Origin: Chthoniobacterales bacterium
GTDB lineage: Bacteria; Verrucomicrobiota; Verrucomicrobiia; Chthoniobacterales; JACTMZ01
Direction: 5' to 3'
Assembly (NCBI GenBank): GCA_018883245.1
Contig: VEQL01000004.1
Coordinates: 1 to 64,000, forward strand
Length of the DNA: 64,000 nucleotides
The translations under genes and the position numbers were made by a program. The notes below the pieces were generated by a model. The model did no database searches, was not told the origin of the DNA, and saw only the letters and a list, made by a program, of their open reading frames with translations. Of this stretch, positions 1 through 64,000 are shown piece by piece. How positions within the stretch are numbered: the stretch's first letter is position 1; each line of letters begins with the position of its first letter.

Positions 1-146
1 GGCACGCCGTTGCGGAGTTCGATCTGGGCCAGCAGCATGTTGAAGGCATCACCGGGCTTGAGGCCCAAGCGATCGAGAATCTTCTCGGCTTTCCGAAGGC
101 GGCGCGCCGGCACCCTTGTGCGGAACAGTATGTTCTCTGAGGCCAT
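1..146 (-). CDS. RelB/DinJ-type antitoxin, partial (C-terminus beyond window)
   Basis: Only the first 48 codons are visible; the frame stays open to the window edge. The peptide starts MASENILFRTRVPARRLRKA and continues with a helix ending in LGLKPGDAFNMLLAQI and then LRNGV. This matches the ribbon-helix-helix N-terminus of the RelB/DinJ antitoxin family: a short beta strand, an amphipathic helix, then the 'P-x-(D/E)-A-(F/I)-N-x-(L/F)' helix. Such antitoxins bind DNA as dimers and neutralise a RelE/YafQ-type mRNA interferase usually encoded just downstream, which here would lie outside the window. No strong ribosome binding site precedes the ATG. The family call is by eye from a short fragment. 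Confidence 0.6.
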   Translation of the reverse strand, partial: MASENILFRTRVPARRLRKAEKILDRLGLKPGDAFNMLLAQIELRNGV

Positions 147-297
147 GCTCAAATATGCTCACAATTGCTCGGAAATGTCAAGAGATGAGGCGGCTGTCAG
201 CCGCGCATGGAGCGGAGAGCGGGGATTGCGCTTTGGCAATACGTCGGCATCGGAACGCTATAAGCGTATCGCGGCGAGTCATTTTTGCGCTCAGTAG

Positions 298-558
298 TCA
301 TTCGAGCGGCTCGATCGATTTGAGAGGTAACTCCTCGCGACTGCGATGCCATGTTTCGATAAGTTCCTCAAGGTGTAATCGCCTCCATTCGTTGACCAAC
401 TGCAAGGCCTTCGGCGGAAGATGTCCCTCGTGAATGCGACCAGTATGAATTTCAATCAAGGCTTCATGCCCGCCGTAAATCGCATGAAAGTGTTCCTGAG
501 GGTGCTCGCGGTAGTAGAACCGGATGACGATTCCGTAAAACCGGCTGACCTCAAGCAT
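298..558 (-). CDS. DUF4160 family protein
   Basis: This 86-residue protein has the usual DUF4160 layout: an N-terminal SRFYGIVIRFYYREH strand, then HFHAIYGGHEA, a central helix with LPPKALQLVNEWRRLH, and the end KSIEPLE. The biochemical function of the family is not established. DUF4160 genes are commonly found next to DUF2442 genes, and the pair is often suspected to act like a toxin-antitoxin module, which is unproven. The start codon overlaps the end of the upstream DUF2442 gene by 8 bases, so the two are almost certainly co-translated. Length is normal and no damage is visible. Confidence 0.8.
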   Translation of the reverse strand: MLEVSRFYGIVIRFYYREHPQEHFHAIYGGHEALIEIHTGRIHEGHLPPKALQLVNEWRRLHLEELIETWHRSREELPLKSIEPLE

Positions 559-811
559 GGACCGGTTGTCGGGCGTTCAGCTCAACAACCTCAAGGTAAG
601 CGGCATCCGGGCAAATCTCTATATCTTCGCTCCAAGCGATCTGCCCATGATCACCGATATGCACACCGGCAAAAACCTGCGGATCCGCAAGAGGCGCAAA
701 GACCCCGCGACCAACAGAGCAGGACATATCGATCACACCCTCCAAACCGTCTGAAAAGACCACCGAGATCTTGCCGCCAGGCAGCGACGATACTCGAACA
801 GGGCGTTTCAT
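551..811 (-). CDS. DUF2442 family protein
   Basis: This 86-residue protein begins MKRPVRVSSLPGGKISVVFS. Family signatures are FSDGLEGVIDMS, the hydrophobic VFAPLADPQVFAGV stretch, and IAWSEDIEICPDAAYLEV near the C-terminus. The frame could also start at a TTG 21 bases upstream, but the ATG at 811 has a GGA spaced like a weak Shine-Dalgarno and gives the usual family N-terminus. It overlaps the following DUF4160 gene by 8 bases. DUF2442 proteins are small, partly DNA-binding-like folds of unknown role. Two tiny ORFs lie just upstream on the same strand and may belong to the same transcript. Confidence 0.8.
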   Translation of the reverse strand: MKRPVRVSSLPGGKISVVFSDGLEGVIDMSCSVGRGVFAPLADPQVFAGVHIGDHGQIAWSEDIEICPDAAYLEVVELNARQPVHA

Positions 812-841
812 GCGTCCAAAATACCATTGCAAAACATGTGG

Positions 842-997
842 TCAAGCGGAGCGGAGAAGTTCACCCGGCACATCGGCCCAACGAACTTCGCGCGCGACGA
901 CGCGCAACTCCTCCGCAGTGAGTCGCTGACCACCCATGGCCAGAATCCACTCGTCGGTTTCCTCAACAGAAGCTGTGGCCGGATCCAAAACAGGCAC
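842..997 (-). CDS. small unrecognised ORF upstream of the DUF2442-DUF4160 pair
   Basis: A GTG-initiated frame of 51 residues directly follows an in-frame TAA and ends 30 bases before the DUF2442 start. The peptide starts VPVLDPATASVEETDEWILA and ends in an amphipathic stretch with LTAEELRVVAREVRW. I do not recognise it. Position and strand suggest it could be the first gene of the small operon, or the remnant of a longer decayed gene. Shortness and the GTG start keep confidence low. Confidence 0.3.
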   Translation of the reverse strand: MPVLDPATASVEETDEWILAMGGQRLTAEELRVVAREVRWADVPGELLRSA

Positions 998-1016
998 TTA
1001 GGCAGATGCCGTTCTC

Positions 1017-1133
1017 TCAGTTGGCAAAGTATTCGGCGATGATGCCCTCATTGTATGCAGGCAAGCTGCCGCCCTTGGTCGCGGCGGAGGGCTCCGCAGG
1101 ACCAGGCTTAATCAAGTTGTGGGCTTCCGACAT
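1017..1133 (-). CDS. small unrecognised ORF (38 residues)
   Basis: An ATG frame of 38 codons begins MSEAHNLIKPGPAEPSAATK and ends NEGIIAEYFAN before a TGA, 19 bases ahead of the next tiny ORF. Codon use looks coding-like, but there is no recognisable family and the two ORFs are in different frames. This may be a decayed gene or a real microprotein. The rest of 998-1185 shows nothing else except an inverted repeat (next entry). Confidence 0.25.
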   Translation of the reverse strand: MSEAHNLIKPGPAEPSAATKGGSLPAYNEGIIAEYFAN

Positions 1134-1146
1134 TTCGTGCTGAGCA

Positions 1147-1170
1147 CTTTTCCGCGTCGGGTCGGAAAAG
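1147..1170 (-). terminator. possible hairpin after the GbsR-like gene
   Basis: An 8-base perfect inverted repeat, CTTTTCCG and CGGAAAAG with an 8-base loop, lies 16 bases past the stop codon of the regulator. No T-run follows on the minus strand, so it is at best a weak or factor-dependent terminator. Confidence 0.3.
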
Positions 1171-1185
1171 CGTGAAAATCTCTCC

Positions 1186-1698
1186 CTAAAGTTTCAAAAA
1201 GCGCATGATCCAAGGCAGAACTTTTTGTCCCTTATCGAGCCAGTATTCGAGGCGCTCGATACGCTCCGCGGGTGTTTGCCGCTCGGGAGCGGGAAGGTCG
1301 ATCATCATCGTCTTCATGCGCTCGATGCGTTCCTGTGCGGTTTGCATTCGGGGTAGGAGTTCGTCTTCGATGAACGAGGTGGCGAATCGGCTGAGTTCGC
1401 CGCTCGCCACATAGTAATCCTTGCGTGCGCCCGGTTGGTAGGTCACCCGAACGGCACCGAATTCGCGCAGCAATTTGAGCCCTTGACTGGCGGCGCCGAG
1501 GCTGATTCCCAGCCGGGCCATGATGTCATCCATCGCCAAGGGTGTGCTGGCGACGAAGAGGAGCCCGTAGATTTCCCCGACTGATTTCGGCCAGCCCAAC
1601 AGCCGGAGGAGATTGATGAACATTTCGATCGACTCCACCTCGAGCAGCGTCAGATCGGATCGCTTGCGCTTTGGCGGGGCTGCTTCAAGAACTGGCAT
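1186..1698 (-). CDS. GbsR/MarR family transcriptional regulator
   Basis: This 170-residue winged-helix regulator has the GbsR-type pattern. An N-terminal helix ('SIEMFINLLRLLGWPKSVGE') is followed by IYGLLFVASTPLAMDDI, a recognition helix LGISLGAASQGLKLLREFGA and a wing VRVTYQPGARKDYYVA. A long C-terminal helix then carries ELLPRMQTAQERIERMKTMM. GbsR-like proteins repress transport or osmoprotectant genes in Bacillus; in many phyla their targets are unknown. The ORF extends to a TTG, but the ATG at 1698 gives a better family N-terminus. No obvious target operon is adjacent. Confidence 0.75.
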   Translation of the reverse strand: MPVLEAAPPKRKRSDLTLLEVESIEMFINLLRLLGWPKSVGEIYGLLFVASTPLAMDDIMARLGISLGAASQGLKLLREFGAVRVTYQPGARKDYYVASGELSRFATSFIEDELLPRMQTAQERIERMKTMMIDLPAPERQTPAERIERLEYWLDKGQKVLPWIMRFLKL

Positions 1699-1805
1699 CA
1701 GAAGCAGTGATGATAACCGCTGCTTCGGAGGCTTCAATAAAAAATGAAATCCGTAGAGAAATGCAAATCACGGCTATCGATTAGGAAAATACCCGCATTG
1801 GTCTA

Positions 1806-2225
1806 TTACTGGGATATAAATCCTTCGGCGATGGCGGCGGATCGCAGACGTTGATCGGCGGTGAGAAAAGAAAACGTCTCCGGTTGCTCGCGACAAAAGA
1901 TGAGTGCGGCGGCTAGCTGGAAAGCATCGGCTGCACGAAGAGGGTGGACGCGCAGCAGGCGGATCGCCCGACTGCGGACTTCGCGCGTGGGGGCGACCTC
2001 GATCCAATGCGTCGTCAGTTTTTCCATATGCTGACGCGCTCTGGATTCGTCTATTGATGTCATCTCGTGCTCACGCAAGCGGCGACTGAGCGAAGACTCC
2101 ACCTCTGCCAAACTTCCGAACCACACAATCATATCGGGATCATCCAAAAGCTGCTGCTCACGCCTGGCGGAGTCAGCCTCAGGCACCAGCAGGGGTATGA
2201 TGGCGGAGGAATCCCAAAACTTCAT
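1806..2225 (-). CDS. PIN-domain toxin, VapC-like
   Basis: This 139-residue protein starts MKFWDSSAIIPLLVPEADSA, the PIN-domain opening with the first metal-binding aspartate. Further acidic residues follow in SLAEVESSLSRR, in HPLRAADAFQLAAAL and in FLTADQRL, matching the four-acid active site of Mg-dependent RNases. VapC toxins cleave specific RNAs, often tRNA. The ATG sits in an ATGA overlap with the stop of the upstream Phd-type antitoxin gene, so the two form a standard antitoxin-first operon. A longer frame with an upstream ATG exists, but the extension is not PIN-like. Confidence 0.85.
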   Translation of the reverse strand: MKFWDSSAIIPLLVPEADSARREQQLLDDPDMIVWFGSLAEVESSLSRRLREHEMTSIDESRARQHMEKLTTHWIEVAPTREVRSRAIRLLRVHPLRAADAFQLAAALIFCREQPETFSFLTADQRLRSAAIAEGFISQ

Positions 2226-2515
2226 CGGTCTTCGCTGCGCTCCTCCAAGATGGCCTGAGTGAGAGCTGCATTGCACTCGGCTTTGGGCAACTCGAGGAAG
2301 GATTTTACATCGAGTTTGCCATGCTTCCGCGGCGGATAGACGAGGCCTTCGGCAACAAGAGAGCGCACATGTTCATCCATAAGTTCCTGTTCAATCGGAT
2401 AGACCACGGCTACCGGTTTGCGGTGGTCCGTGATGACCAGCGGTTCGCCGGCGATGACCAATTTGAGCCGGGCAGACAGATTATTTTTAAGGTCAGAAAC
2501 GCTGGCGGTTTTCAT
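2222..2515 (-). CDS. Phd/YefM-type antitoxin
   Basis: This 97-residue protein begins MKTASVSDLKNNLSARLKLV and continues with GEPLVITDHRKPVAVVYP, the Phd/YefM N-terminal DNA-binding fold. The C-terminal half (EGLVYPPRKHGKLDVKSFLE) is the variable toxin-wrapping tail. Antitoxins of this class repress their own promoter and neutralise the partner PIN RNase encoded next. Stop and toxin start overlap in ATGA. An upstream in-frame ATG would add 28 residues that do not fit the family, so the ATG at 2515 is preferred. Confidence 0.85.
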   Translation of the reverse strand: MKTASVSDLKNNLSARLKLVIAGEPLVITDHRKPVAVVYPIEQELMDEHVRSLVAEGLVYPPRKHGKLDVKSFLELPKAECNAALTQAILEERSEDR

Positions 2516-2657
2516 ATGGCCAGAATAGCCAGATGTTGGTTTTGAGCAAGCGGTGGATGGATTTCCAGTCGGCGCAACCCACTTTCGGAGGCGATCCATC
2601 TATGGCTGTCCAATGGCACAAATTCAGCGGCTTCGGGTCAAAGGCCTGTGCTGGAAG

Positions 2658-3218
2658 TCATGCAAAGACTGCGTTGCGTTCGTCGATGTCCAGTTCCCGC
2701 CATTGGCCGGGGGCAAGACTTGCGGGAAGTTTGAAACGACCTATACGGACACGAACCAATCGCAATGTGGGAAAACCGGCGGCGGCGGTCATTTTTCGCA
2801 CCTGCCGATTGCGGCCTTCGGTGAGCTCAAGTTCGATCCACGATGTGGGGACATTCTTGCGGAAGCGTATCGGAGGAATACGCGGGGGAAGATCCGGAGC
2901 GATCGTTGTCGCTTTGGCGGGCAGCGTCCGTTGTCCCTCTATAACAACCCCTGAACGCAGAATCTGAAGCGCCGGCTCGTTGATTGTTCCCTCTACTTGC
3001 GCCCAATAGGTTCGCGGGTGCGCGTGCCGTGGATCAAGCAGCCGCGTGTTCAATCCGGGCTCATCGGTGAGAAGCAGCAAACCCTCGCTGTCACGGTCAA
3101 GGCGGCCGAGCGGATAAACGCCTCTGGGGAAACCGAATTCGGCGAGCGTGCGTTGTCCGGGGTGATCGGGCGTGAATTGCGAGAGCACGCCGTGGGGTTT
3201 ATTTAGTGCTAAAAGCAC
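2658..3218 (-). CDS. rluE: pseudouridine synthase, RluE-like (RsuA family)
   Basis: This 186-residue enzyme lacks an S4 domain, as RluE does. It starts at a GTG (MLLALNKPHGVLSQFT), has the catalytic motif GRLDRDSEGLLLLT with the nucleophilic Asp near residue 41, and carries PTSWIELELTEGRNRQVRKM and a C-terminal FPTLRLVRVRIG. RluE makes pseudouridine 2457 in E. coli 23S rRNA. The match to RluE over the whole length, including the NPPIRxRKxxPTSW-like segment (here IPPIRFRKNVPTSW), is better than to RsuA or RluB. It is transcribed from the pdhC side and is probably monocistronic. Confidence 0.85.
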   Translation of the reverse strand: MLLALNKPHGVLSQFTPDHPGQRTLAEFGFPRGVYPLGRLDRDSEGLLLLTDEPGLNTRLLDPRHAHPRTYWAQVEGTINEPALQILRSGVVIEGQRTLPAKATTIAPDLPPRIPPIRFRKNVPTSWIELELTEGRNRQVRKMTAAAGFPTLRLVRVRIGRFKLPASLAPGQWRELDIDERNAVFA

Positions 3219-3340
3219 AGTTGGCAGTGTTGGCTAACGCCTGTCTCGAAAACCCGGCTCAGTGTTCAGTTTTACCTAAGGGCTACCTTCGGTTCAGCGA
3301 AAGAGCCCGAAACATCCGAACTGTGCACGAAAGCCAAACG

Positions 3341-4630
3341 TCAGAGGAGCAGCAGCGCAGGTTTCTCGACAAGGCGGCGGAGGGTGTTCATGTAGTCCGC
3401 CGCAACGGCACCGTCTATGACACGGTGATCGCCACTGGCGGAGATGACGAGACGGTGACCGGCGACAACTTGTTCGTGTTCATCGATGACCGGTTGTTTG
3501 GTGATCGCCCCTACCCCGAGGATGAACGCCTGCGGCGGATTGATGATCGGCATGAAATCGTCGATGCCGAAACCACCCAAGCTGGAAAGGGTAATGGTTC
3601 CGCCCTGGTATTCCTCGGGCTTGAGTTTTTTGCCGCGCGCCTTGGCGGCGAGTTCCTTCATGGCCGCGCTGATTTCGCGCAAAGAAAGCGTGTTGGCTTT
3701 GCGGATCACCGGGGTGATGAGGCCGTCATCAACGGCCACGGCGACGGCGAGGTTCACATCGGCGTATTCGATGATGACATCGCCATCGTAGGCGGCGTTG
3801 ATCTTCGGCACGGCGGCGGCTGCACGGGCGGCAGCGAGCAAGATGAAGTCGTTGACGGTGAGTTTTTGTCCGCCCTCTTTTTCCGCCATGACGTTGAGTT
3901 CCGCGCGCAAGGCCATAAGCGGTCCGCCATCCATCGCAACGCTCAGGTAAAAGTGCGGAATCTGAGTTTTGCTGGCGAGGAGGCGCTCGGCGATCGTCTT
4001 GCGCATCCCGGTGAGCGCGATCGTCTTTTCCTCTCCGGCGATTCCGCGGGCGGCGCGGATCGTGGGCGCGGCGGAACAAGCAGCAACTCCCCTCGTCCCG
4101 CCTGCGGGTGCATTTTCCACATCGCGTTTGACGATGCGCCCGGCCGGACCCGTTCCGGAAATCACGGTCAAATCGACACCGCGGGCAGCGGCGATTTTGC
4201 GGGCGAGCGGAGAAGCTTTGACACGGCCGGATGTTTTGGCCGATGCGGATTTGGCCGCACTTCCAAGCGGTCCGTGCAGCCGCGGTGCCGGCGCTTTGAC
4301 CGGATGGTCGACCGGCTTGTGTGCGTTGGCATCCGCTTTGGCCTTTTCCGCCGGCGCGGCTTCCAACTTTTTCTGTGCGCTCTCGGCTGTTTCGCCGGCA
4401 CCGAGAATCAGCGCGATGCGGTCTCCGACTTTGATGATCGCGCCTTCATCGACATAAATCTCGGTGATTGTGCCGTCATCGAAGGCCTCCATCTCCATGG
4501 TGGCTTTGTCGGTTTCTACCTCGGCCAGGATGTCGCCGACATCGACCTTGTCACCTTTCTTTTTGCGCCACTTGACGAGGGTTCCCTCGAGCATCGTGTC
4601 GCTGAGTTTGGGCATGGTGACAACAGGCAT
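3341..4630 (-). CDS. pdhC: pyruvate dehydrogenase E2, dihydrolipoamide acetyltransferase
   Basis: This 429-residue E2 subunit passes acetyl groups from E1 to CoA on a swinging lipoyl arm. It has one lipoyl domain (residues 1-77, lipoylated Lys in VETDKATME), an Ala/Pro/Lys-rich linker, and a peripheral subunit-binding domain around 140-175 (ASPLARKIAAARGVDLTVI, then GTGPAGRIVKRDVE). The catalytic domain ends with SGDHRVIDGAVAADYM, which carries the active-site His. It is the last gene of pdhA-pdhB-pdhC, 74 bases after pdhB. No E3 gene is in this operon; lpdA at 30774 is the likely partner. The intact binding domain contrasts with SucB in this window. Confidence 0.93.
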   Translation of the reverse strand: MPVVTMPKLSDTMLEGTLVKWRKKKGDKVDVGDILAEVETDKATMEMEAFDDGTITEIYVDEGAIIKVGDRIALILGAGETAESAQKKLEAAPAEKAKADANAHKPVDHPVKAPAPRLHGPLGSAAKSASAKTSGRVKASPLARKIAAARGVDLTVISGTGPAGRIVKRDVENAPAGGTRGVAACSAAPTIRAARGIAGEEKTIALTGMRKTIAERLLASKTQIPHFYLSVAMDGGPLMALRAELNVMAEKEGGQKLTVNDFILLAAARAAAAVPKINAAYDGDVIIEYADVNLAVAVAVDDGLITPVIRKANTLSLREISAAMKELAAKARGKKLKPEEYQGGTITLSSLGGFGIDDFMPIINPPQAFILGVGAITKQPVIDEHEQVVAGHRLVISASGDHRVIDGAVAADYMNTLRRLVEKPALLLL

Positions 4631-4704
4631 GGCGGGAAGGTGAAAAGTTAAAAGTGGAAGGTGAAGCTTTGAAAAGACATGGGCGCGACGCCCGCGCCGA
4701 CTGG

Positions 4705-5679
4705 TTATGAGATGGCTAAAACTTTTTGAATGATGCGATCGACGGTCGGCAGCTGAAGTGCCTCGACAGGCGGGCTGTAGATCGCGGGAGCGTCGAGCGA
4801 GCAGACGCGTTGGACGGGAGCGTCGAGATCGTCGAAGGCTTTTTCCTGGATCAACGTGGCGATTTGCGAGGATACGCCGCAGAAGGGCTTGTTTTCGTCC
4901 ACGAGCACGGCGCGGTGCGTTTTGCGCACGCTGTCGAGGATGGTTTCCTCGTCGAGAGGACGGATCGACCGGAGATCAATGACCTCGGCGGAAATATCGA
5001 ACTCCTCGGCGAGACGGTGCGCGGCGTTGAGTGCGGTGATGACGGCACGTCCGTGTCCGATAAGCGAAACGTCGGCGCCCTCGCGCTTGATGTCCGCCAC
5101 GCCGAGAGGAATGAGATATTCTTCCTCCGGAACCTCGCCTTGGTCGCCGTAGAGCAGCGTGTTCTCCATGAAGCAAACAGGGTCGTTGTCGCGGATGGCG
5201 GTTTTCATCAGCCCTTTCGCGTCATAAGGCGTAGCGGGGCAGACGACTTTGAGTCCGGGTGTATTGGCGAGGAAATTTTCCGGCGTGTGCGAATGCGTGG
5301 CGCCGACATTGGTGCCTCCGTTGGCGGGCCCGCGGATGACGAGCGGAAGATTGATGAGGCCGCCGGACATGTAGCGCACGCAGCCGGCGTTGTTGATGAT
5401 CTGGTCGAATGCCACGTAGGCGAAGCTCCAGAACATGAGTTCCATCACGGGGCGCATGCCCATCATGGCCGCCCCCACCCCGAGGCCGATGAAGCCTGCC
5501 TCGCTGATCGGTGTGTCCACCACGCGCTTGCTGCCGAATTTTTTCCAAAGGCCCTCGGTGATCTTGTAGGCGCCGTTGTATTCGGCCACTTCCTCGCCCA
5601 TGATGACGACGTTTTCGTCGCGGGTGAGTTCCTCGGAGAGGGCGTCGTTGAGGGCTTGGCGGTAGGTGATGACAGGCAT
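4705..5679 (-). CDS. pdhB: pyruvate dehydrogenase E1 beta subunit
   Basis: This 324-residue transketolase-type subunit begins MPVITYRQALNDALSEELTR and has GEEVAEYNGAYKITEGL, DTPISEAGFIGLGVGAAMMG and PVMELMFWSFAYVAFDQIIN. The C-terminal domain carries SLIGHGRAV and VIDLRSIRPLD. Together with PdhA it forms the alpha2beta2 thiamine-diphosphate E1 that decarboxylates pyruvate. It lies 42 bases after pdhA and 74 bases before pdhC on the same strand. The order alpha-beta-E2 and the sequence type favour pyruvate over branched-chain 2-oxo acids, though the substrate cannot be proven from sequence alone. Confidence 0.92.
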   Translation of the reverse strand: MPVITYRQALNDALSEELTRDENVVIMGEEVAEYNGAYKITEGLWKKFGSKRVVDTPISEAGFIGLGVGAAMMGMRPVMELMFWSFAYVAFDQIINNAGCVRYMSGGLINLPLVIRGPANGGTNVGATHSHTPENFLANTPGLKVVCPATPYDAKGLMKTAIRDNDPVCFMENTLLYGDQGEVPEEEYLIPLGVADIKREGADVSLIGHGRAVITALNAAHRLAEEFDISAEVIDLRSIRPLDEETILDSVRKTHRAVLVDENKPFCGVSSQIATLIQEKAFDDLDAPVQRVCSLDAPAIYSPPVEALQLPTVDRIIQKVLAIS

Positions 5680-5721
5680 CGCGGGAAAATTACAAGTAAG
5701 AAGGATTAAGTCGGGGCGGGG

Positions 5722-6819
5722 CTAGTCGTTGAAGAAATGCCGCCCGGTGCGGCCGGCCTCCGTGCCCATGTCGACCTCGTGGTAGATGTCGGTGAAAATG
5801 TCCTCGAGTTCGGGGAACGGGCTGTCTTCGGCAAAAGCCACGGAGGCGGCGGCTTCGGCCTTGGCCTCGTTGTCGATTTTTTCGATCAGCGCATCATCGG
5901 CGACACCTTCATCCTTGAGCCGCTTTTCCCAGAGCATGATCGGGTCATGGTTCTGCTTGTAGAATTCGATTTCTTCGGCCTTGCGGTAAACCTTGGCATT
6001 GGCGTCGGCTACCGAGTGTCCGTAGTAGCGGTAGGTATCGATCTCGAGAATGCTCGGCCGGCACTTTTCGCGAGCGCGCTCCATGGCGTCGAACGTCTTG
6101 GCCCGCACTTCGTAAAGATTCTCCCCGTTGACGATGTCCCAATCCATGGCGTAGGCCTCGGCGCGTTCAGCGAGGCAGGCTTTGATCGCGGAGGAACGCG
6201 CGAGGCTGGTGCCCATCGAATACTGGTTGTTCTCTATGACATAGACCACCGGGATATTCCAGAGCGCGGCGAGGTTGAGAGACTCGTGGAAGACGCCCTG
6301 GTTGACCGCGCCATCGCCGAGATAGGTGAGGCAGCAACCCTTGAGTCCCTTGTATTTGAGCGCGTAGGCGATACCCAAGCCGAGCGGGGTTTGCCCGGCA
6401 ACGATGCCGTGACCGCCCCAATAGTTTTTGTCCGGCGCGAAAAAGTGCATCGAGCCGCCCTTGCCTTTCGAGCAACCGGTGGCCTTGCCGAGCAATTCGG
6501 CCATGCACTCGTTCATCGACATACCGACGACCAAGGCATGCCCGTGGTCGCGGTAAGCGGTGATGGCGTGATCGTTCGGTCCGAGGAGCGAACAGGTGCC
6601 CACGGCAACAGATTCCTGGCCGATATACAGGTGGAGGAAACCACCCATCTTTCCCTGCTGGTAGAGTTTGAGAGAGGCCTGCTCGAACCGGCGGATGCGC
6701 AGCATGTCACGAAGGAAGCCGAGTTTCTGCTCCAGCGTAAGGCCGGCATTAATCGAGGCCTTGGCATAGTCGACCGGATTGTCTCCGGTCTTGGGCTTGT
6801 CAGCTTGGGCTACGCTCAC
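5722..6819 (-). CDS. pdhA: pyruvate dehydrogenase E1 alpha subunit
   Basis: This 365-residue subunit carries the thiamine-diphosphate motif GDGAVNQGVFHESLNLAALW ending in the NN of VIENNQYSMGTS, plus HLYIGQESVAVG, ITAYRDHGHALVVG and KGKGGSMHFF. The loop TYRYYGHSVADANAKVYR is the usual E1-alpha ordering loop. It heads the pdhABC operon. Translation appears to start at GTG, giving an extra N-terminal stretch with no strong Shine-Dalgarno. The promoter should lie in the 325-base gap shared with the divergent cdd gene. Confidence 0.92.
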   Translation of the reverse strand: MSVAQADKPKTGDNPVDYAKASINAGLTLEQKLGFLRDMLRIRRFEQASLKLYQQGKMGGFLHLYIGQESVAVGTCSLLGPNDHAITAYRDHGHALVVGMSMNECMAELLGKATGCSKGKGGSMHFFAPDKNYWGGHGIVAGQTPLGLGIAYALKYKGLKGCCLTYLGDGAVNQGVFHESLNLAALWNIPVVYVIENNQYSMGTSLARSSAIKACLAERAEAYAMDWDIVNGENLYEVRAKTFDAMERAREKCRPSILEIDTYRYYGHSVADANAKVYRKAEEIEFYKQNHDPIMLWEKRLKDEGVADDALIEKIDNEAKAEAAASVAFAEDSPFPELEDIFTDIYHEVDMGTEAGRTGRHFFND

Positions 6820-6840
6820 TTGAAAAGTCGGTGTTGCTGG

Positions 6841-7092
6841 TTACGGCTTGACGTCATTTGCAGGGGCAAGACTTGCACCCGCACGAGTCCCAAAAATGTG
6901 GAGGAATCCGGCAACTTTGGCAACGCGAAACGAAACGGAAGACGCGGGGAAATAGCGCTTTCCTATCGAGGAGAAACGGCGTTGAAAGTTCTTGAGCGTG
7001 GCCGAGGCGCGCTGATTTTTCGTCTTGAGGAATGCGATGAATTCTTCGCTGATTTTTTGGGCATCCGTAGGTAGAGTGACAGGGTGTTTCAC
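6841..7092 (-). CDS. doubtful small ORF in the pdhA-cdd gap
   Basis: The gap from 6820 to 7144 separates divergent pdhA and cdd. Its only coding candidate is this 83-residue GTG frame, starting VKHPVTLPTDAQKISEEFIA and including a basic stretch (LKNFQRRFSSIGKRYF). The middle codons look coding-like, but there is no ribosome binding site, no recognised family, and the frame ends 21 bases before the pdhA start. It may be spurious. Promoters for pdhA and cdd must also lie here; I could not pick confident boxes. Confidence 0.25.
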   Translation of the reverse strand: MKHPVTLPTDAQKISEEFIAFLKTKNQRASATLKNFQRRFSSIGKRYFPASSVSFRVAKVAGFLHIFGTRAGASLAPANDVKP

Positions 7093-7144
7093 TGCTGATG
7101 AATTTCGGAAATTTCCTGGCGGATCTGGAGGGCGAGATGGCTCC

Positions 7145-7570
7145 ATGAGCACAAATGACAAAAAACGCATGCAAACATCTGACCAAGAACTAGTTGCGAA
7201 AGCTATCAGCGCTTCGAAAGCCGCTTATGCCCCCTACTCCGGATTTCAAGTCGGCGCGGTGCTTGTGGGAAGCGATGGCCACATTTTCACCGGGTGCAAT
7301 GTGGAGAATATCAGCTATGGATTGACGATCTGTGCCGAGCGAAACGCGGTCTTCGCAGCGGTGGCGGATGGTTGCCGGGACTTCTCCAAGATTGTGGTGG
7401 TGGCGGACACCGACGAACCGATTTCGCCCTGCGGGGCCTGCCGTCAAGTGCTGGCCGAATTCAATCCCGATTTGGAAATCGTGCTGGCGAACTTCAAGGG
7501 CAGGATTGAGCGCTTTCGTTTATCCGCGCTGCTCCCCCGCCCTTCCAAAGGCATATTGGGACATGCTTAA
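7145..7570 (+). CDS. cdd: cytidine deaminase
   Basis: This 141-residue enzyme deaminates cytidine and deoxycytidine to uridines for pyrimidine salvage. It has the small homotetrameric-type Cdd pattern: AAYAPYSGFQVGAVLVGSDG, then FTGCNVENISYGLTICAERN with the zinc Cys and catalytic Glu, and DEPISPCGACRQVLAEF with the other two zinc cysteines. The ATG at 7145 (MSTNDKKRMQ) is preferred; the frame runs 40 codons further upstream without family similarity. It ends one base before a parS-like palindrome and 24 bases before mnmG, so the two may be co-transcribed. Confidence 0.93.
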   Translation: MSTNDKKRMQTSDQELVAKAISASKAAYAPYSGFQVGAVLVGSDGHIFTGCNVENISYGLTICAERNAVFAAVADGCRDFSKIVVVADTDEPISPCGACRQVLAEFNPDLEIVLANFKGRIERFRLSALLPRPSKGILGHA

Positions 7571-7571
7571 C

Positions 7572-7585
7572 GTTCCACGTGGAAC
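7572..7585. promoter_or_regulatory. parS-like centromere site 1
   Basis: A perfect 14-base palindrome GTTCCACGTGGAAC lies in the 24-base cdd-mnmG gap. It matches the bacterial chromosomal parS core, TGTTYCACGTGRAACA, in the inner 14 positions (flanks here are C and A). ParB would bind this site and spread to load SMC/condensin. Two further copies lie in mnmG and none elsewhere in the window. It sits where the mnmG ribosome binding site would be expected. Confidence 0.8.
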
Positions 7586-7594
7586 ACCAACTCT

Positions 7595-9490
7595 ATGGCG
7601 AGCATTTATGAATACCCCGATGTCTTCGACGTGTTGGTCTTGGGTGCTGGCCATGCGGGTGTCGAGGCGGGCTTGGCTGCCGCGCGCTTGGGGGCAAAGA
7701 CCGGCATACTAACCCAGAATCTTGATACGATCGGGCAGATGTCGTGCAATCCGGCCATTGGCGGTCTGGCCAAAGGCCACATGGTCCGCGAGATCGATGC
7801 CTTGGGGGGTGTGATGGCTCAAAATACGGATGCCACGGGCATCCAGTTCCGCATGCTCAACGCGAGGAAGGGTCCGAGCGTCCAAGCGCCCAGGGCGCAG
7901 TGCGACAAGAAGGCATACCAGTTTCGCTTGAAGTGGGTCCTTGAACACTCCCCCAACCTGCATCTGCTCCAAGGCAATGCGGTGCGAATCCTCGTCGAGG
8001 ACGACTGCGTGACCGGGGTCGAAACGAACCTCGGCCTCCGCTATCGCGCCAAGACAGTGGTTGTGACTACCGGGACATTCATGCGCGGGCTGCTCCATGT
8101 GGGACTCCAGCAAACGACGGGCGGGCGCATGGGCGATGCAGTTTCGACGCTGAGCGACTCCTTGCGCGAGATCGGCTTGGCCACGGAACGGTTCAAGACT
8201 GGAACACCTTGCCGTATCCTCGGGCGGACCATCGATTTTTCCAAATGTCAGCGTCAAGATGGCGACGAGCCGCCGCCGACATTCGGTTTTTATCCCGAAG
8301 AGTTGGGCGATGAACCGGGCAATCCTTTCACATTGAACCGTTGGAAGGACGGGATGTTCCATGTGGAACAATTGCCATGCTGGATCACTTACACCAACGA
8401 GCGAACGCATGACCTGATCCGCACCAACCTCGACAAATCACCAATGTATGCGGGCATCATCGAGGGTGTTGGGCCGCGGTATTGTCCGTCGATCGAGGAC
8501 AAGGTCGTGCGGTTCGCCGACAAAGAGCGGCACCAACTTTTCTTGGAACCGGAAGGTCGGCAAACCGGCGAATACTATGTCAACGGCGTTTCCACGAGCC
8601 TGCCTTTCGAGGTCCAGTTGGCGTTCATACGCTCCGTTCCGGGGCTGGAAAACGCCCACATTCTGCGCGCCGGCTATGCGGTGGAGTATGACTATTGTCC
8701 GCCGACCCAGCTTCAGCGAACGCTCGAAACCAAGGCGGTTGGGGGGCTCTATTTGGCAGGACAAATCAACGGCACATCGGGCTATGAGGAAGCTGCGGCC
8801 CAAGGTTTGGTGGCGGGGGCAAATGCCGCGCTGAAATTGGACGGCAAAGCGCCGTTCCACGTGGAACGCTCCGAGGGCTACATCGGGGTTTTGATCGATG
8901 ATTTGGTCACGCGCGGCACCCAAGAGCCTTATCGGATGTTCACGAGTCGGGCCGAGTTCCGTCTCCTGCTTAGGCAGGACAATGCGGACCTTCGTCTCGC
9001 TGGAAAGGCGAGGGGAGCGGGCCTTATTTCGGCGGATCGGTATGCAAAGACCGAGGACAAGGCCAACGCGGTTGAAAATTTGAAAAACAAATTACAAGTT
9101 CTTCGCCACGAAGATATTACAATTTTCCAATGGATACGACGTCCGGAAAATTTCGTATCCGCCTTACCCGAAGATCTGCGCGCTCTGGCGCCGGAGAATA
9201 TTTGGACACTTGTCGAAACGGACCTCAAATATGAAGGGTATATCCGTCGCGAACTGGATTCTGTCGCGCGGCAGAAAAGGCAGGAGGAACAGGCGTTGCC
9301 GTCCGATTTGGACTATGCGTCCATTCCCGGGCTGCGCAACGAATCGCGGCAAAAATTTGCCGAACTTCGTCCGGCGACGCTCGGCCAAGCATCGCGCATC
9401 AGTGGCGTGACTCCGGCGGACATCGCGCTGTTGTCCGTCTGGCTGCGCAAGCAGCGGGGAGGGGAGGCAGCAACACGCTTGATGGCGTAG
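7595..9490 (+). CDS. mnmG: tRNA uridine 5-carboxymethylaminomethyl modification enzyme MnmG (GidA)
   Basis: This 631-residue FAD enzyme works with MnmE to make cmnm5U34 in the wobble position of several tRNAs. It begins with the FAD dinucleotide fold [20 protein letters not shown], followed by [40 protein letters not shown] and [12 protein letters not shown]. The C-terminal part carries [20 protein letters not shown]. The length is full. mnmG often lies beside the replication origin and parAB in other bacteria; parA and parB are not in this window, but two parS-like sites sit within the gene. No Shine-Dalgarno is evident before the ATG. Confidence 0.95.
8355..8370. promoter_or_regulatory. parS-like site 2, inside mnmG
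   Basis: The 16-mer TGTTCCATGTGGAACA matches the parS consensus in both flanks and differs from a perfect palindrome only at one central position (ATGT for ACGT). It encodes MFHVEQ just before the conserved [12 protein letters not shown] block of MnmG, a stretch that varies between species. Confidence 0.7.
8854..8867. promoter_or_regulatory. parS-like site 3, inside mnmG
   Basis: A second perfect GTTCCACGTGGAAC lies in mnmG about 500 bases beyond site 2. It encodes PFHVER just ahead of the conserved [12 protein letters not shown] block, again in a variable part of the protein. Confidence 0.8.
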
Positions 9491-9508
9491 AAAAGGATGG
9501 GGTGAAGC

Positions 9509-9550
9509 GGGGCGGCGGCGGCTTGACTACCGCGCGCCCCTGATTATTTT
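9509..9550 (+). terminator. intrinsic terminator after mnmG
   Basis: A GC-rich stem (GGGGCG pairing with CGCCCC, with extra inner GGCGG/CCGC pairs) begins 19 bases past the mnmG stop and is followed by TGATTATTTT. It would end transcription arriving from cdd-mnmG ahead of the convergent rng gene. Confidence 0.6.
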
Positions 9551-9615
9551 CTCCGGCGACGGATTCACGCGCCACCCACGATCACCGCAGCGGTGACCGA
9601 TGGCACATTGGCCGG

Positions 9616-11196
9616 TTACATCTTGAACAACTCAGTGCCGCTGGTCGCATCGGTGATGACGAATTTCTCGCGGTGCATGGCCGGTTCGGGCTTGAACGAG
9701 AGCCGTCCGCCGTAGCGTCGCTCGATATCGACGAGCAGCTCCTCGTCCTCGGTGCGCAGGCGGTTGAGGAGGTCGGGGTTCACGATGACCTTGATCTCGT
9801 GGATCGAGTCGATGTGCTTGCGCATCACGGCGTGCAGAGCACGCTGGAGCTCCACGCTCATGGTCATGGTGTTCTTGATCAGGCCGCGACCCTCGCAATA
9901 AGGGCAGGGGTCGAACTGCGACATGCGCATGCTTTCGGCCGCGCGCTGGCGGGTCATTTCCATGAGCCCGAGTTGCGAGATGGGAAGCACGTGGGTGCGC
10001 GCCTTGTCGCGCTTGAGGCGTTGCTTCATCCGCTGGTAAACGGCCTGCTGGTCCTTGCGCGATTTCATGTCGATAAAGTCGGCGACGATGAGTCCGCCGA
10101 TATTGCGCAGGCGCATCTGGCGCGCGATCTCGTCCGCCGCCTCGAGGTTGGTCTGAAGGATGGTTCTCTCGACGTCCTTGCCGCCTTTGTTGCGGCCGGT
10201 GTTGACGTCCACGGAAATCAGGGCCTCGGTTTCGTCAATGACGATGTAGCCGCCGCAAGGCAGCCAGACTTGGCGGTGGAACGCTTTCTCGATCTGCTTG
10301 TTGACGCCGTATTTGTCGAAGATGTGCTGTTCTTCCTGGTAAAACTGGATGCGCTTTTTCGAGCGCGGGGAAACTTGGGCCACCAGTTCCTGCATGCGCT
10401 CGACGGACGGAAGGTCATCACAAACGACGGCGTCCACTTCCTCGGTGAGAAAATCGCGCACGGTGCGCTCGACAAGATCGGGTTCCTCGAAGAGTTGGTA
10501 GGGGGAGCGCTGAGACTCCATGTTTTTCTCGATCTCCTGCCATTGTTCGAGAAGCAGATGCAGGTCGCGGACGAAGAAGCGCGAACGCTGGCCGGCGCCG
10601 ACCGTGCGGATGATCACACCCATCCCGTCGGGTATTTCCAGCTCGTTGAGGATTTTGCGCAGCCGCTCGCGTTCTTTCGGATCGTCGATCTTGCGCGAGA
10701 TGCCGCACTGCGGGCTGAAGGGCATGAGGACGAGATAGCGTCCCGGCATGCTGATGTTGGTGGTGATCCGCGGTCCCTTGGTGCCGATGGGCCCCTTGCT
10801 CACTTGGACCATGATATCGGACCCCGGCGGGTAGATCGTCGGGATGTCCTTCGCCGTGATTTTCTTCGGGATCTTTTTGCCGTTGTTGCGGCGCACTTCC
10901 TCGATGCCGCTGTCGAGCGCGGCGGGGATGGCGTCCCAAAAGTGAAGGAACGCGTTTTTCTCGAAGCCGATATCGACGAACATGGCCTTGAGGCCCTGCT
11001 CGATATTTTTCACGCGGCCCTTGTAGATGGAGCCGACGATATTGCGGTCGGAGACGCGCTCGACGTTGTATTCCTCGAGTTGTCCGTCTTCGAGCACGGC
11101 CACGCGCTTTTCAAGTTTCTCGGCGTTGACGATGAGACGGGCGCCGGCGCCGGATTTCGAGGGCAGCCCGAGGAGTTTTTTGACTTTTTCAATCAT
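9616..11196 (-). CDS. rng: ribonuclease E/G family endoribonuclease, RNase G-like
   Basis: This 526-residue protein has the catalytic core of the RNase E/G family: an S1-like RNA-binding part (residues about 40-130, with VGSIYKGRVKNIEQGLKAMF), an RNase H-like core with ISVDVNTGR and GGLIVADFIDM that hold the metal-binding aspartates, and the zinc-link CPYCEGRG. There is no long C-terminal scaffold arm, so it is closer to RNase G. It would process rRNA 5' ends and degrade mRNA. An upstream frame extends into mrdA, but the ATG at 11196 (MIEKVKKLLGLPSK) is the sensible start. It closes the mreB-mreC-mreD-mrdA cluster, 28 bases after mrdA. Confidence 0.92.
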   Translation of the reverse strand: MIEKVKKLLGLPSKSGAGARLIVNAEKLEKRVAVLEDGQLEEYNVERVSDRNIVGSIYKGRVKNIEQGLKAMFVDIGFEKNAFLHFWDAIPAALDSGIEEVRRNNGKKIPKKITAKDIPTIYPPGSDIMVQVSKGPIGTKGPRITTNISMPGRYLVLMPFSPQCGISRKIDDPKERERLRKILNELEIPDGMGVIIRTVGAGQRSRFFVRDLHLLLEQWQEIEKNMESQRSPYQLFEEPDLVERTVRDFLTEEVDAVVCDDLPSVERMQELVAQVSPRSKKRIQFYQEEQHIFDKYGVNKQIEKAFHRQVWLPCGGYIVIDETEALISVDVNTGRNKGGKDVERTILQTNLEAADEIARQMRLRNIGGLIVADFIDMKSRKDQQAVYQRMKQRLKRDKARTHVLPISQLGLMEMTRQRAAESMRMSQFDPCPYCEGRGLIKNTMTMSVELQRALHAVMRKHIDSIHEIKVIVNPDLLNRLRTEDEELLVDIERRYGGRLSFKPEPAMHREKFVITDATSGTELFKM

Positions 11197-11224
11197 GGTG
11201 TTGAGAGGTGGGGTGAGTTTGGTT

Positions 11225-13375
11225 TCAGCGCTGCCGGGATGGTTCGGGTTTCTCTTTTTTCTTACCGCCGCCGAACAGGCGCTGGAAAATGTTGGGTTTC
11301 TTCTGCACCGTGCCCTCGGCATCGGCCACGGGGCGGACGGTCGGGGCGGCGGCTGTGGGCGCGCCCTCCGAGGCTGTCATATCCTCGGGCGGAGCGGCCG
11401 CGAGAGCCGCGGGGATGGCGCGACCGAAATCCACGCCGGAAACGAACTGGAAGCTGCCCTTGGCCGGCTCGAGGGCGGCGACCTCGAGCGACTCGCCTTC
11501 TTCCATCTTGAAAATGTCGGCGAGAATCTTCGAGGCGATGGGCGCGGCGACCCCGCCGCCGGACTGGGCACCCTGGACTATGACGGCCACGGCATAGCGG
11601 GGTTTGTCATAAGGCGCGAAGCAGATGAACCACGTGTGGTTGTCTTTGACGCGTCCGCGCCAGAACTGCGCGGTGCCGGTTTTGCCGGCCACTTCGTAAT
11701 TTTTGATGCGCGCTGCGGGCGCGGTTCCGCCGCCGCGGTTCACCACGTCCCACATGCCGCGTCGCACGATCTCGATATGTTCCGCGTCGATTCCGTTCTC
11801 GGCAAGGTTGGCGCGCACTTTAACGGGTTCCTGTCGGATCACAGTGCCGTCGGGTGCCACGATTTTGTCCACCAAGCGGGGGTAGTAGCTGGTTCCGCCG
11901 TTGGCGACCGCCGCCGCGATCATGGCCATCTGCAGCGGCGTGGCGAGGACGAAGCCTTGGCCGATCGAGACGTTGGCGGTTTGTCCGCGCGACCAGCGCT
12001 CGCGGGGGTAATTCGCCTGCAGCCATTCGGGGCCGGGCAGAATGCCGGCCGATTCGCCGGAGAGGGGAAGTCCCGATTTTTGTCCGAGGCCGAGCATGCT
12101 GCCCACGGCGTCTATCTGGTCGATGCCGGCGGCATTGCCATACTGGTAAAAAAACGCGTTGCAGGAAAACTGGATAGCCGGCTCGAGACCGAGCGTCCCG
12201 TGGGCCCCGTTCTTGTCCGCGATCCAGCACTTCATGAGCTTGTCGCCGAACTGCACGCCGCCGCTGCAATTGAATCGCCGTTCGCCGACACCAGCGCGCA
12301 GCCCGGCCAGTGCGGTGGGTATTTTGAAAGTCGATCCCGGGGCATAGGCGCTGGTGGCGCGGTTCATGAGGGGGTCGGTCGGGTCGTTGGTCAGCTCGTT
12401 CCATTCGGGGGCGGAGATCGCGGGAATGAAGGCATTCGGGTCGAACGAAGGCACGCTGGCCATGGCAAGGATGTCGCCGTTGTTCGGGTCCACCACGACC
12501 GCCGCGGCGCGTCCGACCGCACGCAGGGCTTTCTCCGTGATGTATTGGATGCGCGCGTCGATGGTGAGCTGGACGGCGTTGCCCTGCACCGGCGGCTCAT
12601 TGGCGATTTCCCCCTCGATGACACCCTTGGCGTTGCGCTGCAGCACGCGCGAACCGGCGGTGCCTCGCAGATCCGAATCCAGCACCAGCTCCAGCTGCGC
12701 TTTGCCCTCGGTGTCGGGCTGGTAGAAGTTGAAGTTTGCGGCCTCTTCCTTGTCGATCTCGTTGGGTGCGCCGACGTAGCCGAGGAAATGCGAACCCAGC
12801 GCCCCGTAAACGTATCGGCGCACGGGGCGCACGGTCACGTTGACACCGGGGAGGTCCACGTCGTTCTCGGCGAACTTCGCCATCGTGTCGAAATCGAGGT
12901 CTTCCATGTAGGTGTAGGGAACCTCGGTGTTGTTGCGGAAATGCATGCGCAACGCATTGGCGTTGTAATCGCGCGCCAGCCCCAGTTCCGCGAGGCGCGG
13001 CATGACCGTGTCATTCACAATCTTGACGATGTCGGGCTCGCTCTTTTCGGTCATCATGCCCGCCACAGTCGTCTGGTAGGTGTGTTTGGGCACGTCGCCG
13101 AATCGCGTGCGGTATTCCCGAACCATGTCGGGAAGATAGAACTCGATCGCGTTGCTGGCGCGGTTCTGCGCCAGCGGGACGCCCGCGCGGTCCAGTATTT
13201 CCCCGCGCACCGCGGGCAGGCGCACGCTCACCTGCGAGTTGCTGCGGATGCGTGCGGTGTATTCTGCGCCGCGCGCGACCTGCACATACCAGAGTTTCCC
13301 GGCGAGCAGGGCAAAGCACGCCGCGGCGACTGCCGCGATCACTGCGATACGAAATTCGTGGGATCGCCTGATCAT
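11225..13375 (-). CDS. mrdA: penicillin-binding protein 2 (elongasome transpeptidase)
   Basis: This 716-residue class B PBP cross-links peptidoglycan during elongation. One N-terminal membrane helix (residues 9-28) is followed by the dimerisation domain (VRLPAVRGEILDRAGVPLAQ) and the transpeptidase domain with the SxxK nucleophile STFK at 348-351, SCN at 404-406 and KTGT at 565-568. A Pro/Ala tail ends in a basic GGGKKKEKPE stretch. The ATG at 13375 overlaps the mreD stop by 4 bases. The gene completes an mreBCD-mrdA operon. A rodA (mrdB) glycosyltransferase gene, usually the next gene, is absent here. Confidence 0.93.
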   Translation of the reverse strand: MIRRSHEFRIAVIAAVAAACFALLAGKLWYVQVARGAEYTARIRSNSQVSVRLPAVRGEILDRAGVPLAQNRASNAIEFYLPDMVREYRTRFGDVPKHTYQTTVAGMMTEKSEPDIVKIVNDTVMPRLAELGLARDYNANALRMHFRNNTEVPYTYMEDLDFDTMAKFAENDVDLPGVNVTVRPVRRYVYGALGSHFLGYVGAPNEIDKEEAANFNFYQPDTEGKAQLELVLDSDLRGTAGSRVLQRNAKGVIEGEIANEPPVQGNAVQLTIDARIQYITEKALRAVGRAAAVVVDPNNGDILAMASVPSFDPNAFIPAISAPEWNELTNDPTDPLMNRATSAYAPGSTFKIPTALAGLRAGVGERRFNCSGGVQFGDKLMKCWIADKNGAHGTLGLEPAIQFSCNAFFYQYGNAAGIDQIDAVGSMLGLGQKSGLPLSGESAGILPGPEWLQANYPRERWSRGQTANVSIGQGFVLATPLQMAMIAAAVANGGTSYYPRLVDKIVAPDGTVIRQEPVKVRANLAENGIDAEHIEIVRRGMWDVVNRGGGTAPAARIKNYEVAGKTGTAQFWRGRVKDNHTWFICFAPYDKPRYAVAVIVQGAQSGGGVAAPIASKILADIFKMEEGESLEVAALEPAKGSFQFVSGVDFGRAIPAALAAAPPEDMTASEGAPTAAAPTVRPVADAEGTVQKKPNIFQRLFGGGKKKEKPEPSRQR

Positions 13376-13914
13376 GGGCTCAAGCGCCCCCCGCGGCGCA
13401 CGCGACCGGACGCGCCTTCGGGCAAGAGCTGGAAGAAGAAGTAAACCGGCGGCGCGAGAAAAAGCGCGGCCAGGGCGGGGCCGGTGATGTTCCAGAACAC
13501 GGCGCCATCCAGGAGGAAAGAGCCGCGACGGAGACACACCATGAGGTATTGACCGACCAGCAGAACCAAAGTCACGGCCGCCGATCCGAGACAGTGAACT
13601 TCCCACCGGCCCTCGAGGAAAAGGGGGCGAGCTGCGTGCAGAAACGTGCCGGCGACAACATAAAAGAGCATAGACCAGCCAAGCCCGATTTCAACTTGGT
13701 CGCCCACGACGTGCAGAACCGAAAGATCGCTCAACAAACCGGTGTAGAGAGCGAAACCCAGCATCGCCGGAAAGGGCATCCAGAGCGCCCCGTAGCAGAA
13801 GACCACCGGGACCACGAGCAAACGTGCGCCGGCGAGAAACGGGATCGACGGCAAAAATTCCTGCGCCACCACGGCGGCGTAAACGGCGAGCACAAGGATG
13901 ATTCCGCGGATCAT
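13372..13914 (-). CDS. mreD: rod shape-determining membrane protein MreD-like
   Basis: This 180-residue protein is nearly all membrane helices: an N-terminal MIRGIILVLAVYAAVVAQEF, then helices with LLVVPVVFCYGALWM, LGFALYTGLLSDL, AAVTLVLLVGQYLMV and AALFLAPPVYFFF. MreD is poorly conserved, so the call leans on topology, size and its place between mreC and mrdA, each overlapping by 4 bases. It is a cytoplasmic-membrane partner of MreC in the elongasome. The C-terminus is short and basic. Confidence 0.8.
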   Translation of the reverse strand: MIRGIILVLAVYAAVVAQEFLPSIPFLAGARLLVVPVVFCYGALWMPFPAMLGFALYTGLLSDLSVLHVVGDQVEIGLGWSMLFYVVAGTFLHAARPLFLEGRWEVHCLGSAAVTLVLLVGQYLMVCLRRGSFLLDGAVFWNITGPALAALFLAPPVYFFFQLLPEGASGRVRRGGRLSP

Positions 13915-14717
13915 TTGGTCCCGAGAACCACGAACACGTCTTCCAAGCGGGAGAAATCCACCGCGGGTTCAACCACGGCCTGCCCGTCAAGTTCACGTGT
14001 CCGGAATTCTTTGACTGTCCCCAGCAGGATACCCGCGGGGAATACGGCGCCGCTCACGCCGGCCGTGAACACTTTCATGCCCGGCTGGAGATTGGCGTCG
14101 CGGTTGAGAAAATTGAGCACGAGTTCGGGTGGCGCGTTGCCCGTGACACGCCGGCCGGTGAGGATGCCCTGCTCGTTGGTTCCTTCGACCCGGGCGGCCA
14201 CTTTGCAGTTTTCGTCGGTGAGGAGCATGACGATCGAAATGTCTTTGGCCACGGTGGTGGTGCGGCCGACCAAACCCTCGGCGGTAAGGACCGGTTGCGC
14301 GGCGTCCACTTTCTCCGCGAACCCGCGGTTGATTTTCAGCGTGCTCCACCAACTCGAGGCGTCGCGCGTGATCACCTGAGCGGGGAGGAGACGGAAGGCC
14401 GAGCGCTCGCGGTATTCGAGGGCTGCGCGCAGGCGTTTGTTTTCGCCCTCCAAATCGCCGAGGAGCTGGTTGGACGCCTTGAGCTGGTTGTTCTCACTGG
14501 ACAGCTGGGCGTTGTCGGCCTCCAACTCGTCGAGGGTCTTGAGGCCCTTGTTGAGCTTGGAGATTTTTTGGGAGACCGCCGATCCCGCTTTCAGCGCGGG
14601 AGTCGAAACATCGAGGAAGCGCCCCTGCATCGACTTCATGCATTGCGTCGAGAGGCTGAGAAACACGAGGCCGACGAGGAGCGCCGCTCCCAGGAGGATG
14701 AGGTGCGACTTTTTCAT
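13911..14717 (-). CDS. mreC: rod shape-determining protein MreC
   Basis: This 268-residue periplasmic scaffold has one N-terminal membrane anchor (KKSHLILLGAALLVGLVFL) and a coiled coil (about residues 55-105, with TLDELEADNAQLSSENNQLK). The beta-domain follows with RDASSWWSTLKINRG, GLVGRTTTVAKDISIVMLLT and VFPAGILLGTVKEF. MreC links MreB, MreD and PBP2 in the elongasome. It overlaps mreD by 4 bases and lies 43 bases after mreB. Length is typical. Confidence 0.93.
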   Translation of the reverse strand: MKKSHLILLGAALLVGLVFLSLSTQCMKSMQGRFLDVSTPALKAGSAVSQKISKLNKGLKTLDELEADNAQLSSENNQLKASNQLLGDLEGENKRLRAALEYRERSAFRLLPAQVITRDASSWWSTLKINRGFAEKVDAAQPVLTAEGLVGRTTTVAKDISIVMLLTDENCKVAARVEGTNEQGILTGRRVTGNAPPELVLNFLNRDANLQPGMKVFTAGVSGAVFPAGILLGTVKEFRTRELDGQAVVEPAVDFSRLEDVFVVLGTK

Positions 14718-14760
14718 CGGTTCTGTTGCGTGTTTCCGCGCGGGAGGCGGAGGGCGCGTC

Positions 14761-15807
14761 TCAAGAAGCGGTGGTTGTGCGCAGGCTGCTCTGGGCGATG
14801 CTGCGGAGAACCTCGATCTCGCTCAGCACCCGGCCCGTTCCTTCGGCCACGGCACTGAGGGGATCGTCGGCGATGTGGACGGGAAGGCCCGTTTCATCGC
14901 GCAGCAATTGGTCAAGCCCGCGCAGCAGCGCTCCGCCGCCGGCGAGCACCATGCCGCGATCCACGAGGTCGGACGACAACTCGGGCGGGCAGCGCTCCAG
15001 CGTGGTGCGGACCGCATCGACGATGCTGTTGAGCGGCTCGGCGAGAGCCTCGCGCACTTCCTGCGAGGTGAGGGTGATGGTTTTGGGAAGACCGGCCACA
15101 AGGTCGCGGCCTTTGACTTCCATGGAAGTTTCCTTCGGCAACTTGATGGCCGAACCGAGTTTGATTTTGATGTCCTCGGCCGTGCGCTCGCCGATGGCCA
15201 GGTTGAAGTTGCGCTTGAGGTATTGGACGATGGCTTCGTCCAGCTCGTCGCCCGCCACGCGCACGCTGCGGCTGAAGACGATGCCGGCGAGGGAAATGAG
15301 GGCCACTTCCGTCGTGCCGCCGCCTATGTCGATGATCATATTGCCGGCGGCTTCCTGGATGGGCAGGCCGACGCCGATCGCCGCGGCCATGGGTTCTTCG
15401 ATGAGATAAACTTCGCGCGCACCGGCGTGGGTGGCCGAATCTTTCACCGCGCGTTTCTCCACCTCGGTGATTCCCGAAGGAACGGCGATAACCACGCGGG
15501 GCCGGACCATGCGGCGTCCTCCGTGGGCTTTGCTGATCAGGTGCGAGAGCATCGCCTCGGTGATTTCAAAGTCGGCGATCACGCCGTCTTTCAGCGGACG
15601 GATGGCCACGATGTTGCCCGGTGTGCGGCCGAGCATGCGCTTGGCTTCGTTGCCGACGGCCAGCACTTTGTTGGTGCCGGCTTGCACGGCGACAACGGAC
15701 GGTTCGCGCAGGACGATGCCCTGGTCGCGGACGAAGACGAGCGTATTGGCCGTTCCGAGATCGATTCCGATATCGCTCGAAAAAAGTCCGAAAAATTTTC
15801 TGAACAT
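14761..15807 (-). CDS. mreB: actin-like rod shape protein MreB
   Basis: This 348-residue bacterial actin has the two phosphate-binding motifs [12 protein letters not shown] (residues about 15-26) and [17 protein letters not shown], plus [18 protein letters not shown] and the adenosine motif [15 protein letters not shown]. MreB filaments under the membrane organise sidewall peptidoglycan synthesis. It is first in the mreBCD-mrdA-rng operon. The 167 bases before it separate it from divergent hemE and should carry both promoters. An intact mreB-mrdA set implies a rod-shaped cell. Confidence 0.96.
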
Positions 15808-15974
15808 GGCAAGTGGTCCAAACCTTGGGAAAAGGCTTGGCTATGAACGACCAATAAACCCGTCCGTGCCCTGCTAGGTCAAGGATATTGGGGCCACCGG
15901 CCACCGGTGCAAACTTGAGCCGCGGCCGCATCCCTGCGAACTTGTTCGGCTGCGGCGGTTCCGCCGTATTCTTC

Positions 15975-17021
15975 ATGACAGGTAAAGAACGCTTCCTCGC
16001 CGCTTGCCGTTGCGCACCGGTCGATCGTCCCCCGGTTTGGATGATGCGACAGGCCGGCCGCTATTTGCCCGAATACCGGGATCTCAAGAAAAGCTATTCG
16101 TTCCTTGAGATGATCCGCTCTCCGGAACTCGCGGCCGAAGTGACAATGCAGCCGCTGAGACGGTTCGCCTTCGATGCAGCGATCATTTTCAGCGACATCC
16201 TTGTCGTGCCGGAGGCCTTGGGTCAGCCGTTTTCCTTTGCCGAGGGCAAGGGTGTGCGCATGGAATTCCGCCTGCGCACCCCCGACGACCTCCGGCGCAT
16301 CTCCCCGGACGGGGCGGCGGAACGGCTCGATTATGTCTACCGGGCTTTGCGGCGGACGCGGGAGGCTCTCGGCCCGGAAACCGCGCTGCTCGGGTTCGGA
16401 GGTTCTCCATGGACCTTGGCCGCCTACATGATCGAGGGAGGATCGTCGGAGAACGGCGCCGCGGTCCGTGCCATGGCGGAACGGGGGGATCCGGTGCTCG
16501 TCCGTTTGCTGGAAATACTCACCGAAGTTCTGGCCGGATATTTCCGCAGACAGATCGAAGCCGGCGCGGATGCGATCCAGATTTTCGATTCATGGGCACC
16601 TTGGTGCGATGGCTACGAGGAGTGGTCCTTGCGCTGGGTGCGCAAAATCGCCGGTCTCTTGCCTCCCCAAGTGCCGTTGATTTTTTTCGCGCGCGGACGC
16701 AACCGCGAGGCGGCGGCCCTGGCATCAACCGGCGCCACAGTGCTCTCGCTCGATTGGGAAACGCCGCTCAGCCAAGTCCGCCGCGCGCTCGCGCGCGAGA
16801 TCGCCCTGCAGGGAAACCTCGACCCCGTCGCGCTCGAAGGCGCACCGCAGGAGGCCGCGGACGCCGCGCGCGCCGTCCTCGAAGACATGGCGCCTTTCCC
16901 GGGCCATATCTTCAACCTCGGCCACGGGATCCGTCCGTCCGCCCGCATCGAATCGGTTGCCGCCGTCCTGGAATCGGTGAAGAACTTCCGCAAAGATCAC
17001 CATGCAGCCTCTGCCCGTTGA
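15975..17021 (+). CDS. hemE: uroporphyrinogen decarboxylase
   Basis: This 348-residue enzyme converts uroporphyrinogen III to coproporphyrinogen III. The N-terminal substrate-binding signature is PVWMMRQAGRYLPEYRDLK. Further motifs are IIFSDILVVPEALG (catalytic Asp), GFGGSPWTLAAYMIEGG and the C-terminal HIFNLGHGIRP. The ATG at 15975 (MTGKERFLAACR) is preferred; the frame runs upstream another 29 codons without similarity. It is the first gene of hemE-hemN-hemG-hemH and overlaps hemN by 20 bases. Confidence 0.96.
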   Translation: MTGKERFLAACRCAPVDRPPVWMMRQAGRYLPEYRDLKKSYSFLEMIRSPELAAEVTMQPLRRFAFDAAIIFSDILVVPEALGQPFSFAEGKGVRMEFRLRTPDDLRRISPDGAAERLDYVYRALRRTREALGPETALLGFGGSPWTLAAYMIEGGSSENGAAVRAMAERGDPVLVRLLEILTEVLAGYFRRQIEAGADAIQIFDSWAPWCDGYEEWSLRWVRKIAGLLPPQVPLIFFARGRNREAAALASTGATVLSLDWETPLSQVRRALAREIALQGNLDPVALEGAPQEAADAARAVLEDMAPFPGHIFNLGHGIRPSARIESVAAVLESVKNFRKDHHAASAR

Positions 17022-18363
17022 CCTCGACCTGGTGCGCAAGCACAACCGTCCGGGGCCGCGTTACACGTCCTACCCGACGGCATTGCAGTTCCGCGAAACC
17101 CCCGATCCCGCGCGCCTGGTCGATGCGGCGCGCGCCGAAGGCGGCGACCTGTCGCTCTATTTCCATCTGCCCTTTTGCGAGAGCCTCTGCTGGTTCTGCG
17201 GATGCAACAAGGTGATCACCACCGACACATCCCGCGCGGACATTTATCTCGACGCACTGGAAAAAGAGATTGCCCTGTTTCCATCGGACGGCTTGCGCGA
17301 TCGGCCCGTGGTCCAAGTCCATTTCGGCGGCGGCACACCGAATTTCCTGAGCCCCGCGCAGATCGCCCGCCTCGGCAAAATGCTGCAACGTCACTTTGTC
17401 ATCGCCGATGACGCCGAATGCTCGGTCGAACTCGATCCCCGTCCGCTCACGCGCGGGCACGTGCGGGCCTTCCGCGACATCGGCATGCGCCGCGCATCCT
17501 TCGGAATCCAGGATGTGAACGCGCGGGTGCAGAAAGCGGTGCACCGAGTGCAGACATCCGAATGCAACCGCGAGGCCATCGGCTGGTTGCGCGACGAGGG
17601 ATTCGAATCGGTGAATGTCGATCTCATCTACGGGCTGCCCGGACAAACCCCGGAAACCTACGCCGCGACGCTCGAAGAGGTGCTGTCGTTGGATCCCGAC
17701 CGTTTCGCGGTTTTCAGCTACGCCCACGTGCCTTGGATAGTGCCGGCTCAGAAGATCCTCGAGCGCGCCGAATTGCCCGGACCCGAAGCCAAACTTTCGA
17801 TGCTAAAGCTCGTGATCGAAACGCTGACCGGCGCCGGCTACGCGTTCATCGGGATGGATCATTTCGCCAAGCCCGGCGACGAGCTCGTGAGGGCTTTGGA
17901 GACGCGAACGCTACAGCGCAATTTCCAAGGCTACAGCACACGCGGGGGCATCGAAATCCGCGGGTTCGGAGTGTCGTCCATTTCACAGACGGCACGCACC
18001 TACCGCCAGAACCACAAATCGCTGGATAAATATTATTCCGAACTTGCGGACGGGCGGCTTCCGGTCGAGCGCGGGGTGGAGTTGACCGACGAAGACGTTC
18101 TGCGCCGCCACATCATCATGCGTTTGATGTGCGACTTTTCGTTGGACTTCGCGCCAGTCGAGGAACAGTCCGGCACAAACTTCGCGCAGAAGTTCGCCGA
18201 CAGCCTTGCCCGCCTCGGGGAATTCGCCGATGACGGGCTGGTCGAGATCGGCGAGCGGAACATCCGCGTGACCGAGTCCGGTCGCCTGTTCATCCGCAAC
18301 ATCGCGATGTGCTTCGATGCTTACACCGCGCCGGCCGAAGGACGCCACTCGAAGACGATCTGA
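17002..18363 (+). CDS. hemN: oxygen-independent coproporphyrinogen III dehydrogenase
   Basis: This 453-residue radical-SAM enzyme oxidatively decarboxylates coproporphyrinogen III to protoporphyrinogen IX without oxygen. The [4Fe-4S] motif is FCESLCWFCGCNK (CxxxCxxC with the extra Cys typical of true HemN), and the SAM-binding region has VHFGGGTPNFLSP. The start PRYTSYPTALQF and the C-terminal HemN domain (HIIMRLMCDFSLDF) separate it from HemW-like paralogues. It overlaps hemE by 20 bases and precedes hemG by 2 bases. Confidence 0.95.
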   Translation: MQPLPVDLDLVRKHNRPGPRYTSYPTALQFRETPDPARLVDAARAEGGDLSLYFHLPFCESLCWFCGCNKVITTDTSRADIYLDALEKEIALFPSDGLRDRPVVQVHFGGGTPNFLSPAQIARLGKMLQRHFVIADDAECSVELDPRPLTRGHVRAFRDIGMRRASFGIQDVNARVQKAVHRVQTSECNREAIGWLRDEGFESVNVDLIYGLPGQTPETYAATLEEVLSLDPDRFAVFSYAHVPWIVPAQKILERAELPGPEAKLSMLKLVIETLTGAGYAFIGMDHFAKPGDELVRALETRTLQRNFQGYSTRGGIEIRGFGVSSISQTARTYRQNHKSLDKYYSELADGRLPVERGVELTDEDVLRRHIIMRLMCDFSLDFAPVEEQSGTNFAQKFADSLARLGEFADDGLVEIGERNIRVTESGRLFIRNIAMCFDAYTAPAEGRHSKTI

Positions 18364-18365
18364 AG

Positions 18366-19733
18366 ATGGAAAACGGACAGCGACACGTTCTGGTGATCGG
18401 GGCTGGGCTCACCGGTTTGACCGTCGCCGCCGGACTCAAAAAGCGCGGTGCGTCCGTGATCCTGCTCGAATCGAACTCCCGGGCGGGCGGCGCAGTCGAG
18501 AGCGGCAGAGAGAACGGCTTTCTCGTCGAGCATGGCCCGAACTCCATGATGGTGAACGACCCGGAAGTTCACAAATTCCTCCGCGATTCCGGACTGGAAA
18601 AAGAAATCATCCGGCCCCTTGCAAAAAAAAGATTCATCGTCCGGCGCGGGATCCCCGTGGCGTTGCCGTCCGGCCCTCTCGGCGCGGTGACCACCCCTCT
18701 CTTCGGCCTTGCCGGAAAATTTCGCGTCGTGGCCGAGCCCTTCGTTAGGCGCGGACTGACGGACGATGAATCGCTGGCCGACCTCGTCCGCCGGCGTCTC
18801 GGGCCGGAAATGCTGCGCTACGCCATCGAACCTTTTGTGGCGGGCATTTTCGCCGGCGATCCGGAAAGACTGTCCTCGCGATACGCGTTCCCGAAGCTTT
18901 GGAATCTTGAAAAGACGCACGGATCGTTCATCCGTGGTGCCCTGCGGCTGCGCCGGTCGGGTCCACCGCAAGAAATGATTTCATTCCGCAAAGGCATGGG
19001 CGCCTTGCCCGCCCAACTCGCGGAATTTCTCGGGGACGATATCCGCTTCGGTGCTCAAGTGGAAAACGTCCGGCGACAGACCGATGGTGCGTGGAGTGTC
19101 GTTTGGAACGATGGGGGCGCCACGCGCGAGATCCGCTGCGGTGAACTTGTCTGCACCGTGCCGGCCTTCGCCGTCCCGCCATTGCCTTGGCCGGAGGAGC
19201 TGCGGGCGCAACTCGAATTTCTGCAGGACATCGAATATCCGCCGGTGACCGTCGTCGCCCTGGGTTTCCGCCGCAAGGATGTCGGTCATGCTTTGGACGG
19301 CTTCGGCATGCTCGTTCCCTCCGCCGAGAAACGGGGAATTCTCGGGACGATTTTTTCCTCCAGCCTTTTCCCGGAGCGCGCCCCGGAGGATTGCGTGTTG
19401 CTCACGACTTTTGTCGGAGGGGCGCGCCAACCGCGCATCGCGGCGACGGGTGATGACGCGCTCGTATGCGATATTTGCAGCGACCTGCGCGATTTGCTGC
19501 GCCTGTCCGGAGATCCGGTGTTCCAGAAAATCATCCGCTGGCCCCGTGCGATCCCCCAATACAACCTCGGATACGGCCGATACATTGCCGAGATGGAAAA
19601 ACTGGAAACCACCCTGCCGGGACTGCATCTTGCCGGCAACTACCGCGGCGGAATCGCGGCGGGACAGTGCATCCGCAACGGTCTGCATCTCGCGGAAACG
19701 CTGGCCGCGAAGACAAACACACAGACACCGTGA
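18366..19733 (+). CDS. hemG: protoporphyrinogen oxidase, HemG/HemY FAD type
   Basis: This 455-residue flavoprotein oxidises protoporphyrinogen IX to protoporphyrin IX. The FAD-binding start is VLVIGAGLTGLTVAAGLKKR, then SRAGGAVESGRENGFLVEHG; later motifs include PFVAGIFAGDPERLSSRYAF and the C-terminal FAD site LAGNYRGGIAAGQCIRNG. This is the oxygen-dependent type (HemY in Bacillus), not the flavodoxin-like HemG of E. coli. The ATG at 18366, two bases after the hemN stop, gives a normal family start. It overlaps hemH by 4 bases. Confidence 0.93.
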   Translation: MENGQRHVLVIGAGLTGLTVAAGLKKRGASVILLESNSRAGGAVESGRENGFLVEHGPNSMMVNDPEVHKFLRDSGLEKEIIRPLAKKRFIVRRGIPVALPSGPLGAVTTPLFGLAGKFRVVAEPFVRRGLTDDESLADLVRRRLGPEMLRYAIEPFVAGIFAGDPERLSSRYAFPKLWNLEKTHGSFIRGALRLRRSGPPQEMISFRKGMGALPAQLAEFLGDDIRFGAQVENVRRQTDGAWSVVWNDGGATREIRCGELVCTVPAFAVPPLPWPEELRAQLEFLQDIEYPPVTVVALGFRRKDVGHALDGFGMLVPSAEKRGILGTIFSSSLFPERAPEDCVLLTTFVGGARQPRIAATGDDALVCDICSDLRDLLRLSGDPVFQKIIRWPRAIPQYNLGYGRYIAEMEKLETTLPGLHLAGNYRGGIAAGQCIRNGLHLAETLAAKTNTQTP

Positions 19734-20752
19734 GAAAAAAAGCCATACTTCTCCTCAATCTCGGTTCGCCCAAATCGACCCGAACATCGGACGTCCGCGC
19801 TTACCTGCGCGAATTTCTGTCCGACCCGCGCGTCCTGGACACCAACGCGATCCTGCGCGCCATCGTTCTGAATCTTTTCATCCTCCCGTTCCGCCCGCGC
19901 AAAAGCGCGGCGGCTTACGCGTCGATCTGGACCGACAAAGGGTCGCCGCTCATCGTCATGAGCGAACGCCAGCGCGAACTGCTCCAGGCGAAGCTCGACG
20001 CCCCCGTGCACTTGGCCATGCGCTACGGCGCGCCATCGGTGCCGGAAGTGATGAAGAAAATCGCGCATGCGGAAACAGAGGAGCTTTTCCTTGTTCCGCT
20101 TTATCCCCACTACGCGATGTCGAGCTACGAGACGGCCGTGGTGCAGGCGATGGAGGAAGCGGCGCGCCAGAGGCCGGCGATGAAAGTCGCGTTGCTCCAG
20201 CCGTTTTACGACGATCCGGACTACATCGGCGCGCTCGCCGATGCGACCGCGCCCCGGCTGCAGGGGGATTATGACACGCTTGTGTTCAGCTACCATGGAG
20301 TGCCCGAGCGGCATCTGCGCAAGAGCGATCCTTCGCACGCCCATTGTCTCACGGTTCCGGATTGCTGCCATTGCGAGCATCCGGCCCATGCCACCTGCTA
20401 CCGCCACCAGTGCGTGCGGACGATGGAACTTCTGATCGATCGCCTCGGTATTCCGAAAGAGAAAACGGTCCTGGCCTTCCAATCACGCCTCGGGCGCGAC
20501 CCGTGGCTCACGCCGCAGACGGACATGACCGTCGAAAGGCTCGGGCGCGAAGGCAAAAAAAAGGTTCTTGTGATTTGCCCCTCGTTCGTGACCGACTGCC
20601 TGGAGACGATGGAAGAAATCGCCGAAGGCTGCAAGGAGACCTTCGAGGAGGCGGGCGGCAAGCACCTCGAATTGATCCCGTGCCTCAACGACAATCCCCG
20701 CTGGATCGAATTCCTTGCGGCGCGCTGCCGCCGCTGGATCAACGGGGGGTAG
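19730..20752 (+). CDS. hemH: ferrochelatase with internal Cys cluster
   Basis: This 340-residue enzyme inserts Fe2+ into protoporphyrin IX. It begins at a GTG inside the GTGA overlap with hemG (VRKKAILLLNLGSPKSTRTS). Family motifs are VPLYPHYAMSSYETAV, the catalytic-His segment FSYHGVPERHLRK, FQSRLGRDPWLTP and CPSFVTDCLETMEEIAEG. Between the His loop and the C-terminal domain, residues 206-228 hold six cysteines (C206, C212, C213, C215, C223, C228). This resembles the internal [2Fe-2S] segment described for Myxococcus-type ferrochelatases. Its 3' end overlaps the convergent DUF4340 gene by 14 bases. Confidence 0.94.
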   Translation: MRKKAILLLNLGSPKSTRTSDVRAYLREFLSDPRVLDTNAILRAIVLNLFILPFRPRKSAAAYASIWTDKGSPLIVMSERQRELLQAKLDAPVHLAMRYGAPSVPEVMKKIAHAETEELFLVPLYPHYAMSSYETAVVQAMEEAARQRPAMKVALLQPFYDDPDYIGALADATAPRLQGDYDTLVFSYHGVPERHLRKSDPSHAHCLTVPDCCHCEHPAHATCYRHQCVRTMELLIDRLGIPKEKTVLAFQSRLGRDPWLTPQTDMTVERLGREGKKKVLVICPSFVTDCLETMEEIAEGCKETFEEAGGKHLELIPCLNDNPRWIEFLAARCRRWINGG

Positions 20753-22085
20753 CAGGCGGACCGAAAAATTCCGCGATTTCACGCCCGAGAGCAGCGGGCA
20801 CTGTCACGGTATCCTCCGATCCCAGAACACGCGCAAAAACGGAGTCAGCATTCTCCTCGGCGCCGATCTCCACCGCGGCGAGCGGCTCTCCGCCAGCGGC
20901 GTCCTCGGCCGTGTTCTCGGAAAGCCATGCGCTGAACACCAGGCGTTGCCGCGGGGCATCCAATCCGGTTCCGGACGCGTTCGGGCGGAAAGCGCCAATC
21001 TTCGTGTTGTTGAACAACTCGACAAGCGCTTCGACCTTCGCGGTGTCCACTGCGTTGCCGTCCGAAGTCTTCCATCCGGAGTCAGCGCGACGAACATCCA
21101 AGCGACGCCCGTCGGACTCCAGATCGATACGGTCAACGGTGTCCGGGTCCACATAGCCGACCGAACGATCGCGAAGCGCCTCGGGGGAAACATCGAAAAT
21201 CCCCAGGGCGGATTCATCCACCCCGAGCGCGTTCCCGCGCGGTGCAAAGCGCGCGCCGGCCGAGTTGCCTTCGCCGCGCATGATTTCGATTTCCATCGCT
21301 TCCCCGCCGCCGCGCGGCGTCAGGCTTATGACAGCACTGCGTCCGGGGATCATCGCGGACTCCGGCTCGGAAGGCGCGTCGAATTTGGCGATGCGCAAAC
21401 CGAGCAGGGACTCGAGAAATGCGTCAACGGCCCGGGGGTCGGCGGGAGCCTGCACGGGTTTTTCAATCAACCATTTCCCGCGCTCGCGGCGCAATGACAT
21501 CTCGCCATCGGTGCGGCGCACGGTGAACTTCTCGATGTCACCGGGAACGAGGTCCGTGAGCCGCGCGTCGCGGAAGCTCTCCACCGGCGCCGTGCAGAGA
21601 CCGACAATGTCGCCGGGAACGCGCAGCACGGTGCCTTGCCCGGCAACGCGGGCGAATACTTCACCCGGAAGGGCCGTGTCTGAACCGAAATCTATGCGCA
21701 CTTCCTCCGGGCCACCGCGCAGATTGACCCGCACGCGCGGGGTGGTCAGGCCGCTTTCCGTGAGCACCGCGGGGTCGTCGGTTGCCACGCGGTCACGGAC
21801 ACTCAAGAAACGCAGGGCCGAAAGGATCCTGTCGATATTTTCGGGCGAGGCGCGGTCTGCCACCGGGCTTGCAATTCTCCACCCGGCATCGTCGCGCTCC
21901 AACACCACGGTGTCGCTGCTGCGCGCGATTTCCATGGCGGAAATGTCATCGGGAACGAACACAGCCGCGTAGCGCCGCGCCTCTTCCGCGTCACGCGTGG
22001 GCAAAACGTGCCGGCGCAGGTAGAACAAGCCCCCGAGCACCGCGAGGGTGAGAAACAAGAGAAAGAGAGTCGCCCGGGGGTTCAC
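20739..22085 (-). CDS. DUF4340 domain protein linked to a Gld-type ABC exporter
   Basis: This 448-residue protein starts at a GTG with one N-terminal membrane helix (TLFLLFLTLAVLGGLFYL) and continues as an extracytoplasmic protein with repeated DUF4340 units (for example DAGWRIASPVADRASPENID and RGKWLIEKPVQAPADPRAVD). It is the last gene of a four-gene minus-strand cluster with an ABC ATPase, a permease and a GldG-like protein, 3 bases after the GldG-like gene. DUF4340 proteins regularly accompany this exporter type. The exported substrate is unknown. Confidence 0.8.
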   Translation of the reverse strand: MNPRATLFLLFLTLAVLGGLFYLRRHVLPTRDAEEARRYAAVFVPDDISAMEIARSSDTVVLERDDAGWRIASPVADRASPENIDRILSALRFLSVRDRVATDDPAVLTESGLTTPRVRVNLRGGPEEVRIDFGSDTALPGEVFARVAGQGTVLRVPGDIVGLCTAPVESFRDARLTDLVPGDIEKFTVRRTDGEMSLRRERGKWLIEKPVQAPADPRAVDAFLESLLGLRIAKFDAPSEPESAMIPGRSAVISLTPRGGGEAMEIEIMRGEGNSAGARFAPRGNALGVDESALGIFDVSPEALRDRSVGYVDPDTVDRIDLESDGRRLDVRRADSGWKTSDGNAVDTAKVEALVELFNNTKIGAFRPNASGTGLDAPRQRLVFSAWLSENTAEDAAGGEPLAAVEIGAEENADSVFARVLGSEDTVTVPAALGREIAEFFGPPATPR

Positions 22086-22088
22086 GGA

Positions 22089-23567
22089 TCAGCGGCGGCG
22101 GCGCCACCAGACAAAGAGACCGGCAAGCAAAGCAACGGAGGGTATGACAACCATCGTGTAGAGCGCGATGCGGCCGGTTTCGATATCGGTCAGGTTGAGA
22201 TTGAAGGCGCGCACCGACTTGGGCGCAATGCCGACGAGATGGCTGCGATCGGTCATCCAATTCAGCGCAACGAGGAGAAAATCCAGATTGGCCGCGGTGA
22301 TCGAACCGTCCATGGCGAACGCGAAGTTGCCGGCGGCGACGAGGCGCCCCGAACTCACGTCCACTTTTTCCTCGGCCACACCGCCTTTCTCCGCCATCGC
22401 GGCGAGCACCAGGGGCGCCGGCGTGTCGGTGCCATCGTCGAAGGCGACACCTTTGTTTTCGTCGGTGATGTATACGGTCTCCCCCCAGAACGGCTCCGTC
22501 GCGATGATCATCGGTTCGACGGTCACACCTTCGACACGCGCGTCGATCTGCAGGGAACAAGTGCCGCCGGGGAACATGGCCTCGGCTCCCGCCAGACGCC
22601 GGGTGATCCGGTTTTCCGGTGAAAATTGTCCCGCGACATCCCTCAGGATTCCTGTGGCGAATCCGAGTTGCACGGTCCGCAACACGCGGTCATCACGCGG
22701 CGAGATCCCCGCGGTGGCGAGAAAGTCGCGCAACAAGGGCGTCTCGGCATCGGGATCGAGCAGCACCATGAGCCGTCCGTCCTTCTCCCAATATTCCCGC
22801 AGCGAAACCATGACATTCTCCGGGGGGTCGTAACGAGCACCGGCGATGACCACCGCCGCCGCGTCGGCGGGCACCGCGCCGCTGACCCCGAGATTGAGCG
22901 GCGCAACACGCATGCCTTGGCGCCCGATATATTCCTGGAACAGCGAAAGCTTCGATCCTTCGCCGACCCCGGCTTGCCCTTGGCCTTGCAGGAAATAAAT
23001 GGTGCGCGGTTCCTTTTCCGCGAGAGAGAGGAGCGCGCCGGTCAACTCCTGCTCGCCCTTGAACGCCTGCACGCGCGGCGGTTCGCCCGACAGTTGGGAA
23101 ACCAGATCGTAGTCTGCCATATCCGCGGCACTGATCTGCTTCGACCGTCCGCCCATTTCGACGACGATGATGTTTTCCTCGGGACCGAATCCGAATTTGG
23201 CCTGGAGTTCCCTGGCCCGCGCCATATTGCGGGTGAAATCGACGTATTCGACGGTCAGTTTGTCCCCCGCGGCGAACTGGTATTCTTTGAGAAGATTGAC
23301 CACGTCGCCGTAGATCTCGAATCCGGGCGCGGCGACCGTCGGGGAGAAAAAGACATAGATGGTGGCCGGCGAGGGGAGTTGCTTTAGCAGTTCCTTCGTC
23401 TGGTCGCTGAGACGATATTTTTGCGCGGGCGACCAGTCGCCCCTCATATAGTAGTTGTATCCGGCGTAGTTCGCCGCACCCAACAGCACGCAAGCCAGCA
23501 GGATCTGAACTGCCACGCCGATACGGATGCCGGCGCGGCGGCGCGATGACTCACGGGGATTGTTCAT
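22089..23567 (-). CDS. GldG-like ABC transporter auxiliary membrane protein
   Basis: This 492-residue protein has an N-terminal membrane helix (IGVAVQILLACVLLGAANYA), a large periplasmic part of the GldG family (YRLSDQTKELLKQLPSPATI; VEYVDFTRNMARARELQAKF; VVIAGARYDPPENVMVSLRE), and a C-terminal helix with a basic end (ALLAGLFVWWRRRR). GldG pairs with the permease GldF and ATPase GldA. In Bacteroidota the trio is needed for gliding; in other phyla its role is unclear. It sits one base from the permease gene. The ATG at 23567 (MNNPRESSRRRAG) is favoured over an upstream ATG. Confidence 0.85.
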   Translation of the reverse strand: MNNPRESSRRRAGIRIGVAVQILLACVLLGAANYAGYNYYMRGDWSPAQKYRLSDQTKELLKQLPSPATIYVFFSPTVAAPGFEIYGDVVNLLKEYQFAAGDKLTVEYVDFTRNMARARELQAKFGFGPEENIIVVEMGGRSKQISAADMADYDLVSQLSGEPPRVQAFKGEQELTGALLSLAEKEPRTIYFLQGQGQAGVGEGSKLSLFQEYIGRQGMRVAPLNLGVSGAVPADAAAVVIAGARYDPPENVMVSLREYWEKDGRLMVLLDPDAETPLLRDFLATAGISPRDDRVLRTVQLGFATGILRDVAGQFSPENRITRRLAGAEAMFPGGTCSLQIDARVEGVTVEPMIIATEPFWGETVYITDENKGVAFDDGTDTPAPLVLAAMAEKGGVAEEKVDVSSGRLVAAGNFAFAMDGSITAANLDFLLVALNWMTDRSHLVGIAPKSVRAFNLNLTDIETGRIALYTMVVIPSVALLAGLFVWWRRRR

Positions 23568-23568
23568 G

Positions 23569-24321
23569 TCAGTTGCGCCAGCGCCGCGACTGGAAAACGT
23601 GGAAGGTGAGGAAGAGCACAAAGGCGGTGAGCGAGAGATAGAACACGAGCGGCCGCGTGTCGAAGAAGCCCCTCGACGCCTCGCTCATGTGCTCGAGCGC
23701 GGAGAAGTAACCCGTCATTTCGCGCAGCGCCGGCGTGATGTTGAGGATGAAAAACGTCAGCAACCCGATGAAGAACAGCAGGGTGATGATGCTGAAAGAC
23801 ATGATGGCTGCGATGATCTGGTTGCGGGTGAGCGCCGAGGCAAGGCAACCGACAGACAGGTAGAACATCCCGATGAGCAGCAGCATGGCGTAAGCACCGA
23901 GGAAGGGTCCGGCGGCGCCGGCCGCCGAGAGCCGGGTCACGGCGCCGAAAACAAGGAAATAGAGAAGGCTCGGCAGCCAGAGGACGATGTAGAACACCAG
24001 CGCGCCGCAGTATTTTGCCATCACGACCTGGCTGTCGCGCACCGGCGCCGTCATGAGCGGCTCGATCGTCCCCATTTTGTATTCCTCGGAAAACAGACGC
24101 ATGGTGATGAGCGGAAAGATCAGCACGAATCCGAACCAGAAAAACACCGTGTTGAAGAACGCCTCGACCACGGTGACCTCGCTCGGCCCGCGGTTGAGGG
24201 CGGCCACGCCGGCATAAAAATTGAAACCGGTCAGCAGGAGGAAGAAGAAAAGGACGACCCACGCCACGGGCGAAAGAAAATAGGCGCGGATCTCGCGGTT
24301 GAGCAGGGTGAAAAAGTTCAT
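23569..24321 (-). CDS. ABC transporter permease, GldF-like
   Basis: This 250-residue permease starts MNFFTLLNREIRAYFLSPVA and has six membrane segments, among them WVVLFFFLLLTGFNFYAG, VFFWFGFVLIFPLITM, ALVFYIVLWLPSLLYF and LLFFIGLLTFFIL. The loop MRLFSEEYKMGTIEPLMTAP is diagnostic of ABC-2 type GldF/NosY-like permeases. It would form the channel with the ATPase encoded 5 bases upstream and the GldG-like protein one base downstream. An upstream in-frame ATG lies inside the ATPase gene and is rejected. Confidence 0.88.
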   Translation of the reverse strand: MNFFTLLNREIRAYFLSPVAWVVLFFFLLLTGFNFYAGVAALNRGPSEVTVVEAFFNTVFFWFGFVLIFPLITMRLFSEEYKMGTIEPLMTAPVRDSQVVMAKYCGALVFYIVLWLPSLLYFLVFGAVTRLSAAGAAGPFLGAYAMLLLIGMFYLSVGCLASALTRNQIIAAIMSFSIITLLFFIGLLTFFILNITPALREMTGYFSALEHMSEASRGFFDTRPLVFYLSLTAFVLFLTFHVFQSRRWRN

Positions 24322-24326
24322 GGCAA

Positions 24327-25265
24327 TCAGATTTCCCCCGCTTGAGTGATCTCGGCGAAGACGTGCTCGAGATTGATTTGCTCGCGGCCCAACTCGCGCA
24401 GCGGCCAGCGGCGGTCGGCGGCAAGTCTCGCCAGGTTTTCGCGCGGGTCCGCCCCTGCGTCGGTGCGAAGGACGCACGCCAGCCAACCGTCCTCGAGCGG
24501 TTCGATCTCCGTTTTGCGCACGCCGGGAAGATCCGCCAGGGATTTTTCCAGCTCGTCCGCGCCGGCGCGGATTTCGGCACGCACACCCCCGGCGGTCCGC
24601 ACGCGGGCGGCGAGGTTTTCCGGCGTGTCGGAGGCGGCGATCCGACCTTTGTTGATGATGAGCACTCGGCTGCAGGTCATCTCCACCTCGGAGAGGATGT
24701 GGGTGGAGAGCAAAATGGTGTGACGCTTGCCCAAGTCGCGGATGAGTTGCCGCACTTGCCGGATTTGGTTGGGATCGAGGCCGATCGTCGGTTCGTCGAG
24801 AATAAGCAGATCGGGATCATGAAGAAGCGCATCGGCCAAGCCGACGCGCTGGCGGTAGCCCTTGGAAAGCGCGCCGATCAGTTTGTTTTCCACATCGCGC
24901 AGACTGCAAAGCTCCTTCACCGCGTTGACGCGCTGGCGGTTCCTGCGCCCGCGCACGCCTTTGAGCGCCGCGCGATATTCGAGATATTCCTGCACGCGCA
25001 TCTCCGGATACAGGGCGACATTTTCCGGCATGTAGCCCACCCGGGAGCGCACCTCGCGCGACTGGCTGGCCACATCGAACCCCGCGACCGTGGCACGGCC
25101 TTCGGTCGCCGGAAGATAACAGGCGAGAATCCGCATGGTCGTGCTTTTGCCGGCACCGTTCGGACCCAGAAAGCCGACGATCTCACCCTTCTTCACCTCG
25201 AAGTCGAGATTCTTGATCGCCGTCACACCGGCGTAGGTCTTGGTAAGTCCTTCAACCTTGATCAT
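24327..25265 (-). CDS. ABC transporter ATP-binding protein, GldA-like
   Basis: This 312-residue ATPase has Walker A GPNGAGKSTT, signature ALSKGYRQRVGLADAL, Walker B LLILDEPTIGLDPNQIRQVR and the switch His in STHILSEVEMTC. The C-terminal 90 residues form the regulatory tail usual in ABC-2 exporters. It is first in the ATPase-permease-GldG-DUF4340 operon and diverges from sucA, with the two starts 172 bases apart. The ATG at 25265 (MIKVEGLTKTYAGVTA) is preferred over a 50-codon upstream extension. Confidence 0.9.
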   Translation of the reverse strand: MIKVEGLTKTYAGVTAIKNLDFEVKKGEIVGFLGPNGAGKSTTMRILACYLPATEGRATVAGFDVASQSREVRSRVGYMPENVALYPEMRVQEYLEYRAALKGVRGRRNRQRVNAVKELCSLRDVENKLIGALSKGYRQRVGLADALLHDPDLLILDEPTIGLDPNQIRQVRQLIRDLGKRHTILLSTHILSEVEMTCSRVLIINKGRIAASDTPENLAARVRTAGGVRAEIRAGADELEKSLADLPGVRKTEIEPLEDGWLACVLRTDAGADPRENLARLAADRRWPLRELGREQINLEHVFAEITQAGEI

Positions 25266-25437
25266 GGTCGTCCGGCACCGTGCGCGACAGGGCCGAACAG
25301 TCATCTTGCCGCGACGGGGCTCCGGTGGCAAGAGGGCCCGACGGGGTGCTGCCAAAAACAAAAAATTGCGCGGCTCGGACGCGGTCCGTGTTGCAACAAT
25401 CGCGGCGCTGGGCAATCCTCATGAACTTGTCAAATCC

Positions 25438-28176
25438 ATGAGTCAATCGCTGTCGGGAAACTGGAACGCGGAGCTGCTCGAGCAAAATTACGAGCGCTGG
25501 AAACAGGATACGGAATCCGTCACGCCGGAGTGGAATGCTTTTTTCGAGGGTTTCGAGCTGGGCCTGACGCAGTCCGAGGAACTGGCCGAGGGTGCGAAAG
25601 CCGCGGTGCCCGAAGATGCGGCATTGGAAAGGCGCGCGGATTCACTGGCCTACAATTACCGGACGCTCGGGCACACCATCGCGCACCTCGATCCGTTGAC
25701 GCCGGAGCCCCCGGAGAACCCGTTGCTCTCGCTCAAGGCGATCGGCTTCAGCCAGAGCGATCTCGAGCGGACGGTCTCGTCGAAATATTTCCGCGAAGGA
25801 AAACCGATGCTGCTCCGCGAGATGATCGCCGACTTGCGCTCGATTTATTGCGGCACGATCGGCGTCGAGTTCATGCACATCCAGGATCCTCTCATGCGCA
25901 ACTGGATCCGCGAGCGCATGGAAAACCGCAGCGACGAAGCGCAGCGCGATCCAGCGCTGCACAAATCGGTCCTGCGTCTGCTCTACGAGGCCGAGACGTT
26001 CGAGCATTTCCTGCACACGCGCTACGTCGGCCAGAAACGCTTTTCCCTCGAGGGCGCCGAGTCGCTCCTGGTCATCCTCAACACCATTCTCGAAGGGTGC
26101 GAGTCGCACGGCGTGGCCGAGATGGTGATGGGCATGGCGCACCGCGGACGGCTCAACGTGCTCGCGAATTTTCTCGAGAAGCCGCTGGCGCTCATCTTCA
26201 ACGAGTTTTCCGAGAATTTCATTCCCGAGGTGGTCGGCGGCAACGGCGACGTCAAATACCATCTCGGTTATGCGGCGGACCGAGTGACCGCCACCGGCTA
26301 CAAAGTCGGCGTCCGCCTTGCCGCCAACCCGAGCCATCTCGAGGCGGTCGATCCTGTCGTCGAGGGCATGGCGCGCGCGCGACAGCGCATCATCGGTGAC
26401 ACGGACACCCGAAAAAAGGTGCTGCCCCTCCTCATCCACGGCGACGCGGCGTTCGCCGGACAGGGGATCGTGGCCGAGGTCTTCCAAATGTCCCAGTTGC
26501 CCGGCTACCGCACGGGCGGCACCGTGCATGTCATCGTCAACAACCAGATCGGGTTCACCACGCTTCCGGCCGATGCGCGATCGAGCCTTTACCCGACCGA
26601 CGTCGCCAAGATGGTCGAGGCGCCCATTTTCCACGTCAACGGCGACGACCCGTTGGCCGCGGTGACGGTCGCCCAAATCGCGCTCGATTTCCGCCAGGAG
26701 TTCGGACGCGACATTGTCATAGACCTTTTCTGCTACCGTCGCCACGGGCACAACGAGGGCGACGAACCCACCTTCACCCAGCCGCACCTCTACGGGAAAA
26801 TCCAGAAACACCCCCTGGTCAGCAAGGCCTTCACCGACGAACTGGCTGCACTCGGCACTGTGACATCGGCCGAAGCGGCGGGGATCAAAAAGAAAGCCGA
26901 AAGCGAACTCGAGGAAGCCTTCGATGTCGTGAAAAAGAGCGAAAGCGCGAAACCGGAGGGAGGACGTTTCGCCGGATCGACCGCCGTCTTCCAGCCCTCG
27001 TATTCCTACGCGCCCGTTCACACGGCGATCAGCCCGGAGATGCTGAAAGAAATTGTCGAGGGATTGTGCCGCGTTCCGGAGGATTTCCATATTCTTTCCA
27101 AGGTGCGGCGCATGCTCATCGAGCGCCGGCTCGAGATCCTGCGCGACGGCGGACCCTACGATTGGGCGTTCTCCGAAGCGCTTGCTTTCGGTTCACTTCT
27201 GCTGGAAGGCACGCCCGTCCGCTTGTCGGGTCAGGACAGCCGACGCGGCACGTTCAGCCAGCGGCACGCCGTCCTGCACGACGCGCAGAAAAACGAGGAC
27301 TACATCCCGTTGAACCATCTGGCGCCGGGGCAGGCGAAACTCTGCGTTTACAACAGCCTGCTGAGCGAAGCGGCCGTTCTCGGGTTCGATTACGGCTACT
27401 CCCTGGACTACCCCGATATGCTGTGCCTTTGGGAAGCGCAGTTCGGGGACTTCGTCAACGGCGCGCAGGTGATGATCGACCAGTTTATTTCCTCCGCCGA
27501 ATCGAAATGGCAGCGACCCAGCTCGCTCGTCATGCTCCTGCCGCACGGCTACGAGGGACAGGGACCGGAACATTCGAGCGGGCGTCTCGAGCGCTTTTTG
27601 CAGTTGTGCGCGGACAACAACATGCAGGTGTGCAACCTGACGACCCCGGCGCAGTATTTCCACGCGCTGCGCCGCCAGATCCACCGCGACTACCGCAAGC
27701 CTCTTGTCATTATGACACCCAAGAGCCTCCTGCGGCACCCTCTGGCGGTTTCCAAGGCGGAGGATTTCACCAAGGGGCGCTTTTACGCGATCATGGCGCC
27801 GATTCCGTCCAAGCCGGAAAGCATCACGCGCGTCATTCTCTGTTCGGGCAAAGTCTACTACGACCTCGCTGCCAAACGCGACGAGCTCGGCGCGACGGAT
27901 GCATTCATCGTCCGGGTCGAGCAGCTTTACCCGCTGCACGGGGAGAAAATCCAACGCATCGTCAACGCCTGCCCGAACCTCAAGCGCATCGTCTGGTGCC
28001 AGGAGGAACCGAAAAACATGGGTGCTTGGTTTTACATGTCGGCCCAGCTGCGCGAACTCCTCGGACGCCCCGTGGCCTACGCCGGACGTCCGGAAAGCCC
28101 GAGCCCGGCTGTCGGCGCACTTGCGCTTCACAAGCTGCAACAAGCGGAACTCGTCAGCCGGGCCTTCGAGGTCTAG
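25438..28176 (+). CDS. sucA: 2-oxoglutarate dehydrogenase E1
   Basis: This 912-residue thiamine-diphosphate enzyme decarboxylates 2-oxoglutarate in the TCA cycle. It has an N-terminal E2-binding region ([20 protein letters not shown]), [67 protein letters not shown] and the C-terminal [20 protein letters not shown] and [13 protein letters not shown]. Length and motifs match bacterial SucA rather than the KGD fusion type. sucB follows by 14 bases. The frame extends upstream into the divergent ABC gene, but the ATG at 25438 is the natural start. Confidence 0.96.
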
Positions 28177-28190
28177 GATCTTCCGGAATC

Positions 28191-29231
28191 ATGAGCGCCG
28201 ACATCAAAGTCCCCACCGTCGGGGAGTCCATTTCCTCCGGGATCATCTCCGTCTGGCACAGGCAGGACGGGGAATACGTGCGTTCCGGCGACGTCATCTT
28301 CACTCTGGATACGGACAAAGTTTCCACCGAGGTTGCTGCACCGGCTGCCGGCCTCCTGCGCATCACCGTTCCCGCGGACACCGAGGTGAAAATCGGGGAT
28401 GTTGTCGGAAAAATCGAGGATGCCCCCGAGCCAGCGGCGGGCGCGACCGCCCCCGCTGCACCCCAGCCCGCGGCGCCGGTCGAACCCGCCCCGCGCCCTC
28501 CGTCGGCGCAACTCGAGCCGCAGGAACGGCGCGTCACGCGGAAAAAACTTTCCCCGCTGCGCCGCAAAATTTCCACGCAACTGGTCGCGGCCCAGCGGAA
28601 CGCCGCGATCCTCACCACGTTCAACGAGTGCGACATGGGCGCGCTGATGAAGTTGCGCACCGACGTGCAGGAGCCGTTCACCCAACAAAACGGGATCAAA
28701 CTCGGCTTCATGTCGTTCTTCATCAAAGCGGTCGTCGATGCCCTGCAGAGCGAACCGCAGCTCAATTCGCGCATCGACGGCGACGAACTCGTGCAGAACC
28801 ATTTTTATGACATCGGCGTGGCGGTCGGGACCGAACGCGGGCTGATCGTCCCGGTGATCCGCGATGCCGACCGCAAATCTTTCCCCGAACTCGAGCACGA
28901 GTTGGCCTACTACGCCAAAAAGGCGCGGGATGGCGCGATCACCGTCGAAGATTTGCAGGGTGGCGTGTTCACCATCTCCAACGGCGGCGTTTACGGATCC
29001 CTGCTGAGCACGCCGATTCTGAATCCGCCGCAGAGCGGCATCCTCGGCATGCACAAAATCCAGGACCGTCCGGTCGCGATCGATGGGAAGGTGGTAATCA
29101 GACCCATGATGTATCTCGCTTTGAGCTACGACCACCGTGTGGTCGATGGCAAGGAAGCGGTGACATTCCTCGTGCGGGTCAAAGAAGCCATCGAAAATCC
29201 CCTGCGGCTTTTCCTCGGCGGCGGGCAATGA
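28191..29231 (+). CDS. sucB: 2-oxoglutarate dehydrogenase E2 lacking the E3-binding domain
   Basis: This 346-residue dihydrolipoamide succinyltransferase transfers succinyl groups to CoA. The lipoyl domain (1-77, Lys in [10 protein letters not shown]) is typical. A 40-residue Ala/Pro linker (about 78-118) then leads straight into the catalytic domain ([20 protein letters not shown]), which ends with [17 protein letters not shown], carrying the active-site His and Asp. The roughly 35-residue peripheral subunit-binding domain found in most bacterial SucB proteins is missing, which accounts for the short length. It follows sucA by 14 bases and overlaps the next gene in ATGA. Confidence 0.93.
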
Positions 29232-29869
29232 AACGGCTGGCGGCGGCGTTGGTCCTTTTTGCCGCGGCTTCCGTTGCAGCGCAGGAGACCGGGAACGCCG
29301 TGCTGCAACAGCAGCGGCTCGCCATGGTGTTGCGCGAGACGACCAAGCTTTACGAAGCTGGCCAATATCAGGCCGCGCTCCAGCGCCTCGACACGGTGCA
29401 GGGCGCGGCGGCGAAGGATCTCGCTGTGCTGAATCTTCGCGGGGCAATCCTGAGCAAAACCGGCGACTACAGCCAAGCCGGCGAATTGTTCCGCAGTATT
29501 CTCGCGGCCAATCCGGATTATTTTCCGGCCGCTTTCAACTTGGGCGAGCTGTTGTTCATGCAGGGCCAATACGAGCCCGCGCTGGAATCTTTCCAAACCA
29601 TGTTGGCGCGCGACCCGCGCAACGAATTGCTCCGGTTCAAGACCGCGCTTTGCCAACTGGTGCTCAACCGCGACGAAGATGCGAAAAAAACCGCCGCGGG
29701 CCTCGTTCCGACAGGAAGCACTCCGGCATGGTATTACGCGCAGGCGGTTTTCGCCCGCAAGGCCGGCGACGAAAGCAGGGCACGGAAAAACCTTTCGGCC
29801 GCGAAGTCGATTTACCGGGACAGTGGTTGCCAGTTGTTCGATGAGTCGATTGCCACTGTGAAGTTCTGA
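29228..29869 (+). CDS. exported TPR protein
   Basis: This 213-residue protein has a signal peptide ([20 protein letters not shown], cleavage likely after VAA or AQ) and about three tetratricopeptide-like units, for example [35 protein letters not shown] and [21 protein letters not shown] repeats mediate protein contacts; no specific function can be assigned. The start overlaps the sucB stop in ATGA, so it is co-translated with sucB even though an exported TPR protein has no obvious place in the dehydrogenase complex. Confidence 0.75.
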
Positions 29870-29879
29870 GAGCCTCGTC

Positions 29880-30674
29880 TTAACGTATCGGCTGGCAACG
29901 CGGGCACCAAGCTGTGGTCCGCCCTCCAACCTGAGCACGGAGGAGAAGAGTTCCGTCCCGCGGACACCGACCGCCATCCGCCCATCGCGAATGAAAAAGC
30001 CAAGCCCGGGGCGGCTGCTTGCCGTGGGTTCCGATGGTTTTCAACGCCGCGCGGCAAACCTCGATGGTTTCGCGCCAAAGAATATTGAAGTCATTATCTT
30101 TCAAGTTTCCGATTTTCGTATCAGGGCGGATACGGCAGCGCCACACAATCTCGTCGGCCATCCAATTACCCACTCCGGGAAACAAATCCTGCCGAAGCAA
30201 GGCGGCCTTCAGCGCGCTCAACTTGCTCCGCTGCAGGCGTCCGCGCAGCAAAGAGAGCGTGAATGCCGGCGACAAAATCTCCGGCGGCAAAGACCGCCAC
30301 CAAACCGGTTCGACGCTGCGTGAAAACTTCAGCGAGCCGAACATCCTTGGATCACGAAAGACGAGGGATCTTTCTTTCTGCCGGATGACCAGATGATCAT
30401 GACGTCCGGGATTGTGGTCTGGGGTCTCGACGAGAAGTTGGCCGGTCATTCCGAGATGCAGACCCAGACTGCACCGCTCGAAAACAAACAACATCTGTTT
30501 GCCCTTGGTCTGTATGCCGCCGAGACGGCAACCCTTCAGTCCACGCCGGACAGAAGCCGGATCAGCCGTCCGGTAAATGCGCGATTGCTCCCGGCAAAAA
30601 ACTCCGATGACACGATGACCGAGTCCGGGCGCCCATTGGCCGGAATACCATTTTACCTCGGCCAATTCCGGCAT
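29880..30674 (-). CDS. mutM: formamidopyrimidine-DNA glycosylase (Fpg/Nei family) with variant zinc finger
   Basis: This 264-residue base-excision repair enzyme begins MPELAEVKW, with the catalytic Pro2 and Glu3; a Lys in TKGKQMLFVFE matches the beta-strand catalytic Lys. The H2TH region is SALKAALLRQDLFPGVGNWM followed by ADEIVWRCRIRP, as in Fpg. The C-terminal zinc finger reads C237-P-R-D240, then C257-P-R-C260, so one of the four usual Cys ligands is Asp. Fpg removes 8-oxoguanine; a Nei-like specificity cannot be excluded. It is convergent with the sucAB-TPR operon and upstream-divergent from lpdA. Confidence 0.88.
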   Translation of the reverse strand: MPELAEVKWYSGQWAPGLGHRVIGVFCREQSRIYRTADPASVRRGLKGCRLGGIQTKGKQMLFVFERCSLGLHLGMTGQLLVETPDHNPGRHDHLVIRQKERSLVFRDPRMFGSLKFSRSVEPVWWRSLPPEILSPAFTLSLLRGRLQRSKLSALKAALLRQDLFPGVGNWMADEIVWRCRIRPDTKIGNLKDNDFNILWRETIEVCRAALKTIGTHGKQPPRAWLFHSRWADGGRCPRDGTLLLRAQVGGRTTAWCPRCQPIR

Positions 30675-30773
30675 TCGCCGAATCTACAGGCCGATGGAGA
30701 ATTTTTAAATGCCGAAGCCCGCAAGTGTTAATATGCTTCAATCCACGCAGGCAATCGCCCAAGATGACGGGCT

Positions 30774-32150
30774 ATGGCTTATGATCTGATTGTGGTAGGA
30801 GGCGGTCCCGCGGGCTACGTGGGCGCGATTCGCGCGGCGCAACTCGGGAAAAAAGTGGCCTGTGTCGAAATGGAACGGGCCGGCGGCACATGCCTAAACT
30901 GGGGATGCATCCCGACCAAATCACTCCTGCGCAATGCCGAGCTTTACCAACTGATGTCGAAGCACGCGGGGGATTTCGGCCTGGCGTTCGACAAGCTCAC
31001 ATTCGACTGGGCCAAAGTCATCAGCCGCAGCCGCGGTGTGGCCGACAAACTTGCCGGGGGCATCGAGATGCTCTTCAAAAAGAACAAGGTCGATTACCTC
31101 CGCGGCATCGCGGCGATCCCCAAGGCGGGCGTGGTGGAGGTCACCGACAAAGACGGCAAAAAAACAACGCACACCACATCGAAGATACTCGTTGCCACCG
31201 GCGTCGTTTCGCGCGAGATGCCGGGGTTTCCTTTCAACGGCAAAAGCGTCATTGGGAGCAAGCAGGCGATGGTTCTTCCCGACCAACCCAAGGAAATCAT
31301 CATCATCGGCGCGGGCGCCATCGGCATCGAGTTCGCCTATTTCTTCAATGCCTTCGGCACGAAAGTCACCGTCGTGGAAATGATGCCCAACATTCTCCCG
31401 GTCGAGGACACCGATGTTTCCGCAGCGCTGGAAAAATCACTCACCAAACAAGGCATCCGCATCCTCACCGGAACCAAGGTGGACAAAGCCGAAGCGACGC
31501 ACAAAGGCGTCAAACTGACGGTCAGCGGCAAGGTCAGCGAAACCCTCGATGCTCCGGTCGCGCTTGTGGCCATCGGCGTCTCGCCACTCATGCCGGAAGG
31601 ACTCAAGGTCAACCTCGACCCCAAGGGCTGGATCCAAACCAACGACTGCTACGAAACATCCGTGCGCGGCATCTTCGCGGCCGGCGATATCATCGGGCCG
31701 CCATGGCTCGCCCACGTCGCGAGCTTCGAGGCCATCCAAGCCGTCGAGGGAATGTTCGCGGGAAAATCCCCCCGCAAAGTCAACGTGTTCCCGGGCTGCA
31801 CTTACTGCCAACCCCAGGTCGCAAGCGTCGGACTCACCGAGCGCGCCGCGAAAGAAAAAGGCCTCAAATACAAAGTCGGAAAATTCCCCTTCATGGCCAG
31901 CGGCAAGGCGTTGGCCGTGGGTGAAAGCGAAGGCTTCGTGAAAATCATTTTTGCCGACCCGCACGGTGAAATCCTCGGAGCGCACATCATCGGGGCCGAT
32001 GCCACGGAAATGATCGCCGAGCTTGGTCTGGCCATCGAGATGGAGGCAACCCACGACGAACTTATTTCCACGATCCACGCCCACCCCACGCTGAGCGAGG
32101 CCGTGCACGAGGCCGCGGAGCAAGCGCTGGGCCACGCGATACATATCTGA
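30774..32150 (+). CDS. lpdA: dihydrolipoyl dehydrogenase (E3)
   Basis: This 458-residue flavoenzyme reoxidises dihydrolipoyl groups of the 2-oxo acid dehydrogenases with NAD+. It has an FAD fold (LIVVGGGPAGYVGAIRAAQL), the redox disulfide in GGTCLNWGCIPTKSLL, an NAD fold (IIIGAGAIGIEFAYFFNAFG) and the C-terminal active-site His in HAHPTLSEAVHEAAEQ. It is the only E3 gene in the window, so it probably serves both PdhABC and SucAB. It stands alone, with a 99-base gap before it that should hold the promoter. Confidence 0.95.
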   Translation: MAYDLIVVGGGPAGYVGAIRAAQLGKKVACVEMERAGGTCLNWGCIPTKSLLRNAELYQLMSKHAGDFGLAFDKLTFDWAKVISRSRGVADKLAGGIEMLFKKNKVDYLRGIAAIPKAGVVEVTDKDGKKTTHTTSKILVATGVVSREMPGFPFNGKSVIGSKQAMVLPDQPKEIIIIGAGAIGIEFAYFFNAFGTKVTVVEMMPNILPVEDTDVSAALEKSLTKQGIRILTGTKVDKAEATHKGVKLTVSGKVSETLDAPVALVAIGVSPLMPEGLKVNLDPKGWIQTNDCYETSVRGIFAAGDIIGPPWLAHVASFEAIQAVEGMFAGKSPRKVNVFPGCTYCQPQVASVGLTERAAKEKGLKYKVGKFPFMASGKALAVGESEGFVKIIFADPHGEILGAHIIGADATEMIAELGLAIEMEATHDELISTIHAHPTLSEAVHEAAEQALGHAIHI

Positions 32151-32209
32151 TCTGCAACCGGTGCCGGCCAGCGCCGTGCCGCATCAACTCATCGCGCGTC
32201 TTTTGTCGC

Positions 32210-33289
32210 TTATCCTGCCGAAAGGGTGGGGTAATCCGTATATCCCTTCGCACCCGGAGTGTAGAAAGTGTCGGGGTCCGGCGCGTTGAGCGGCGCGCCC
32301 TTTTCGAAGCGCGCGGGCAGATCCGGGTTGGCAAGGAACGGTGTTCCAAACGCCACGGCATCCAGTTTGTGCTCGGCCACGGCCTTGGCCGCCTCATCGG
32401 CGGAATAACCCATGTTCCCGACGAGCACTCCGCGATATGCCGCGCGTGCCGCTGTCATCACGTCGCCGCTTTGTTGACCGAGGAAATCCGCGCGCATCAC
32501 ATGCCAGTAGGCAAGGCCATAGCCGTTCAGTCTTTCCCCGAGCCATGATACCAACCCGACGGGATCGCTGTCGCTCATGCTGTTGAAACTGTTGAGCGGT
32601 GACACGCGCACACCCACGCGATCCGCGCCCCAGACGCCCGAGGCCGCTTCGATCACCTCGAGAAGCAGGCGCGCACGATTCGGAATCGGACCCCCGTATG
32701 GCCCGGTTCTTTTGTTCGCACCGTCGCGCAAAAACTCATCGAGCAAATACCCGTTGGCACCATGCACTTCCACTCCGTCAAAACCAGCTGCTTTGGCGTT
32801 GGCCGCCGCCTTTTTGAATCCCTCCACAATACCGGGGATCTCGTCGTCGCCCAACTCGCGCGGAATCACATAGGGCTTTTTCCCCTCCGGCGTGTTGACT
32901 GTATCGTTTGTGATGGCTATCGCGCTTGGCGCGACCGGTTGCGTGTTGTTGTTGAAATACGGATGGCATGCGCGTCCGCCGTGCCAAAGCTGGAGAAAGA
33001 TGCGCCCGCCCGCGCCGTGCACCGCCTGCGTCACCTGCTGCCATCCCTTCAACTGCGCCTCCGAGTAAATCCCCGGCTCGGCATAAAATGCCGAATTGCC
33101 CTCCATGGCCATCGTCGCCTCGGCGATGATCAGCCCGGCGCTGGCCCGTTGCGCGTAGTATTCCGCCATCAATCTCCCGGGCACATGACCGGGCTCGGCC
33201 CGGCACCGTGTGAGGGGCGCCATGAAAATTCTGTTGGGGGTTTCGATGGCGCCGACGCGCAGGGGCTTGAGCAAGGATTGGATGGACAT
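32210..33289 (-). CDS. old yellow enzyme family FMN ene-reductase
   Basis: This 359-residue protein is an NADH:flavin oxidoreductase of the OYE/NemA type. The barrel starts KPLRVGAIETPNRIFMAPLT and has LMAEYYAQRASAGLIIAEAT, the substrate region FLQLWHGGRACHP, and DGVEVHGANGYLLDEFLRDG with the family His-Gly-Ala-Asn-Gly signature. Such enzymes reduce activated alkenes, nitroesters or quinones; the physiological substrate is usually unknown. Two starts are possible; the ATG at 33289 is preferred because an AGG lies just upstream. It is convergent with lpdA. Confidence 0.9.
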   Translation of the reverse strand: MSIQSLLKPLRVGAIETPNRIFMAPLTRCRAEPGHVPGRLMAEYYAQRASAGLIIAEATMAMEGNSAFYAEPGIYSEAQLKGWQQVTQAVHGAGGRIFLQLWHGGRACHPYFNNNTQPVAPSAIAITNDTVNTPEGKKPYVIPRELGDDEIPGIVEGFKKAAANAKAAGFDGVEVHGANGYLLDEFLRDGANKRTGPYGGPIPNRARLLLEVIEAASGVWGADRVGVRVSPLNSFNSMSDSDPVGLVSWLGERLNGYGLAYWHVMRADFLGQQSGDVMTAARAAYRGVLVGNMGYSADEAAKAVAEHKLDAVAFGTPFLANPDLPARFEKGAPLNAPDPDTFYTPGAKGYTDYPTLSAG

Positions 33290-33557
33290 GACCTGCATCA
33301 AGGATACCAGCGGCAGGGTGCGGGAGACAACGGAAGACCTCCCGCCTGATATTCACAACGATGATTGTTTTGATTTTCTGGAAACCGAAACAAGAACACA
33401 GCAATAAGCCGGCGAACAACTGCTTGTTCCCCGCATAACCATCGCAGCGTCAGGTGTTCCCCGCGACAAAAGCTATGTGAATGAATCGGAAGAATGCCCG
33501 CACAAGTGGCGGCTGTGACTACGTTGTCCACAAGACACACATGTTTTTCACAAACAG

Positions 33558-33869
33558 TTGGGCCGAGAATGCGACAGCGATGTGAACAAGATTGGTCCTT
33601 GGTGTCCGCAATGCTTGATCCGGCGCCGTCGCAAAGTTAGAAAAGCGCCCGTGCAACCTGCCTATCCACGAAACGCCATCCGCGGCCTCATCATCGCTGC
33701 CATTCTTCTCGGTTTTGCGGGGGGAGTCGCGATCACCCTCGCAGGAGCGATCGCCGTCACGCAAGCTTCCATCCTTGTGAGCTGGCTGCCCGTGGTCCTG
33801 ATCGCTGTCTTCCTTGGCATCACCATGGTCCTTCTGCAAAGGGACGCCAGCCGCCGCGGCGGCAAGTAA
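33558..33869 (+). CDS. small two-helix membrane protein
   Basis: This frame of up to 103 residues opens at TTG with a possible GTG at 33582; no ATG is available. After a Cys-containing basic N-terminus (GPWCPQCLIRRRRKVRK) there are two clear membrane helices, AIRGLIIAAILLGFAGGVAI and VSWLPVVLIAVFLGITMVLL, and a short basic end. The function is unknown. The hydrophobic pattern supports a real protein, but the weak start codon lowers confidence. The 268 bases between 33289 and this ORF hold no other gene that I can support. Confidence 0.45.
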   Translation: MGRECDSDVNKIGPWCPQCLIRRRRKVRKAPVQPAYPRNAIRGLIIAAILLGFAGGVAITLAGAIAVTQASILVSWLPVVLIAVFLGITMVLLQRDASRRGGK

Positions 33870-33901
33870 GCTGCGCAGCCGCACCCGAGCCCCCCGCAAA
33901 A

Positions 33902-33975
33902 TGCACCCGGCGGGGGTCGAACCCACAACCTTCGGCTTCGGAGGCCGACGCTCTATCCGGTTGAGCTACGGGTGC
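33902..33975 (-). tRNA. tRNA-Arg(CCG)
   Basis: The minus strand folds as a complete 74-base cloverleaf: acceptor GCACCCG/CGGGTGC with discriminator A, a D arm with AGCTCAACCGGATAGAGC, an anticodon arm TCGGC-CTCCGAA-GCCGA giving anticodon CCG (codon CGG), and a T arm GTGGGTTCGACCCCCGC. The 3' CCA is not encoded. It lies between two unrelated plus-strand genes with no sign of an integrated element. Confidence 0.95.
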
Positions 33976-34063
33976 TTTGCAAACGGCAAATAAAGCCCAG
34001 CGGCGCGGCAGGCTCAAGCGGCGATTGCCGCAGCGTCTCCCAAGCGGTAGAAATTGATGACGC

Positions 34064-34633
34064 ATGGCGCGAAACATTGTTTATTTCGATCTGGAAACAC
34101 AGCGCACCGCCAATGATGCGGGCGGGTGGGACAAGAAGGCCGCGATGGGAATGACGGTCGGCGCGACCTACAGCACGGCCACTGGACAATACGCGGTGTA
34201 TGGCGAAAACCGGGTCCATGATCTGGTGGCACAACTGCAAGCAGCCGACATGGTCGTGGGCTTCAATGTGGTGAACTTCGACTACGAGGTGTTGATGGGC
34301 TACACGGTGATCGATTTGGCGCACAGCGTGCCGACATTGGACCTCATGGTTTCTTTGGAGCAGCGGATCGGCCACCGGATCGGTCTGGATGCCGTGGCCC
34401 AGAGCACGCTCGGATGCGGCAAAACCGCTGATGGTCTGGATGCCATCAAGTGGTGGAGACAGGGGCGCAAGCTCGATGTCGCGCGCTATTGTTGCTTCGA
34501 CGTCAAAGTCACGCGCACGGTCCACGAGTTCGGCTTGGCCAACGGCCATGTCTTTTACCAAGACAGGCTCGGCCGGCGTCAGCGCGTCGAGGTCGACTGG
34601 CATGGTCCGGGGAGGGAGCGCGCGGCGGCATGA
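34064..34633 (+). CDS. RNase H-fold 3'-5' exonuclease-like protein
   Basis: This 189-residue protein shows the DnaQ-like exonuclease pattern: ExoI YFDLETQ with D9 and E11, ExoII VVGFNVVNFDYEVL, and ExoIII-like ARYCCFDVKVTR. It resembles the predicted ribonuclease H-like domain found alone or fused to helicases (YprB type). A 3'-5' nuclease acting on DNA or RNA is likely; the substrate is unknown. The stop overlaps the next gene's ATG (ATGA), so the two are translationally coupled. It starts 88 bases beyond the tRNA gene. Confidence 0.75.
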   Translation: MARNIVYFDLETQRTANDAGGWDKKAAMGMTVGATYSTATGQYAVYGENRVHDLVAQLQAADMVVGFNVVNFDYEVLMGYTVIDLAHSVPTLDLMVSLEQRIGHRIGLDAVAQSTLGCGKTADGLDAIKWWRQGRKLDVARYCCFDVKVTRTVHEFGLANGHVFYQDRLGRRQRVEVDWHGPGRERAAA

Positions 34634-35913
34634 TCCAACCGCTCAAGAGCGAACCGTCCGTCTGGTCGCTTTGCTGGGTCGACTTGAAGGAACCCCTGCC
34701 GGTCGAGGGGGATTTTTATCTGCCGACGATCCTGCTTTTGGCCGGGCCTCAATTCGAACCACTGGCACCGCCCGGGATTTTTGCGGAGCTTGATCAGATC
34801 CAAGCGGAGGAATGGCTGGCGCGGATCTTCGACGATATCGGCACGCCGGACGAATTGCTTGTCTGGAGGGCGGACGAATGGGTTCCCGGCGACTGGAAGT
34901 ATTTCGCGCGAGACTGGAAGACGAAAGTGAAGATCGTCACCCCGCCGCCGCACGAGGCTCGCATGCAATCGGAACTCGCCACGGCGGGCCGTTCTTCGGG
35001 CAAGAGCGCGCCGTCGGTTTCCCGTGCGGAGATTTCCGAGGGTCTGGTGCGCAACGTGCGGCGTGTGCGATCGCAACGCAAGCGTCGGTCCTCGCTGGAA
35101 AAAGCGGTCGAGTTGGACCAGGCCAACACTGCAGCGCGCATGGAATTGTCCGAGATGGAATTCCACGCCGGCCGCTACACGCGCAGCCTCGAGTTGGCGC
35201 GCGAGGTCGAGCAAATCGACGCGCCGCGTTTCCGGCGCGGGCATGCGGATTGGTGGACCGACCATGCAACCCGGCCATTGTTGCGTTCGCTTTTCGGTCA
35301 AATGCTTTGCCAATGGCACCTCGGGCGCAGTCCCGACGCGGCCGACTCGGGGCGCCGGCTGCTCGAGATAGATGCCACCGATCATTTGGGCGCGCGTTTT
35401 TACACCCCGCTTTTCCTTCTCCTGGCCGGCGAGCAAGACGACGCCATCGCATTTTTCCGCAGCTACGCGCAGCGTTATCCGGGAGACATGCCCAACGCTT
35501 GGTTGAGCTTCGCTTGGGCCTTGGCGCTTTGTCTCGAAGGCGACGACCAAGGCGCGAGACAAAAATACCGGGAGGGCATGATGGCGAATATCTACATCGC
35601 GCCGCGCCTGCTCGGTGAAAGGCAGCCCCCCGAGGACATTTATCATCCGAGCGAGCGCGAGGAACCGCTCCCCGCGGCCGACTTTGCCGGATCCTTCGGC
35701 ATGCTGTGGGAGAGGGAAGCCGGCGCCATGCGCGTGCTGCGCGATGCCTATGCCGAATTACGGCCGGTGCTCGAAGAATTGGTGGCCCGCCGCGCCAAGA
35801 TGGCGGACTTCATGGACCATCGTTATGACCCGGATTACCGGGCGAAGTGGAGCAAGCTGCTCGACGAAGACGAAAAGTTTGTCGCCGCCGTGATCGCCGG
35901 AAGCTCCGTCTGA
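34630..35913 (+). CDS. TPR-like protein coupled to the exonuclease-like gene
   Basis: This 427-residue cytoplasmic protein has no signal peptide. The N-terminal part (MIQPLKSEPSVWSLCWVDLK) is unrecognised. From about residue 135, helical repeats follow, such as SSLEKAVELDQANTAARMEL, EFHAGRYTRSLELAREVEQI and LAGEQDDAIAFFRSYAQRYP. The C-terminus has ELVARRAKMADFMDHRYDPD. It may be a scaffold for the exonuclease-like partner whose stop overlaps its ATG. The true start at 34630 is set by this ATGA overlap; the frame is open further upstream. Confidence 0.6.
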   Translation: MIQPLKSEPSVWSLCWVDLKEPLPVEGDFYLPTILLLAGPQFEPLAPPGIFAELDQIQAEEWLARIFDDIGTPDELLVWRADEWVPGDWKYFARDWKTKVKIVTPPPHEARMQSELATAGRSSGKSAPSVSRAEISEGLVRNVRRVRSQRKRRSSLEKAVELDQANTAARMELSEMEFHAGRYTRSLELAREVEQIDAPRFRRGHADWWTDHATRPLLRSLFGQMLCQWHLGRSPDAADSGRRLLEIDATDHLGARFYTPLFLLLAGEQDDAIAFFRSYAQRYPGDMPNAWLSFAWALALCLEGDDQGARQKYREGMMANIYIAPRLLGERQPPEDIYHPSEREEPLPAADFAGSFGMLWEREAGAMRVLRDAYAELRPVLEELVARRAKMADFMDHRYDPDYRAKWSKLLDEDEKFVAAVIAGSSV

Positions 35914-35929
35914 CGCGCCCTGTGCCGCG

Positions 35930-36493
35930 TCAGGTTGAGGTTGATACGGGGGTGTTTTCCGCAGCTGGGGCGGGAGCCGAAGCCGGGGCTGTTTCCTGCG
36001 GTTGGGGGGGCGCCGCGGGTGCGGGTGTATCCACGGATTCCGGAAGCAGATCAGGCAAGGGCTCGAGCGGAACATCCTCGGGCATGATGTCCAGGTTCGG
36101 ATCGGGCAGATCGATCTGGTCGTAAAACTCCTCCTCCGAAGATGCGCGGCCACGGCCCGGGGAGGAACGACGCGATTCGGGCTTTTTGCGCGCCTCCGGG
36201 GGAACGGGCTTGATGTCCTCGTTCGCCATGTATCCGACCTGGTCGTCCTCCAACTGCACCCGGCTGTAGCCGAATTCTTTTCGCAGCAGCATGACGCGGT
36301 CTTTGAGCCGGAGGCTGCGGTCGGCTCCTCCAGCCTGTTGCGGACCGAGCCGGAAAAACGAGGCGTAGTCGGTGACCACCTCCATGTCGCCCGCGAAGTT
36401 GGTGGAAGGTTGTATGGGCGTCGTCTCGCATGCCGCGGCCAAAAGGCCCAGGGTGAGCAAGGCGGCGATCCTGACTCTTGTCGGCAAATTCAT
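35930..36493 (-). CDS. lipoprotein with an SH3-like region and Pro-rich tail
   Basis: This 187-residue protein has a lipoprotein signal (LLTLGLLAAACETTPIQPST, lipidated Cys about residue 22). The middle (RLKDRVMLLRKEFGYSRVQL, then EDDQVGYMANEDIKPVPPEA) resembles a bacterial SH3 domain, often used to hold peptidoglycan peptides. The last 80 residues are acidic and Pro/Ala-rich and probably disordered. It is divergent from the NlpC/P60 gene, so the two may share a control region and both act at the wall. The exact family is not certain. Confidence 0.7.
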   Translation of the reverse strand: MNLPTRVRIAALLTLGLLAAACETTPIQPSTNFAGDMEVVTDYASFFRLGPQQAGGADRSLRLKDRVMLLRKEFGYSRVQLEDDQVGYMANEDIKPVPPEARKKPESRRSSPGRGRASSEEEFYDQIDLPDPNLDIMPEDVPLEPLPDLLPESVDTPAPAAPPQPQETAPASAPAPAAENTPVSTST

Positions 36494-36597
36494 GGAGACC
36501 TTTTTCTCTATCGCATGCGGCGCGCTTTCGCGAAAGCCATTTGAGAGGTGCCGCGGGGTTGTGGACAGCCCGTCGCCCCGTGTTATTGTTGACTGCG

Positions 36598-37167
36598 ATG
36601 CCGCGCGTCACGGCAATGCTCGCGATCTTCCTTGCCGTTCATGCGGCAACATGGGCCGAGGATTCCGGAATTCTTCTCTCCGAAGCGAGTGCGCTGGCTT
36701 CCCGAGGAATTCCCTACGGCGGGGCGATGGTGCCTGCCGGGGGATCCGCGCCGTGGACGATGGATTGCTCCAACACGTCCCGGTATCTTTTGAGCCGCAC
36801 CCGCGGGATCGAGCTGCCGCGCACCGCCTCGGACCAATACAATTATGTTCGCCGAGAGGGTCGCATTAAAAGAGTGGGGGGTCTTTTCGGTGGTGTGCCG
36901 GAAAAGTCGTGGTGGGCCAAACGCCTGCAACCAGGCGATCTGCTTTTCTGGGAACACACCTACAAACCGAAGCGCAAACCCCCGGTGACCCACGTGATGG
37001 TGTATCTGGGCCGCGACGAACGGGGCGAATTGCTCATGGCCGGTGCCCAAAATTCGCGGGGAGTCGGCATTTACAAGCTTCACCCGCGAACACCCTACGG
37101 CGGACACGGAGGGTTCCTCGGACTGTTCCGGAAAAAAGGAAAGCTTGTCGCATTCGGACGGCTGTAG
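36598..37167 (+). CDS. exported NlpC/P60 family cysteine peptidase
   Basis: This 189-residue protein has a signal peptide (MPRVTAMLAIFLAVHAATWA). The NlpC/P60 pattern follows: the catalytic Cys in APWTMDCSNTSRYLL (C57), RLQPGDLLFW before the His strand, and PPVTHVMVYLG with the catalytic His (H132). These enzymes cut gamma-D-Glu-diaminopimelate or related peptidoglycan bonds. The family's usual Cys-Ser/Gly motif is here Cys-Ser-Asn. The ATG at 36598 gives a good signal peptide; a longer upstream frame does not. It diverges from the SH3-like lipoprotein gene. Confidence 0.8.
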   Translation: MPRVTAMLAIFLAVHAATWAEDSGILLSEASALASRGIPYGGAMVPAGGSAPWTMDCSNTSRYLLSRTRGIELPRTASDQYNYVRREGRIKRVGGLFGGVPEKSWWAKRLQPGDLLFWEHTYKPKRKPPVTHVMVYLGRDERGELLMAGAQNSRGVGIYKLHPRTPYGGHGGFLGLFRKKGKLVAFGRL

Positions 37168-37212
37168 CGCGTGCGCCCGGGACATCCGCCGCCTCTGACG
37201 CCGGTCACAAAT

Positions 37213-38430
37213 CTAAAACGTGTGGATGAACAGTCCCGAGCGCAGTTTCGGTTCAAACCAGGTGCTTTTCGGAGGCATGATTTGCCCCGCATCGGCGATG
37301 TCCATCAGTTGCCGCATGCTGACCGGATGCATGGAAAACGCAACGGCGGCGCGTTTGGCATCCACTTCGTCACGCAGGTAATCGGTGCCTCGGATTCCCC
37401 CGGCGAATGCGATCCGTTTGCTTGTGCGTGGATCGTCGATACCGAGGATCGGGGCGAGGACACGGTCCTGCAGCAGGCTCACATCCAAACGGGACACGGG
37501 GTCCGCACCGGCGGGAACGTCGAATTTCAAATCCAGCCAATGCCCGGCGAAATACATCGAGACGTGACCCGGCCCGGCGGGTGATGGCGCGGCCTGGGGC
37601 GCAAGCGTGCAGGCGTGTCCTACGCGCACAAGGAATTCCTCCGGCGAGAGGCCGTTGAGATCCGCGACGAGGCGGTTGTAGGGCATGATCTGCAATTGGT
37701 CCTGCGGGAAAAGCACCGCGGGGAACCAGTTGTAGTCTTCCTCCCCCGTGTGGGCGGGATTTTCCGCGCGCCGTGCCGAACCCACGCGCGCCGCCCCGGC
37801 CGAGCGATGGTGTCCGTCGGCGATGTAAGTGTGCGGCACGGCGTCGAAGGCAGCGCGCACCGCCATAGCATCGGGCATGCGCCAGAGCGTGTGATGCACG
37901 CCGTCCGGTGCCGTGAAATCGAAAAGCGGTGCGGTTTGCGCGGCTTCGTCCATGAGCCGCCGGATTTCGCTCGTTGACTCGAATGCCAGAAAAACGGGCT
38001 CGATGTGCGCGGAGAGAGCGCTGTTCAGCCGCACGCGATCGTCCTCTTTGTCCGGTCGCGTCTTCTCGTGTTTTTTGATCAGGCCCGCGTTGTAGTCATC
38101 GGCATGGCAAAGGGCCGTGATGCCCGATTGCGAATGCCCGCCCATGATCTGGCGGTAGAGGTAAATCTGCGGGGATTTTTCGCGGATTAGTTCGCCGTCA
38201 TTCTGCAGGCTCTGGAAATTTTCCCTCGCCCGCGCGTAAACCCCGGGGCTGTAGGGATCGGTGGCCTGCGGCAATGTGGCCTCCGACCGCACGACGCGCA
38301 GGAAAGACTTCGGCTGCGCGGCGAGGATGGCGCGCGCCTCCTCCGTGTCGAGAACGTCGTAGGGAGGCGACGCGAGTTGAGCGGCCAGATCGGCCCGCGG
38401 GATGAGTCCTTGGAATGCCCGGATACGCAT
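37213..38430 (-). CDS. DUF1015 family protein
   Basis: This 405-residue protein matches the DUF1015 family over its whole length: MRIRAFQGLIPRADLAAQLA, SPPYDVLDTEEARAILAAQP, SFLRVVRSEA, the KKHEKTRPDKEDDRVRLN block and PHTYIADGHHRSAGAARVGS, and the C-terminal ISRADGxMPPKSTWFxPK-like end (here AGQIMPPKSTWFEPKLRSG). Characterised relatives are few; a serine or sugar kinase activity is reported for some archaeal members, and I would not transfer it. It is probably monocistronic. The ATG at 38430 gives the family N-terminus. Confidence 0.85.
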   Translation of the reverse strand: MRIRAFQGLIPRADLAAQLASPPYDVLDTEEARAILAAQPKSFLRVVRSEATLPQATDPYSPGVYARARENFQSLQNDGELIREKSPQIYLYRQIMGGHSQSGITALCHADDYNAGLIKKHEKTRPDKEDDRVRLNSALSAHIEPVFLAFESTSEIRRLMDEAAQTAPLFDFTAPDGVHHTLWRMPDAMAVRAAFDAVPHTYIADGHHRSAGAARVGSARRAENPAHTGEEDYNWFPAVLFPQDQLQIMPYNRLVADLNGLSPEEFLVRVGHACTLAPQAAPSPAGPGHVSMYFAGHWLDLKFDVPAGADPVSRLDVSLLQDRVLAPILGIDDPRTSKRIAFAGGIRGTDYLRDEVDAKRAAVAFSMHPVSMRQLMDIADAGQIMPPKSTWFEPKLRSGLFIHTF

Positions 38431-38517
38431 AGAGGGGCGACAACGCACCAAATAAGGCGTCCGGAATCAATCGCATTTTCAATGCACCCGCGGATTGTGA
38501 TGTGTCATGCTCCCGCC

Positions 38518-39012
38518 ATGCCCGGTTTGCTTGCCCGCGTCGGTGGCCTGCTCGTTTGTGCCGCGTTGTGGTGGTGGTTGTCGGCCAAAGGTCAAACCGA
38601 GGGGATCCCCGGCGGCATGCTTCTCATTGTTGCCGGCCACGGACTTCTCATTGTGGCGGCGATCATGCTGGCAAAGCCCTTGGCAGGCTGGTTCGGTGAT
38701 TTGTGCGCGAATCTTTTCATGCCCGGTGAAAGGCATTCGCGCCCGCAACCGATGTATAGCATCCCCGAGGGCCGCTTGGCCGCCGAAGATTACGCGGGCG
38801 CGCTCGAGGCCTACGCAGAGCTGGCGGCCGCGCACCCGTCCGAGATCGCGCCGCATTTGCGCATGATGGAAATCTGGATCCGGGTTTACCGCGATCCCGA
38901 GGCGGCGCGGACCATCCATGCCAACGCCTTGCAGTCGATCAGGGGCAAGAAAAACAAGCAGAATTTCGATGCGGCCGCCCGCGTGATCCTCGGCGAAGCC
39001 GGCAGGGTCTGA
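38518..39012 (+). CDS. two-helix membrane protein with a TPR-like tail
   Basis: This 164-residue protein has two membrane helices (VGGLLVCAALWWWL and GGMLLIVAGHGLLIVAAIML) and a cytoplasmic tail of about 100 residues with a TPR-like helix pair (LAAEDYAGALEAYAELAAAH, then LRMMEIWIRVYRDPEAARTI). The function is unknown. Several upstream in-frame starts exist; the ATG at 38518 places the first helix right after the start. It precedes hpf by 47 bases and may be co-transcribed with it. Confidence 0.6.
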   Translation: MPGLLARVGGLLVCAALWWWLSAKGQTEGIPGGMLLIVAGHGLLIVAAIMLAKPLAGWFGDLCANLFMPGERHSRPQPMYSIPEGRLAAEDYAGALEAYAELAAAHPSEIAPHLRMMEIWIRVYRDPEAARTIHANALQSIRGKKNKQNFDAAARVILGEAGRV

Positions 39013-39059
39013 CCCATTTGGATTGGCCGCGGCGGCGGGTGATGGTTTATTGGAGTTGT

Positions 39060-39407
39060 ATGCATATCCATTTGAGTCCGCGGCACCTCGTTCTGACGGG
39101 CGCCATCAATTCTTACGTCGTCAACAAACTGGCCCACCTCGACCACCAATCCGACCGCATCATCGGCGCGCACGTTGTCCTGATGCATGATGAGTCGAAG
39201 ACCAAGAGCAACTACGTGGTCAAAGTCCACCTCGCCATGCCGGGCAAGGACATCCACGCCGAGGACCGCGAGGGAGACCTCTATGCCGCCATCGATCTCG
39301 TGGTGGGAAAAATCGCCAGCCAGTTGCGCAAGCGCAAGACGCGCATGGTGGACGGCAAGAAGCACAAGGTGCAAAAGGCCAAAGAGCGCCGCAAGCGCGG
39401 ACTCTGA
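39060..39407 (+). CDS. hpf: ribosome hibernation promoting factor, short form
   Basis: This 115-residue protein starts MHIHLSPRHLVLTGAINSYV and has the beta-alpha-beta-beta-beta-alpha RaiA/HPF fold: HLVLTGAINSYVVNKLAHLD, VVLMHDESKTKSNYVVKVHL, IHAEDREGDLYAAIDLVVGK and a basic C-terminus (RKRKTRMVDGKKHKVQKA). HPF binds the 30S decoding centre in stationary phase. The long-form dimerisation domain is absent, so it is of the short or YfiA type. The ATG at 39060 gives the family N-terminus; an upstream ATG does not. scpA follows by 8 bases. Confidence 0.88.
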   Translation: MHIHLSPRHLVLTGAINSYVVNKLAHLDHQSDRIIGAHVVLMHDESKTKSNYVVKVHLAMPGKDIHAEDREGDLYAAIDLVVGKIASQLRKRKTRMVDGKKHKVQKAKERRKRGL

Positions 39408-39415
39408 CAACGGCC

Positions 39416-40168
39416 GTGACCGAAGCGGCCTACAAGGTCAAACTCGATGTTTTCGAGGGTCCGCTCGACCTTCTGCTCTATCTTGTGCGGAAGGACGAGA
39501 TCGATGTTTATGACATCGAGATCGGGCGCATCACCCGCCAATACCTTGAATACCTCGGGGCTATGGAATCGATCGACGTGGAAATCGGCGGCGAATTCAT
39601 CGTCATGGCCGCCAACCTCCTCTACATCAAAAGCCGCACCTTGCTGCCCGCCGATTTGCAGGGTCCCGAGGAAGAGGAGGGCGAGCAGGAGGATCCGCGC
39701 TGGGAACTGATCCGGCAGCTTATCGAATACAAAAAGTTCAAAGAAGCTGCCGGCGATTTGCGTAACCGCGAGGAACTGGCGGTGAAACTTTTCGGCCGTT
39801 CTCCGTCCGCCCCTCCTTCCGACGGCGGGGCGACCTTGCTGGCGGGCGAGGTGGGTGCGCTCGACCTCATCGCCGCTTTCCAGCGCGTGCTCGACCGCCT
39901 GGAAAAAAAGAAGGGCGCCGAACGCGAAATCGAAGCTGACCGTTTCACGGTGTCGGAAAAGATCGAATTCGTCCTCAAGGTGCTCCCGGAGGCGGAGCCC
40001 CTGCGTTTCGAGGAGCTGTTCGCCGGTCAGACAACGCGCGGCGAGGTCGTGGCGACCTTTCTCGCCCTGCTCGAGCTGGTGCGGCTGCGCCATGTTCTCG
40101 TCCGGCAGGATGCGGCCTTCGGAGAAATCCTGCTCCAGCGCCGGGGATCCGGTGCGGTCTCCCCGTGA
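39416..40168 (+). CDS. scpA: segregation and condensation protein A
   Basis: This 250-residue kleisin bridges the SMC heads in bacterial condensin. It starts at GTG with the family opening YKVKLDVFEGPLDLLLYLVR, then DEIDVYDIEIGRITRQYLEY and FIVMAANLLYIKSRTLLPAD. The C-terminal winged helix is seen in KIEFVLKVLPEAEPLRFEEL and GEVVATFLALLELVRLRHVL. It is the first part of the scpA-scpB pair; smc is not in this window. Together with the parS-like sites near mnmG it fits a ParB-SMC partition system. Confidence 0.92.
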   Translation: MTEAAYKVKLDVFEGPLDLLLYLVRKDEIDVYDIEIGRITRQYLEYLGAMESIDVEIGGEFIVMAANLLYIKSRTLLPADLQGPEEEEGEQEDPRWELIRQLIEYKKFKEAAGDLRNREELAVKLFGRSPSAPPSDGGATLLAGEVGALDLIAAFQRVLDRLEKKKGAEREIEADRFTVSEKIEFVLKVLPEAEPLRFEELFAGQTTRGEVVATFLALLELVRLRHVLVRQDAAFGEILLQRRGSGAVSP

Positions 40169-40239
40169 AAAGCGCATTTCTCGGTTGATGCCCCGCGGCA
40201 AATGTCGAATCCTCGCATTTCTCTTTTTCCGTCCATCCG

Positions 40240-40935
40240 ATGAACCATCTCACCCGTGTGCTCGAGGCCATGCTGTTTGCCTCGGACAAGCCGCTCTCAG
40301 CATCCGAATGCGTGAAATATCTCAAGGGAGCGGTTGAATCCGCGCCCGAGGACGCGGACATCGCGGCCTTGGCCAAGACCAAACAGGATGATGTGGCCGT
40401 TGTGCTGCGCGAATTGCAGGCCGCTTACGAGGAGCAGCAACGCGGATTCCGGGTGGTGGAAAGCGCCGCCGGCTGGAAGGTGGTGACCGCGCCCGACGCC
40501 GCGCCGTGGGTGCGCCAGCTTTTTCCCGAGAACCGCCCGGCGCGCCTCAGCCCGTCGGCGCTCGAAACCCTCGCGATCGTGGCTTACCGCCAGCCGATCG
40601 CACGGGCGGATATCGAGGCCGTGCGCGGTGTGAATGTCGATGGCGTGATGCAGACGCTGCTCGAGCGCGGTGTCATACGCATCACCGGGCGGGCCGATGT
40701 GCCCGGCCGGCCTTTGCTCTACGGGACGACGGAATTTTTCCTCGAGCACTTCGGATTGCGTTCGCTCGACGAACTTCCCAACTGCGCGGAATTGCGCCGC
40801 ATCGAGTTGCCGGCCGCCATCGCCACGGATGACGCCCAGCCGAATTTGCCGTTTCCCGCCGAAGGGGGAGCGAATGGCGCCGCAGAGTCCGCAGCGGAGC
40901 CGCCGCAGGAGGCGGCCGCGGAGGTGACGCCGTGA
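40240..40935 (+). CDS. scpB: segregation and condensation protein B
   Basis: This 231-residue protein has the tandem winged-helix domains of ScpB: MNHLTRVLEAMLFASDKPLS, then LSPSALETLAIVAYRQPIAR, ADIEAVRGVNVDGVMQTLLE and the signature GRADVPGRPLLYGTTEFFLE with HFGLRSLDELP. The Ala/Pro/Glu tail is variable. ScpB dimers bind ScpA and regulate the SMC ring. It lies 71 bases after scpA and overlaps pheA by 4 bases (GTGA). Confidence 0.93.
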   Translation: MNHLTRVLEAMLFASDKPLSASECVKYLKGAVESAPEDADIAALAKTKQDDVAVVLRELQAAYEEQQRGFRVVESAAGWKVVTAPDAAPWVRQLFPENRPARLSPSALETLAIVAYRQPIARADIEAVRGVNVDGVMQTLLERGVIRITGRADVPGRPLLYGTTEFFLEHFGLRSLDELPNCAELRRIELPAAIATDDAQPNLPFPAEGGANGAAESAAEPPQEAAAEVTP

Positions 40936-41999
40936 ATCTCGATGACCTCCGCGCCGCGGTGGATTCGGTGGACGACCGGATTCTCGACCTGCTGCGCGAG
41001 CGCGCGGAGCTGGTCGGACAAATCGGCCGCCTCAAGGAGAAGTCCGGCGGACCCTACTATGCTCCGGAGCGCGAGGATGCGCTGCTTCGCCGTCTTGTCT
41101 CCGCCAACAAAAGTCCCCTGCCCGAAACATCAATCCGCGCCATTTACCGGGAAATCCTCTCGGCCATGCGCGCCCTCGAGCAGACAATCACCGTGGCGTA
41201 TCTCGGACCGCGCACCACGTTCAGCCACCAGGCCGCTGCCCGGCACTTCGGCAGCTCGGTGAAATTCCAGCCTGAGCGCACCATTCCCGAGGTTTTCGAG
41301 GCCGTCGAACGCGGCCGCGCCGGCTATGGCGTGGTGCCGATCGAGAATTCGCTCGAAGGAGGCGTCAACGCGACCCTCGACTGCTTCATGGACACTGCGG
41401 CCCGCATCTGCGCGCAGACGTTTTTACCCGTCGATCTCAACCTGCTCGGACGTGTGCCGGTGGAAAAGGTCCGCCGCGTTTACTCGCATCCGCAGCCGTT
41501 CGGGCAGTGCCGCCGCTGGCTGGCGGCGCATCTTCCCTCCGCGGAATGCGTCGAGGTTTCCAGCACCGCCCGCGCCGCGGAACTGGCCGCGTCGGAGGAA
41601 GGCGCTGCGGCCATCGCGGGCGACATGGCGGCCGCGGAGTTCGGCTTGCCGGTCCTCGCGCGTTCCATCCAGGACGCAACCGGCAACGTCACGCGGTTTT
41701 TCGTCATCGGAAGGCAGGACACACGGCCGTCCGGCCACGACAAGACTTCGGTGATGTTCGCGGTGAAAGACCAACCCGGAGCGCTTGCCCGCGCTCTGGA
41801 GCCTTTCGAGAAGTCCGGGATCAGCCTCACGCGCATCGAGAGCCGTCCTTCGAAGCGGCGCCCCTGGGAATACTACTTTTTCGCCGACTTCGCCGGCCAT
41901 TCCGCGGACCCCGCCGTGGCGGGAGCCTTGGCCAAGCTCGAAGGCGTGTGCGCTTTCACCCGGCTGCTCGGAAGCTACCCCGACGTTCCGGCTGCCTGA
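40932..41999 (+). CDS. pheA: bifunctional chorismate mutase / prephenate dehydratase
   Basis: This 355-residue P-protein makes phenylpyruvate from chorismate. The chorismate mutase domain (residues 1-90) starts MNLDDLRAAVDSVDDRILDL. The prephenate dehydratase domain starts TVAYLGPRTTFSHQAAARHF and has GYGVVPIENSLEGGVNATLD and the catalytic TRF motif in GNVTRFFVIG. The ACT domain has SVMFAVKDQPGALARALEPF and the phenylalanine-binding ESRP motif, RIESRPSKRRPWEYYFF. It starts at GTG overlapping scpB by 4 bases; phenylalanine feedback control is expected from the ACT motif. Confidence 0.95.
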   Translation: MNLDDLRAAVDSVDDRILDLLRERAELVGQIGRLKEKSGGPYYAPEREDALLRRLVSANKSPLPETSIRAIYREILSAMRALEQTITVAYLGPRTTFSHQAAARHFGSSVKFQPERTIPEVFEAVERGRAGYGVVPIENSLEGGVNATLDCFMDTAARICAQTFLPVDLNLLGRVPVEKVRRVYSHPQPFGQCRRWLAAHLPSAECVEVSSTARAAELAASEEGAAAIAGDMAAAEFGLPVLARSIQDATGNVTRFFVIGRQDTRPSGHDKTSVMFAVKDQPGALARALEPFEKSGISLTRIESRPSKRRPWEYYFFADFAGHSADPAVAGALAKLEGVCAFTRLLGSYPDVPAA

Positions 42000-42046
42000 C
42001 GCGGATTGCACCGCGCGGAAGCACCTGTTAAACTGCGCGGCTGCAC

Positions 42047-43609
42047 GTGAAGACAGAACACGACCTGCCCACCCAGAAGCGTTCGATTTATCTCAAGGCC
42101 CTGAGCGCCCTTGAGATGAAAAATCCGGCGCTGGTGGTTCAGTTGTTGCAACCGCTCGTGATCGAGGAGCCGGAATTTCTCGTCGGCCGCCGTCTTCTGC
42201 GCGAGGCCCAGATCTTGCGCTCGCGCGGCAAGTCCTCGTTTTTCGGGATCTCGGGCACCGGCATTTCGCTCGGCCGCGGAAAAATCAAAAAACTCCTCGA
42301 GTCCGGCGATTGGAAGGCGGCGATCGAGATAGCCGAGAAAGCCCTGGACGCGGATCCGCTCGGCGTCGCCCCCAACAAAGATCTCTTCGAGGCGGCCTCG
42401 ACGGCGTCGAAAGCCGAACGCAACTTCATCTACGAAACCTACGTGAAGCACGGCGGGGAAAAGGTGGAATCGGACAAAAAGCGCCCGCGTCTCGCAGAAC
42501 AGATCGAATTCATCCTCAAGAACGCCCCGAATGACGCGGAAACCGCGAAGTCGGTGCACGCGGCCCGCGACAGAATGCAGACGTTCGATGCGATCGCGCG
42601 GCTCGCGCTCGAGACCATCGCGCACGACCCCAAGAATGCCAACCAGGCGAAGCACGACCTGGGGGATTACCTCTTGGCCACGGAAGACTACGACGAGGCG
42701 TTCAAAATATTCGAGGAGATCCTGCACAAAAACCCGGCGGATCTCGATGCGCGCGACAAGTCAAGGGAAGCGGCGGCGCGCCGCTCGATGCAGCGCGGGC
42801 GCCTCGAAACCGCGTCCTTCGCCGATCTCGTCAAGCAGCGCCAATCCGCGGGTGCCGACGAGAAGGTCGTGACCGCCGCGGAATCCGCCGAGGATCTGGC
42901 ACGCATCGTATATGAGGCCCACGAGGCGGGGAATCCCGATCGCGAGGCCGCAAGGAAGTTGGCGGATCTTTATTTCAACCGCGAAGATTACGGCAACGCG
43001 GTGGAATATTACCGATACCTTTCGGCGCTCGCCAATGAGACCGATCCCGGGCTCCTGCGCAAAATCAGCGACTCGCAGGCGCGCATGCTGTCCAAGACCA
43101 TCGCCGACAAGGAAAAGCAGCTTGAAGCCTCGGGCTTGGACGAAGCCGCGGCCGCGCAAGCAAAGACGGAACTCGATCAACTTCGCCGGGATCGGGCCGA
43201 GTTGATGCTGGGCGAGGCGCAGCGCCGCGTGGACCGCAACCCGACCGACCTGCAATACCGCTTCGAACTCGGCGAGCAGCTGGTGATCGCCGGGCATTAC
43301 AAAGAGGCCATCCCCGAGCTTCAGAAAGCGCGGTCCAACCCGAACACGCGCACCAAGGCGCTCAACCTGCTGGGAAAATGCTACACCGAGCGCAGCATGC
43401 TCGACCTCGCGGCCAAGACGCTCGCCGATGCGGCGTCGGAAATTCCCGGCATGGATGGCACGAAAAAAGACATCATCTACAATCTGGGGCTTGTTTACGA
43501 ACGCATGGGCGACAAAGAAAAGTCGCTCGATTGCATGAAGCAGATCTACGAGGTAGATTACGGCTACCTCGACGTGGCCGAACGGGTCGAGGCTTCCTAC
43601 ACCGCCTGA
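42047..43609 (+). CDS. large cytoplasmic TPR protein
   Basis: This 520-residue protein starts at GTG with MKTEHDLPTQKRSIYLKALS and no signal peptide. A Gly-rich patch (FFGISGTGISLGRGKIKKLL) comes early, then TPR units such as SGDWKAAIEIAEKALDADPL, YLLATEDYDEAFKIFEEILH, YFNREDYGNAVEYYRYLSAL and VYERMGDKEKSLDCMKQIYE. A coiled-coil stretch (ISDSQARMLSKTIADKEKQL) sits between them. Partners and role are unknown. It lies 47 bases after pheA, and its 3' end overlaps the convergent rimO by 13 bases. Confidence 0.75.
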   Translation: MKTEHDLPTQKRSIYLKALSALEMKNPALVVQLLQPLVIEEPEFLVGRRLLREAQILRSRGKSSFFGISGTGISLGRGKIKKLLESGDWKAAIEIAEKALDADPLGVAPNKDLFEAASTASKAERNFIYETYVKHGGEKVESDKKRPRLAEQIEFILKNAPNDAETAKSVHAARDRMQTFDAIARLALETIAHDPKNANQAKHDLGDYLLATEDYDEAFKIFEEILHKNPADLDARDKSREAAARRSMQRGRLETASFADLVKQRQSAGADEKVVTAAESAEDLARIVYEAHEAGNPDREAARKLADLYFNREDYGNAVEYYRYLSALANETDPGLLRKISDSQARMLSKTIADKEKQLEASGLDEAAAAQAKTELDQLRRDRAELMLGEAQRRVDRNPTDLQYRFELGEQLVIAGHYKEAIPELQKARSNPNTRTKALNLLGKCYTERSMLDLAAKTLADAASEIPGMDGTKKDIIYNLGLVYERMGDKEKSLDCMKQIYEVDYGYLDVAERVEASYTA

Positions 43610-44985
43610 GCCGTGAGGTCGTAAACCTGCGACCCCGTGACGGTGACTTCGGCAAATTCGCCGACCGGCAGGGGTTTTTCCAACAGGACGCGGCAATCGA
43701 CATCCGGGGCGTCATGCTCCGAACGTGCTACCTGCGGCTTGTCGACCAGGACTTTGATTGTGCGGCCCTGCCGTGCCGCGGCCAGTTCCCGCGCAATTTT
43801 CTGCTGCAGCTTCATGGCACGCGCATGCCGCCGGTTTTTCACCGCGGCCGGTATCTGACCGTCCATTTTCGCCGCACGCGATCCTTCCTCCTGCGAATAC
43901 TTGAAAACCCCGAGGCGTTCGAAGCGGACGCGTTCGATGAATTCCAGCAGGGACTCGAAATGCTCGTCGGTTTCGCCGGGAAAGCCGGTGATGAAAGTGG
44001 TGCGGATGGCGAGGCCCGGGATGCCCTCGCGCATCCGGACGATGAGATCCTCGATGTGTTCCCGGGAGGTTTCGCGGCGCATGAGCCGCAGCATTTCCTC
44101 GTGGATATGCTGCAAAGGCATATCGACGTAGCGGGCGACCTTCTTGCTCCGCGCGATGGCGGCGATGAGTTCGTCGCTCCAGTGCGCGGGGTGCGTGTAG
44201 AGCAGGCGGATCCAGAAGTCGCCTTCGATCCCGTCGAGTTCCTCGAGAAGACGGCAAAGCGTCGGCCCGCGCGAGGAATCCACCGGCTGGCGGGGCCCGG
44301 CCTTTTGCTCCCAGTGATCCATGCCGAAATACGTGGTGTCCTGGCTGATGAGGTTCAACTCCTTCACGCCTTGCGCGACGAGTTGGCGCGCCTCGGCTAC
44401 GACCGAATCGATGGTGCGGCTGCGGTGGCGTCCGCGCATTTGGGGGATGACGCAGAAGCTGCAGGGATGGTTGCAACCCTCGGCAATTTTCACATAAGCC
44501 GTGTGGCGCGGGGTGAGCAGAAAACGGGGAGTGTCATAATCCGGGATGTAGCGCGACCCGCGGGTGACAAGGTCGAGCGGTGCGGCGCTTTGCGCCGACG
44601 GACGCTCCAGCACCTCGCGCACGATACGCGGAAACTCGGCGACCTGGTCCAGCCCAATAAAGGCGTCCACCTCAGGGATCTCGGCTTTGAGTTCCTCGTG
44701 GTAGCGCTGGGCCAGACAACCGCTGACGATGAGTTTCTGCCCGGGGCGCGACGAAATGCGCCGCTCGTGCATTTCCAGGATGGTGTTGATCGATTCTTCC
44801 TTGGCCGAGTCGATGAAGCCGCAGGTGTTGATGACGAGGACATCCGCCTGGTCCGGATCGCGCGTCAGGTCGAATTCGCCCTTGGCCGCCCCGCCCAGCA
44901 TGATTTCGGCATCCACGAGGTTTTTGGCGCAGCCGAGGCTGACCATGCCGATGCGGGGGCGGGCAGATTCCTTGCTCTGGCGCAT
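43597..44985 (-). CDS. rimO: ribosomal protein S12 methylthiotransferase
   Basis: This 462-residue radical-SAM enzyme adds a methylthio group to Asp88 of ribosomal protein S12. The N-terminal domain binds one [4Fe-4S] cluster (SLGCAKNLVDAEIM, VINTCGFIDSAKEESI, IVSGCLAQRY), the radical-SAM core has EGCNHPCSFCVIPQMRG (CxxxCxxC), and a TRAM domain ends the chain. YVDMPLQHIHEEML and TTFITGFPGETDEHF are shared with MiaB, but RGRHRSR and the S12-type N-terminus favour RimO. It heads a minus-strand stretch downstream of the RodZ-like gene. Confidence 0.93.
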   Translation of the reverse strand: MRQSKESARPRIGMVSLGCAKNLVDAEIMLGGAAKGEFDLTRDPDQADVLVINTCGFIDSAKEESINTILEMHERRISSRPGQKLIVSGCLAQRYHEELKAEIPEVDAFIGLDQVAEFPRIVREVLERPSAQSAAPLDLVTRGSRYIPDYDTPRFLLTPRHTAYVKIAEGCNHPCSFCVIPQMRGRHRSRTIDSVVAEARQLVAQGVKELNLISQDTTYFGMDHWEQKAGPRQPVDSSRGPTLCRLLEELDGIEGDFWIRLLYTHPAHWSDELIAAIARSKKVARYVDMPLQHIHEEMLRLMRRETSREHIEDLIVRMREGIPGLAIRTTFITGFPGETDEHFESLLEFIERVRFERLGVFKYSQEEGSRAAKMDGQIPAAVKNRRHARAMKLQQKIARELAAARQGRTIKVLVDKPQVARSEHDAPDVDCRVLLEKPLPVGEFAEVTVTGSQVYDLTAQAV

Positions 44986-45010
44986 GCGTGCGGCCGGTGC
45001 GCGGCGGAGA

Positions 45011-45637
45011 TCAGAATCCCGCTTCGGCGTGCTGCGTTTGCGGGCCCGGCGCGAGGGTGAGGGTCACCGGATCCTCGAGGACGACATTTTCCCGCGGCAG
45101 CACCGCGTGGATCTGCAGTTGTGACGGCGCGTCGGTGCTTTGCGGCACGGCCTGTGGCGCCGCCTGTGCCACGTGGCGTCCGGTCGATGGACGATCGTCG
45201 AGGTTGAGGCGCGAGAGTTTGGCGTTGAGCGACCAGAGCCCGATGGCCAGAACGACGACGACGGCCGCACTGGCAGTCTTGGCAACGGAAAGCAAACGGT
45301 TGCGCTGGGCGGTATCGAGGCGCGAGCTTTTCAGCGGGCGTCCCATGCGGCGGACGAATTTGCCGACCGGCATGATGCGGACTCCCTCGCGGGTTTGGGT
45401 GGCGCGGCGCGTGACTTCAAAATCAAGGCCCAGGTAGCGCGCATACATCCGGAGCGAGAGCTTGCGGTAAACGTCGGGAAGGATGTTCACGTCCGCGCTT
45501 TCCTCCAACTCCTGCAGCAAGCCGGCGCGCAGGCGGGTGTCAGCCGCCGCTTTTTCCAGGCTGATGCCCTTGGATTCGCGCAGCTTTCTGAGTTCCTGGC
45601 CGGGATGAGGATTCATCGGTTTCCCAATATGCCTCAT
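45011..45637 (-). CDS. RodZ-like helix-turn-helix membrane protein
   Basis: This 208-residue protein has an N-terminal Xre-type helix-turn-helix (GQELRKLRESKGISLEKAAA, then IYxKxSLRMYARYLGL-like region VYRKLSLRMYARYLGLDFEV), a basic stretch, one membrane helix (AKTASAAVVVVLAIGLWSLN) and a short periplasmic tail. This is the RodZ layout, but the tail is shorter than in E. coli RodZ. RodZ anchors MreB, which fits the mre operon elsewhere in the window. The ATG at 45637 shares a TGATG junction with the ftsK stop; a second ATG at 45616 is also possible. Confidence 0.75.
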   Translation of the reverse strand: MRHIGKPMNPHPGQELRKLRESKGISLEKAAADTRLRAGLLQELEESADVNILPDVYRKLSLRMYARYLGLDFEVTRRATQTREGVRIMPVGKFVRRMGRPLKSSRLDTAQRNRLLSVAKTASAAVVVVLAIGLWSLNAKLSRLNLDDRPSTGRHVAQAAPQAVPQSTDAPSQLQIHAVLPRENVVLEDPVTLTLAPGPQTQHAEAGF

Positions 45638-48087
45638 CAGGGCAGGCTGTCCAAGTCCACAAGTATCTCGCGGTCCTTGGCCCCATCTTTGGGGCCGACA
45701 ATCCCGCGTTGCTCGAGGATATCGACCACGCGCGCCGCGCGGGTGTAGCCCAGCCGGAGGCGGCGCTGGAGCATGGAGGTCGAGGCTTTGCGCTCCTGCT
45801 TGATGATTTCGAGGCATTTGGCCACGAGTTCCTCGTCTTCCTCCGTCACGTCGTCGTCGGCGGAAGCAGTAGAAGTCATGGCCTCATGGAACCCCGGATC
45901 GAAAGTCGGCTGCGCCTGCGCGGACACGCAGTCCACGACACGGTGGATCTCGTCGTCGGTGACAAGCACGCCTTGCGCCCGGACGAGTGTCGAGGTGCCC
46001 GGCGGAAGATAGAGCATATCTCCCTGCCCGAGCAGTTTCTCCGCACCGTTGGCGTCGAGGATCACGCGGCTGTCGAGCTTGGATGCCACTTGGAAAGCGA
46101 TACGGCTCGGGATGTTGGCCTTGATCACGCCCGTGACCACGTCGGCCCGCGGCGTCTGCGTCGCGACGATCATGTGGATGCCCGCGGCCCGCGCCATCTG
46201 CGTGATGCGGGCGATGGCGTTTTCCACGTCGGCCGGCGCGGTCTGCATCAAGTCGGCCAACTCGTCGATGATGACCACGATGAACGGAAGCCGGTCGGGA
46301 ATTTTGAGTTCCTCTTCCTTTTTGGCCGGGGGCGGCGCTCCGAGCACCTCGTCCTCGATGCCGCCTTCGCTTTCCTCTTCCGCGGTTTCCGGCTCGGGAG
46401 GAGGTGTGTCGCCGGCCTCTTTTTTGTCCAACGGCCGCGCGTTGAATCCGTGGATGTTTCGCAGCCCGCATTTGGCGAAGATGCGGTAGCGACGCTCCAT
46501 CTCGTCGATGACATACCGGAGCGCGAGGAGGACTTTTTTCGGCTCGGTGACGACGTTGGCGGCGAGGTGCGGAAGCTTCCCGTAGTGCTGCATCTCGACG
46601 ACCTTCGGGTCGATCATGATGAACCGCAGTTCCTCGGGGGAAAACTTGTAGAGCATGCTGGCGATGATCGCGTTCACGCACACGCTTTTGCCGCTGCCGG
46701 TGGTTCCCGCGATGAGAAGGTGCGGCATCTGCGCGAGGTCGGCGATGATCGTGCGCCCGTAAACATCCTTGCCCAGCGCGAGCGGGATCTTGGCTTTGCT
46801 GTTGGCCCATTCCTCGCTTTCGAGAAGCTCGCGGAAGACGACTTTGATCTTTTTGCTGTTGGCGATCTCGATGCCGACAGTGTCTTTGCCGGGGATCGGC
46901 GCGAGGATGTTGATTTTTTCGGCGCGCGTCGCGCGGGCGATGTCACGTTCGAGGCTGGTGATGCGGTCCACCCGCACGCCGCGCGCCGGATAGACCTCGA
47001 AGCGCGTGACGGTGGGACCGCGTGTGATGTCGCCAGCGCTGGCCTCGAGGCCGAATTGCTTGAGCGTCTCGAGGATGGTGCTCTGAGTGGCGAGCAACTC
47101 GTTCGGGTCGGCCGACTGGCGCGAACCGGCATCGGCCGAGTCGAGAAGGTCGAGCGGCGGAAGTTGGTAATTCTCGATATGGACATCGGGCGGTGAACCG
47201 AGCGGTCCGGCTTCCTTTTTCTTTTTCGGCGGCGGAGCAGGGGGCTTTTTGGCCGGGGGCTGGATCGCGCCGGTATCGATGATTTTCGGTTCGGGCAAAG
47301 GAGGCTCGGGCCCGATTTCCTCCTGCTCCTCCTCTTCGTCTTCTTCCTCTTCCGCGGCCGGTGTCGGCTTGCGCCGCGCGCGTGGCGCCGCCGTGCGCGG
47401 CTTGCTCCTGGGTGTCGTGGCAAGGGCTTCCTCGACGAGCATTTCCTGCTCGGCACGTTTTTTCTCGATGCGCGCCTCGCGCCACTGGCGGAGTTTTTCC
47501 GGGATTGCCGCCATCACCGCCTTGCAGAATTTCACCGGATGCATGCCGGTCATGAGGATGAGGCTGGCGAGGTAAACAATGAGCAGGAGAATTGTGGCGC
47601 CGATTCCGCCGAGCAGCGCCTTGAGCAGATTCTCGCCGAAGACCAGTCCGAACCACCCGCCCGGTCCCTCGATCTTGAAATGCGTTTTCCACCCCTGGAG
47701 AAACCATGGTTGGATCCCCGCGAGGCACGCGCCGGAGAGAACGAAAGCCGCCATCCATCCGAGGCGGCGTTTCAAATCGAGTCCGGCATGGAGGAATTTC
47801 GCGCCCCCGAAACCGATCAGCATGACGGCCAGGAGATAGGATGCCGCTCCCAGGTGGAAGTAGCAGAATGCGGCAACGATGGCGCCAACCGGACCGATGA
47901 AATTTTCCGGCGGACGCTGGGGCGGTTCCTGCGTGCCGAACCACCAGAAGGAGGAAACATCGGCCGAGGAATACGAAACGAGTGCCAGGAACAAAAGAGT
48001 CCCGGCGCCGAGGAGAAGCAACCCCAGCACTTCACTCCAAGCCTTGCTGCCTCCTTCTGTTGTTCCGCGAGCCAAGGGTGTTTTCAT
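45637..48087 (-). CDS. ftsK: DNA translocase FtsK
   Basis: This 816-residue protein pumps chromosome dimers apart at the septum. Four to five N-terminal membrane helices (LGLLLLGAGTLLFLALVSYS; AILLLIVYLASLILM-like) are followed by a charged linker rich in E, P and K. The motor domain has Walker A LIAGTTGSGKSVCVNAIIAS and Walker B FIVVIIDELADLM, and GIHMIVATQTPRADVVTGVI. A gamma winged helix (LGYTRAARVVDILEQRGIVG) ends it. About 50 acidic and Pro-rich residues are inserted between Walker A and B. The ATG at 48087 is preferred over an upstream start. It is divergent from a tiny conserved-looking gene. Confidence 0.95.
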   Translation of the reverse strand: MKTPLARGTTEGGSKAWSEVLGLLLLGAGTLLFLALVSYSSADVSSFWWFGTQEPPQRPPENFIGPVGAIVAAFCYFHLGAASYLLAVMLIGFGGAKFLHAGLDLKRRLGWMAAFVLSGACLAGIQPWFLQGWKTHFKIEGPGGWFGLVFGENLLKALLGGIGATILLLIVYLASLILMTGMHPVKFCKAVMAAIPEKLRQWREARIEKKRAEQEMLVEEALATTPRSKPRTAAPRARRKPTPAAEEEEDEEEEQEEIGPEPPLPEPKIIDTGAIQPPAKKPPAPPPKKKKEAGPLGSPPDVHIENYQLPPLDLLDSADAGSRQSADPNELLATQSTILETLKQFGLEASAGDITRGPTVTRFEVYPARGVRVDRITSLERDIARATRAEKINILAPIPGKDTVGIEIANSKKIKVVFRELLESEEWANSKAKIPLALGKDVYGRTIIADLAQMPHLLIAGTTGSGKSVCVNAIIASMLYKFSPEELRFIMIDPKVVEMQHYGKLPHLAANVVTEPKKVLLALRYVIDEMERRYRIFAKCGLRNIHGFNARPLDKKEAGDTPPPEPETAEEESEGGIEDEVLGAPPPAKKEEELKIPDRLPFIVVIIDELADLMQTAPADVENAIARITQMARAAGIHMIVATQTPRADVVTGVIKANIPSRIAFQVASKLDSRVILDANGAEKLLGQGDMLYLPPGTSTLVRAQGVLVTDDEIHRVVDCVSAQAQPTFDPGFHEAMTSTASADDDVTEEDEELVAKCLEIIKQERKASTSMLQRRLRLGYTRAARVVDILEQRGIVGPKDGAKDREILVDLDSLP

Positions 48088-48193
48088 AACAGAGGCGCAC
48101 CCCGATGGAAAAGAAGGCATTTGCCGGGCCGCAGATCGCCAAACGGCCGTTTGATTTTTTGAACGGCCGCAGCGCCGCGCGGTCAAAGCCTTC

Positions 48194-48388
48194 ATGAAAA
48201 CAAAGCCCTTCAACCCCTACCGCAAATTCAACCGTGGACGCCACTCGCTCGGCGAGCTGGTGGAAGCACTCGGATCCGCAACCCAGGACAGCCGCGAAGC
48301 CATCGCCGCCTTGGTGGACATGTTCCAGACCGGGCGTGTCCAAATCAGGGAACACGGCCACTTGAAGCGCGTGAGGGTCTGCGCGTAA
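48194..48388 (+). CDS. small basic hypothetical protein (64 residues)
   Basis: The frame starts MKTKPFNPYRKFNRGRHSLG and continues with LGELVEALGSATQDSREAIA and VDMFQTGRVQIREHGHLKRV. It is divergent from ftsK, its stop is followed by a strong terminator, and codon use is coding-like; all support a real gene. I do not recognise the family. The protein looks compact, helical and basic at both ends. Confidence 0.6.
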   Translation: MKTKPFNPYRKFNRGRHSLGELVEALGSATQDSREAIAALVDMFQTGRVQIREHGHLKRVRVCA

Positions 48389-48410
48389 GAATTTTTTTCA
48401 TGGCAAGCAA

Positions 48411-48446
48411 GGGCTGCGGCCGCGGGGCCGCGGCCCTTCTTGTTTT
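48411..48446 (+). terminator. strong GC-rich intrinsic terminator
   Basis: An 11-base-pair stem (GGGCTGCGGCC pairing with GGCCGCGGCCC, one G-T pair) with a 4-base loop is followed by TTCTTGTTTT. It lies 22 bases past the small 64-residue gene and insulates purB. Confidence 0.75.
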
Positions 48447-48487
48447 CCGCAATGGTCATGCACGCGGGCTTGCGCTAAAGTGATGCG

Positions 48488-49780
48488 GTGATTGACCGAT
48501 ATTCCCGGCCGGAGATGCGAGCCCTCTGGTCCGAACAGCGCAAATACGAAATATGGCTCGAGATCGAAACCCTCGCCTGCGAGGCCATGGCGCGCTTGGG
48601 GCTGATCCCCGAGGCCGATGCCGTGCAGATCCGGCAAAAAGCGAAATTTTCCATTCCCGAGATTCTCGAGATCGAAAAGCGCACCAACCACGACGTTATC
48701 GCGTTCCTCGAAAACGTCGCCGCCTCGGTCGGTCCGGCTGCGCGATGGATGCACCAGGGGCTGACATCCTCCGATATTCTCGACACCACGCTCGCCGTGC
48801 AGATGACTGCGGCCTGCGACCTTCTGATCAAGGACGTGGACGAGGTCCGCGCGGCCGTCGCCGAACAGGCGCGCGCGCACAAGCTCACGCCGATGATGGG
48901 GCGCAGCCACGGTATCCACGCCGAGCCCGTGACGTTCGGCCTCAAGATGGCGCTGATGTATGACGAATTCGGCCGCATGCGCGAGCGACTCGTCGAAATG
49001 CGCAAACGCGTGGCCGTCGGGCAACTCAGCGGTGCGGTGGGGACGCGCGCGCACCTCGATCCGCGGGTCGAGGAGGAAGTTTGCGCCAAGCTGGGCCTCA
49101 AACCCGCGACCCTTTCCACGCAGGTCATCCAGCGCGATCGCCATGCGGAGTTCATGACCGTGCTCGCTTTGGCCGCGAGTTCGATCGACCGCTGGGCCAC
49201 GGAGTTCCGCCATCTGCAGCGCACCGAGGTTCTCGAAGTGGAAGAATTTTTCGCCAAAGGCCAGAAGGGCAGCTCGGCCATGCCGCACAAGCGCAACCCG
49301 ATCACCGGCGAACGTCTCTGCGGGCTGGCGCGTGTCATACGCGGCCATGCCGTCACCGCAATGGAAAATGTCGCCCTCTGGCACGAGCGCGACATCAGCC
49401 ACAGCAGCGCCGAGCGCATCATCATGCCCGACGGCTGTATCCTGCTCGACTACATGCTCGCTCTCTTGGCCAAACTCGTGCGCGGGCTGCAGGTCTATCC
49501 CGAGAATATGCGCGCCAACATGGAGAAGTCGCGCGGCCTTTTCGCCAGCCAGTCGGTGCTGCTCAAACTCACCGAAAAAGGGTTCGAGCGGCAAAAGGCT
49601 TACGAGGCCGTGCAGCGCGCCGCCTTGAAGACGTGGGCTGGCGACGGAGAGTTTCTCGCCAACCTTGCCGCCGATTCCGAAATCCGTGCGGCGCTCACCG
49701 ATGCCGAGTTGCAGGATGCCTGCGGATTGGACCGCCATTTCCGACACGTGGACAAAGTTTTCAAAGACCTGGGTCTGTAG
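48488..49780 (+). CDS. purB: adenylosuccinate lyase
   Basis: This 430-residue fumarase/aspartase-fold enzyme acts twice in purine synthesis, cleaving SAICAR and adenylosuccinate. It starts at GTG with VIDRYSRPEMRALWSEQRKY and has THDVIAFLENVAxxVGPAA-like and TSSDILDTTLAVQMT, the catalytic His in MGRSHGIHAEPVTFGLK, and the signature KGSSAMPHKRNPITGERLCG. Length matches the Bacillus/Thermotoga type. No other purine genes are nearby. Confidence 0.95.
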   Translation: MIDRYSRPEMRALWSEQRKYEIWLEIETLACEAMARLGLIPEADAVQIRQKAKFSIPEILEIEKRTNHDVIAFLENVAASVGPAARWMHQGLTSSDILDTTLAVQMTAACDLLIKDVDEVRAAVAEQARAHKLTPMMGRSHGIHAEPVTFGLKMALMYDEFGRMRERLVEMRKRVAVGQLSGAVGTRAHLDPRVEEEVCAKLGLKPATLSTQVIQRDRHAEFMTVLALAASSIDRWATEFRHLQRTEVLEVEEFFAKGQKGSSAMPHKRNPITGERLCGLARVIRGHAVTAMENVALWHERDISHSSAERIIMPDGCILLDYMLALLAKLVRGLQVYPENMRANMEKSRGLFASQSVLLKLTEKGFERQKAYEAVQRAALKTWAGDGEFLANLAADSEIRAALTDAELQDACGLDRHFRHVDKVFKDLGL

Positions 49781-49906
49781 GTGGATTGCGCCAGCCGGTT
49801 TCCTTCGCGGAACGCTTGCCCGCCAGAATGAAAAATCCCTCACGCTGTTTCTGAATTCGCCGCGTGTGCGCGGCTGCACCTCCTCTGCTAAAATCCTTCC
49901 TGCATC

Positions 49907-51238
49907 ATGTTCTCCCGCCTTTCCGACAAACTGCAGGATGTCTTCAAGGACCTCCGCGGTCACGGGCGCATCAGCGAGTCGAACGTCAACGACGCCCTGC
50001 GCGAGGTGCGCATGGCGCTCCTCGAGGCCGATGTGCACTTCAAGGTCGCCAAGGACTTCATCGCGCGGGTCAAAGACAAAGCCCTTGGCGAGGAAGTGCT
50101 GCGCAGCGTCACGCCCGGACAGCAGATCGTCAAAATTTTCCACGACGAACTCGCCACGCTGCTCGGTAGCGACGCTGCCCCGCTGCAACTCGGCCCGCAG
50201 GCCCGCATCCTTGTCGTCGGTCTCAACGGCGCGGGCAAAACAACCACCTGCGCGAAGTTGGCGGCCTGGCTGAAGAAAAACGGACGCAAGCCCGTGCTTG
50301 TCGCCTGCGACCTGCAGCGACCGGCCGCCATCGAGCAACTGGCCACCCTTGCGGAGCAGATCGGCGTTCCAGTTTACCGGCCGGCGCCGGGGGAGAAAGA
50401 TGTGCTGCGCGCGGTGCGCGAGGGCATGGACTGGGCCAAGTCGCAGGGCCACAACGTCGAAATTTATGACACCGCCGGACGCCAGGATCTCGACGACGAC
50501 CTCATCGGTGAACTGCGCAGGGTGAAGGATCTCGTCCAACCCGACGAAAGCCTGCTTGTGTGCGACGCGGCCACCGGACAGCAGGCCGTCGGCGTGGCGG
50601 AAAAATTCCATGGCGCCGTCGGTGTCACCGGATTGATCCTCACCAAACTCGACGGCGATGCCCGCGGCGGCGCTGCGCTTTCCCTGCGCGAGGTCACCGG
50701 CCAGCCGGTCAAGTTCGCCGGCACCGGCGAGAAGGTTGACGCTTTCGAAGTGTTTCACCCCGACCGCATGGCCGGTCGCATCCTCGGCATGGGTGACGTG
50801 GTGAGCCTCGTCGAGAAAGCGGCCGAGAATTTTCGCGTGGAGGACGCCGCGCGCATGGAGGAGCGGCTCCGCGGCGGGAATTTCGACCTCAACGACTTCC
50901 TCGACCAGTTCAAAGCCATCCGCCGCATGGGCCCCTTGGAGAATCTCCTTGGTCTCCTGCCCGGGATGGATAAGCTGAAAGGATCCGGCGTTGATGAAAA
51001 ACAGATGCGCCGGGTGGAGGCCATCGTCCTCTCCATGACGCCCGGCGAGCGGGCGCGGCCCGAGCTTCTCAACGCCCGTCGCCGCCAGCGCATCGCCCGC
51101 GGCAGCGGGACGACGGTCACCGAAGTGAACAGCCTTTTGCTGAGGTTTTCCGACATGAAAAAACTCATGAAAAGCCCCGGCAAATTGAAAAAAATGATGG
51201 CCAGAGCGGGCGCCATGGGCATGCTTGGCCGGAACTAA
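49907..51238 (+). CDS. ffh: signal recognition particle protein Ffh
   Basis: This 443-residue SRP54 GTPase targets membrane proteins co-translationally. The N domain (MFSRLSDKLQDVFKDLRGHG) is followed by the G domain with GLNGAGKTTTCAKLAAWLKK, DTAGRQDLDDDLIGEL and LTKLDGDARGGAALSL. The Met-rich M domain (MKKLMKSPGKLKKMMARAGA) includes the RNA-binding RIARGSGTTVTEVNSLLLRF. It starts ffh-rpsP-khpA, a common gene order; rpsP follows after 11 bases. Confidence 0.96.
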   Translation: MFSRLSDKLQDVFKDLRGHGRISESNVNDALREVRMALLEADVHFKVAKDFIARVKDKALGEEVLRSVTPGQQIVKIFHDELATLLGSDAAPLQLGPQARILVVGLNGAGKTTTCAKLAAWLKKNGRKPVLVACDLQRPAAIEQLATLAEQIGVPVYRPAPGEKDVLRAVREGMDWAKSQGHNVEIYDTAGRQDLDDDLIGELRRVKDLVQPDESLLVCDAATGQQAVGVAEKFHGAVGVTGLILTKLDGDARGGAALSLREVTGQPVKFAGTGEKVDAFEVFHPDRMAGRILGMGDVVSLVEKAAENFRVEDAARMEERLRGGNFDLNDFLDQFKAIRRMGPLENLLGLLPGMDKLKGSGVDEKQMRRVEAIVLSMTPGERARPELLNARRRQRIARGSGTTVTEVNSLLLRFSDMKKLMKSPGKLKKMMARAGAMGMLGRN

Positions 51239-51249
51239 CGAAATAACTT

Positions 51250-51495
51250 ATGGCAGTGGCAATCAGACTCCGCAGGGAAGGGACGCGCAACGCGCCCTAT
51301 TACAAGGTCGTGGTCGCGGACAAACGCAGTCCGCGCGACGGCAAATTCATCGAAATCATCGGCAACTACGATCCGAAGAAGACCGGCACCAACTACAAGA
51401 TCGATGTTGCCCGGGTGGATCACTGGGTGAAAAACGGCGCCCAGATGTCGGACACCGTGCGCAGCTTGGTGAAGAAAGCCCGCAAGGCCGCCTGA
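51250..51495 (+). CDS. rpsP: 30S ribosomal protein S16
   Basis: This 81-residue ribosomal protein starts MAVAIRLRREGTRNAPYYKV and has VVADKRSPRDGKFIEIIGNY and the basic end RSLVKKARKAA. Length and motifs are typical. It lies between ffh and khpA; in many bacteria rimM, trmD and rplS come next, but here khpA is followed by a lipoprotein gene. Confidence 0.97.
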   Translation: MAVAIRLRREGTRNAPYYKVVVADKRSPRDGKFIEIIGNYDPKKTGTNYKIDVARVDHWVKNGAQMSDTVRSLVKKARKAA

Positions 51496-51506
51496 CGCCG
51501 CGACCC

Positions 51507-51737
51507 ATGGAGGAATTCCTCAACTTCGTCCTCCGCCGACTCGCCGGCCATCCCGACGAGGTGTTCCTCTCCCACGCCGCCGTCGATGGCAAAGACGTTT
51601 TTACCGTGCAGGCGCGGCAGACCGATCTTCCCCGTATCATCGGCAAACGCGGTCAAACCATCCACGCCATCCGCAGCTTGCTCGATGCCGCCGCGGCCAA
51701 GCACGGAGGCAAGGTCCGCCTCGTCGTCCCCGACTGA
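51507..51737 (+). CDS. khpA: KH-domain RNA-binding protein KhpA
   Basis: This 76-residue single-KH protein begins MEEFLNFVLRRLAGHPDEVF and carries the RNA-binding GxxG loop in IIGKRGQTIHAIRSLLDAAA. KhpA, with KhpB where present, binds many RNAs and affects cell size. It lies 11 bases after rpsP, the conserved place for this gene. The ATG at 51507 is required; upstream reading would overlap rpsP in another frame. Confidence 0.88.
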   Translation: MEEFLNFVLRRLAGHPDEVFLSHAAVDGKDVFTVQARQTDLPRIIGKRGQTIHAIRSLLDAAAAKHGGKVRLVVPD

Positions 51738-51741
51738 TTCC

Positions 51742-51933
51742 ATGCCAGCCCGTCCTGCTTTGCTCATCCTCGCCGCGGTGCTCGTCTTGGCACCCGCGTG
51801 CGAGCGCATCCCGCCCTCGGTCAGCATCCCCGGCTACGGCGAGAAAGAAGCCGCCAAAGAAAAGTCTGAAGGCCAACCGCTCGGTGCCGCGGAAAACCCG
51901 CCGGCGTTTTTCCCGAAGCAGGAAAGCCACTGA
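51742..51933 (+). CDS. small lipoprotein (63 residues)
   Basis: The peptide begins MPARPALLILAAVLVLAPAC, a lipoprotein signal with Cys at residue 20, and leaves a 43-residue polar tail rich in Pro, Glu and Lys. It starts 4 bases after khpA and precedes the dgkA-like gene by 12 bases. The function is unknown; the clear lipobox makes it more convincing than its length suggests. Confidence 0.6.
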   Translation: MPARPALLILAAVLVLAPACERIPPSVSIPGYGEKEAAKEKSEGQPLGAAENPPAFFPKQESH

Positions 51934-51945
51934 ACGTCGGGCGCC

Positions 51946-52302
51946 ATGAACCGGCGCGGTTTTCTCTCACGCGAAATCGGAAGTTTCGCCTGTGCCTTCC
52001 GCGGCCTTGCCGCGCTACTCAAGAGCGAAGTCCACGCACGATTTCATCTGGCCGCCACGGTCGCCGCCCTTGCCCTCGGATGGTGGTTCGGAATCTCCGC
52101 CGGCGAATGGATCGCGGTCGTTCTCTCCATCGGCTTGGTCTGGACCGCCGAGGCGCTCAACACCGCCATCGAATACGTCGCCGACCTCGCGCACCCCGAC
52201 GAGCACCCGGAAGTGAAAAAACTGAAAGACCTCGCCGCCGCCGCCGTGCTCTTTGCATCGATCACGGCGCTCATTGTCGGACTGATCGTATTCATCGAGT
52301 AG
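51946..52302 (+). CDS. dgkA: diacylglycerol kinase / undecaprenol kinase (DgkA family)
   Basis: This 118-residue integral membrane kinase has three membrane helices and the family core WTAEALNTAIEYVADLAHPD, with the catalytic Glu and the helix ending LKDLAAAAVLFASITALIVG. The N-terminal amphipathic part (FACAFRGLAALLKSEVHARF) is also typical. Gram-positive relatives phosphorylate undecaprenol and E. coli DgkA diacylglycerol; sequence does not settle which applies. The stop TAG falls in a GTAGAAGC motif resembling the repeats further right. Confidence 0.88.
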   Translation: MNRRGFLSREIGSFACAFRGLAALLKSEVHARFHLAATVAALALGWWFGISAGEWIAVVLSIGLVWTAEALNTAIEYVADLAHPDEHPEVKKLKDLAAAAVLFASITALIVGLIVFIE

Positions 52303-52383
52303 AAGCACCCCTGCCGCTTCGTGATTGATGGTCAGGCGGCACAATACGTCTACCTTACTGCAAAAACTCCAAATTTCCGGCTC

Positions 52384-52713
52384 ATGACCTATCTCTACCT
52401 CGCCATCGCCGTCGTCGCTGAAGTTATCGCCACGTCCGCCCTCAAAGCTTCCGACGGTTTCACCCGGTTCGGCCCGTCGCTGTTCGTCGTCGCGGGTTAT
52501 GCGGTCGCATTCTATTTCCTTTCGCTCACGCTGCGCACCATGCCGGTCGGGATTGCCTATGCTCTCTGGTGCGGTGCGGGTATCGTGCTCGTCGCGTTGA
52601 TCGGATGGCTGGTTCTCGGCCAGAAACTCGATGCAGCCGCCATCGGCGGCATGGCGCTCATCATCGCCGGGGTCGCAGTGATCAATTTATTTTCCAAAAG
52701 CACGGGCCATTGA
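52384..52713 (+). CDS. small multidrug resistance (SMR) family transporter
   Basis: This 109-residue four-helix protein begins MTYLYLAIAVVAEVIATSAL and has the essential membrane Glu (E13), then GYAVAFYFLSLTLRTMPVGI, AYALWCGAGIVLVALIGWLV and the end LIIAGVAVINLFSK. This is the QacC/EmrE type of proton-coupled dimer; guanidinium exporters (Gdx) look alike and cannot be excluded. I saw no guanidine riboswitch in the 81 bases before it. The ATG at 52384 gives the family start. Confidence 0.9.
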   Translation: MTYLYLAIAVVAEVIATSALKASDGFTRFGPSLFVVAGYAVAFYFLSLTLRTMPVGIAYALWCGAGIVLVALIGWLVLGQKLDAAAIGGMALIIAGVAVINLFSKSTGH

Positions 52714-52812
52714 GCGGCTGATCGGTTCGGATCTTCCGAAACTGCATAGTTGCCGATTTCTTCTGAAACTCCGGGTTGCATGCGGCCAAGGGTGAGGCTT
52801 TCTTCATTGCGC

Positions 52813-53493
52813 ATGTCTCTTCGCGTCGCTCCGTTTTCTTTGGCTTTTGCTTTGTTCGTCGCTGTTGGTGCCACCGCGCAGGATGCGTCCCCGGGACTGG
52901 CCTGGGAGCAGACCATAGTCCAACTCGAGACCGACGGCACCTCTTCGCCGCAGGAGACAGTTTTCCGATTCCGCAACAACGGTCCCCGGCCTGTTGTCAT
53001 ACGCTCCGTCAACACCTCTTGCGGTTGCACCGTCGGCAGCCCGGACAAAACACATTACGCCCCGGGCGAGAGCGGTGTGCTACCGGTCAAGCACAAGCCC
53101 AAGCCCGGGACCGGCGTGCGCGCTTACCGCATCAACGTGCGGACCGACGAGGGCGGGGGACGCGAGCACATTCTGACATTGCAGGTGACGAACAATCCGC
53201 GAGTCACGATCCAGCCGCGTGTCATCAACTGGGCCAAGGACGAATCCCGGACTCCGAAGAATATCGATATCCGCCTGAAAAAAGACGATGTCCTCAAGAT
53301 CACCGGCGCGCAGGCAACGCCGGACGTTCTTGATATCGCCGTCACGGATGGGCCCGAGCCCGGACGGCAAACACTCGTCGTGACCCCGAAACCCGGAACG
53401 GGACTCGTGCCCGGGCGCGTCCGCGTTCAGTTGACCACCGAGCCGCCAACGCCTCCCTCGATGGACACGCAGTTTTTCGCCGTTTTGCGCTGA
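52813..53493 (+). CDS. exported DUF1573 protein
   Basis: This 226-residue protein has a signal peptide (MSLRVAPFSLAFALFVAVGA, then ATAQ). It carries a DUF1573 beta domain (VFRFRNNGPRPVVIRSVNTS followed by CGCTVGSPDK) with the family's Cys-Gly-Cys. DUF1573 proteins are widespread in Bacteroidota and Planctomycetota; function is not known. The next genes are a MauE/DoxX protein and a rhodanese on the opposite strand, which hints at a redox or sulfur role. The ATG at 52813 is preferred over one at 52780 because the signal peptide then starts at residue 1. Confidence 0.8.
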   Translation: MSLRVAPFSLAFALFVAVGATAQDASPGLAWEQTIVQLETDGTSSPQETVFRFRNNGPRPVVIRSVNTSCGCTVGSPDKTHYAPGESGVLPVKHKPKPGTGVRAYRINVRTDEGGGREHILTLQVTNNPRVTIQPRVINWAKDESRTPKNIDIRLKKDDVLKITGAQATPDVLDIAVTDGPEPGRQTLVVTPKPGTGLVPGRVRVQLTTEPPTPPSMDTQFFAVLR

Positions 53494-53502
53494 GAAAAAA
53501 TT

Positions 53503-53560
53503 AGAAGCGCCATCTTCGCGCTTTTTTTTGGCGGTCAGGCGGCAGGATGACGCTTCTACT
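53503..53560. repeat. inverted repeat AGAAGCG(C/T)CATC, copy 1
   Basis: AGAAGCGCCATC (53503-53514 region) is mirrored at 53546-53557 as GATGACGCTTCT with one mismatch, about 30 bases apart. The right arm contains the TAG stop codon of the doxX-type gene. The same arm sequence recurs at 54074-54103. Confidence 0.55.
53505..53529 (+). terminator. intrinsic terminator after the DUF1573 gene
   Basis: The stem AAGCGC/GCGCTT with a 7-base loop is followed directly by a run of eight T, 11 bases past the stop. The left arm is part of the larger inverted repeat that ends in the stop of the convergent doxX-type gene. Confidence 0.75.
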
Positions 53561-53996
53561 TTGCGCAATGCTCGCGCGACCACCGCAGCAGCACTCCGCA
53601 CAACACAAGCAGCACCAGATTACGCATGGTTGCGCCGCCGGGTGTGGTCAAGGCGGCCAGGGCCGGATGAATTGCGCTCAAGTCGATGCACCCGCAATCG
53701 ATCGGCAACTCGCGCCACCAAGCCTGCGCGGTGAGCGCGGTGAATACAGCGAGCGTGGCCGCGGTCCATCCCACAGTGACGGGCAACCAAAGCCCGGCGA
53801 TGAGCCCGAGTCCGAGCAGAATCTCCATCCACGGCAAAGTGTGCGCAATCGTGTTGGCCAGCCAGTCGGGCAGCACGATCTGATACGAGTAAACGGTGGC
53901 GAGTGTCTGCAGCGGTGCGCCGACTTTGGAAAGTCCCGCGGCGAGGAACAGTCCGCCCAGCAAGATGCGGATGGCAAGGATGGCCGCGCGTTTCAT
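53556..53996 (-). CDS. MauE/DoxX family redox-associated membrane protein
   Basis: This 146-residue protein has four membrane helices: ILAIRILLGGLFLAAGLSKV, ILLGLGLIAGLWLPVTVGWT, LAVFTALTAQAWW and MRNLVLLVLCGVLLRW. A Cys-Gly-Cys (PIDCGCIDL) lies in the loop after helix three. The MauE/DoxX family includes quinone- or thioredoxin-linked proteins of methylamine and thiosulfate metabolism. The gene order rhodanese then MauE/DoxX, facing a DUF1573 gene, suggests sulfur or disulfide chemistry, which is inference. It lies downstream of the rhodanese gene on the same strand. Confidence 0.8.
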   Translation of the reverse strand: MKRAAILAIRILLGGLFLAAGLSKVGAPLQTLATVYSYQIVLPDWLANTIAHTLPWMEILLGLGLIAGLWLPVTVGWTAATLAVFTALTAQAWWRELPIDCGCIDLSAIHPALAALTTPGGATMRNLVLLVLCGVLLRWSREHCAK

Positions 53997-54073
53997 GTCG
54001 GATCTTCAGAAAACAGAATGCCGGCTAACGATGAAAGAGGATAAATCATGATGCGGGGAAGACTGGTGATAAA

Positions 54074-54103
54074 AGTAGAAGTGCCAAGGATGGCGCTTCT
54101 ACT
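54074..54103. repeat. hairpin repeat AGTAGAAGTGCCA, copy 2
   Basis: AGTAGAAGTGCCA, a 4-base loop, then TGGCGCTTCTACT form a 13-base-pair stem with a single G-T pair. The right arm contains the TAG stop of the rhodanese gene. The arms match copy 1 next to the doxX-type gene and a half copy, GTAGAAGCACC, at the dgkA stop (52299). Confidence 0.65.
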
Positions 54104-54521
54104 GGCTGCGTTGCCACGCGAGGAAACCGCCGTCGAGAATGCGCACATCGGCCAATCCGGCTTCATCCCGCAGGCGGACGGCGAGTTCTGTGCTCACGTT
54201 GCAATCTTCCGTCCCGCAATACACGACGGTCGTTTTTTCCGTGCCGTGGTCCTCGGCGAAAAATTGCAGCATTTCGGGATAAACATGTGACGGCAATGAG
54301 ATGGCTCCCGGAATATGTTGCGCGGTGTAATGTTCCTCGTCGCGCGCATCGACCAGCAACCATTCGCCGGCCGCAACTCGCGGCTGCGTTTCGGCCCAAC
54401 TCACGCGGCCGAACTCCGTGATGCCGGATCGCTCCTCCGCGACGGGGCGCAGCGACCACAAGGCGGCGAGAGCCACCGCGGCCAGCGGATAGGCGAGGAT
54501 ACGGAGAACGGTCTGTTGCAT
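54099..54521 (-). CDS. membrane-anchored rhodanese-like protein
   Basis: This 140-residue protein has an N-terminal membrane helix (ILAYPLAAVALAALWSLRPV) and a single rhodanese domain: WLLVDARDEEHYTAQHIPGA, then the active-site loop VVYCGTEDCNVSTELAVRL with a catalytic Cys, and the end VRILDGGFLAWQRS. The domain should face the periplasm. It may pass sulfane sulfur or serve in redox chemistry with the MauE/DoxX protein encoded next on the same strand. Its stop lies in the hairpin repeat at 54074-54103. Confidence 0.85.
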   Translation of the reverse strand: MQQTVLRILAYPLAAVALAALWSLRPVAEERSGITEFGRVSWAETQPRVAAGEWLLVDARDEEHYTAQHIPGAISLPSHVYPEMLQFFAEDHGTEKTTVVYCGTEDCNVSTELAVRLRDEAGLADVRILDGGFLAWQRSQ

Positions 54522-54991
54522 CGCTTGCAGAAGCGATCATGCCCGGCGGACAAGAGCGTGACCAAGCGGAATGTTTTTCTCCGCGACGGCATCGCGGATA
54601 ACGACGACTTTTTGCTGAATCGGCATATTCACCGCTTATAAGAACGACTAGGGTGGTGTCCCGTTTTCACCAGCCACCACGAAGGCATGCTAGGACTTAT
54701 CCGCCAGACCTTCTCCTCTAATATCGGAACTGATCTTGGCACGGCGAACCCTACTCGGCCTCGAAGGACCACCCTGCTCTCGCAAGTTTACGGAAACAAC
54801 GTTGACAACCTTTTGTCGCGGCCGCGACAAAAGGTTGCACAACGATTGTTCGGAGATTGTTGAAAATGACTGCGAAGACCCATCGGAATTACGGTGGTTT
54901 CGCCTGCGGGCCATCCACGCGATGCTTCGGTTTGCCGATGAATCCGGATCATCTTTGGCCGGGAGCCAATGACGCCACGGGCGCGGTGTCG
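54522..54991. other. 470-base intergenic region with low coding content
   Basis: Between the rhodanese and sodA genes, no ORF is convincing. A 29-codon frame at 54537-54626 (minus, MPIQQKVVVIRDAVAEKNIP) ends 15 bases before the rhodanese start and might be a leader or remnant. The middle is less GC-rich than its surroundings, with a 30-base perfect palindrome listed separately. I found no insertion-sequence ends. Confidence 0.5.
54807..54836. repeat. 30-base perfect palindrome
   Basis: AACCTTTTGTCGCGG is followed immediately by its exact reverse complement, giving a 15-base-pair arm with no loop. GTTG and CAAC a few bases further out could extend a stem. No gene ends next to it and no T-run follows, so it is not an ordinary terminator. 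Confidence 0.7.
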
Positions 54992-55690
54992 TTATTTTTT
55001 CGCTTCGGCGTATCGCTCGGAGACGTAGTCCCAGTTGACCACGTTCCACCAGGCGGTGATGTAATCGGCGCGGCGGTTCTGGTTCTTCAGGTAGTAAGCG
55101 TGTTCCCAGACGTCCAAGCCGAGGAGCGGTTTGCCGCCGTTCATGATCGGGCTGTCTTGGTTGGGCGTGGTTTCGATGATCATCTCGCCGTCGGGAGTGA
55201 GGCTGAGCCAAGCCCATCCGCTCCCGAAAACTTTCATCGCGGCCTCGGTGAACTTTTTCTGGAATTGCTCGAAACTTCCGAAGGATTCATCGATGGCCTC
55301 GGCCAACTTGCCGGAGGGTTTGCCGCCCCCGCCGGGTTTCATCATGAGCCAGAACAGCGAGTGGTTGGCGTGGCCACCGGCGTTGTTGCGCAGGGTGGTG
55401 CGGATTTCTTCCGGAACTTCATCGAGGTGGGCGATGAGATCCCAGACCGTCATCTTGGCCAGGTCGGGCTGTCCGGCCAGGGCCTTGTTGGCATTGTTCA
55501 CGTAAGCCGCGTGATGCTTGTCGTGATGGATTTTCATCGTCTCGGTGTCGATGTGCGGCTCGAGGGCGTCGTAAGCGTAGGGAAGCGCGGGCAGTGTGAA
55601 CGGGCCGGACGGCGGGGCGTCGGCGGTTTGGGCGCCCGTGAGCGCGGGGCCGAGGAAAACGAGGCAGAGGGCTGTAATCAGTTGTTTCAT
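54992..55690 (-). CDS. sodA: exported superoxide dismutase (Fe/Mn family)
   Basis: This 232-residue protein has a signal peptide ([20 protein letters not shown]) ahead of a full [23 protein letters not shown], the first metal His in [11 protein letters not shown], the second in [12 protein letters not shown], and the Asp/His pair in [20 protein letters not shown]. The Gln in [11 protein letters not shown] and the Gly-Gly-His context favour manganese, but metal use cannot be fixed from sequence. Export to the periplasm is unusual for this family, though not unique. The ATG at 55690 gives the best signal peptide. Confidence 0.92.
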
Positions 55691-55811
55691 AACGGCGAAA
55701 AACACCATGCCGGGGCGCCCAAGGCAAGATTTCTGGACCGGCGACCGCCCGGTTTGACTTGAACCGCGGCTTTAATACGCTTGCGCGGTGGCCGCGGGTC
55801 CGGAAAAAAGC

Positions 55812-57545
55812 ATGAAGAAAGTCCTTTTTGTCTGCACGGGCAATGTTTGCCGCAGTCCCATGGCGGAGGGACTGATGCGCAAAATGTCCGGGGGGCGTAT
55901 CGCCGCCTTTTCGGCGGGCCTCGGCGCGGGACGCGGTCAGTCGCCCAGCGCGCATGCGATCGAAGTGCTGAAAAAGGAAGGCGTCGATATTTCCGATATC
56001 CGCAGTCAACCGGTCACGGTCCAACTGCTGCGCGAGGCGGACCATGTTTTCACCATGACCCGCGACCATCTCGACATGCTGCTCCTGCTTTACCCGGAGA
56101 TGGCCCCGAAGATGAAACTTCTGCGCCACGAAGACGCGGCCCGCGGCGGCCGCGCGGATGTGACCGACCCCATCGGCGGAACGCGCGAGACTTACGAGGC
56201 CTGCAAGGAGGACATCAAGCGCACCTTGCCGCGCCTCATCGAGACAATCACCGGCGAAAAAACACTCATGAACACAACGAAAAGCAAATCCACGAACTTT
56301 GAACTCTCGGATATTCCCGCTCTCGAGGCGACGGATCCGGCCATTGCGGCGGCCATCCACGACGAGGAGCGGCGGCAATTCCAGAACATCGAACTGATCG
56401 CCTCGGAAAATTTCACCAGCCGTGCAGTCCGCGAGGCGCAGGGGTCGGCGCTGACCAACAAATATGCCGAGGGCTACCCCGGGCGCCGCTGGTATGGTGG
56501 CTGCGAGCACGTGGATGTGGTGGAAAGCCTCGCCATCGAGCGGGCGAAGGAGCTTTTCGGCGCCGAGCACGCGAACGTGCAGCCCCACAGCGGCAGCCAG
56601 GCCAACACCGCCGTCTATTTTGCCGCGATCAACGTGGGCGACCGGATCCTCACCATGGATCTCGCGCACGGCGGACACCTCACGCACGGGCACAAGGCGA
56701 ATTTCTCGGGCAAACTTTATGACGTGGTCCACTACGGCGTGAGCCCTGAGACCGAGAGGATCGATTATGACGCGCTGGCCAAGCTGGCGCAGGAGAGCCG
56801 TCCGAAAATGATCACCGCAGGCGCCTCGGCCTATCCGCGTCTGATCGATTTCGAACGCATGCGCAAAATCGCCGATTCGGTCGGTGCCCTGCTCTTTGTG
56901 GACATGGCGCACATTGCCGGTCTGGTGGCGGGTGGCGTGCATCCGAGCCCGGTGCCATATGCGGACTTCGTGACCAGCACCACGCACAAGAGCCTGCGCG
57001 GTCCGCGCTCGGGCGTGATCCTGTGCAAGTCGCAATACGCGAAGGCTGTGGACTCGCAGGTTTTCCCGGGCGTCCAGGGCGGTCCGCTCATGCATGTCAT
57101 CGCGGCCAAGGCCGTTTGTTTCCACGAGGCGCTGCAACCGGAATTCAAAAAATACGCCGCGCAGATCGTGTCGAACGCCAAAGCGCTCGCCGCGCGACTG
57201 GCCATGCTCGGCTACCGCATCGTGTCCGGGGGCACAGACAACCATGTGATGCTCGTCGATCTCCGCCCGGCCGGGCTCAACGGCAAGCAGGCGCAGGAAG
57301 CGCTCGACCACGCGGGCATCACGGTTAACAAAAACGCCATTCCTTTCGATACCGAGTCGATCTTGAAGACCGGTGGCATCCGCATCGGCACACCGGCCAT
57401 GACCACCCGCGGCATGAAAGAAGAGGAGATGATGGAAATTGCCGACATGATCCATGCCGCCCTGCAGAATGCGGAGCGGCCCGAGGAACTGGCCAAGATC
57501 CAGAGCCGTGTCCACGCGTTCACCGCGCAATATCCGCTGCCTTAA
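55812..57545 (+). CDS. glyA: low-molecular-weight phosphatase read through into serine hydroxymethyltransferase
   Basis: This 577-residue open frame joins two complete enzymes. Residues 1-152 are a low-molecular-weight tyrosine/arginine phosphatase with the P-loop [15 protein letters not shown] (C-x5-R) and the catalytic Asp in DVTDPIGGT. From the ATG at 56268 it is a full Gly[35 protein letters not shown] and the PLP Lys in [12 protein letters not shown]. GlyA makes glycine and methylene-THF. Phosphatase and glyA genes are close neighbours in Bacillus, so a fusion is plausible. However, the join contains six A; with five, the phosphatase would stop at TGA in an ATGA overlap with glyA. No good ribosome site precedes the internal ATG. 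Confidence 0.85.
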
Positions 57546-57599
57546 GCTGTTCGGGTCCGATTTCGGGCAGGAGCGAATTGGCCCTTGCCATGGCGGCTA

Positions 57600-57616
57600 T
57601 TGAGACTTAGTCTCAA
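57600..57616. promoter_or_regulatory. Fur-like operator before the feo operon
   Basis: TTGAGACTTAGTCTCAA is a perfect 8-1-8 palindrome, 11 bases before the feoA start. The spacing matches the 7-1-7 geometry of Fur-family boxes (TGATAATNATTATCA), though the half-site differs. An iron-sensing repressor of feo is the simplest reading. Confidence 0.6.
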
Positions 57617-57627
57617 GACAGTTCTCC

Positions 57628-57903
57628 ATGCCGATGCCCAAAGCCCGGACCCTGCGTCTCGACCACAGCCCCCGGCGGCAATGCCACCGGGTGGTTTCCG
57701 TTGATGATTCCAGCGAGTGGGCGGCGCAGCTGCGGCGTATCGGATTCCACGAGGGCGCGGAGGTCGAGGTGCTTTGCGGGCGCGATCCGGTGATGGTGCG
57801 TTGCCAGAATGGTCAAGTGGCAGTGCGCCGGTGCATGCTTGGTTGCGTGGAAGTGTGCGCGATGCAGGAAGCGCAGCATCACGCGCTCAAGGCGGACCGA
57901 TGA
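57628..57903 (+). CDS. feoA: FeoA-domain protein (first copy)
   Basis: This 91-residue protein has a short basic lead and a FeoA SH3-like domain: CHRVVSVDDSSEWAAQLRRI, GFHEGAEVEVLCGRDPVMVR and CQNGQVAVRRCMLGCVEVCA. FeoA binds the cytoplasmic side of FeoB and supports ferrous iron uptake. Five cysteines make it unlike the second copy. It sits 11 bases after the Fur-like palindrome and overlaps the second feoA by 4 bases. Confidence 0.85.
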   Translation: MPMPKARTLRLDHSPRRQCHRVVSVDDSSEWAAQLRRIGFHEGAEVEVLCGRDPVMVRCQNGQVAVRRCMLGCVEVCAMQEAQHHALKADR

Positions 57904-58142
57904 GTGCTGCCGCCGCATCGCTGGATGCGCTGCGGATCGGCGAGCGGGGACGGGTTGAACCGGGCCCGGCCGAACATCCGGCCTTCCACCGTTTGATCGC
58001 CATGGGTTTGCTCCCGGGCACGGAGGTGCGTGTCGTGCAGGTCGCGCCGCTCGGCGATCCCGTCGAAGTGGAATTCAACGGCATGCGTTTGAGCCTGCGC
58101 AAAGCGGATGCCGCCTCGGTGCGCGTCACGCGTCTCGCCTGA
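57900..58142 (+). CDS. feoA: FeoA-domain protein (second copy)
   Basis: This 80-residue protein begins MSAAAASLDALRIGERGRVE and has the FeoA core AFHRLIAMGLLPGTEVRVVQ, then APLGDPVEVEFNGMRLSLRK and the end ADAASVRVTRLA. Two adjacent FeoA genes before feoB are common in some phyla. The ATG lies in an ATGA overlap with the first copy, and feoB follows by 11 bases. It looks like the more typical FeoA of the pair. Confidence 0.88.
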   Translation: MSAAAASLDALRIGERGRVEPGPAEHPAFHRLIAMGLLPGTEVRVVQVAPLGDPVEVEFNGMRLSLRKADAASVRVTRLA

Positions 58143-58153
58143 AAATTTCCGCC

Positions 58154-60322
58154 ATGTCCCGCAGCACCGCTTCATCCGTCCGTGCTTTGCGCGTCGCGCT
58201 TGTCGGCAATCCGAACACCGGGAAGACGACGCTTTTCAATCGCCTCACCGGATCACGCCAGAAGATCGGCAATTATCCGGGAGTCACGGTGGAAAAAAAA
58301 TCGGGAACCTGGGAATACGAGGGCCGCAAGGTCACGCTGGTCGATCTTCCCGGCGCCTACAGTCTCTCCGCTTCCTCGCCCGACGAGCGTGTGGCGCTGG
58401 ATTTTCTCACCGGTCATCTCGCCGGCGAGCCGCGGCCCGACGCGGTGATCTGCGTGGTCGATGCCTCGAACGTGGTGCGCAATCTTTTCCTCGCATCGCA
58501 GGTTGCGGATTTGGGGCTGCCGCTGGTCATCGCGCTCAACATGGCCGATGCGGCGGAGAAAGCGGGCATCCACGTCGATGCCCCGTTGCTTTCACGCCGG
58601 CTGGGCGTGCCGGTGGTGCGGACCGTGGCGACCCGCGGCGACGGGATCGCGGCGCTCGAGCGCGCGGTCAACCGCGCCGCCGACGAACAGACGCTGATGG
58701 CGCCCGTGCCCTGGCCCGAGGCGGTCGAACGCGCGGTGAAATTCCTCGCCGGCGGACTGGCCAAGGAAAACGCGCAGGAGTTGTCGCCCGGAGAATTGCG
58801 GCGTGTTCTTTTCGACCGGCAAAGCGCCGTGCTCGAACGCAGCGGCTGGCCGCCCGGCGCCGACCCCGCCCCCATGCTCTCGGCGGCGCGCGATATCCTC
58901 GTCAGCGCGCGTATGCAGCCGGCGTCGGCGGAAGCCCTGCTGCGATACGAGCACTTGGGGCACCTGACTGCGGATGCGGTGAAATTTCCCGAGAAGCGCA
59001 AACGCTCCGCCACCGAGAGGATCGACGCCGTTCTGACCCATCGCGTGTGGGGACTGGTGATTTTTCTCGGCCTGATGCTGCTTGTTTTCGAGTCGATCTA
59101 TTCGTGGGCCGGGCCGCTGATGGATGCCATCGAATCGCTGGTGGTGGGCGCGCAACAGACGGTCGCACCGTGGCTCGAAGGTTATCCGGCGCTGCAGAGC
59201 CTGGTGACCGACGGCGTGATCGGCGGAGCCGGGGGCGTGATTATTTTTCTCCCGCAAATACTCATCCTGTTTTTCTTCATCGCCCTGCTCGAGGACTCCG
59301 GCTACATGGCGCGCGGCGCGTTTCTCATGGACAGGATTTTCGGGTGGTGCGGGCTCAACGGGAAAAGTTTCGTGCCGTTGCTTTCGAGCTTCGCGTGCGC
59401 CGTGCCCGGTTTGCTCGCCGCGCGCACGATCGAGGATCCGCGGGCGCGGCTGACCACCATTCTCATTTCGCCGTTGATGAGCTGCTCGGCACGTCTGCCC
59501 GTTTACGCGCTCATGATCGGCGCTTTCATCGAGCCGGCTTACGGCGCCCTCGTGGCCGGCCTTGTCCTTTTCGGCGTCCATTTCGTCGGGTTGGCCGTGG
59601 CGGTTCCGGTGGCGTGGGCGATGAACAAATTCATCCTGCGCACGCGGCCGTTGCCGTTCTTATTGGAAATGCCGCCCTACCGCCGCCCGCGGTTGCGCGA
59701 CATTTTCTGGCGCATGTGGGAACGGGCGCGCGAGTTCCTCGTTCGCGCGGGCACGGTCATCGTCGCCATGACGGTGATCATTTGGGCGCTGGTATATTTT
59801 CCCCGGCCGGACGCGGTCCGCGAGCGCGTGGCGGCAGAGGCGGGGGCGAGCGCGGGTGACGAGTCGCTGCGCTTGCGCACGGAGGCCGCCTACATCGAGC
59901 AGAGCTATCTCGCGCGCGCCGGCCGCGCCGTGCAACCGCTTTTCGCGCCGGCCGGATTCGACTGGAAGATCACCGTGGGCGTTCTCGCGAGCTTTCCCGC
60001 GCGCGAGGTCATCATCGCAACGCTTGGGACCATTTACGGCGTCGGTGACGCCGATGAGGAATCCTCCGATTTGCGTTCCACTCTCTCGCGCGATGTGTGG
60101 ACGCATGGTCCGTCGGCGGGGCGTCCGGTTTTCACCGTTCCCGTGGCGTTGGCCATCATGGTGTTTTTCGCCCTTTGTCTGCAGTGCGGCGCAACGGTCG
60201 CGGTGATGGCGAAAGAATCCAACTGGGGTTGGGCGGCTTTTGCTTTCTGCTACATGACCGCCTTGGCGTGGGCCGGAGCGGTCTTGACCTACCAAGTCGG
60301 CACGCATTTGCTGAAATTGTGA
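58154..60322 (+). CDS. feoB: ferrous iron transporter FeoB
   Basis: This 722-residue transporter has an N-terminal G domain (VALVGNPNTGKTTLFNRLTG, NYPGVTVEKKSG, LVDLPGAYSLSASSPDE and VIALNMADAAEKAG) and a GDI helical linker. About ten membrane helices follow, with the Gate motifs LSSFACAVPGLLAARTIEDP and ISPLMSCSARLPVYALMIGA. It imports Fe2+ across the inner membrane. The C-terminus overlaps the next tiny gene (GTGA). Confidence 0.96.
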   Translation: MSRSTASSVRALRVALVGNPNTGKTTLFNRLTGSRQKIGNYPGVTVEKKSGTWEYEGRKVTLVDLPGAYSLSASSPDERVALDFLTGHLAGEPRPDAVICVVDASNVVRNLFLASQVADLGLPLVIALNMADAAEKAGIHVDAPLLSRRLGVPVVRTVATRGDGIAALERAVNRAADEQTLMAPVPWPEAVERAVKFLAGGLAKENAQELSPGELRRVLFDRQSAVLERSGWPPGADPAPMLSAARDILVSARMQPASAEALLRYEHLGHLTADAVKFPEKRKRSATERIDAVLTHRVWGLVIFLGLMLLVFESIYSWAGPLMDAIESLVVGAQQTVAPWLEGYPALQSLVTDGVIGGAGGVIIFLPQILILFFFIALLEDSGYMARGAFLMDRIFGWCGLNGKSFVPLLSSFACAVPGLLAARTIEDPRARLTTILISPLMSCSARLPVYALMIGAFIEPAYGALVAGLVLFGVHFVGLAVAVPVAWAMNKFILRTRPLPFLLEMPPYRRPRLRDIFWRMWERAREFLVRAGTVIVAMTVIIWALVYFPRPDAVRERVAAEAGASAGDESLRLRTEAAYIEQSYLARAGRAVQPLFAPAGFDWKITVGVLASFPAREVIIATLGTIYGVGDADEESSDLRSTLSRDVWTHGPSAGRPVFTVPVALAIMVFFALCLQCGATVAVMAKESNWGWAAFAFCYMTALAWAGAVLTYQVGTHLLKL

Positions 60323-60501
60323 GTCTCGCGGAGTCCATCGCTGTTGCCGTCACGGTCTTCGCCGCGGTTGCCTACCTTGCGCGCCGGTCTTGGACGCGTT
60401 TCGCCGGGCAGGGGGGAGGATGCTGCGGTCGCTGCCCGGTCGCGCCGTCCAAAATCCGGCTCGCCGCCAAGACCGGGCGGGTTTCTATTGTGGGGAAATG
60501 A
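60319..60501 (+). CDS. FeoB-associated Cys-rich membrane peptide
   Basis: This 60-residue frame starts at a GTG overlapping the feoB stop by 4 bases. It has one membrane helix (SLAESIAVAVTVFAAVAYLA) followed by a basic Cys-rich patch (GGGCCGRCPVAPSKIRLA). This helix-plus-CCxxC layout is that of the FeoB-associated Cys-rich peptide seen after feoB in many genomes; its role is not established. The downstream lipoprotein gene overlaps its stop (ATGA). Confidence 0.75.
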   Translation: MSLAESIAVAVTVFAAVAYLARRSWTRFAGQGGGCCGRCPVAPSKIRLAAKTGRVSIVGK

Positions 60502-61280
60502 GGGCGATGCCGCCGATCCTGCTCCTCACCGCGGTTGCGGCGTGCGCGGGTCTGACCCCGAAGCAGATGGCCCAGGCCGACTCTCCCGAGTCGGTCACCG
60601 TGCCCACGCCGGCGGAATTTTTTGCGGCGATCGACAAGGCCGGCAAACCCGACTGGGTCTCGTTCTACCGCGATCCCGTTCCCACGACTTACCCGACGCG
60701 TCCCCAGACTGCGTTCAATTTGGGAACGCTTGTCGCCGACGGGTTCGTCGCGGTCGAAGCGGAAGACGGGCAGCAGGTCAAGAACACCGGCAAGGACATC
60801 ATTGCTCTGGCCAAAGCGCTGGGGGTGGGCGAGCACGTGTTGGCGCGGGGGAAAAGCATCAGCGACTTCGCCGAGAAGAACGACTGGTTCGCCCTGCGCG
60901 AGGAGTTGGAAGCAACCGCGAACGAGGTGCGCAACGCGATGGTCGAACAGCGCGACGAAGCGCTTTCCTCCCTCATCACCGCGGGGGCGTGGGTCCGCGC
61001 CTTGCAGGTGGGCAGCCGCGCTGCCGAGCTTTCCGGCGAGGATGCGCCGGTCGAACTGCTCCGCCAGTCCGCGCTCGTCGAACTCTTGCAGTCCAACTTG
61101 GGCAAGCTTCCGGAAAAATCGCGTGATTTGCCGGCCATCGCCCAAGTCGGTGCGACCCTGCAGGGCGTCGGGTCGCTGATGAAAAGCAACGGGGCAGCTG
61201 CGATCCCGAAAGAAAACGCCGGGGCGATCCATGCCAAGACAGGCGAGCTTGTTTCCGCCATGAGCGCCAAACAACCGTGA
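60498..61280 (+). CDS. uncharacterised lipoprotein of the feo operon
   Basis: This 260-residue protein has a lipoprotein-like signal (MRAMPPILLLTAVAACAGLT, Cys about residue 16). The mature part is helical, with SPESVTVPTPAEFFAAIDKA, NTGKDIIALAKALGVGEHVL and EALSSLITAGAWVRALQVGS. I do not recognise a family. The start overlaps the stop of the Cys-rich peptide in ATGA and the stop overlaps the next gene's ATG, so it is tightly coupled to feoB and may aid iron uptake, which is inference. Confidence 0.65.
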   Translation: MRAMPPILLLTAVAACAGLTPKQMAQADSPESVTVPTPAEFFAAIDKAGKPDWVSFYRDPVPTTYPTRPQTAFNLGTLVADGFVAVEAEDGQQVKNTGKDIIALAKALGVGEHVLARGKSISDFAEKNDWFALREELEATANEVRNAMVEQRDEALSSLITAGAWVRALQVGSRAAELSGEDAPVELLRQSALVELLQSNLGKLPEKSRDLPAIAQVGATLQGVGSLMKSNGAAAIPKENAGAIHAKTGELVSAMSAKQP

Positions 61281-61738
61281 TGAAAAAATTCGCCGCCATC
61301 ACTTGCCTCACCATGGCCCTCTCTTTCTCCGCGCGCTGCGAGCCGGCGGCATCGACGGTTCCCGCGGCGAGCGAGGACAAAGAGCCGTCTCTGAGGGCGC
61401 GCGTGCTCGAGTTCTCCGGCGGCTTGTGCAACGAGGGTTTCAAAGTTCGCGACGGATTCTGGTCCACGCGTCTCGACGGCGGCGCCCCCGCGCGTTTGGC
61501 CGTGAATCTTTTCGCGGGCAACCGCTACTGGTTCTGTGCCGCCGCGCCCGAGCGTGTTTCGGGGATGAAAATCACGCTCTTCGATCCGCGGGGCGAGGAG
61601 GTCAAGGTCTCCGAACACCGCGGACCGGGAGTTGCCGCCGCGGGAATGACCGCGGTCGCCACGGGGCGCTACGTCGTCCAGGTGGAAAGTCCCGGTGGGG
61701 CCGCGGAAGACATTTGCCTCGTCTATCTCTTCAAATAA
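61280..61738 (+). CDS. uncharacterised exported beta-rich protein
   Basis: This 152-residue protein has a signal peptide (MKKFAAITCLTMALSFSARC). The mature part has LEFSGGLCNEGFKVRDGFWS and a beta-sandwich-like pattern (ARLAVNLFAGNRYWFCAAAP, GMKITLFDPRGEEVKVSEHR, TGRYVVQVESPGG). This recalls the carbohydrate-binding or pre-peptidase C-terminal fold, but no family is secure. It is translationally coupled to the lipoprotein gene by a one-base overlap and ends the feo transcript as far as I can see. Confidence 0.6.
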   Translation: MKKFAAITCLTMALSFSARCEPAASTVPAASEDKEPSLRARVLEFSGGLCNEGFKVRDGFWSTRLDGGAPARLAVNLFAGNRYWFCAAAPERVSGMKITLFDPRGEEVKVSEHRGPGVAAAGMTAVATGRYVVQVESPGGAAEDICLVYLFK

Positions 61739-61747
61739 ATTTGTCCC

Positions 61748-62212
61748 ATGGCATCCACCGAAACGACCGAAAAGCTGCACGGGCGCGCAGTAAGGCAATA
61801 CTCCGTCTTCCTGGCCAACCGCGTGGGCGCGCTCATGCAAGTGGTCAAAATGCTCAACGAAGCCCGCGTCGTCGTGCTGGCGCTCAGCATCCAGGATTCG
61901 TCGGAAACCTCGATCGCGCGCATCATCGTGAGCGATCCGGAAATGCTGGAGGAACTCTTCGGGCGCAATGACATCCCCTATGGAGTTTGTGATGTGGTGG
62001 TGGCGGAACTGGAAGAGGGCGCATCCGATCTGCCGCGCCTGCTTGCGGCTTTGCTGGAGGCCGAAGTGAACATCCTCTTCAGCTACACGCTGCTGGTGCG
62101 TCCGCGCGGACGCCCCTTGCTCGCCATCCACACCGACGACCTGGAATGCGCCAGCGCGGTCCTCGGGTCGCGCGGGTTCCGCCTGCTGAGACAGACGGAC
62201 CTTTCGCGTTAG
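61748..62212 (+). CDS. tandem ACT-domain protein
   Basis: This 154-residue protein has two ACT-like units: residues 14-70 (VRQYSVFLANRVGALMQVVK, then VVLALSIQDSSETSIARIIV) and 75-150 (PYGVCDVVVAELEEGASDLP, ILFSYTLLVRPRGRPLLAIH). This is the arrangement of small ACT proteins that bind amino acids as regulators. An acetolactate synthase gene starts 1.4 kb downstream; a link is possible but not shown. It starts 9 bases after the feo-linked exported gene, though its role differs. Confidence 0.75.
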   Translation: MASTETTEKLHGRAVRQYSVFLANRVGALMQVVKMLNEARVVVLALSIQDSSETSIARIIVSDPEMLEELFGRNDIPYGVCDVVVAELEEGASDLPRLLAALLEAEVNILFSYTLLVRPRGRPLLAIHTDDLECASAVLGSRGFRLLRQTDLSR

Positions 62213-62222
62213 CACGCGGCCT

Positions 62223-63485
62223 TTACTCGCTTTCCGCGGCGCCCGGCAGCACGGGTTGCTGGGCTGTGGTGCGCGCGCCGAGGGAGCGCAGCTTTTCCGT
62301 CTGGCGCAGGAGATTCCCGCGGCCGTCGCGCAGCTTGTTCATCGCGTCATCGTAACTTTCCTGCGTCTGGCGGATGCGGAGGCCGATATTTTCCAGATCG
62401 CGGCAGAACGCGACGAATTTGTCATAAAGCTTCCCGCCCTGCTCGGCGATTTCGCGCGCGTGGCGGTTCTGCAGGTCTTGCTGCCAAAGTTGCGCCACGA
62501 GGCGCGCGGTGGCAATGACGTTGGGTGCCGTGACGAGCACGATGTTGCGCGCGAGCGCCTCTTCCACCAGATCGGGTGCAGTTTCGAGCGCGGCGTGCAG
62601 TGCCGGCTCCACGGGGACGAATAGGAAAACGAAGTCGGGCGAATTGATGCCCGGCAGCGCCGCGTAGTCCTTCGATGCAAGTTGCCCGATGTGCCGCCGC
62701 AAGGCCTCGGCGTGTTCCTTGGCCGCGGCTTTGCGCTCCTCTTCGTCTTGCGCGCTGCATTGGCGTTCGTAGGCAACCAGCGAGACCTTTGCATCGATGA
62801 TGACTTTCCTTCCGCCGGGAAGATCAAGAATCACGTCGGGCTGCAGTCGCCTGCCTTCTCCGGTCGTCCCCGAAACTTGCGCGTGGAAATGCTGTCCGCG
62901 CACGAGTCCCGCTTTTTCCAGCACCGACTCGAGGATCATCTCGCCCCAGTTGCCGCGCGTCTTGGCCTGGCCCTTGAGGGCCTGCGCGAGATTGCCCGCC
63001 TCGCGCGAAACCGTCTGGTTGAGTTCGCTCAGTCGCCGCACTTCTTCGGTCAGCGCGAAGCGCGCCTCGCTTTCTTTGCCGTAAGCTTCGTTGACCTGCT
63101 GCTTGAATTCCCTGAGGTGCTCTGACAATGGCCCGAGTAACTGCTCGAGATGGTTGCGGTTTTGCTCGGTGAAGCGGCGGGATTTGTCCTCGAGGATCGA
63201 GGCGGCGAGATTTTCGATCTCGGTCTTTATGGCCGCGCGCGATTCCTCGAGCCTCGCGGCACGCTGGCGCTCGGCGGAAAGATCCGCTGCAGAAACGCGG
63301 AGTTCATCGACGAGTTTGCGGCGCTCCTCGTCGAGATAATGAACCTGCCGCTGGAGTTCGTCGGCCAAAGTGCGCGCGGCGGCAGTCTCGGACGCTGCGA
63401 GGATGGCGCGGCGTCGGCCGGCGAGGTAGCCGGCCAAGACACCGAAGACCAGCGAGGCAAGGGTCCACCAGAGATATTCGGGCAT
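62223..63485 (-). CDS. rmuC: DNA recombination protein RmuC
   Basis: This 420-residue protein starts with a membrane helix ([20 protein letters not shown]) and a long coiled coil (residues about 30-150, with [20 protein letters not shown]). The nuclease-like RmuC core then holds [40 protein letters not shown] with [12 protein letters not shown], and [20 protein letters not shown]. RmuC limits short-repeat inversions in E. coli. It is convergent with the ACT gene and 90 bases divergent from ilvB. Confidence 0.9.
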
Positions 63486-63575
63486 GGCAGATCCTTACCA
63501 TGGGGGACACAATGTGTCGAAACAGGCCGCGCCGTGGCGGTTGCTTCTCGCAAGGGACTCCGGTATAAACGGGGG

Positions 63576-64000
63576 ATGAGTATAGCAACCGCCGCCGCCC
63601 GCGGTCCGGCCTCAGCCCAGCAAAGCGCGAAGCTGATGAACGGCGCGGAGATTCTCGTGAAGTGCCTCGAACTCGAGGGCGCGGATGTCATCTTTGCCTA
63701 CCCCGGTGGCGCGAGCATGCCGATCCACCAGGCGCTCACGCGTTCCAAAAAGATCCGCACCATTCTTCCGCGCCATGAGCAGGGCGGGGTCTTCGCCGCC
63801 GAAGGTTATGCGCGCGCGACGGGCAAAGTCGGCCTTTGCATGGCCACGTCCGGACCGGGCGCCACCAACTTGGTCACCGGTCTCGCGGATGCGTTCATGG
63901 ATTCCGTGCCCGTCATCGCCATCACCGGCCAGGTGCCGCAGGAGATGATCGGCCGCGGGGCGTTCCAGGAAACGGATATCTTCGGCATGACGCTGCCGAT
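63576..64000 (+). CDS. ilvB: acetolactate synthase large subunit, partial
   Basis: The first 141 codons of a thiamine-diphosphate enzyme are visible; the frame runs off the window. After a short Ala-rich lead come [34 protein letters not shown], the catalytic Glu in [20 protein letters not shown] and [20 protein letters not shown]. These are the acetolactate synthase (AHAS) signature of branched-chain amino acid synthesis. A purine-rich GGGGG lies 2 bases before the ATG at 63576. The regulatory subunit is not in view. Confidence 0.9.

Follow-up and report, generated by a model that had tools for sequence, protein, structure and literature searches.

In Pseudomonas aeruginosa, the sites parS2 and parS3 both read TGTTCCACGTGGAACA, and some of the parS sites of this species are intragenic (PMC4368675). 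In Akkermansia muciniphila, the origin of replication was placed with the help of a cluster of parS sites and of the GC skew, and it is not always found at dnaA (PMC10197239); in Methylacidiphilum infernorum V4, the GC skew places the origin 250 nt upstream of dnaA (PMC2474590).

The stretch of DNA analysed here (the window, 64,000 nucleotides) forms the beginning of contig C4 in a draft genome of 2.9 Mb in 84 contigs, whose nearest named relatives are MAGs of Chthoniobacterales (Verrucomicrobiota), with at most 88% identity of the MnmG protein. We searched the window for the 16-mer TGTTCCACGTGGAACA, allowing three mismatches at most, and found three occurrences, at 7571, 8355 and 8853 (Table 1); dinucleotide shuffles of the window contain a mean of 0.25 matches, with fewer than three in each of 100. 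The initial annotation had described these palindromes as two perfect 14-mers (7572, 8854) and a 16-mer with one change (8355), with no other copy in 64 kb. The pattern search returned exactly this, and the statement extends to the whole genome, where the only sites with at most two mismatches are these three, all of them within 1.3 kb. With three mismatches, ten more places are found genome-wide, which we take as background because a reversed control pattern matches as often (13 matches). Copies scattered over the genome, or the lack of a parB gene, had been named as what would contradict a parS motif; the scan found clustered sites and no scatter, and a parB gene is present.

Table 1. Features of the window discussed in the text, with coordinates counted from its first nucleotide.
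Feature	Sequence	Position	Strand	Location and evidence
cdd, cytidine deaminase		7025..7570	+	upstream of site 1; PF00383, E=3.3e-21
Putative parS site 1	CGTTCCACGTGGAACA	7571..7586	.	14-mer core 7572-7585; in the gap between the cdd stop (7570) and the mnmG start (ATG at 7595)
mnmG (gidA)		7595..9490	+	tRNA uridine-5-carboxymethylaminomethyl(34) synthesis enzyme; Pfam GIDA, E=4.7e-158; TIGR00136, 792 bits, above cut-off
Putative parS site 2	TGTTCCATGTGGAACA	8355..8370	.	inside mnmG; codons M-F-H-V-E-Q, residues 254-259
Putative parS site 3	CGTTCCACGTGGAACG	8853..8868	.	inside mnmG; codons P-F-H-V-E-R, FHVE being residues 421-424
Candidate oriC		33302..33670	.	intergenic; 51% G+C against 62%; corresponds by homology to the place of the skew switch in two congeners
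DnaA-box-like 9-mers in candidate oriC		33476, 33524, 33544, 33581	-, +, +, -

Site 1 overlaps the translation-initiation region of mnmG, and sites 2 and 3 are both in frame, reading F-H-V-E. Site 2 is the intragenic site conserved throughout the class, while site 3 is a genus-level site, at a fixed distance of 498 bp from site 2. A ParABS chromosome partition system has a parS palindrome matching TGTTNCACGTGNAACA, which is what we find here, and few, clustered, origin-proximal sites, which is also the case, the position of the origin being given by the skew in relatives and, for the present genome, by a candidate oriC identified through homology.

The proteins of such a system are encoded in the genome. 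ParB (296 aa, contig C3) aligns over residues 1-239 to Caulobacter ParB (6t1f) with E=1.4e-54; it has the CTP-binding motif GERRWRA, and carries Arg173 and Gly201, the ParB-type residues at two positions by which ParB and Noc are reported to differ (PMC7383237). A Walker-type ParA (Soj) of 290 aa with KGGVGKTTT is matched at C9:27822-28349 (E=1.9e-56), where its gene adjoins a pyrE-like gene and not parB. The expectation that mnmG would lie beside parAB thus fails here: the parA-parB operon next to parS, usual in ParABS systems though not obligatory, is replaced by parA on C9, parB on C3 and the sites on C4, with dnaA likewise unlinked to the sites on the contigs. In complete relatives too, parA, parB and dnaA are mostly scattered, parA and parB being usually far from mnmG. 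The examined flanks of parA, parB and dnaA contain no parS-like word with up to three mismatches. A second ParB-like match, weak (25 bits, under the cut-off), lies on a small contig which is possibly a plasmid or a phage (G000:C76:305-607).

One could also attribute the sites to Noc, the protein of nucleoid occlusion, since the best NCBIfam match of our ParB is TIGR04285 (nucleoid_noc). However, this match stays far below the cut-off (236 against 315 bits) and the protein has Arg173 and Gly201 in place of Gln and Arg. Sites of Noc are a different word from parS and are scattered, whereas those reported here are clustered. We consider this attribution very improbable. The three palindromes are very likely chromosomal parS sites, forming a ParABS centromere which is embedded in mnmG and whose trans-acting genes are dispersed. 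That they are recognised by ParB, as first proposed, is strongly supported by their identity with parS2 and parS3 of P. aeruginosa, by the presence of a canonical ParB and of a ParA, by their clustering and by their loss together with ParB, described below.

The same triplet of sites is found at the same spacing in 8 of 10 congeners (498 bp within the intragenic pair, about 775-802 bp from the upstream site); of the remaining two, one has only one site, close to the end of a contig, and the other none. Among wider relatives, sites are present at 69 of 80 mnmG loci, nearly always an upstream site (-14 to -169) accompanied by a site near +755. The peptide patterns used to collect these 80 loci include one containing FHV, and hence we also took an unbiased sample by HMM, in which a site lies inside mnmG in 26 of 29 other relatives. 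Most other Verrucomicrobiae examined have the mid-gene site and many have the upstream site as well, and additional sites near +572 or +1583 of mnmG, again in the FHVE frame, occur in other lineages. Perfect sites are also found in families of the phylum outside the class, often grouped by two or three at distances of 33-70 bp (for example G134:C19:14279, G173:C58:9584 and G097:C72:127323).

Sites 2 and 3 lie in coding sequence, and of 112 in-gene sites 110 are translated as FHVE or a near variant, so that the palindrome might be thought a mere by-product of a conserved FHVE motif of the MnmG protein. We examined this with a codon alignment in which 110 genes were reduced to 76 representatives sharing less than 80% nucleotide identity, 64 of which have FH-E at the mid-gene site. 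The glutamate is encoded by GAA in 64 of these 64, the phenylalanine by TTC in 63 of 64, the valine, where present, by GTG in 58 of 59, and the histidine by CAC in 52 of 64 (the rest being CAT). When the 276 conserved columns are ordered by synonymous conservation, these four codons take ranks 1, 2, 3 and 6, the GAA, TTC and GTG columns being the top three; the medians are 0.58 for Glu columns and 0.46 for Val columns. Codon choice is fixed here far beyond that of any other conserved residue; selection acts on the DNA word and not on the protein. In lineages that lack the site, the residues are mostly F/L-H-A-R, encoded with a free choice of codons; an exact copy lies in non-coding DNA upstream of mnmG; and FHVE is found a second time in MnmG, at unrelated positions (residue 421 here, about +572 and about +1583 in others). 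All this leaves practically no likelihood to the by-product explanation: selection on the mid-gene site is at the level of the DNA, and protein constraint cannot explain its codon pattern. The codon of Q259 (8369-8371 of the window), of which only the first two bases belong to the 16-mer, is CAA in 58 of the 64 representatives, and the recognised word may be longer on this side.

The presence of the site follows that of ParB. Of 22 complete chromosomes from the class, 20 encode a ParB scoring over the cut-off, and every one of these 20 carries one or more sites in mnmG. The other two genomes (about 0.9 Mb, same order) lack ParB, DnaA and the Soj-type ParA; they have kept mnmG without intact sites, and their only match with one mismatch is far from it. 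One of them keeps a decayed word, GTTTCACGTGAAGC (FHVK), at the mid-gene position, while G231, a genome of 2.5 Mb of the same genus group, has both ParB and sites. Family f4, of the same order, presents another situation: ParB is present and mnmG has no site. Perfect 16-mers are found elsewhere in 3 of 5 f4 genomes, near a folE2-like gene (G236:C51) and near a TrmL-like methyltransferase gene (G237:C11), both named by eye from their translations. Since ParB is kept, the sites of mnmG are absent and perfect 16-mers stand elsewhere, the centromere seems to have moved to new loci in this family.

We sampled the GC skew in four complete genomes, by samples of 20 kb every 45-400 kb. The minimum lies at 960 kb in G123, 3 kb from parS (957 kb) and 958 kb from dnaA (2 kb); at 4.24 Mb in G028, 2 kb from parS (4.237 Mb) and 1947 kb from dnaA (2.29 Mb); and at 2.09 Mb in G098, 65 kb from parS (2.155 Mb) and 2089 kb from dnaA (0 Mb), which is near the skew maximum. 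In G109, where the skew is weak and the sampling coarse, the minimum at about 1.7 Mb is 634 kb (11%) away from parS (1.09 Mb) and 1719 kb away from dnaA. In three of the four genomes, then, the skew minimum is within 0.1-1.4% of the genome length from mnmG, and dnaA is 36-45% away. This supports the conclusion that parS follows the replication origin and not dnaA. At a finer scale, the skew of G123 changes sign at most 2 kb from the 3' end of mnmG, beside a cluster of DnaA boxes and an A+T-rich stretch at about 958.6 kb, and in two congeners the sign change and a DnaA-box cluster stand about 10 kb upstream of mnmG. On contigs G004:C12 (85-110 kb) and G009:C1 (54-80 kb), one can notice an island of about 25 kb with a strong positive skew (+0.2), which has a sharp edge at the candidate oriC and extends over mnmG; outside the island, the skew of these contigs is near zero.

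Our own contig C4 has a weak GC skew, and the window is rearranged: relative to G004:C12 and G009:C1, it is collinear at 2.9-9.5 kb, and inverted and in another order at 9.6-29 kb and 30-64 kb, by a real inversion or by misassembly. For these two reasons we located oriC by homology. The homologue of the congener skew switch falls at about 33.3-33.9 kb, and the predicted candidate oriC, at about 33.5 kb, would be about 25 kb from parS here against about 9-10 kb in congeners, the greater distance being due to the rearrangement of the window. All TTGTNCACA words of a contig stretch fall in one intergenic region, the totals being 2 in the window, 4 in G009 and 2 in G004. Matches to the classical DnaA box TTATCCACA at one mismatch form no cluster in the window, whereas those to the form TTGTYCACA do. 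In the congeners, the candidate oriC (about 86.17-86.25 kb of G004:C12, about 55.28-55.35 kb of G009:C1) contains inverted half-parS words, GTTCCACG and CGTGGAAC, about 65 bp apart; this pair is absent from the window. The skew of the relatives and the candidate oriC of the window thus both support the early suggestion that the window is near oriC.

Site 1 lies about 10 bp before the ATG of mnmG and would cover the ribosome-binding region, which might suggest another function, that of an operator through which mnmG would be regulated, by ParB itself or by some transcription factor, without any role in segregation. The LexA box of Verrucomicrobia, said to have been described in 2016 by Erill et al. 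as TGTTC-N4-GAACA, reportedly has an arm of the same TGTTC type. However, the word equals known ParB sites, no copy stands at other genes of the genome, two of the sites are deep in coding sequence, and the loss of sites accompanies that of ParB. The LexA (SOS) operator in particular does not fit, the arms being here 6 bases apart around a fixed CACGTG core against the 4 of the LexA box, and at mnmG only rather than upstream of SOS genes. We hold an operator to be very unlikely, local repression of mnmG by ParB being possible as a side effect.

With the palindromes read as parS, they are very probably the loading place of ParB. By analogy with the ParABS family, CTP-bound ParB encoded on C3 would load at the sites, including the word GTTCCACGTGGAAC, and would spread over the mnmG region; ParA encoded on C9 would then move the ParB complex, and SMC would probably be recruited at the sites. 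As mnmG stays beside the replication origin in the class, the DNA captured would be that which is replicated first, and the two coding sites would force the peptide FHVE into MnmG. The sites are apparently kept in or next to mnmG because this gene remains a mark of the origin also in genomes from whose origin dnaA, parA and parB have departed. More generally, it is likely that the centromere is a heritable part of mnmG in the class Verrucomicrobiae: it would occupy an orthologous position across families, dictate amino acids of MnmG and be, together with oriC, the fixed point of a chromosome in which dnaA, parA and parB wander; it would decay when ParB is lost and would have jumped to new loci in one family.

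This has practical consequences. The gene dnaA, with which genome records start, is often not at the origin in this phylum, and the mnmG/parS locus is a better marker of it in genomes and metagenomes; estimates of growth rate from coverage depend on such a marker. The locus further provides a clear example from nature of a DNA-binding site that prevails over the choice of codons and amino acids in a conserved enzyme, and the independent cases of loss, decay and relocation allow tests of centromere evolution.

The kind of element is already known, as both the parS word and intragenic parS sites exist in P. aeruginosa. In the literature searched, what appears to be new is a centromere that is intragenic and orthologous across a whole class, its effect on the sequence of MnmG, and the pattern of co-loss and relocation. 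Our system resembles the ParABS system of P. aeruginosa (parS1-4) by the identical 16-mer and by few clustered sites close to the origin, some of them intragenic; it differs in that the main sites of P. aeruginosa are near oriC and the par genes, whereas here they are in or beside mnmG, with parA, parB and dnaA elsewhere. It resembles the parS/ori arrangement of Akkermansia muciniphila, a member of the same phylum; unlike that paper (PMC10197239), in which mnmG is mentioned 0 times, we describe the host gene, the intragenic position and the conservation throughout the class. Family f7, which we infer to be the Methylacidiphilum family (compare Methylacidiphilum infernorum V4), has dnaA, parB and the mnmG site all within roughly 100 kb, whereas in the other families sampled dnaA has left the skew origin and the mnmG sites remain there.
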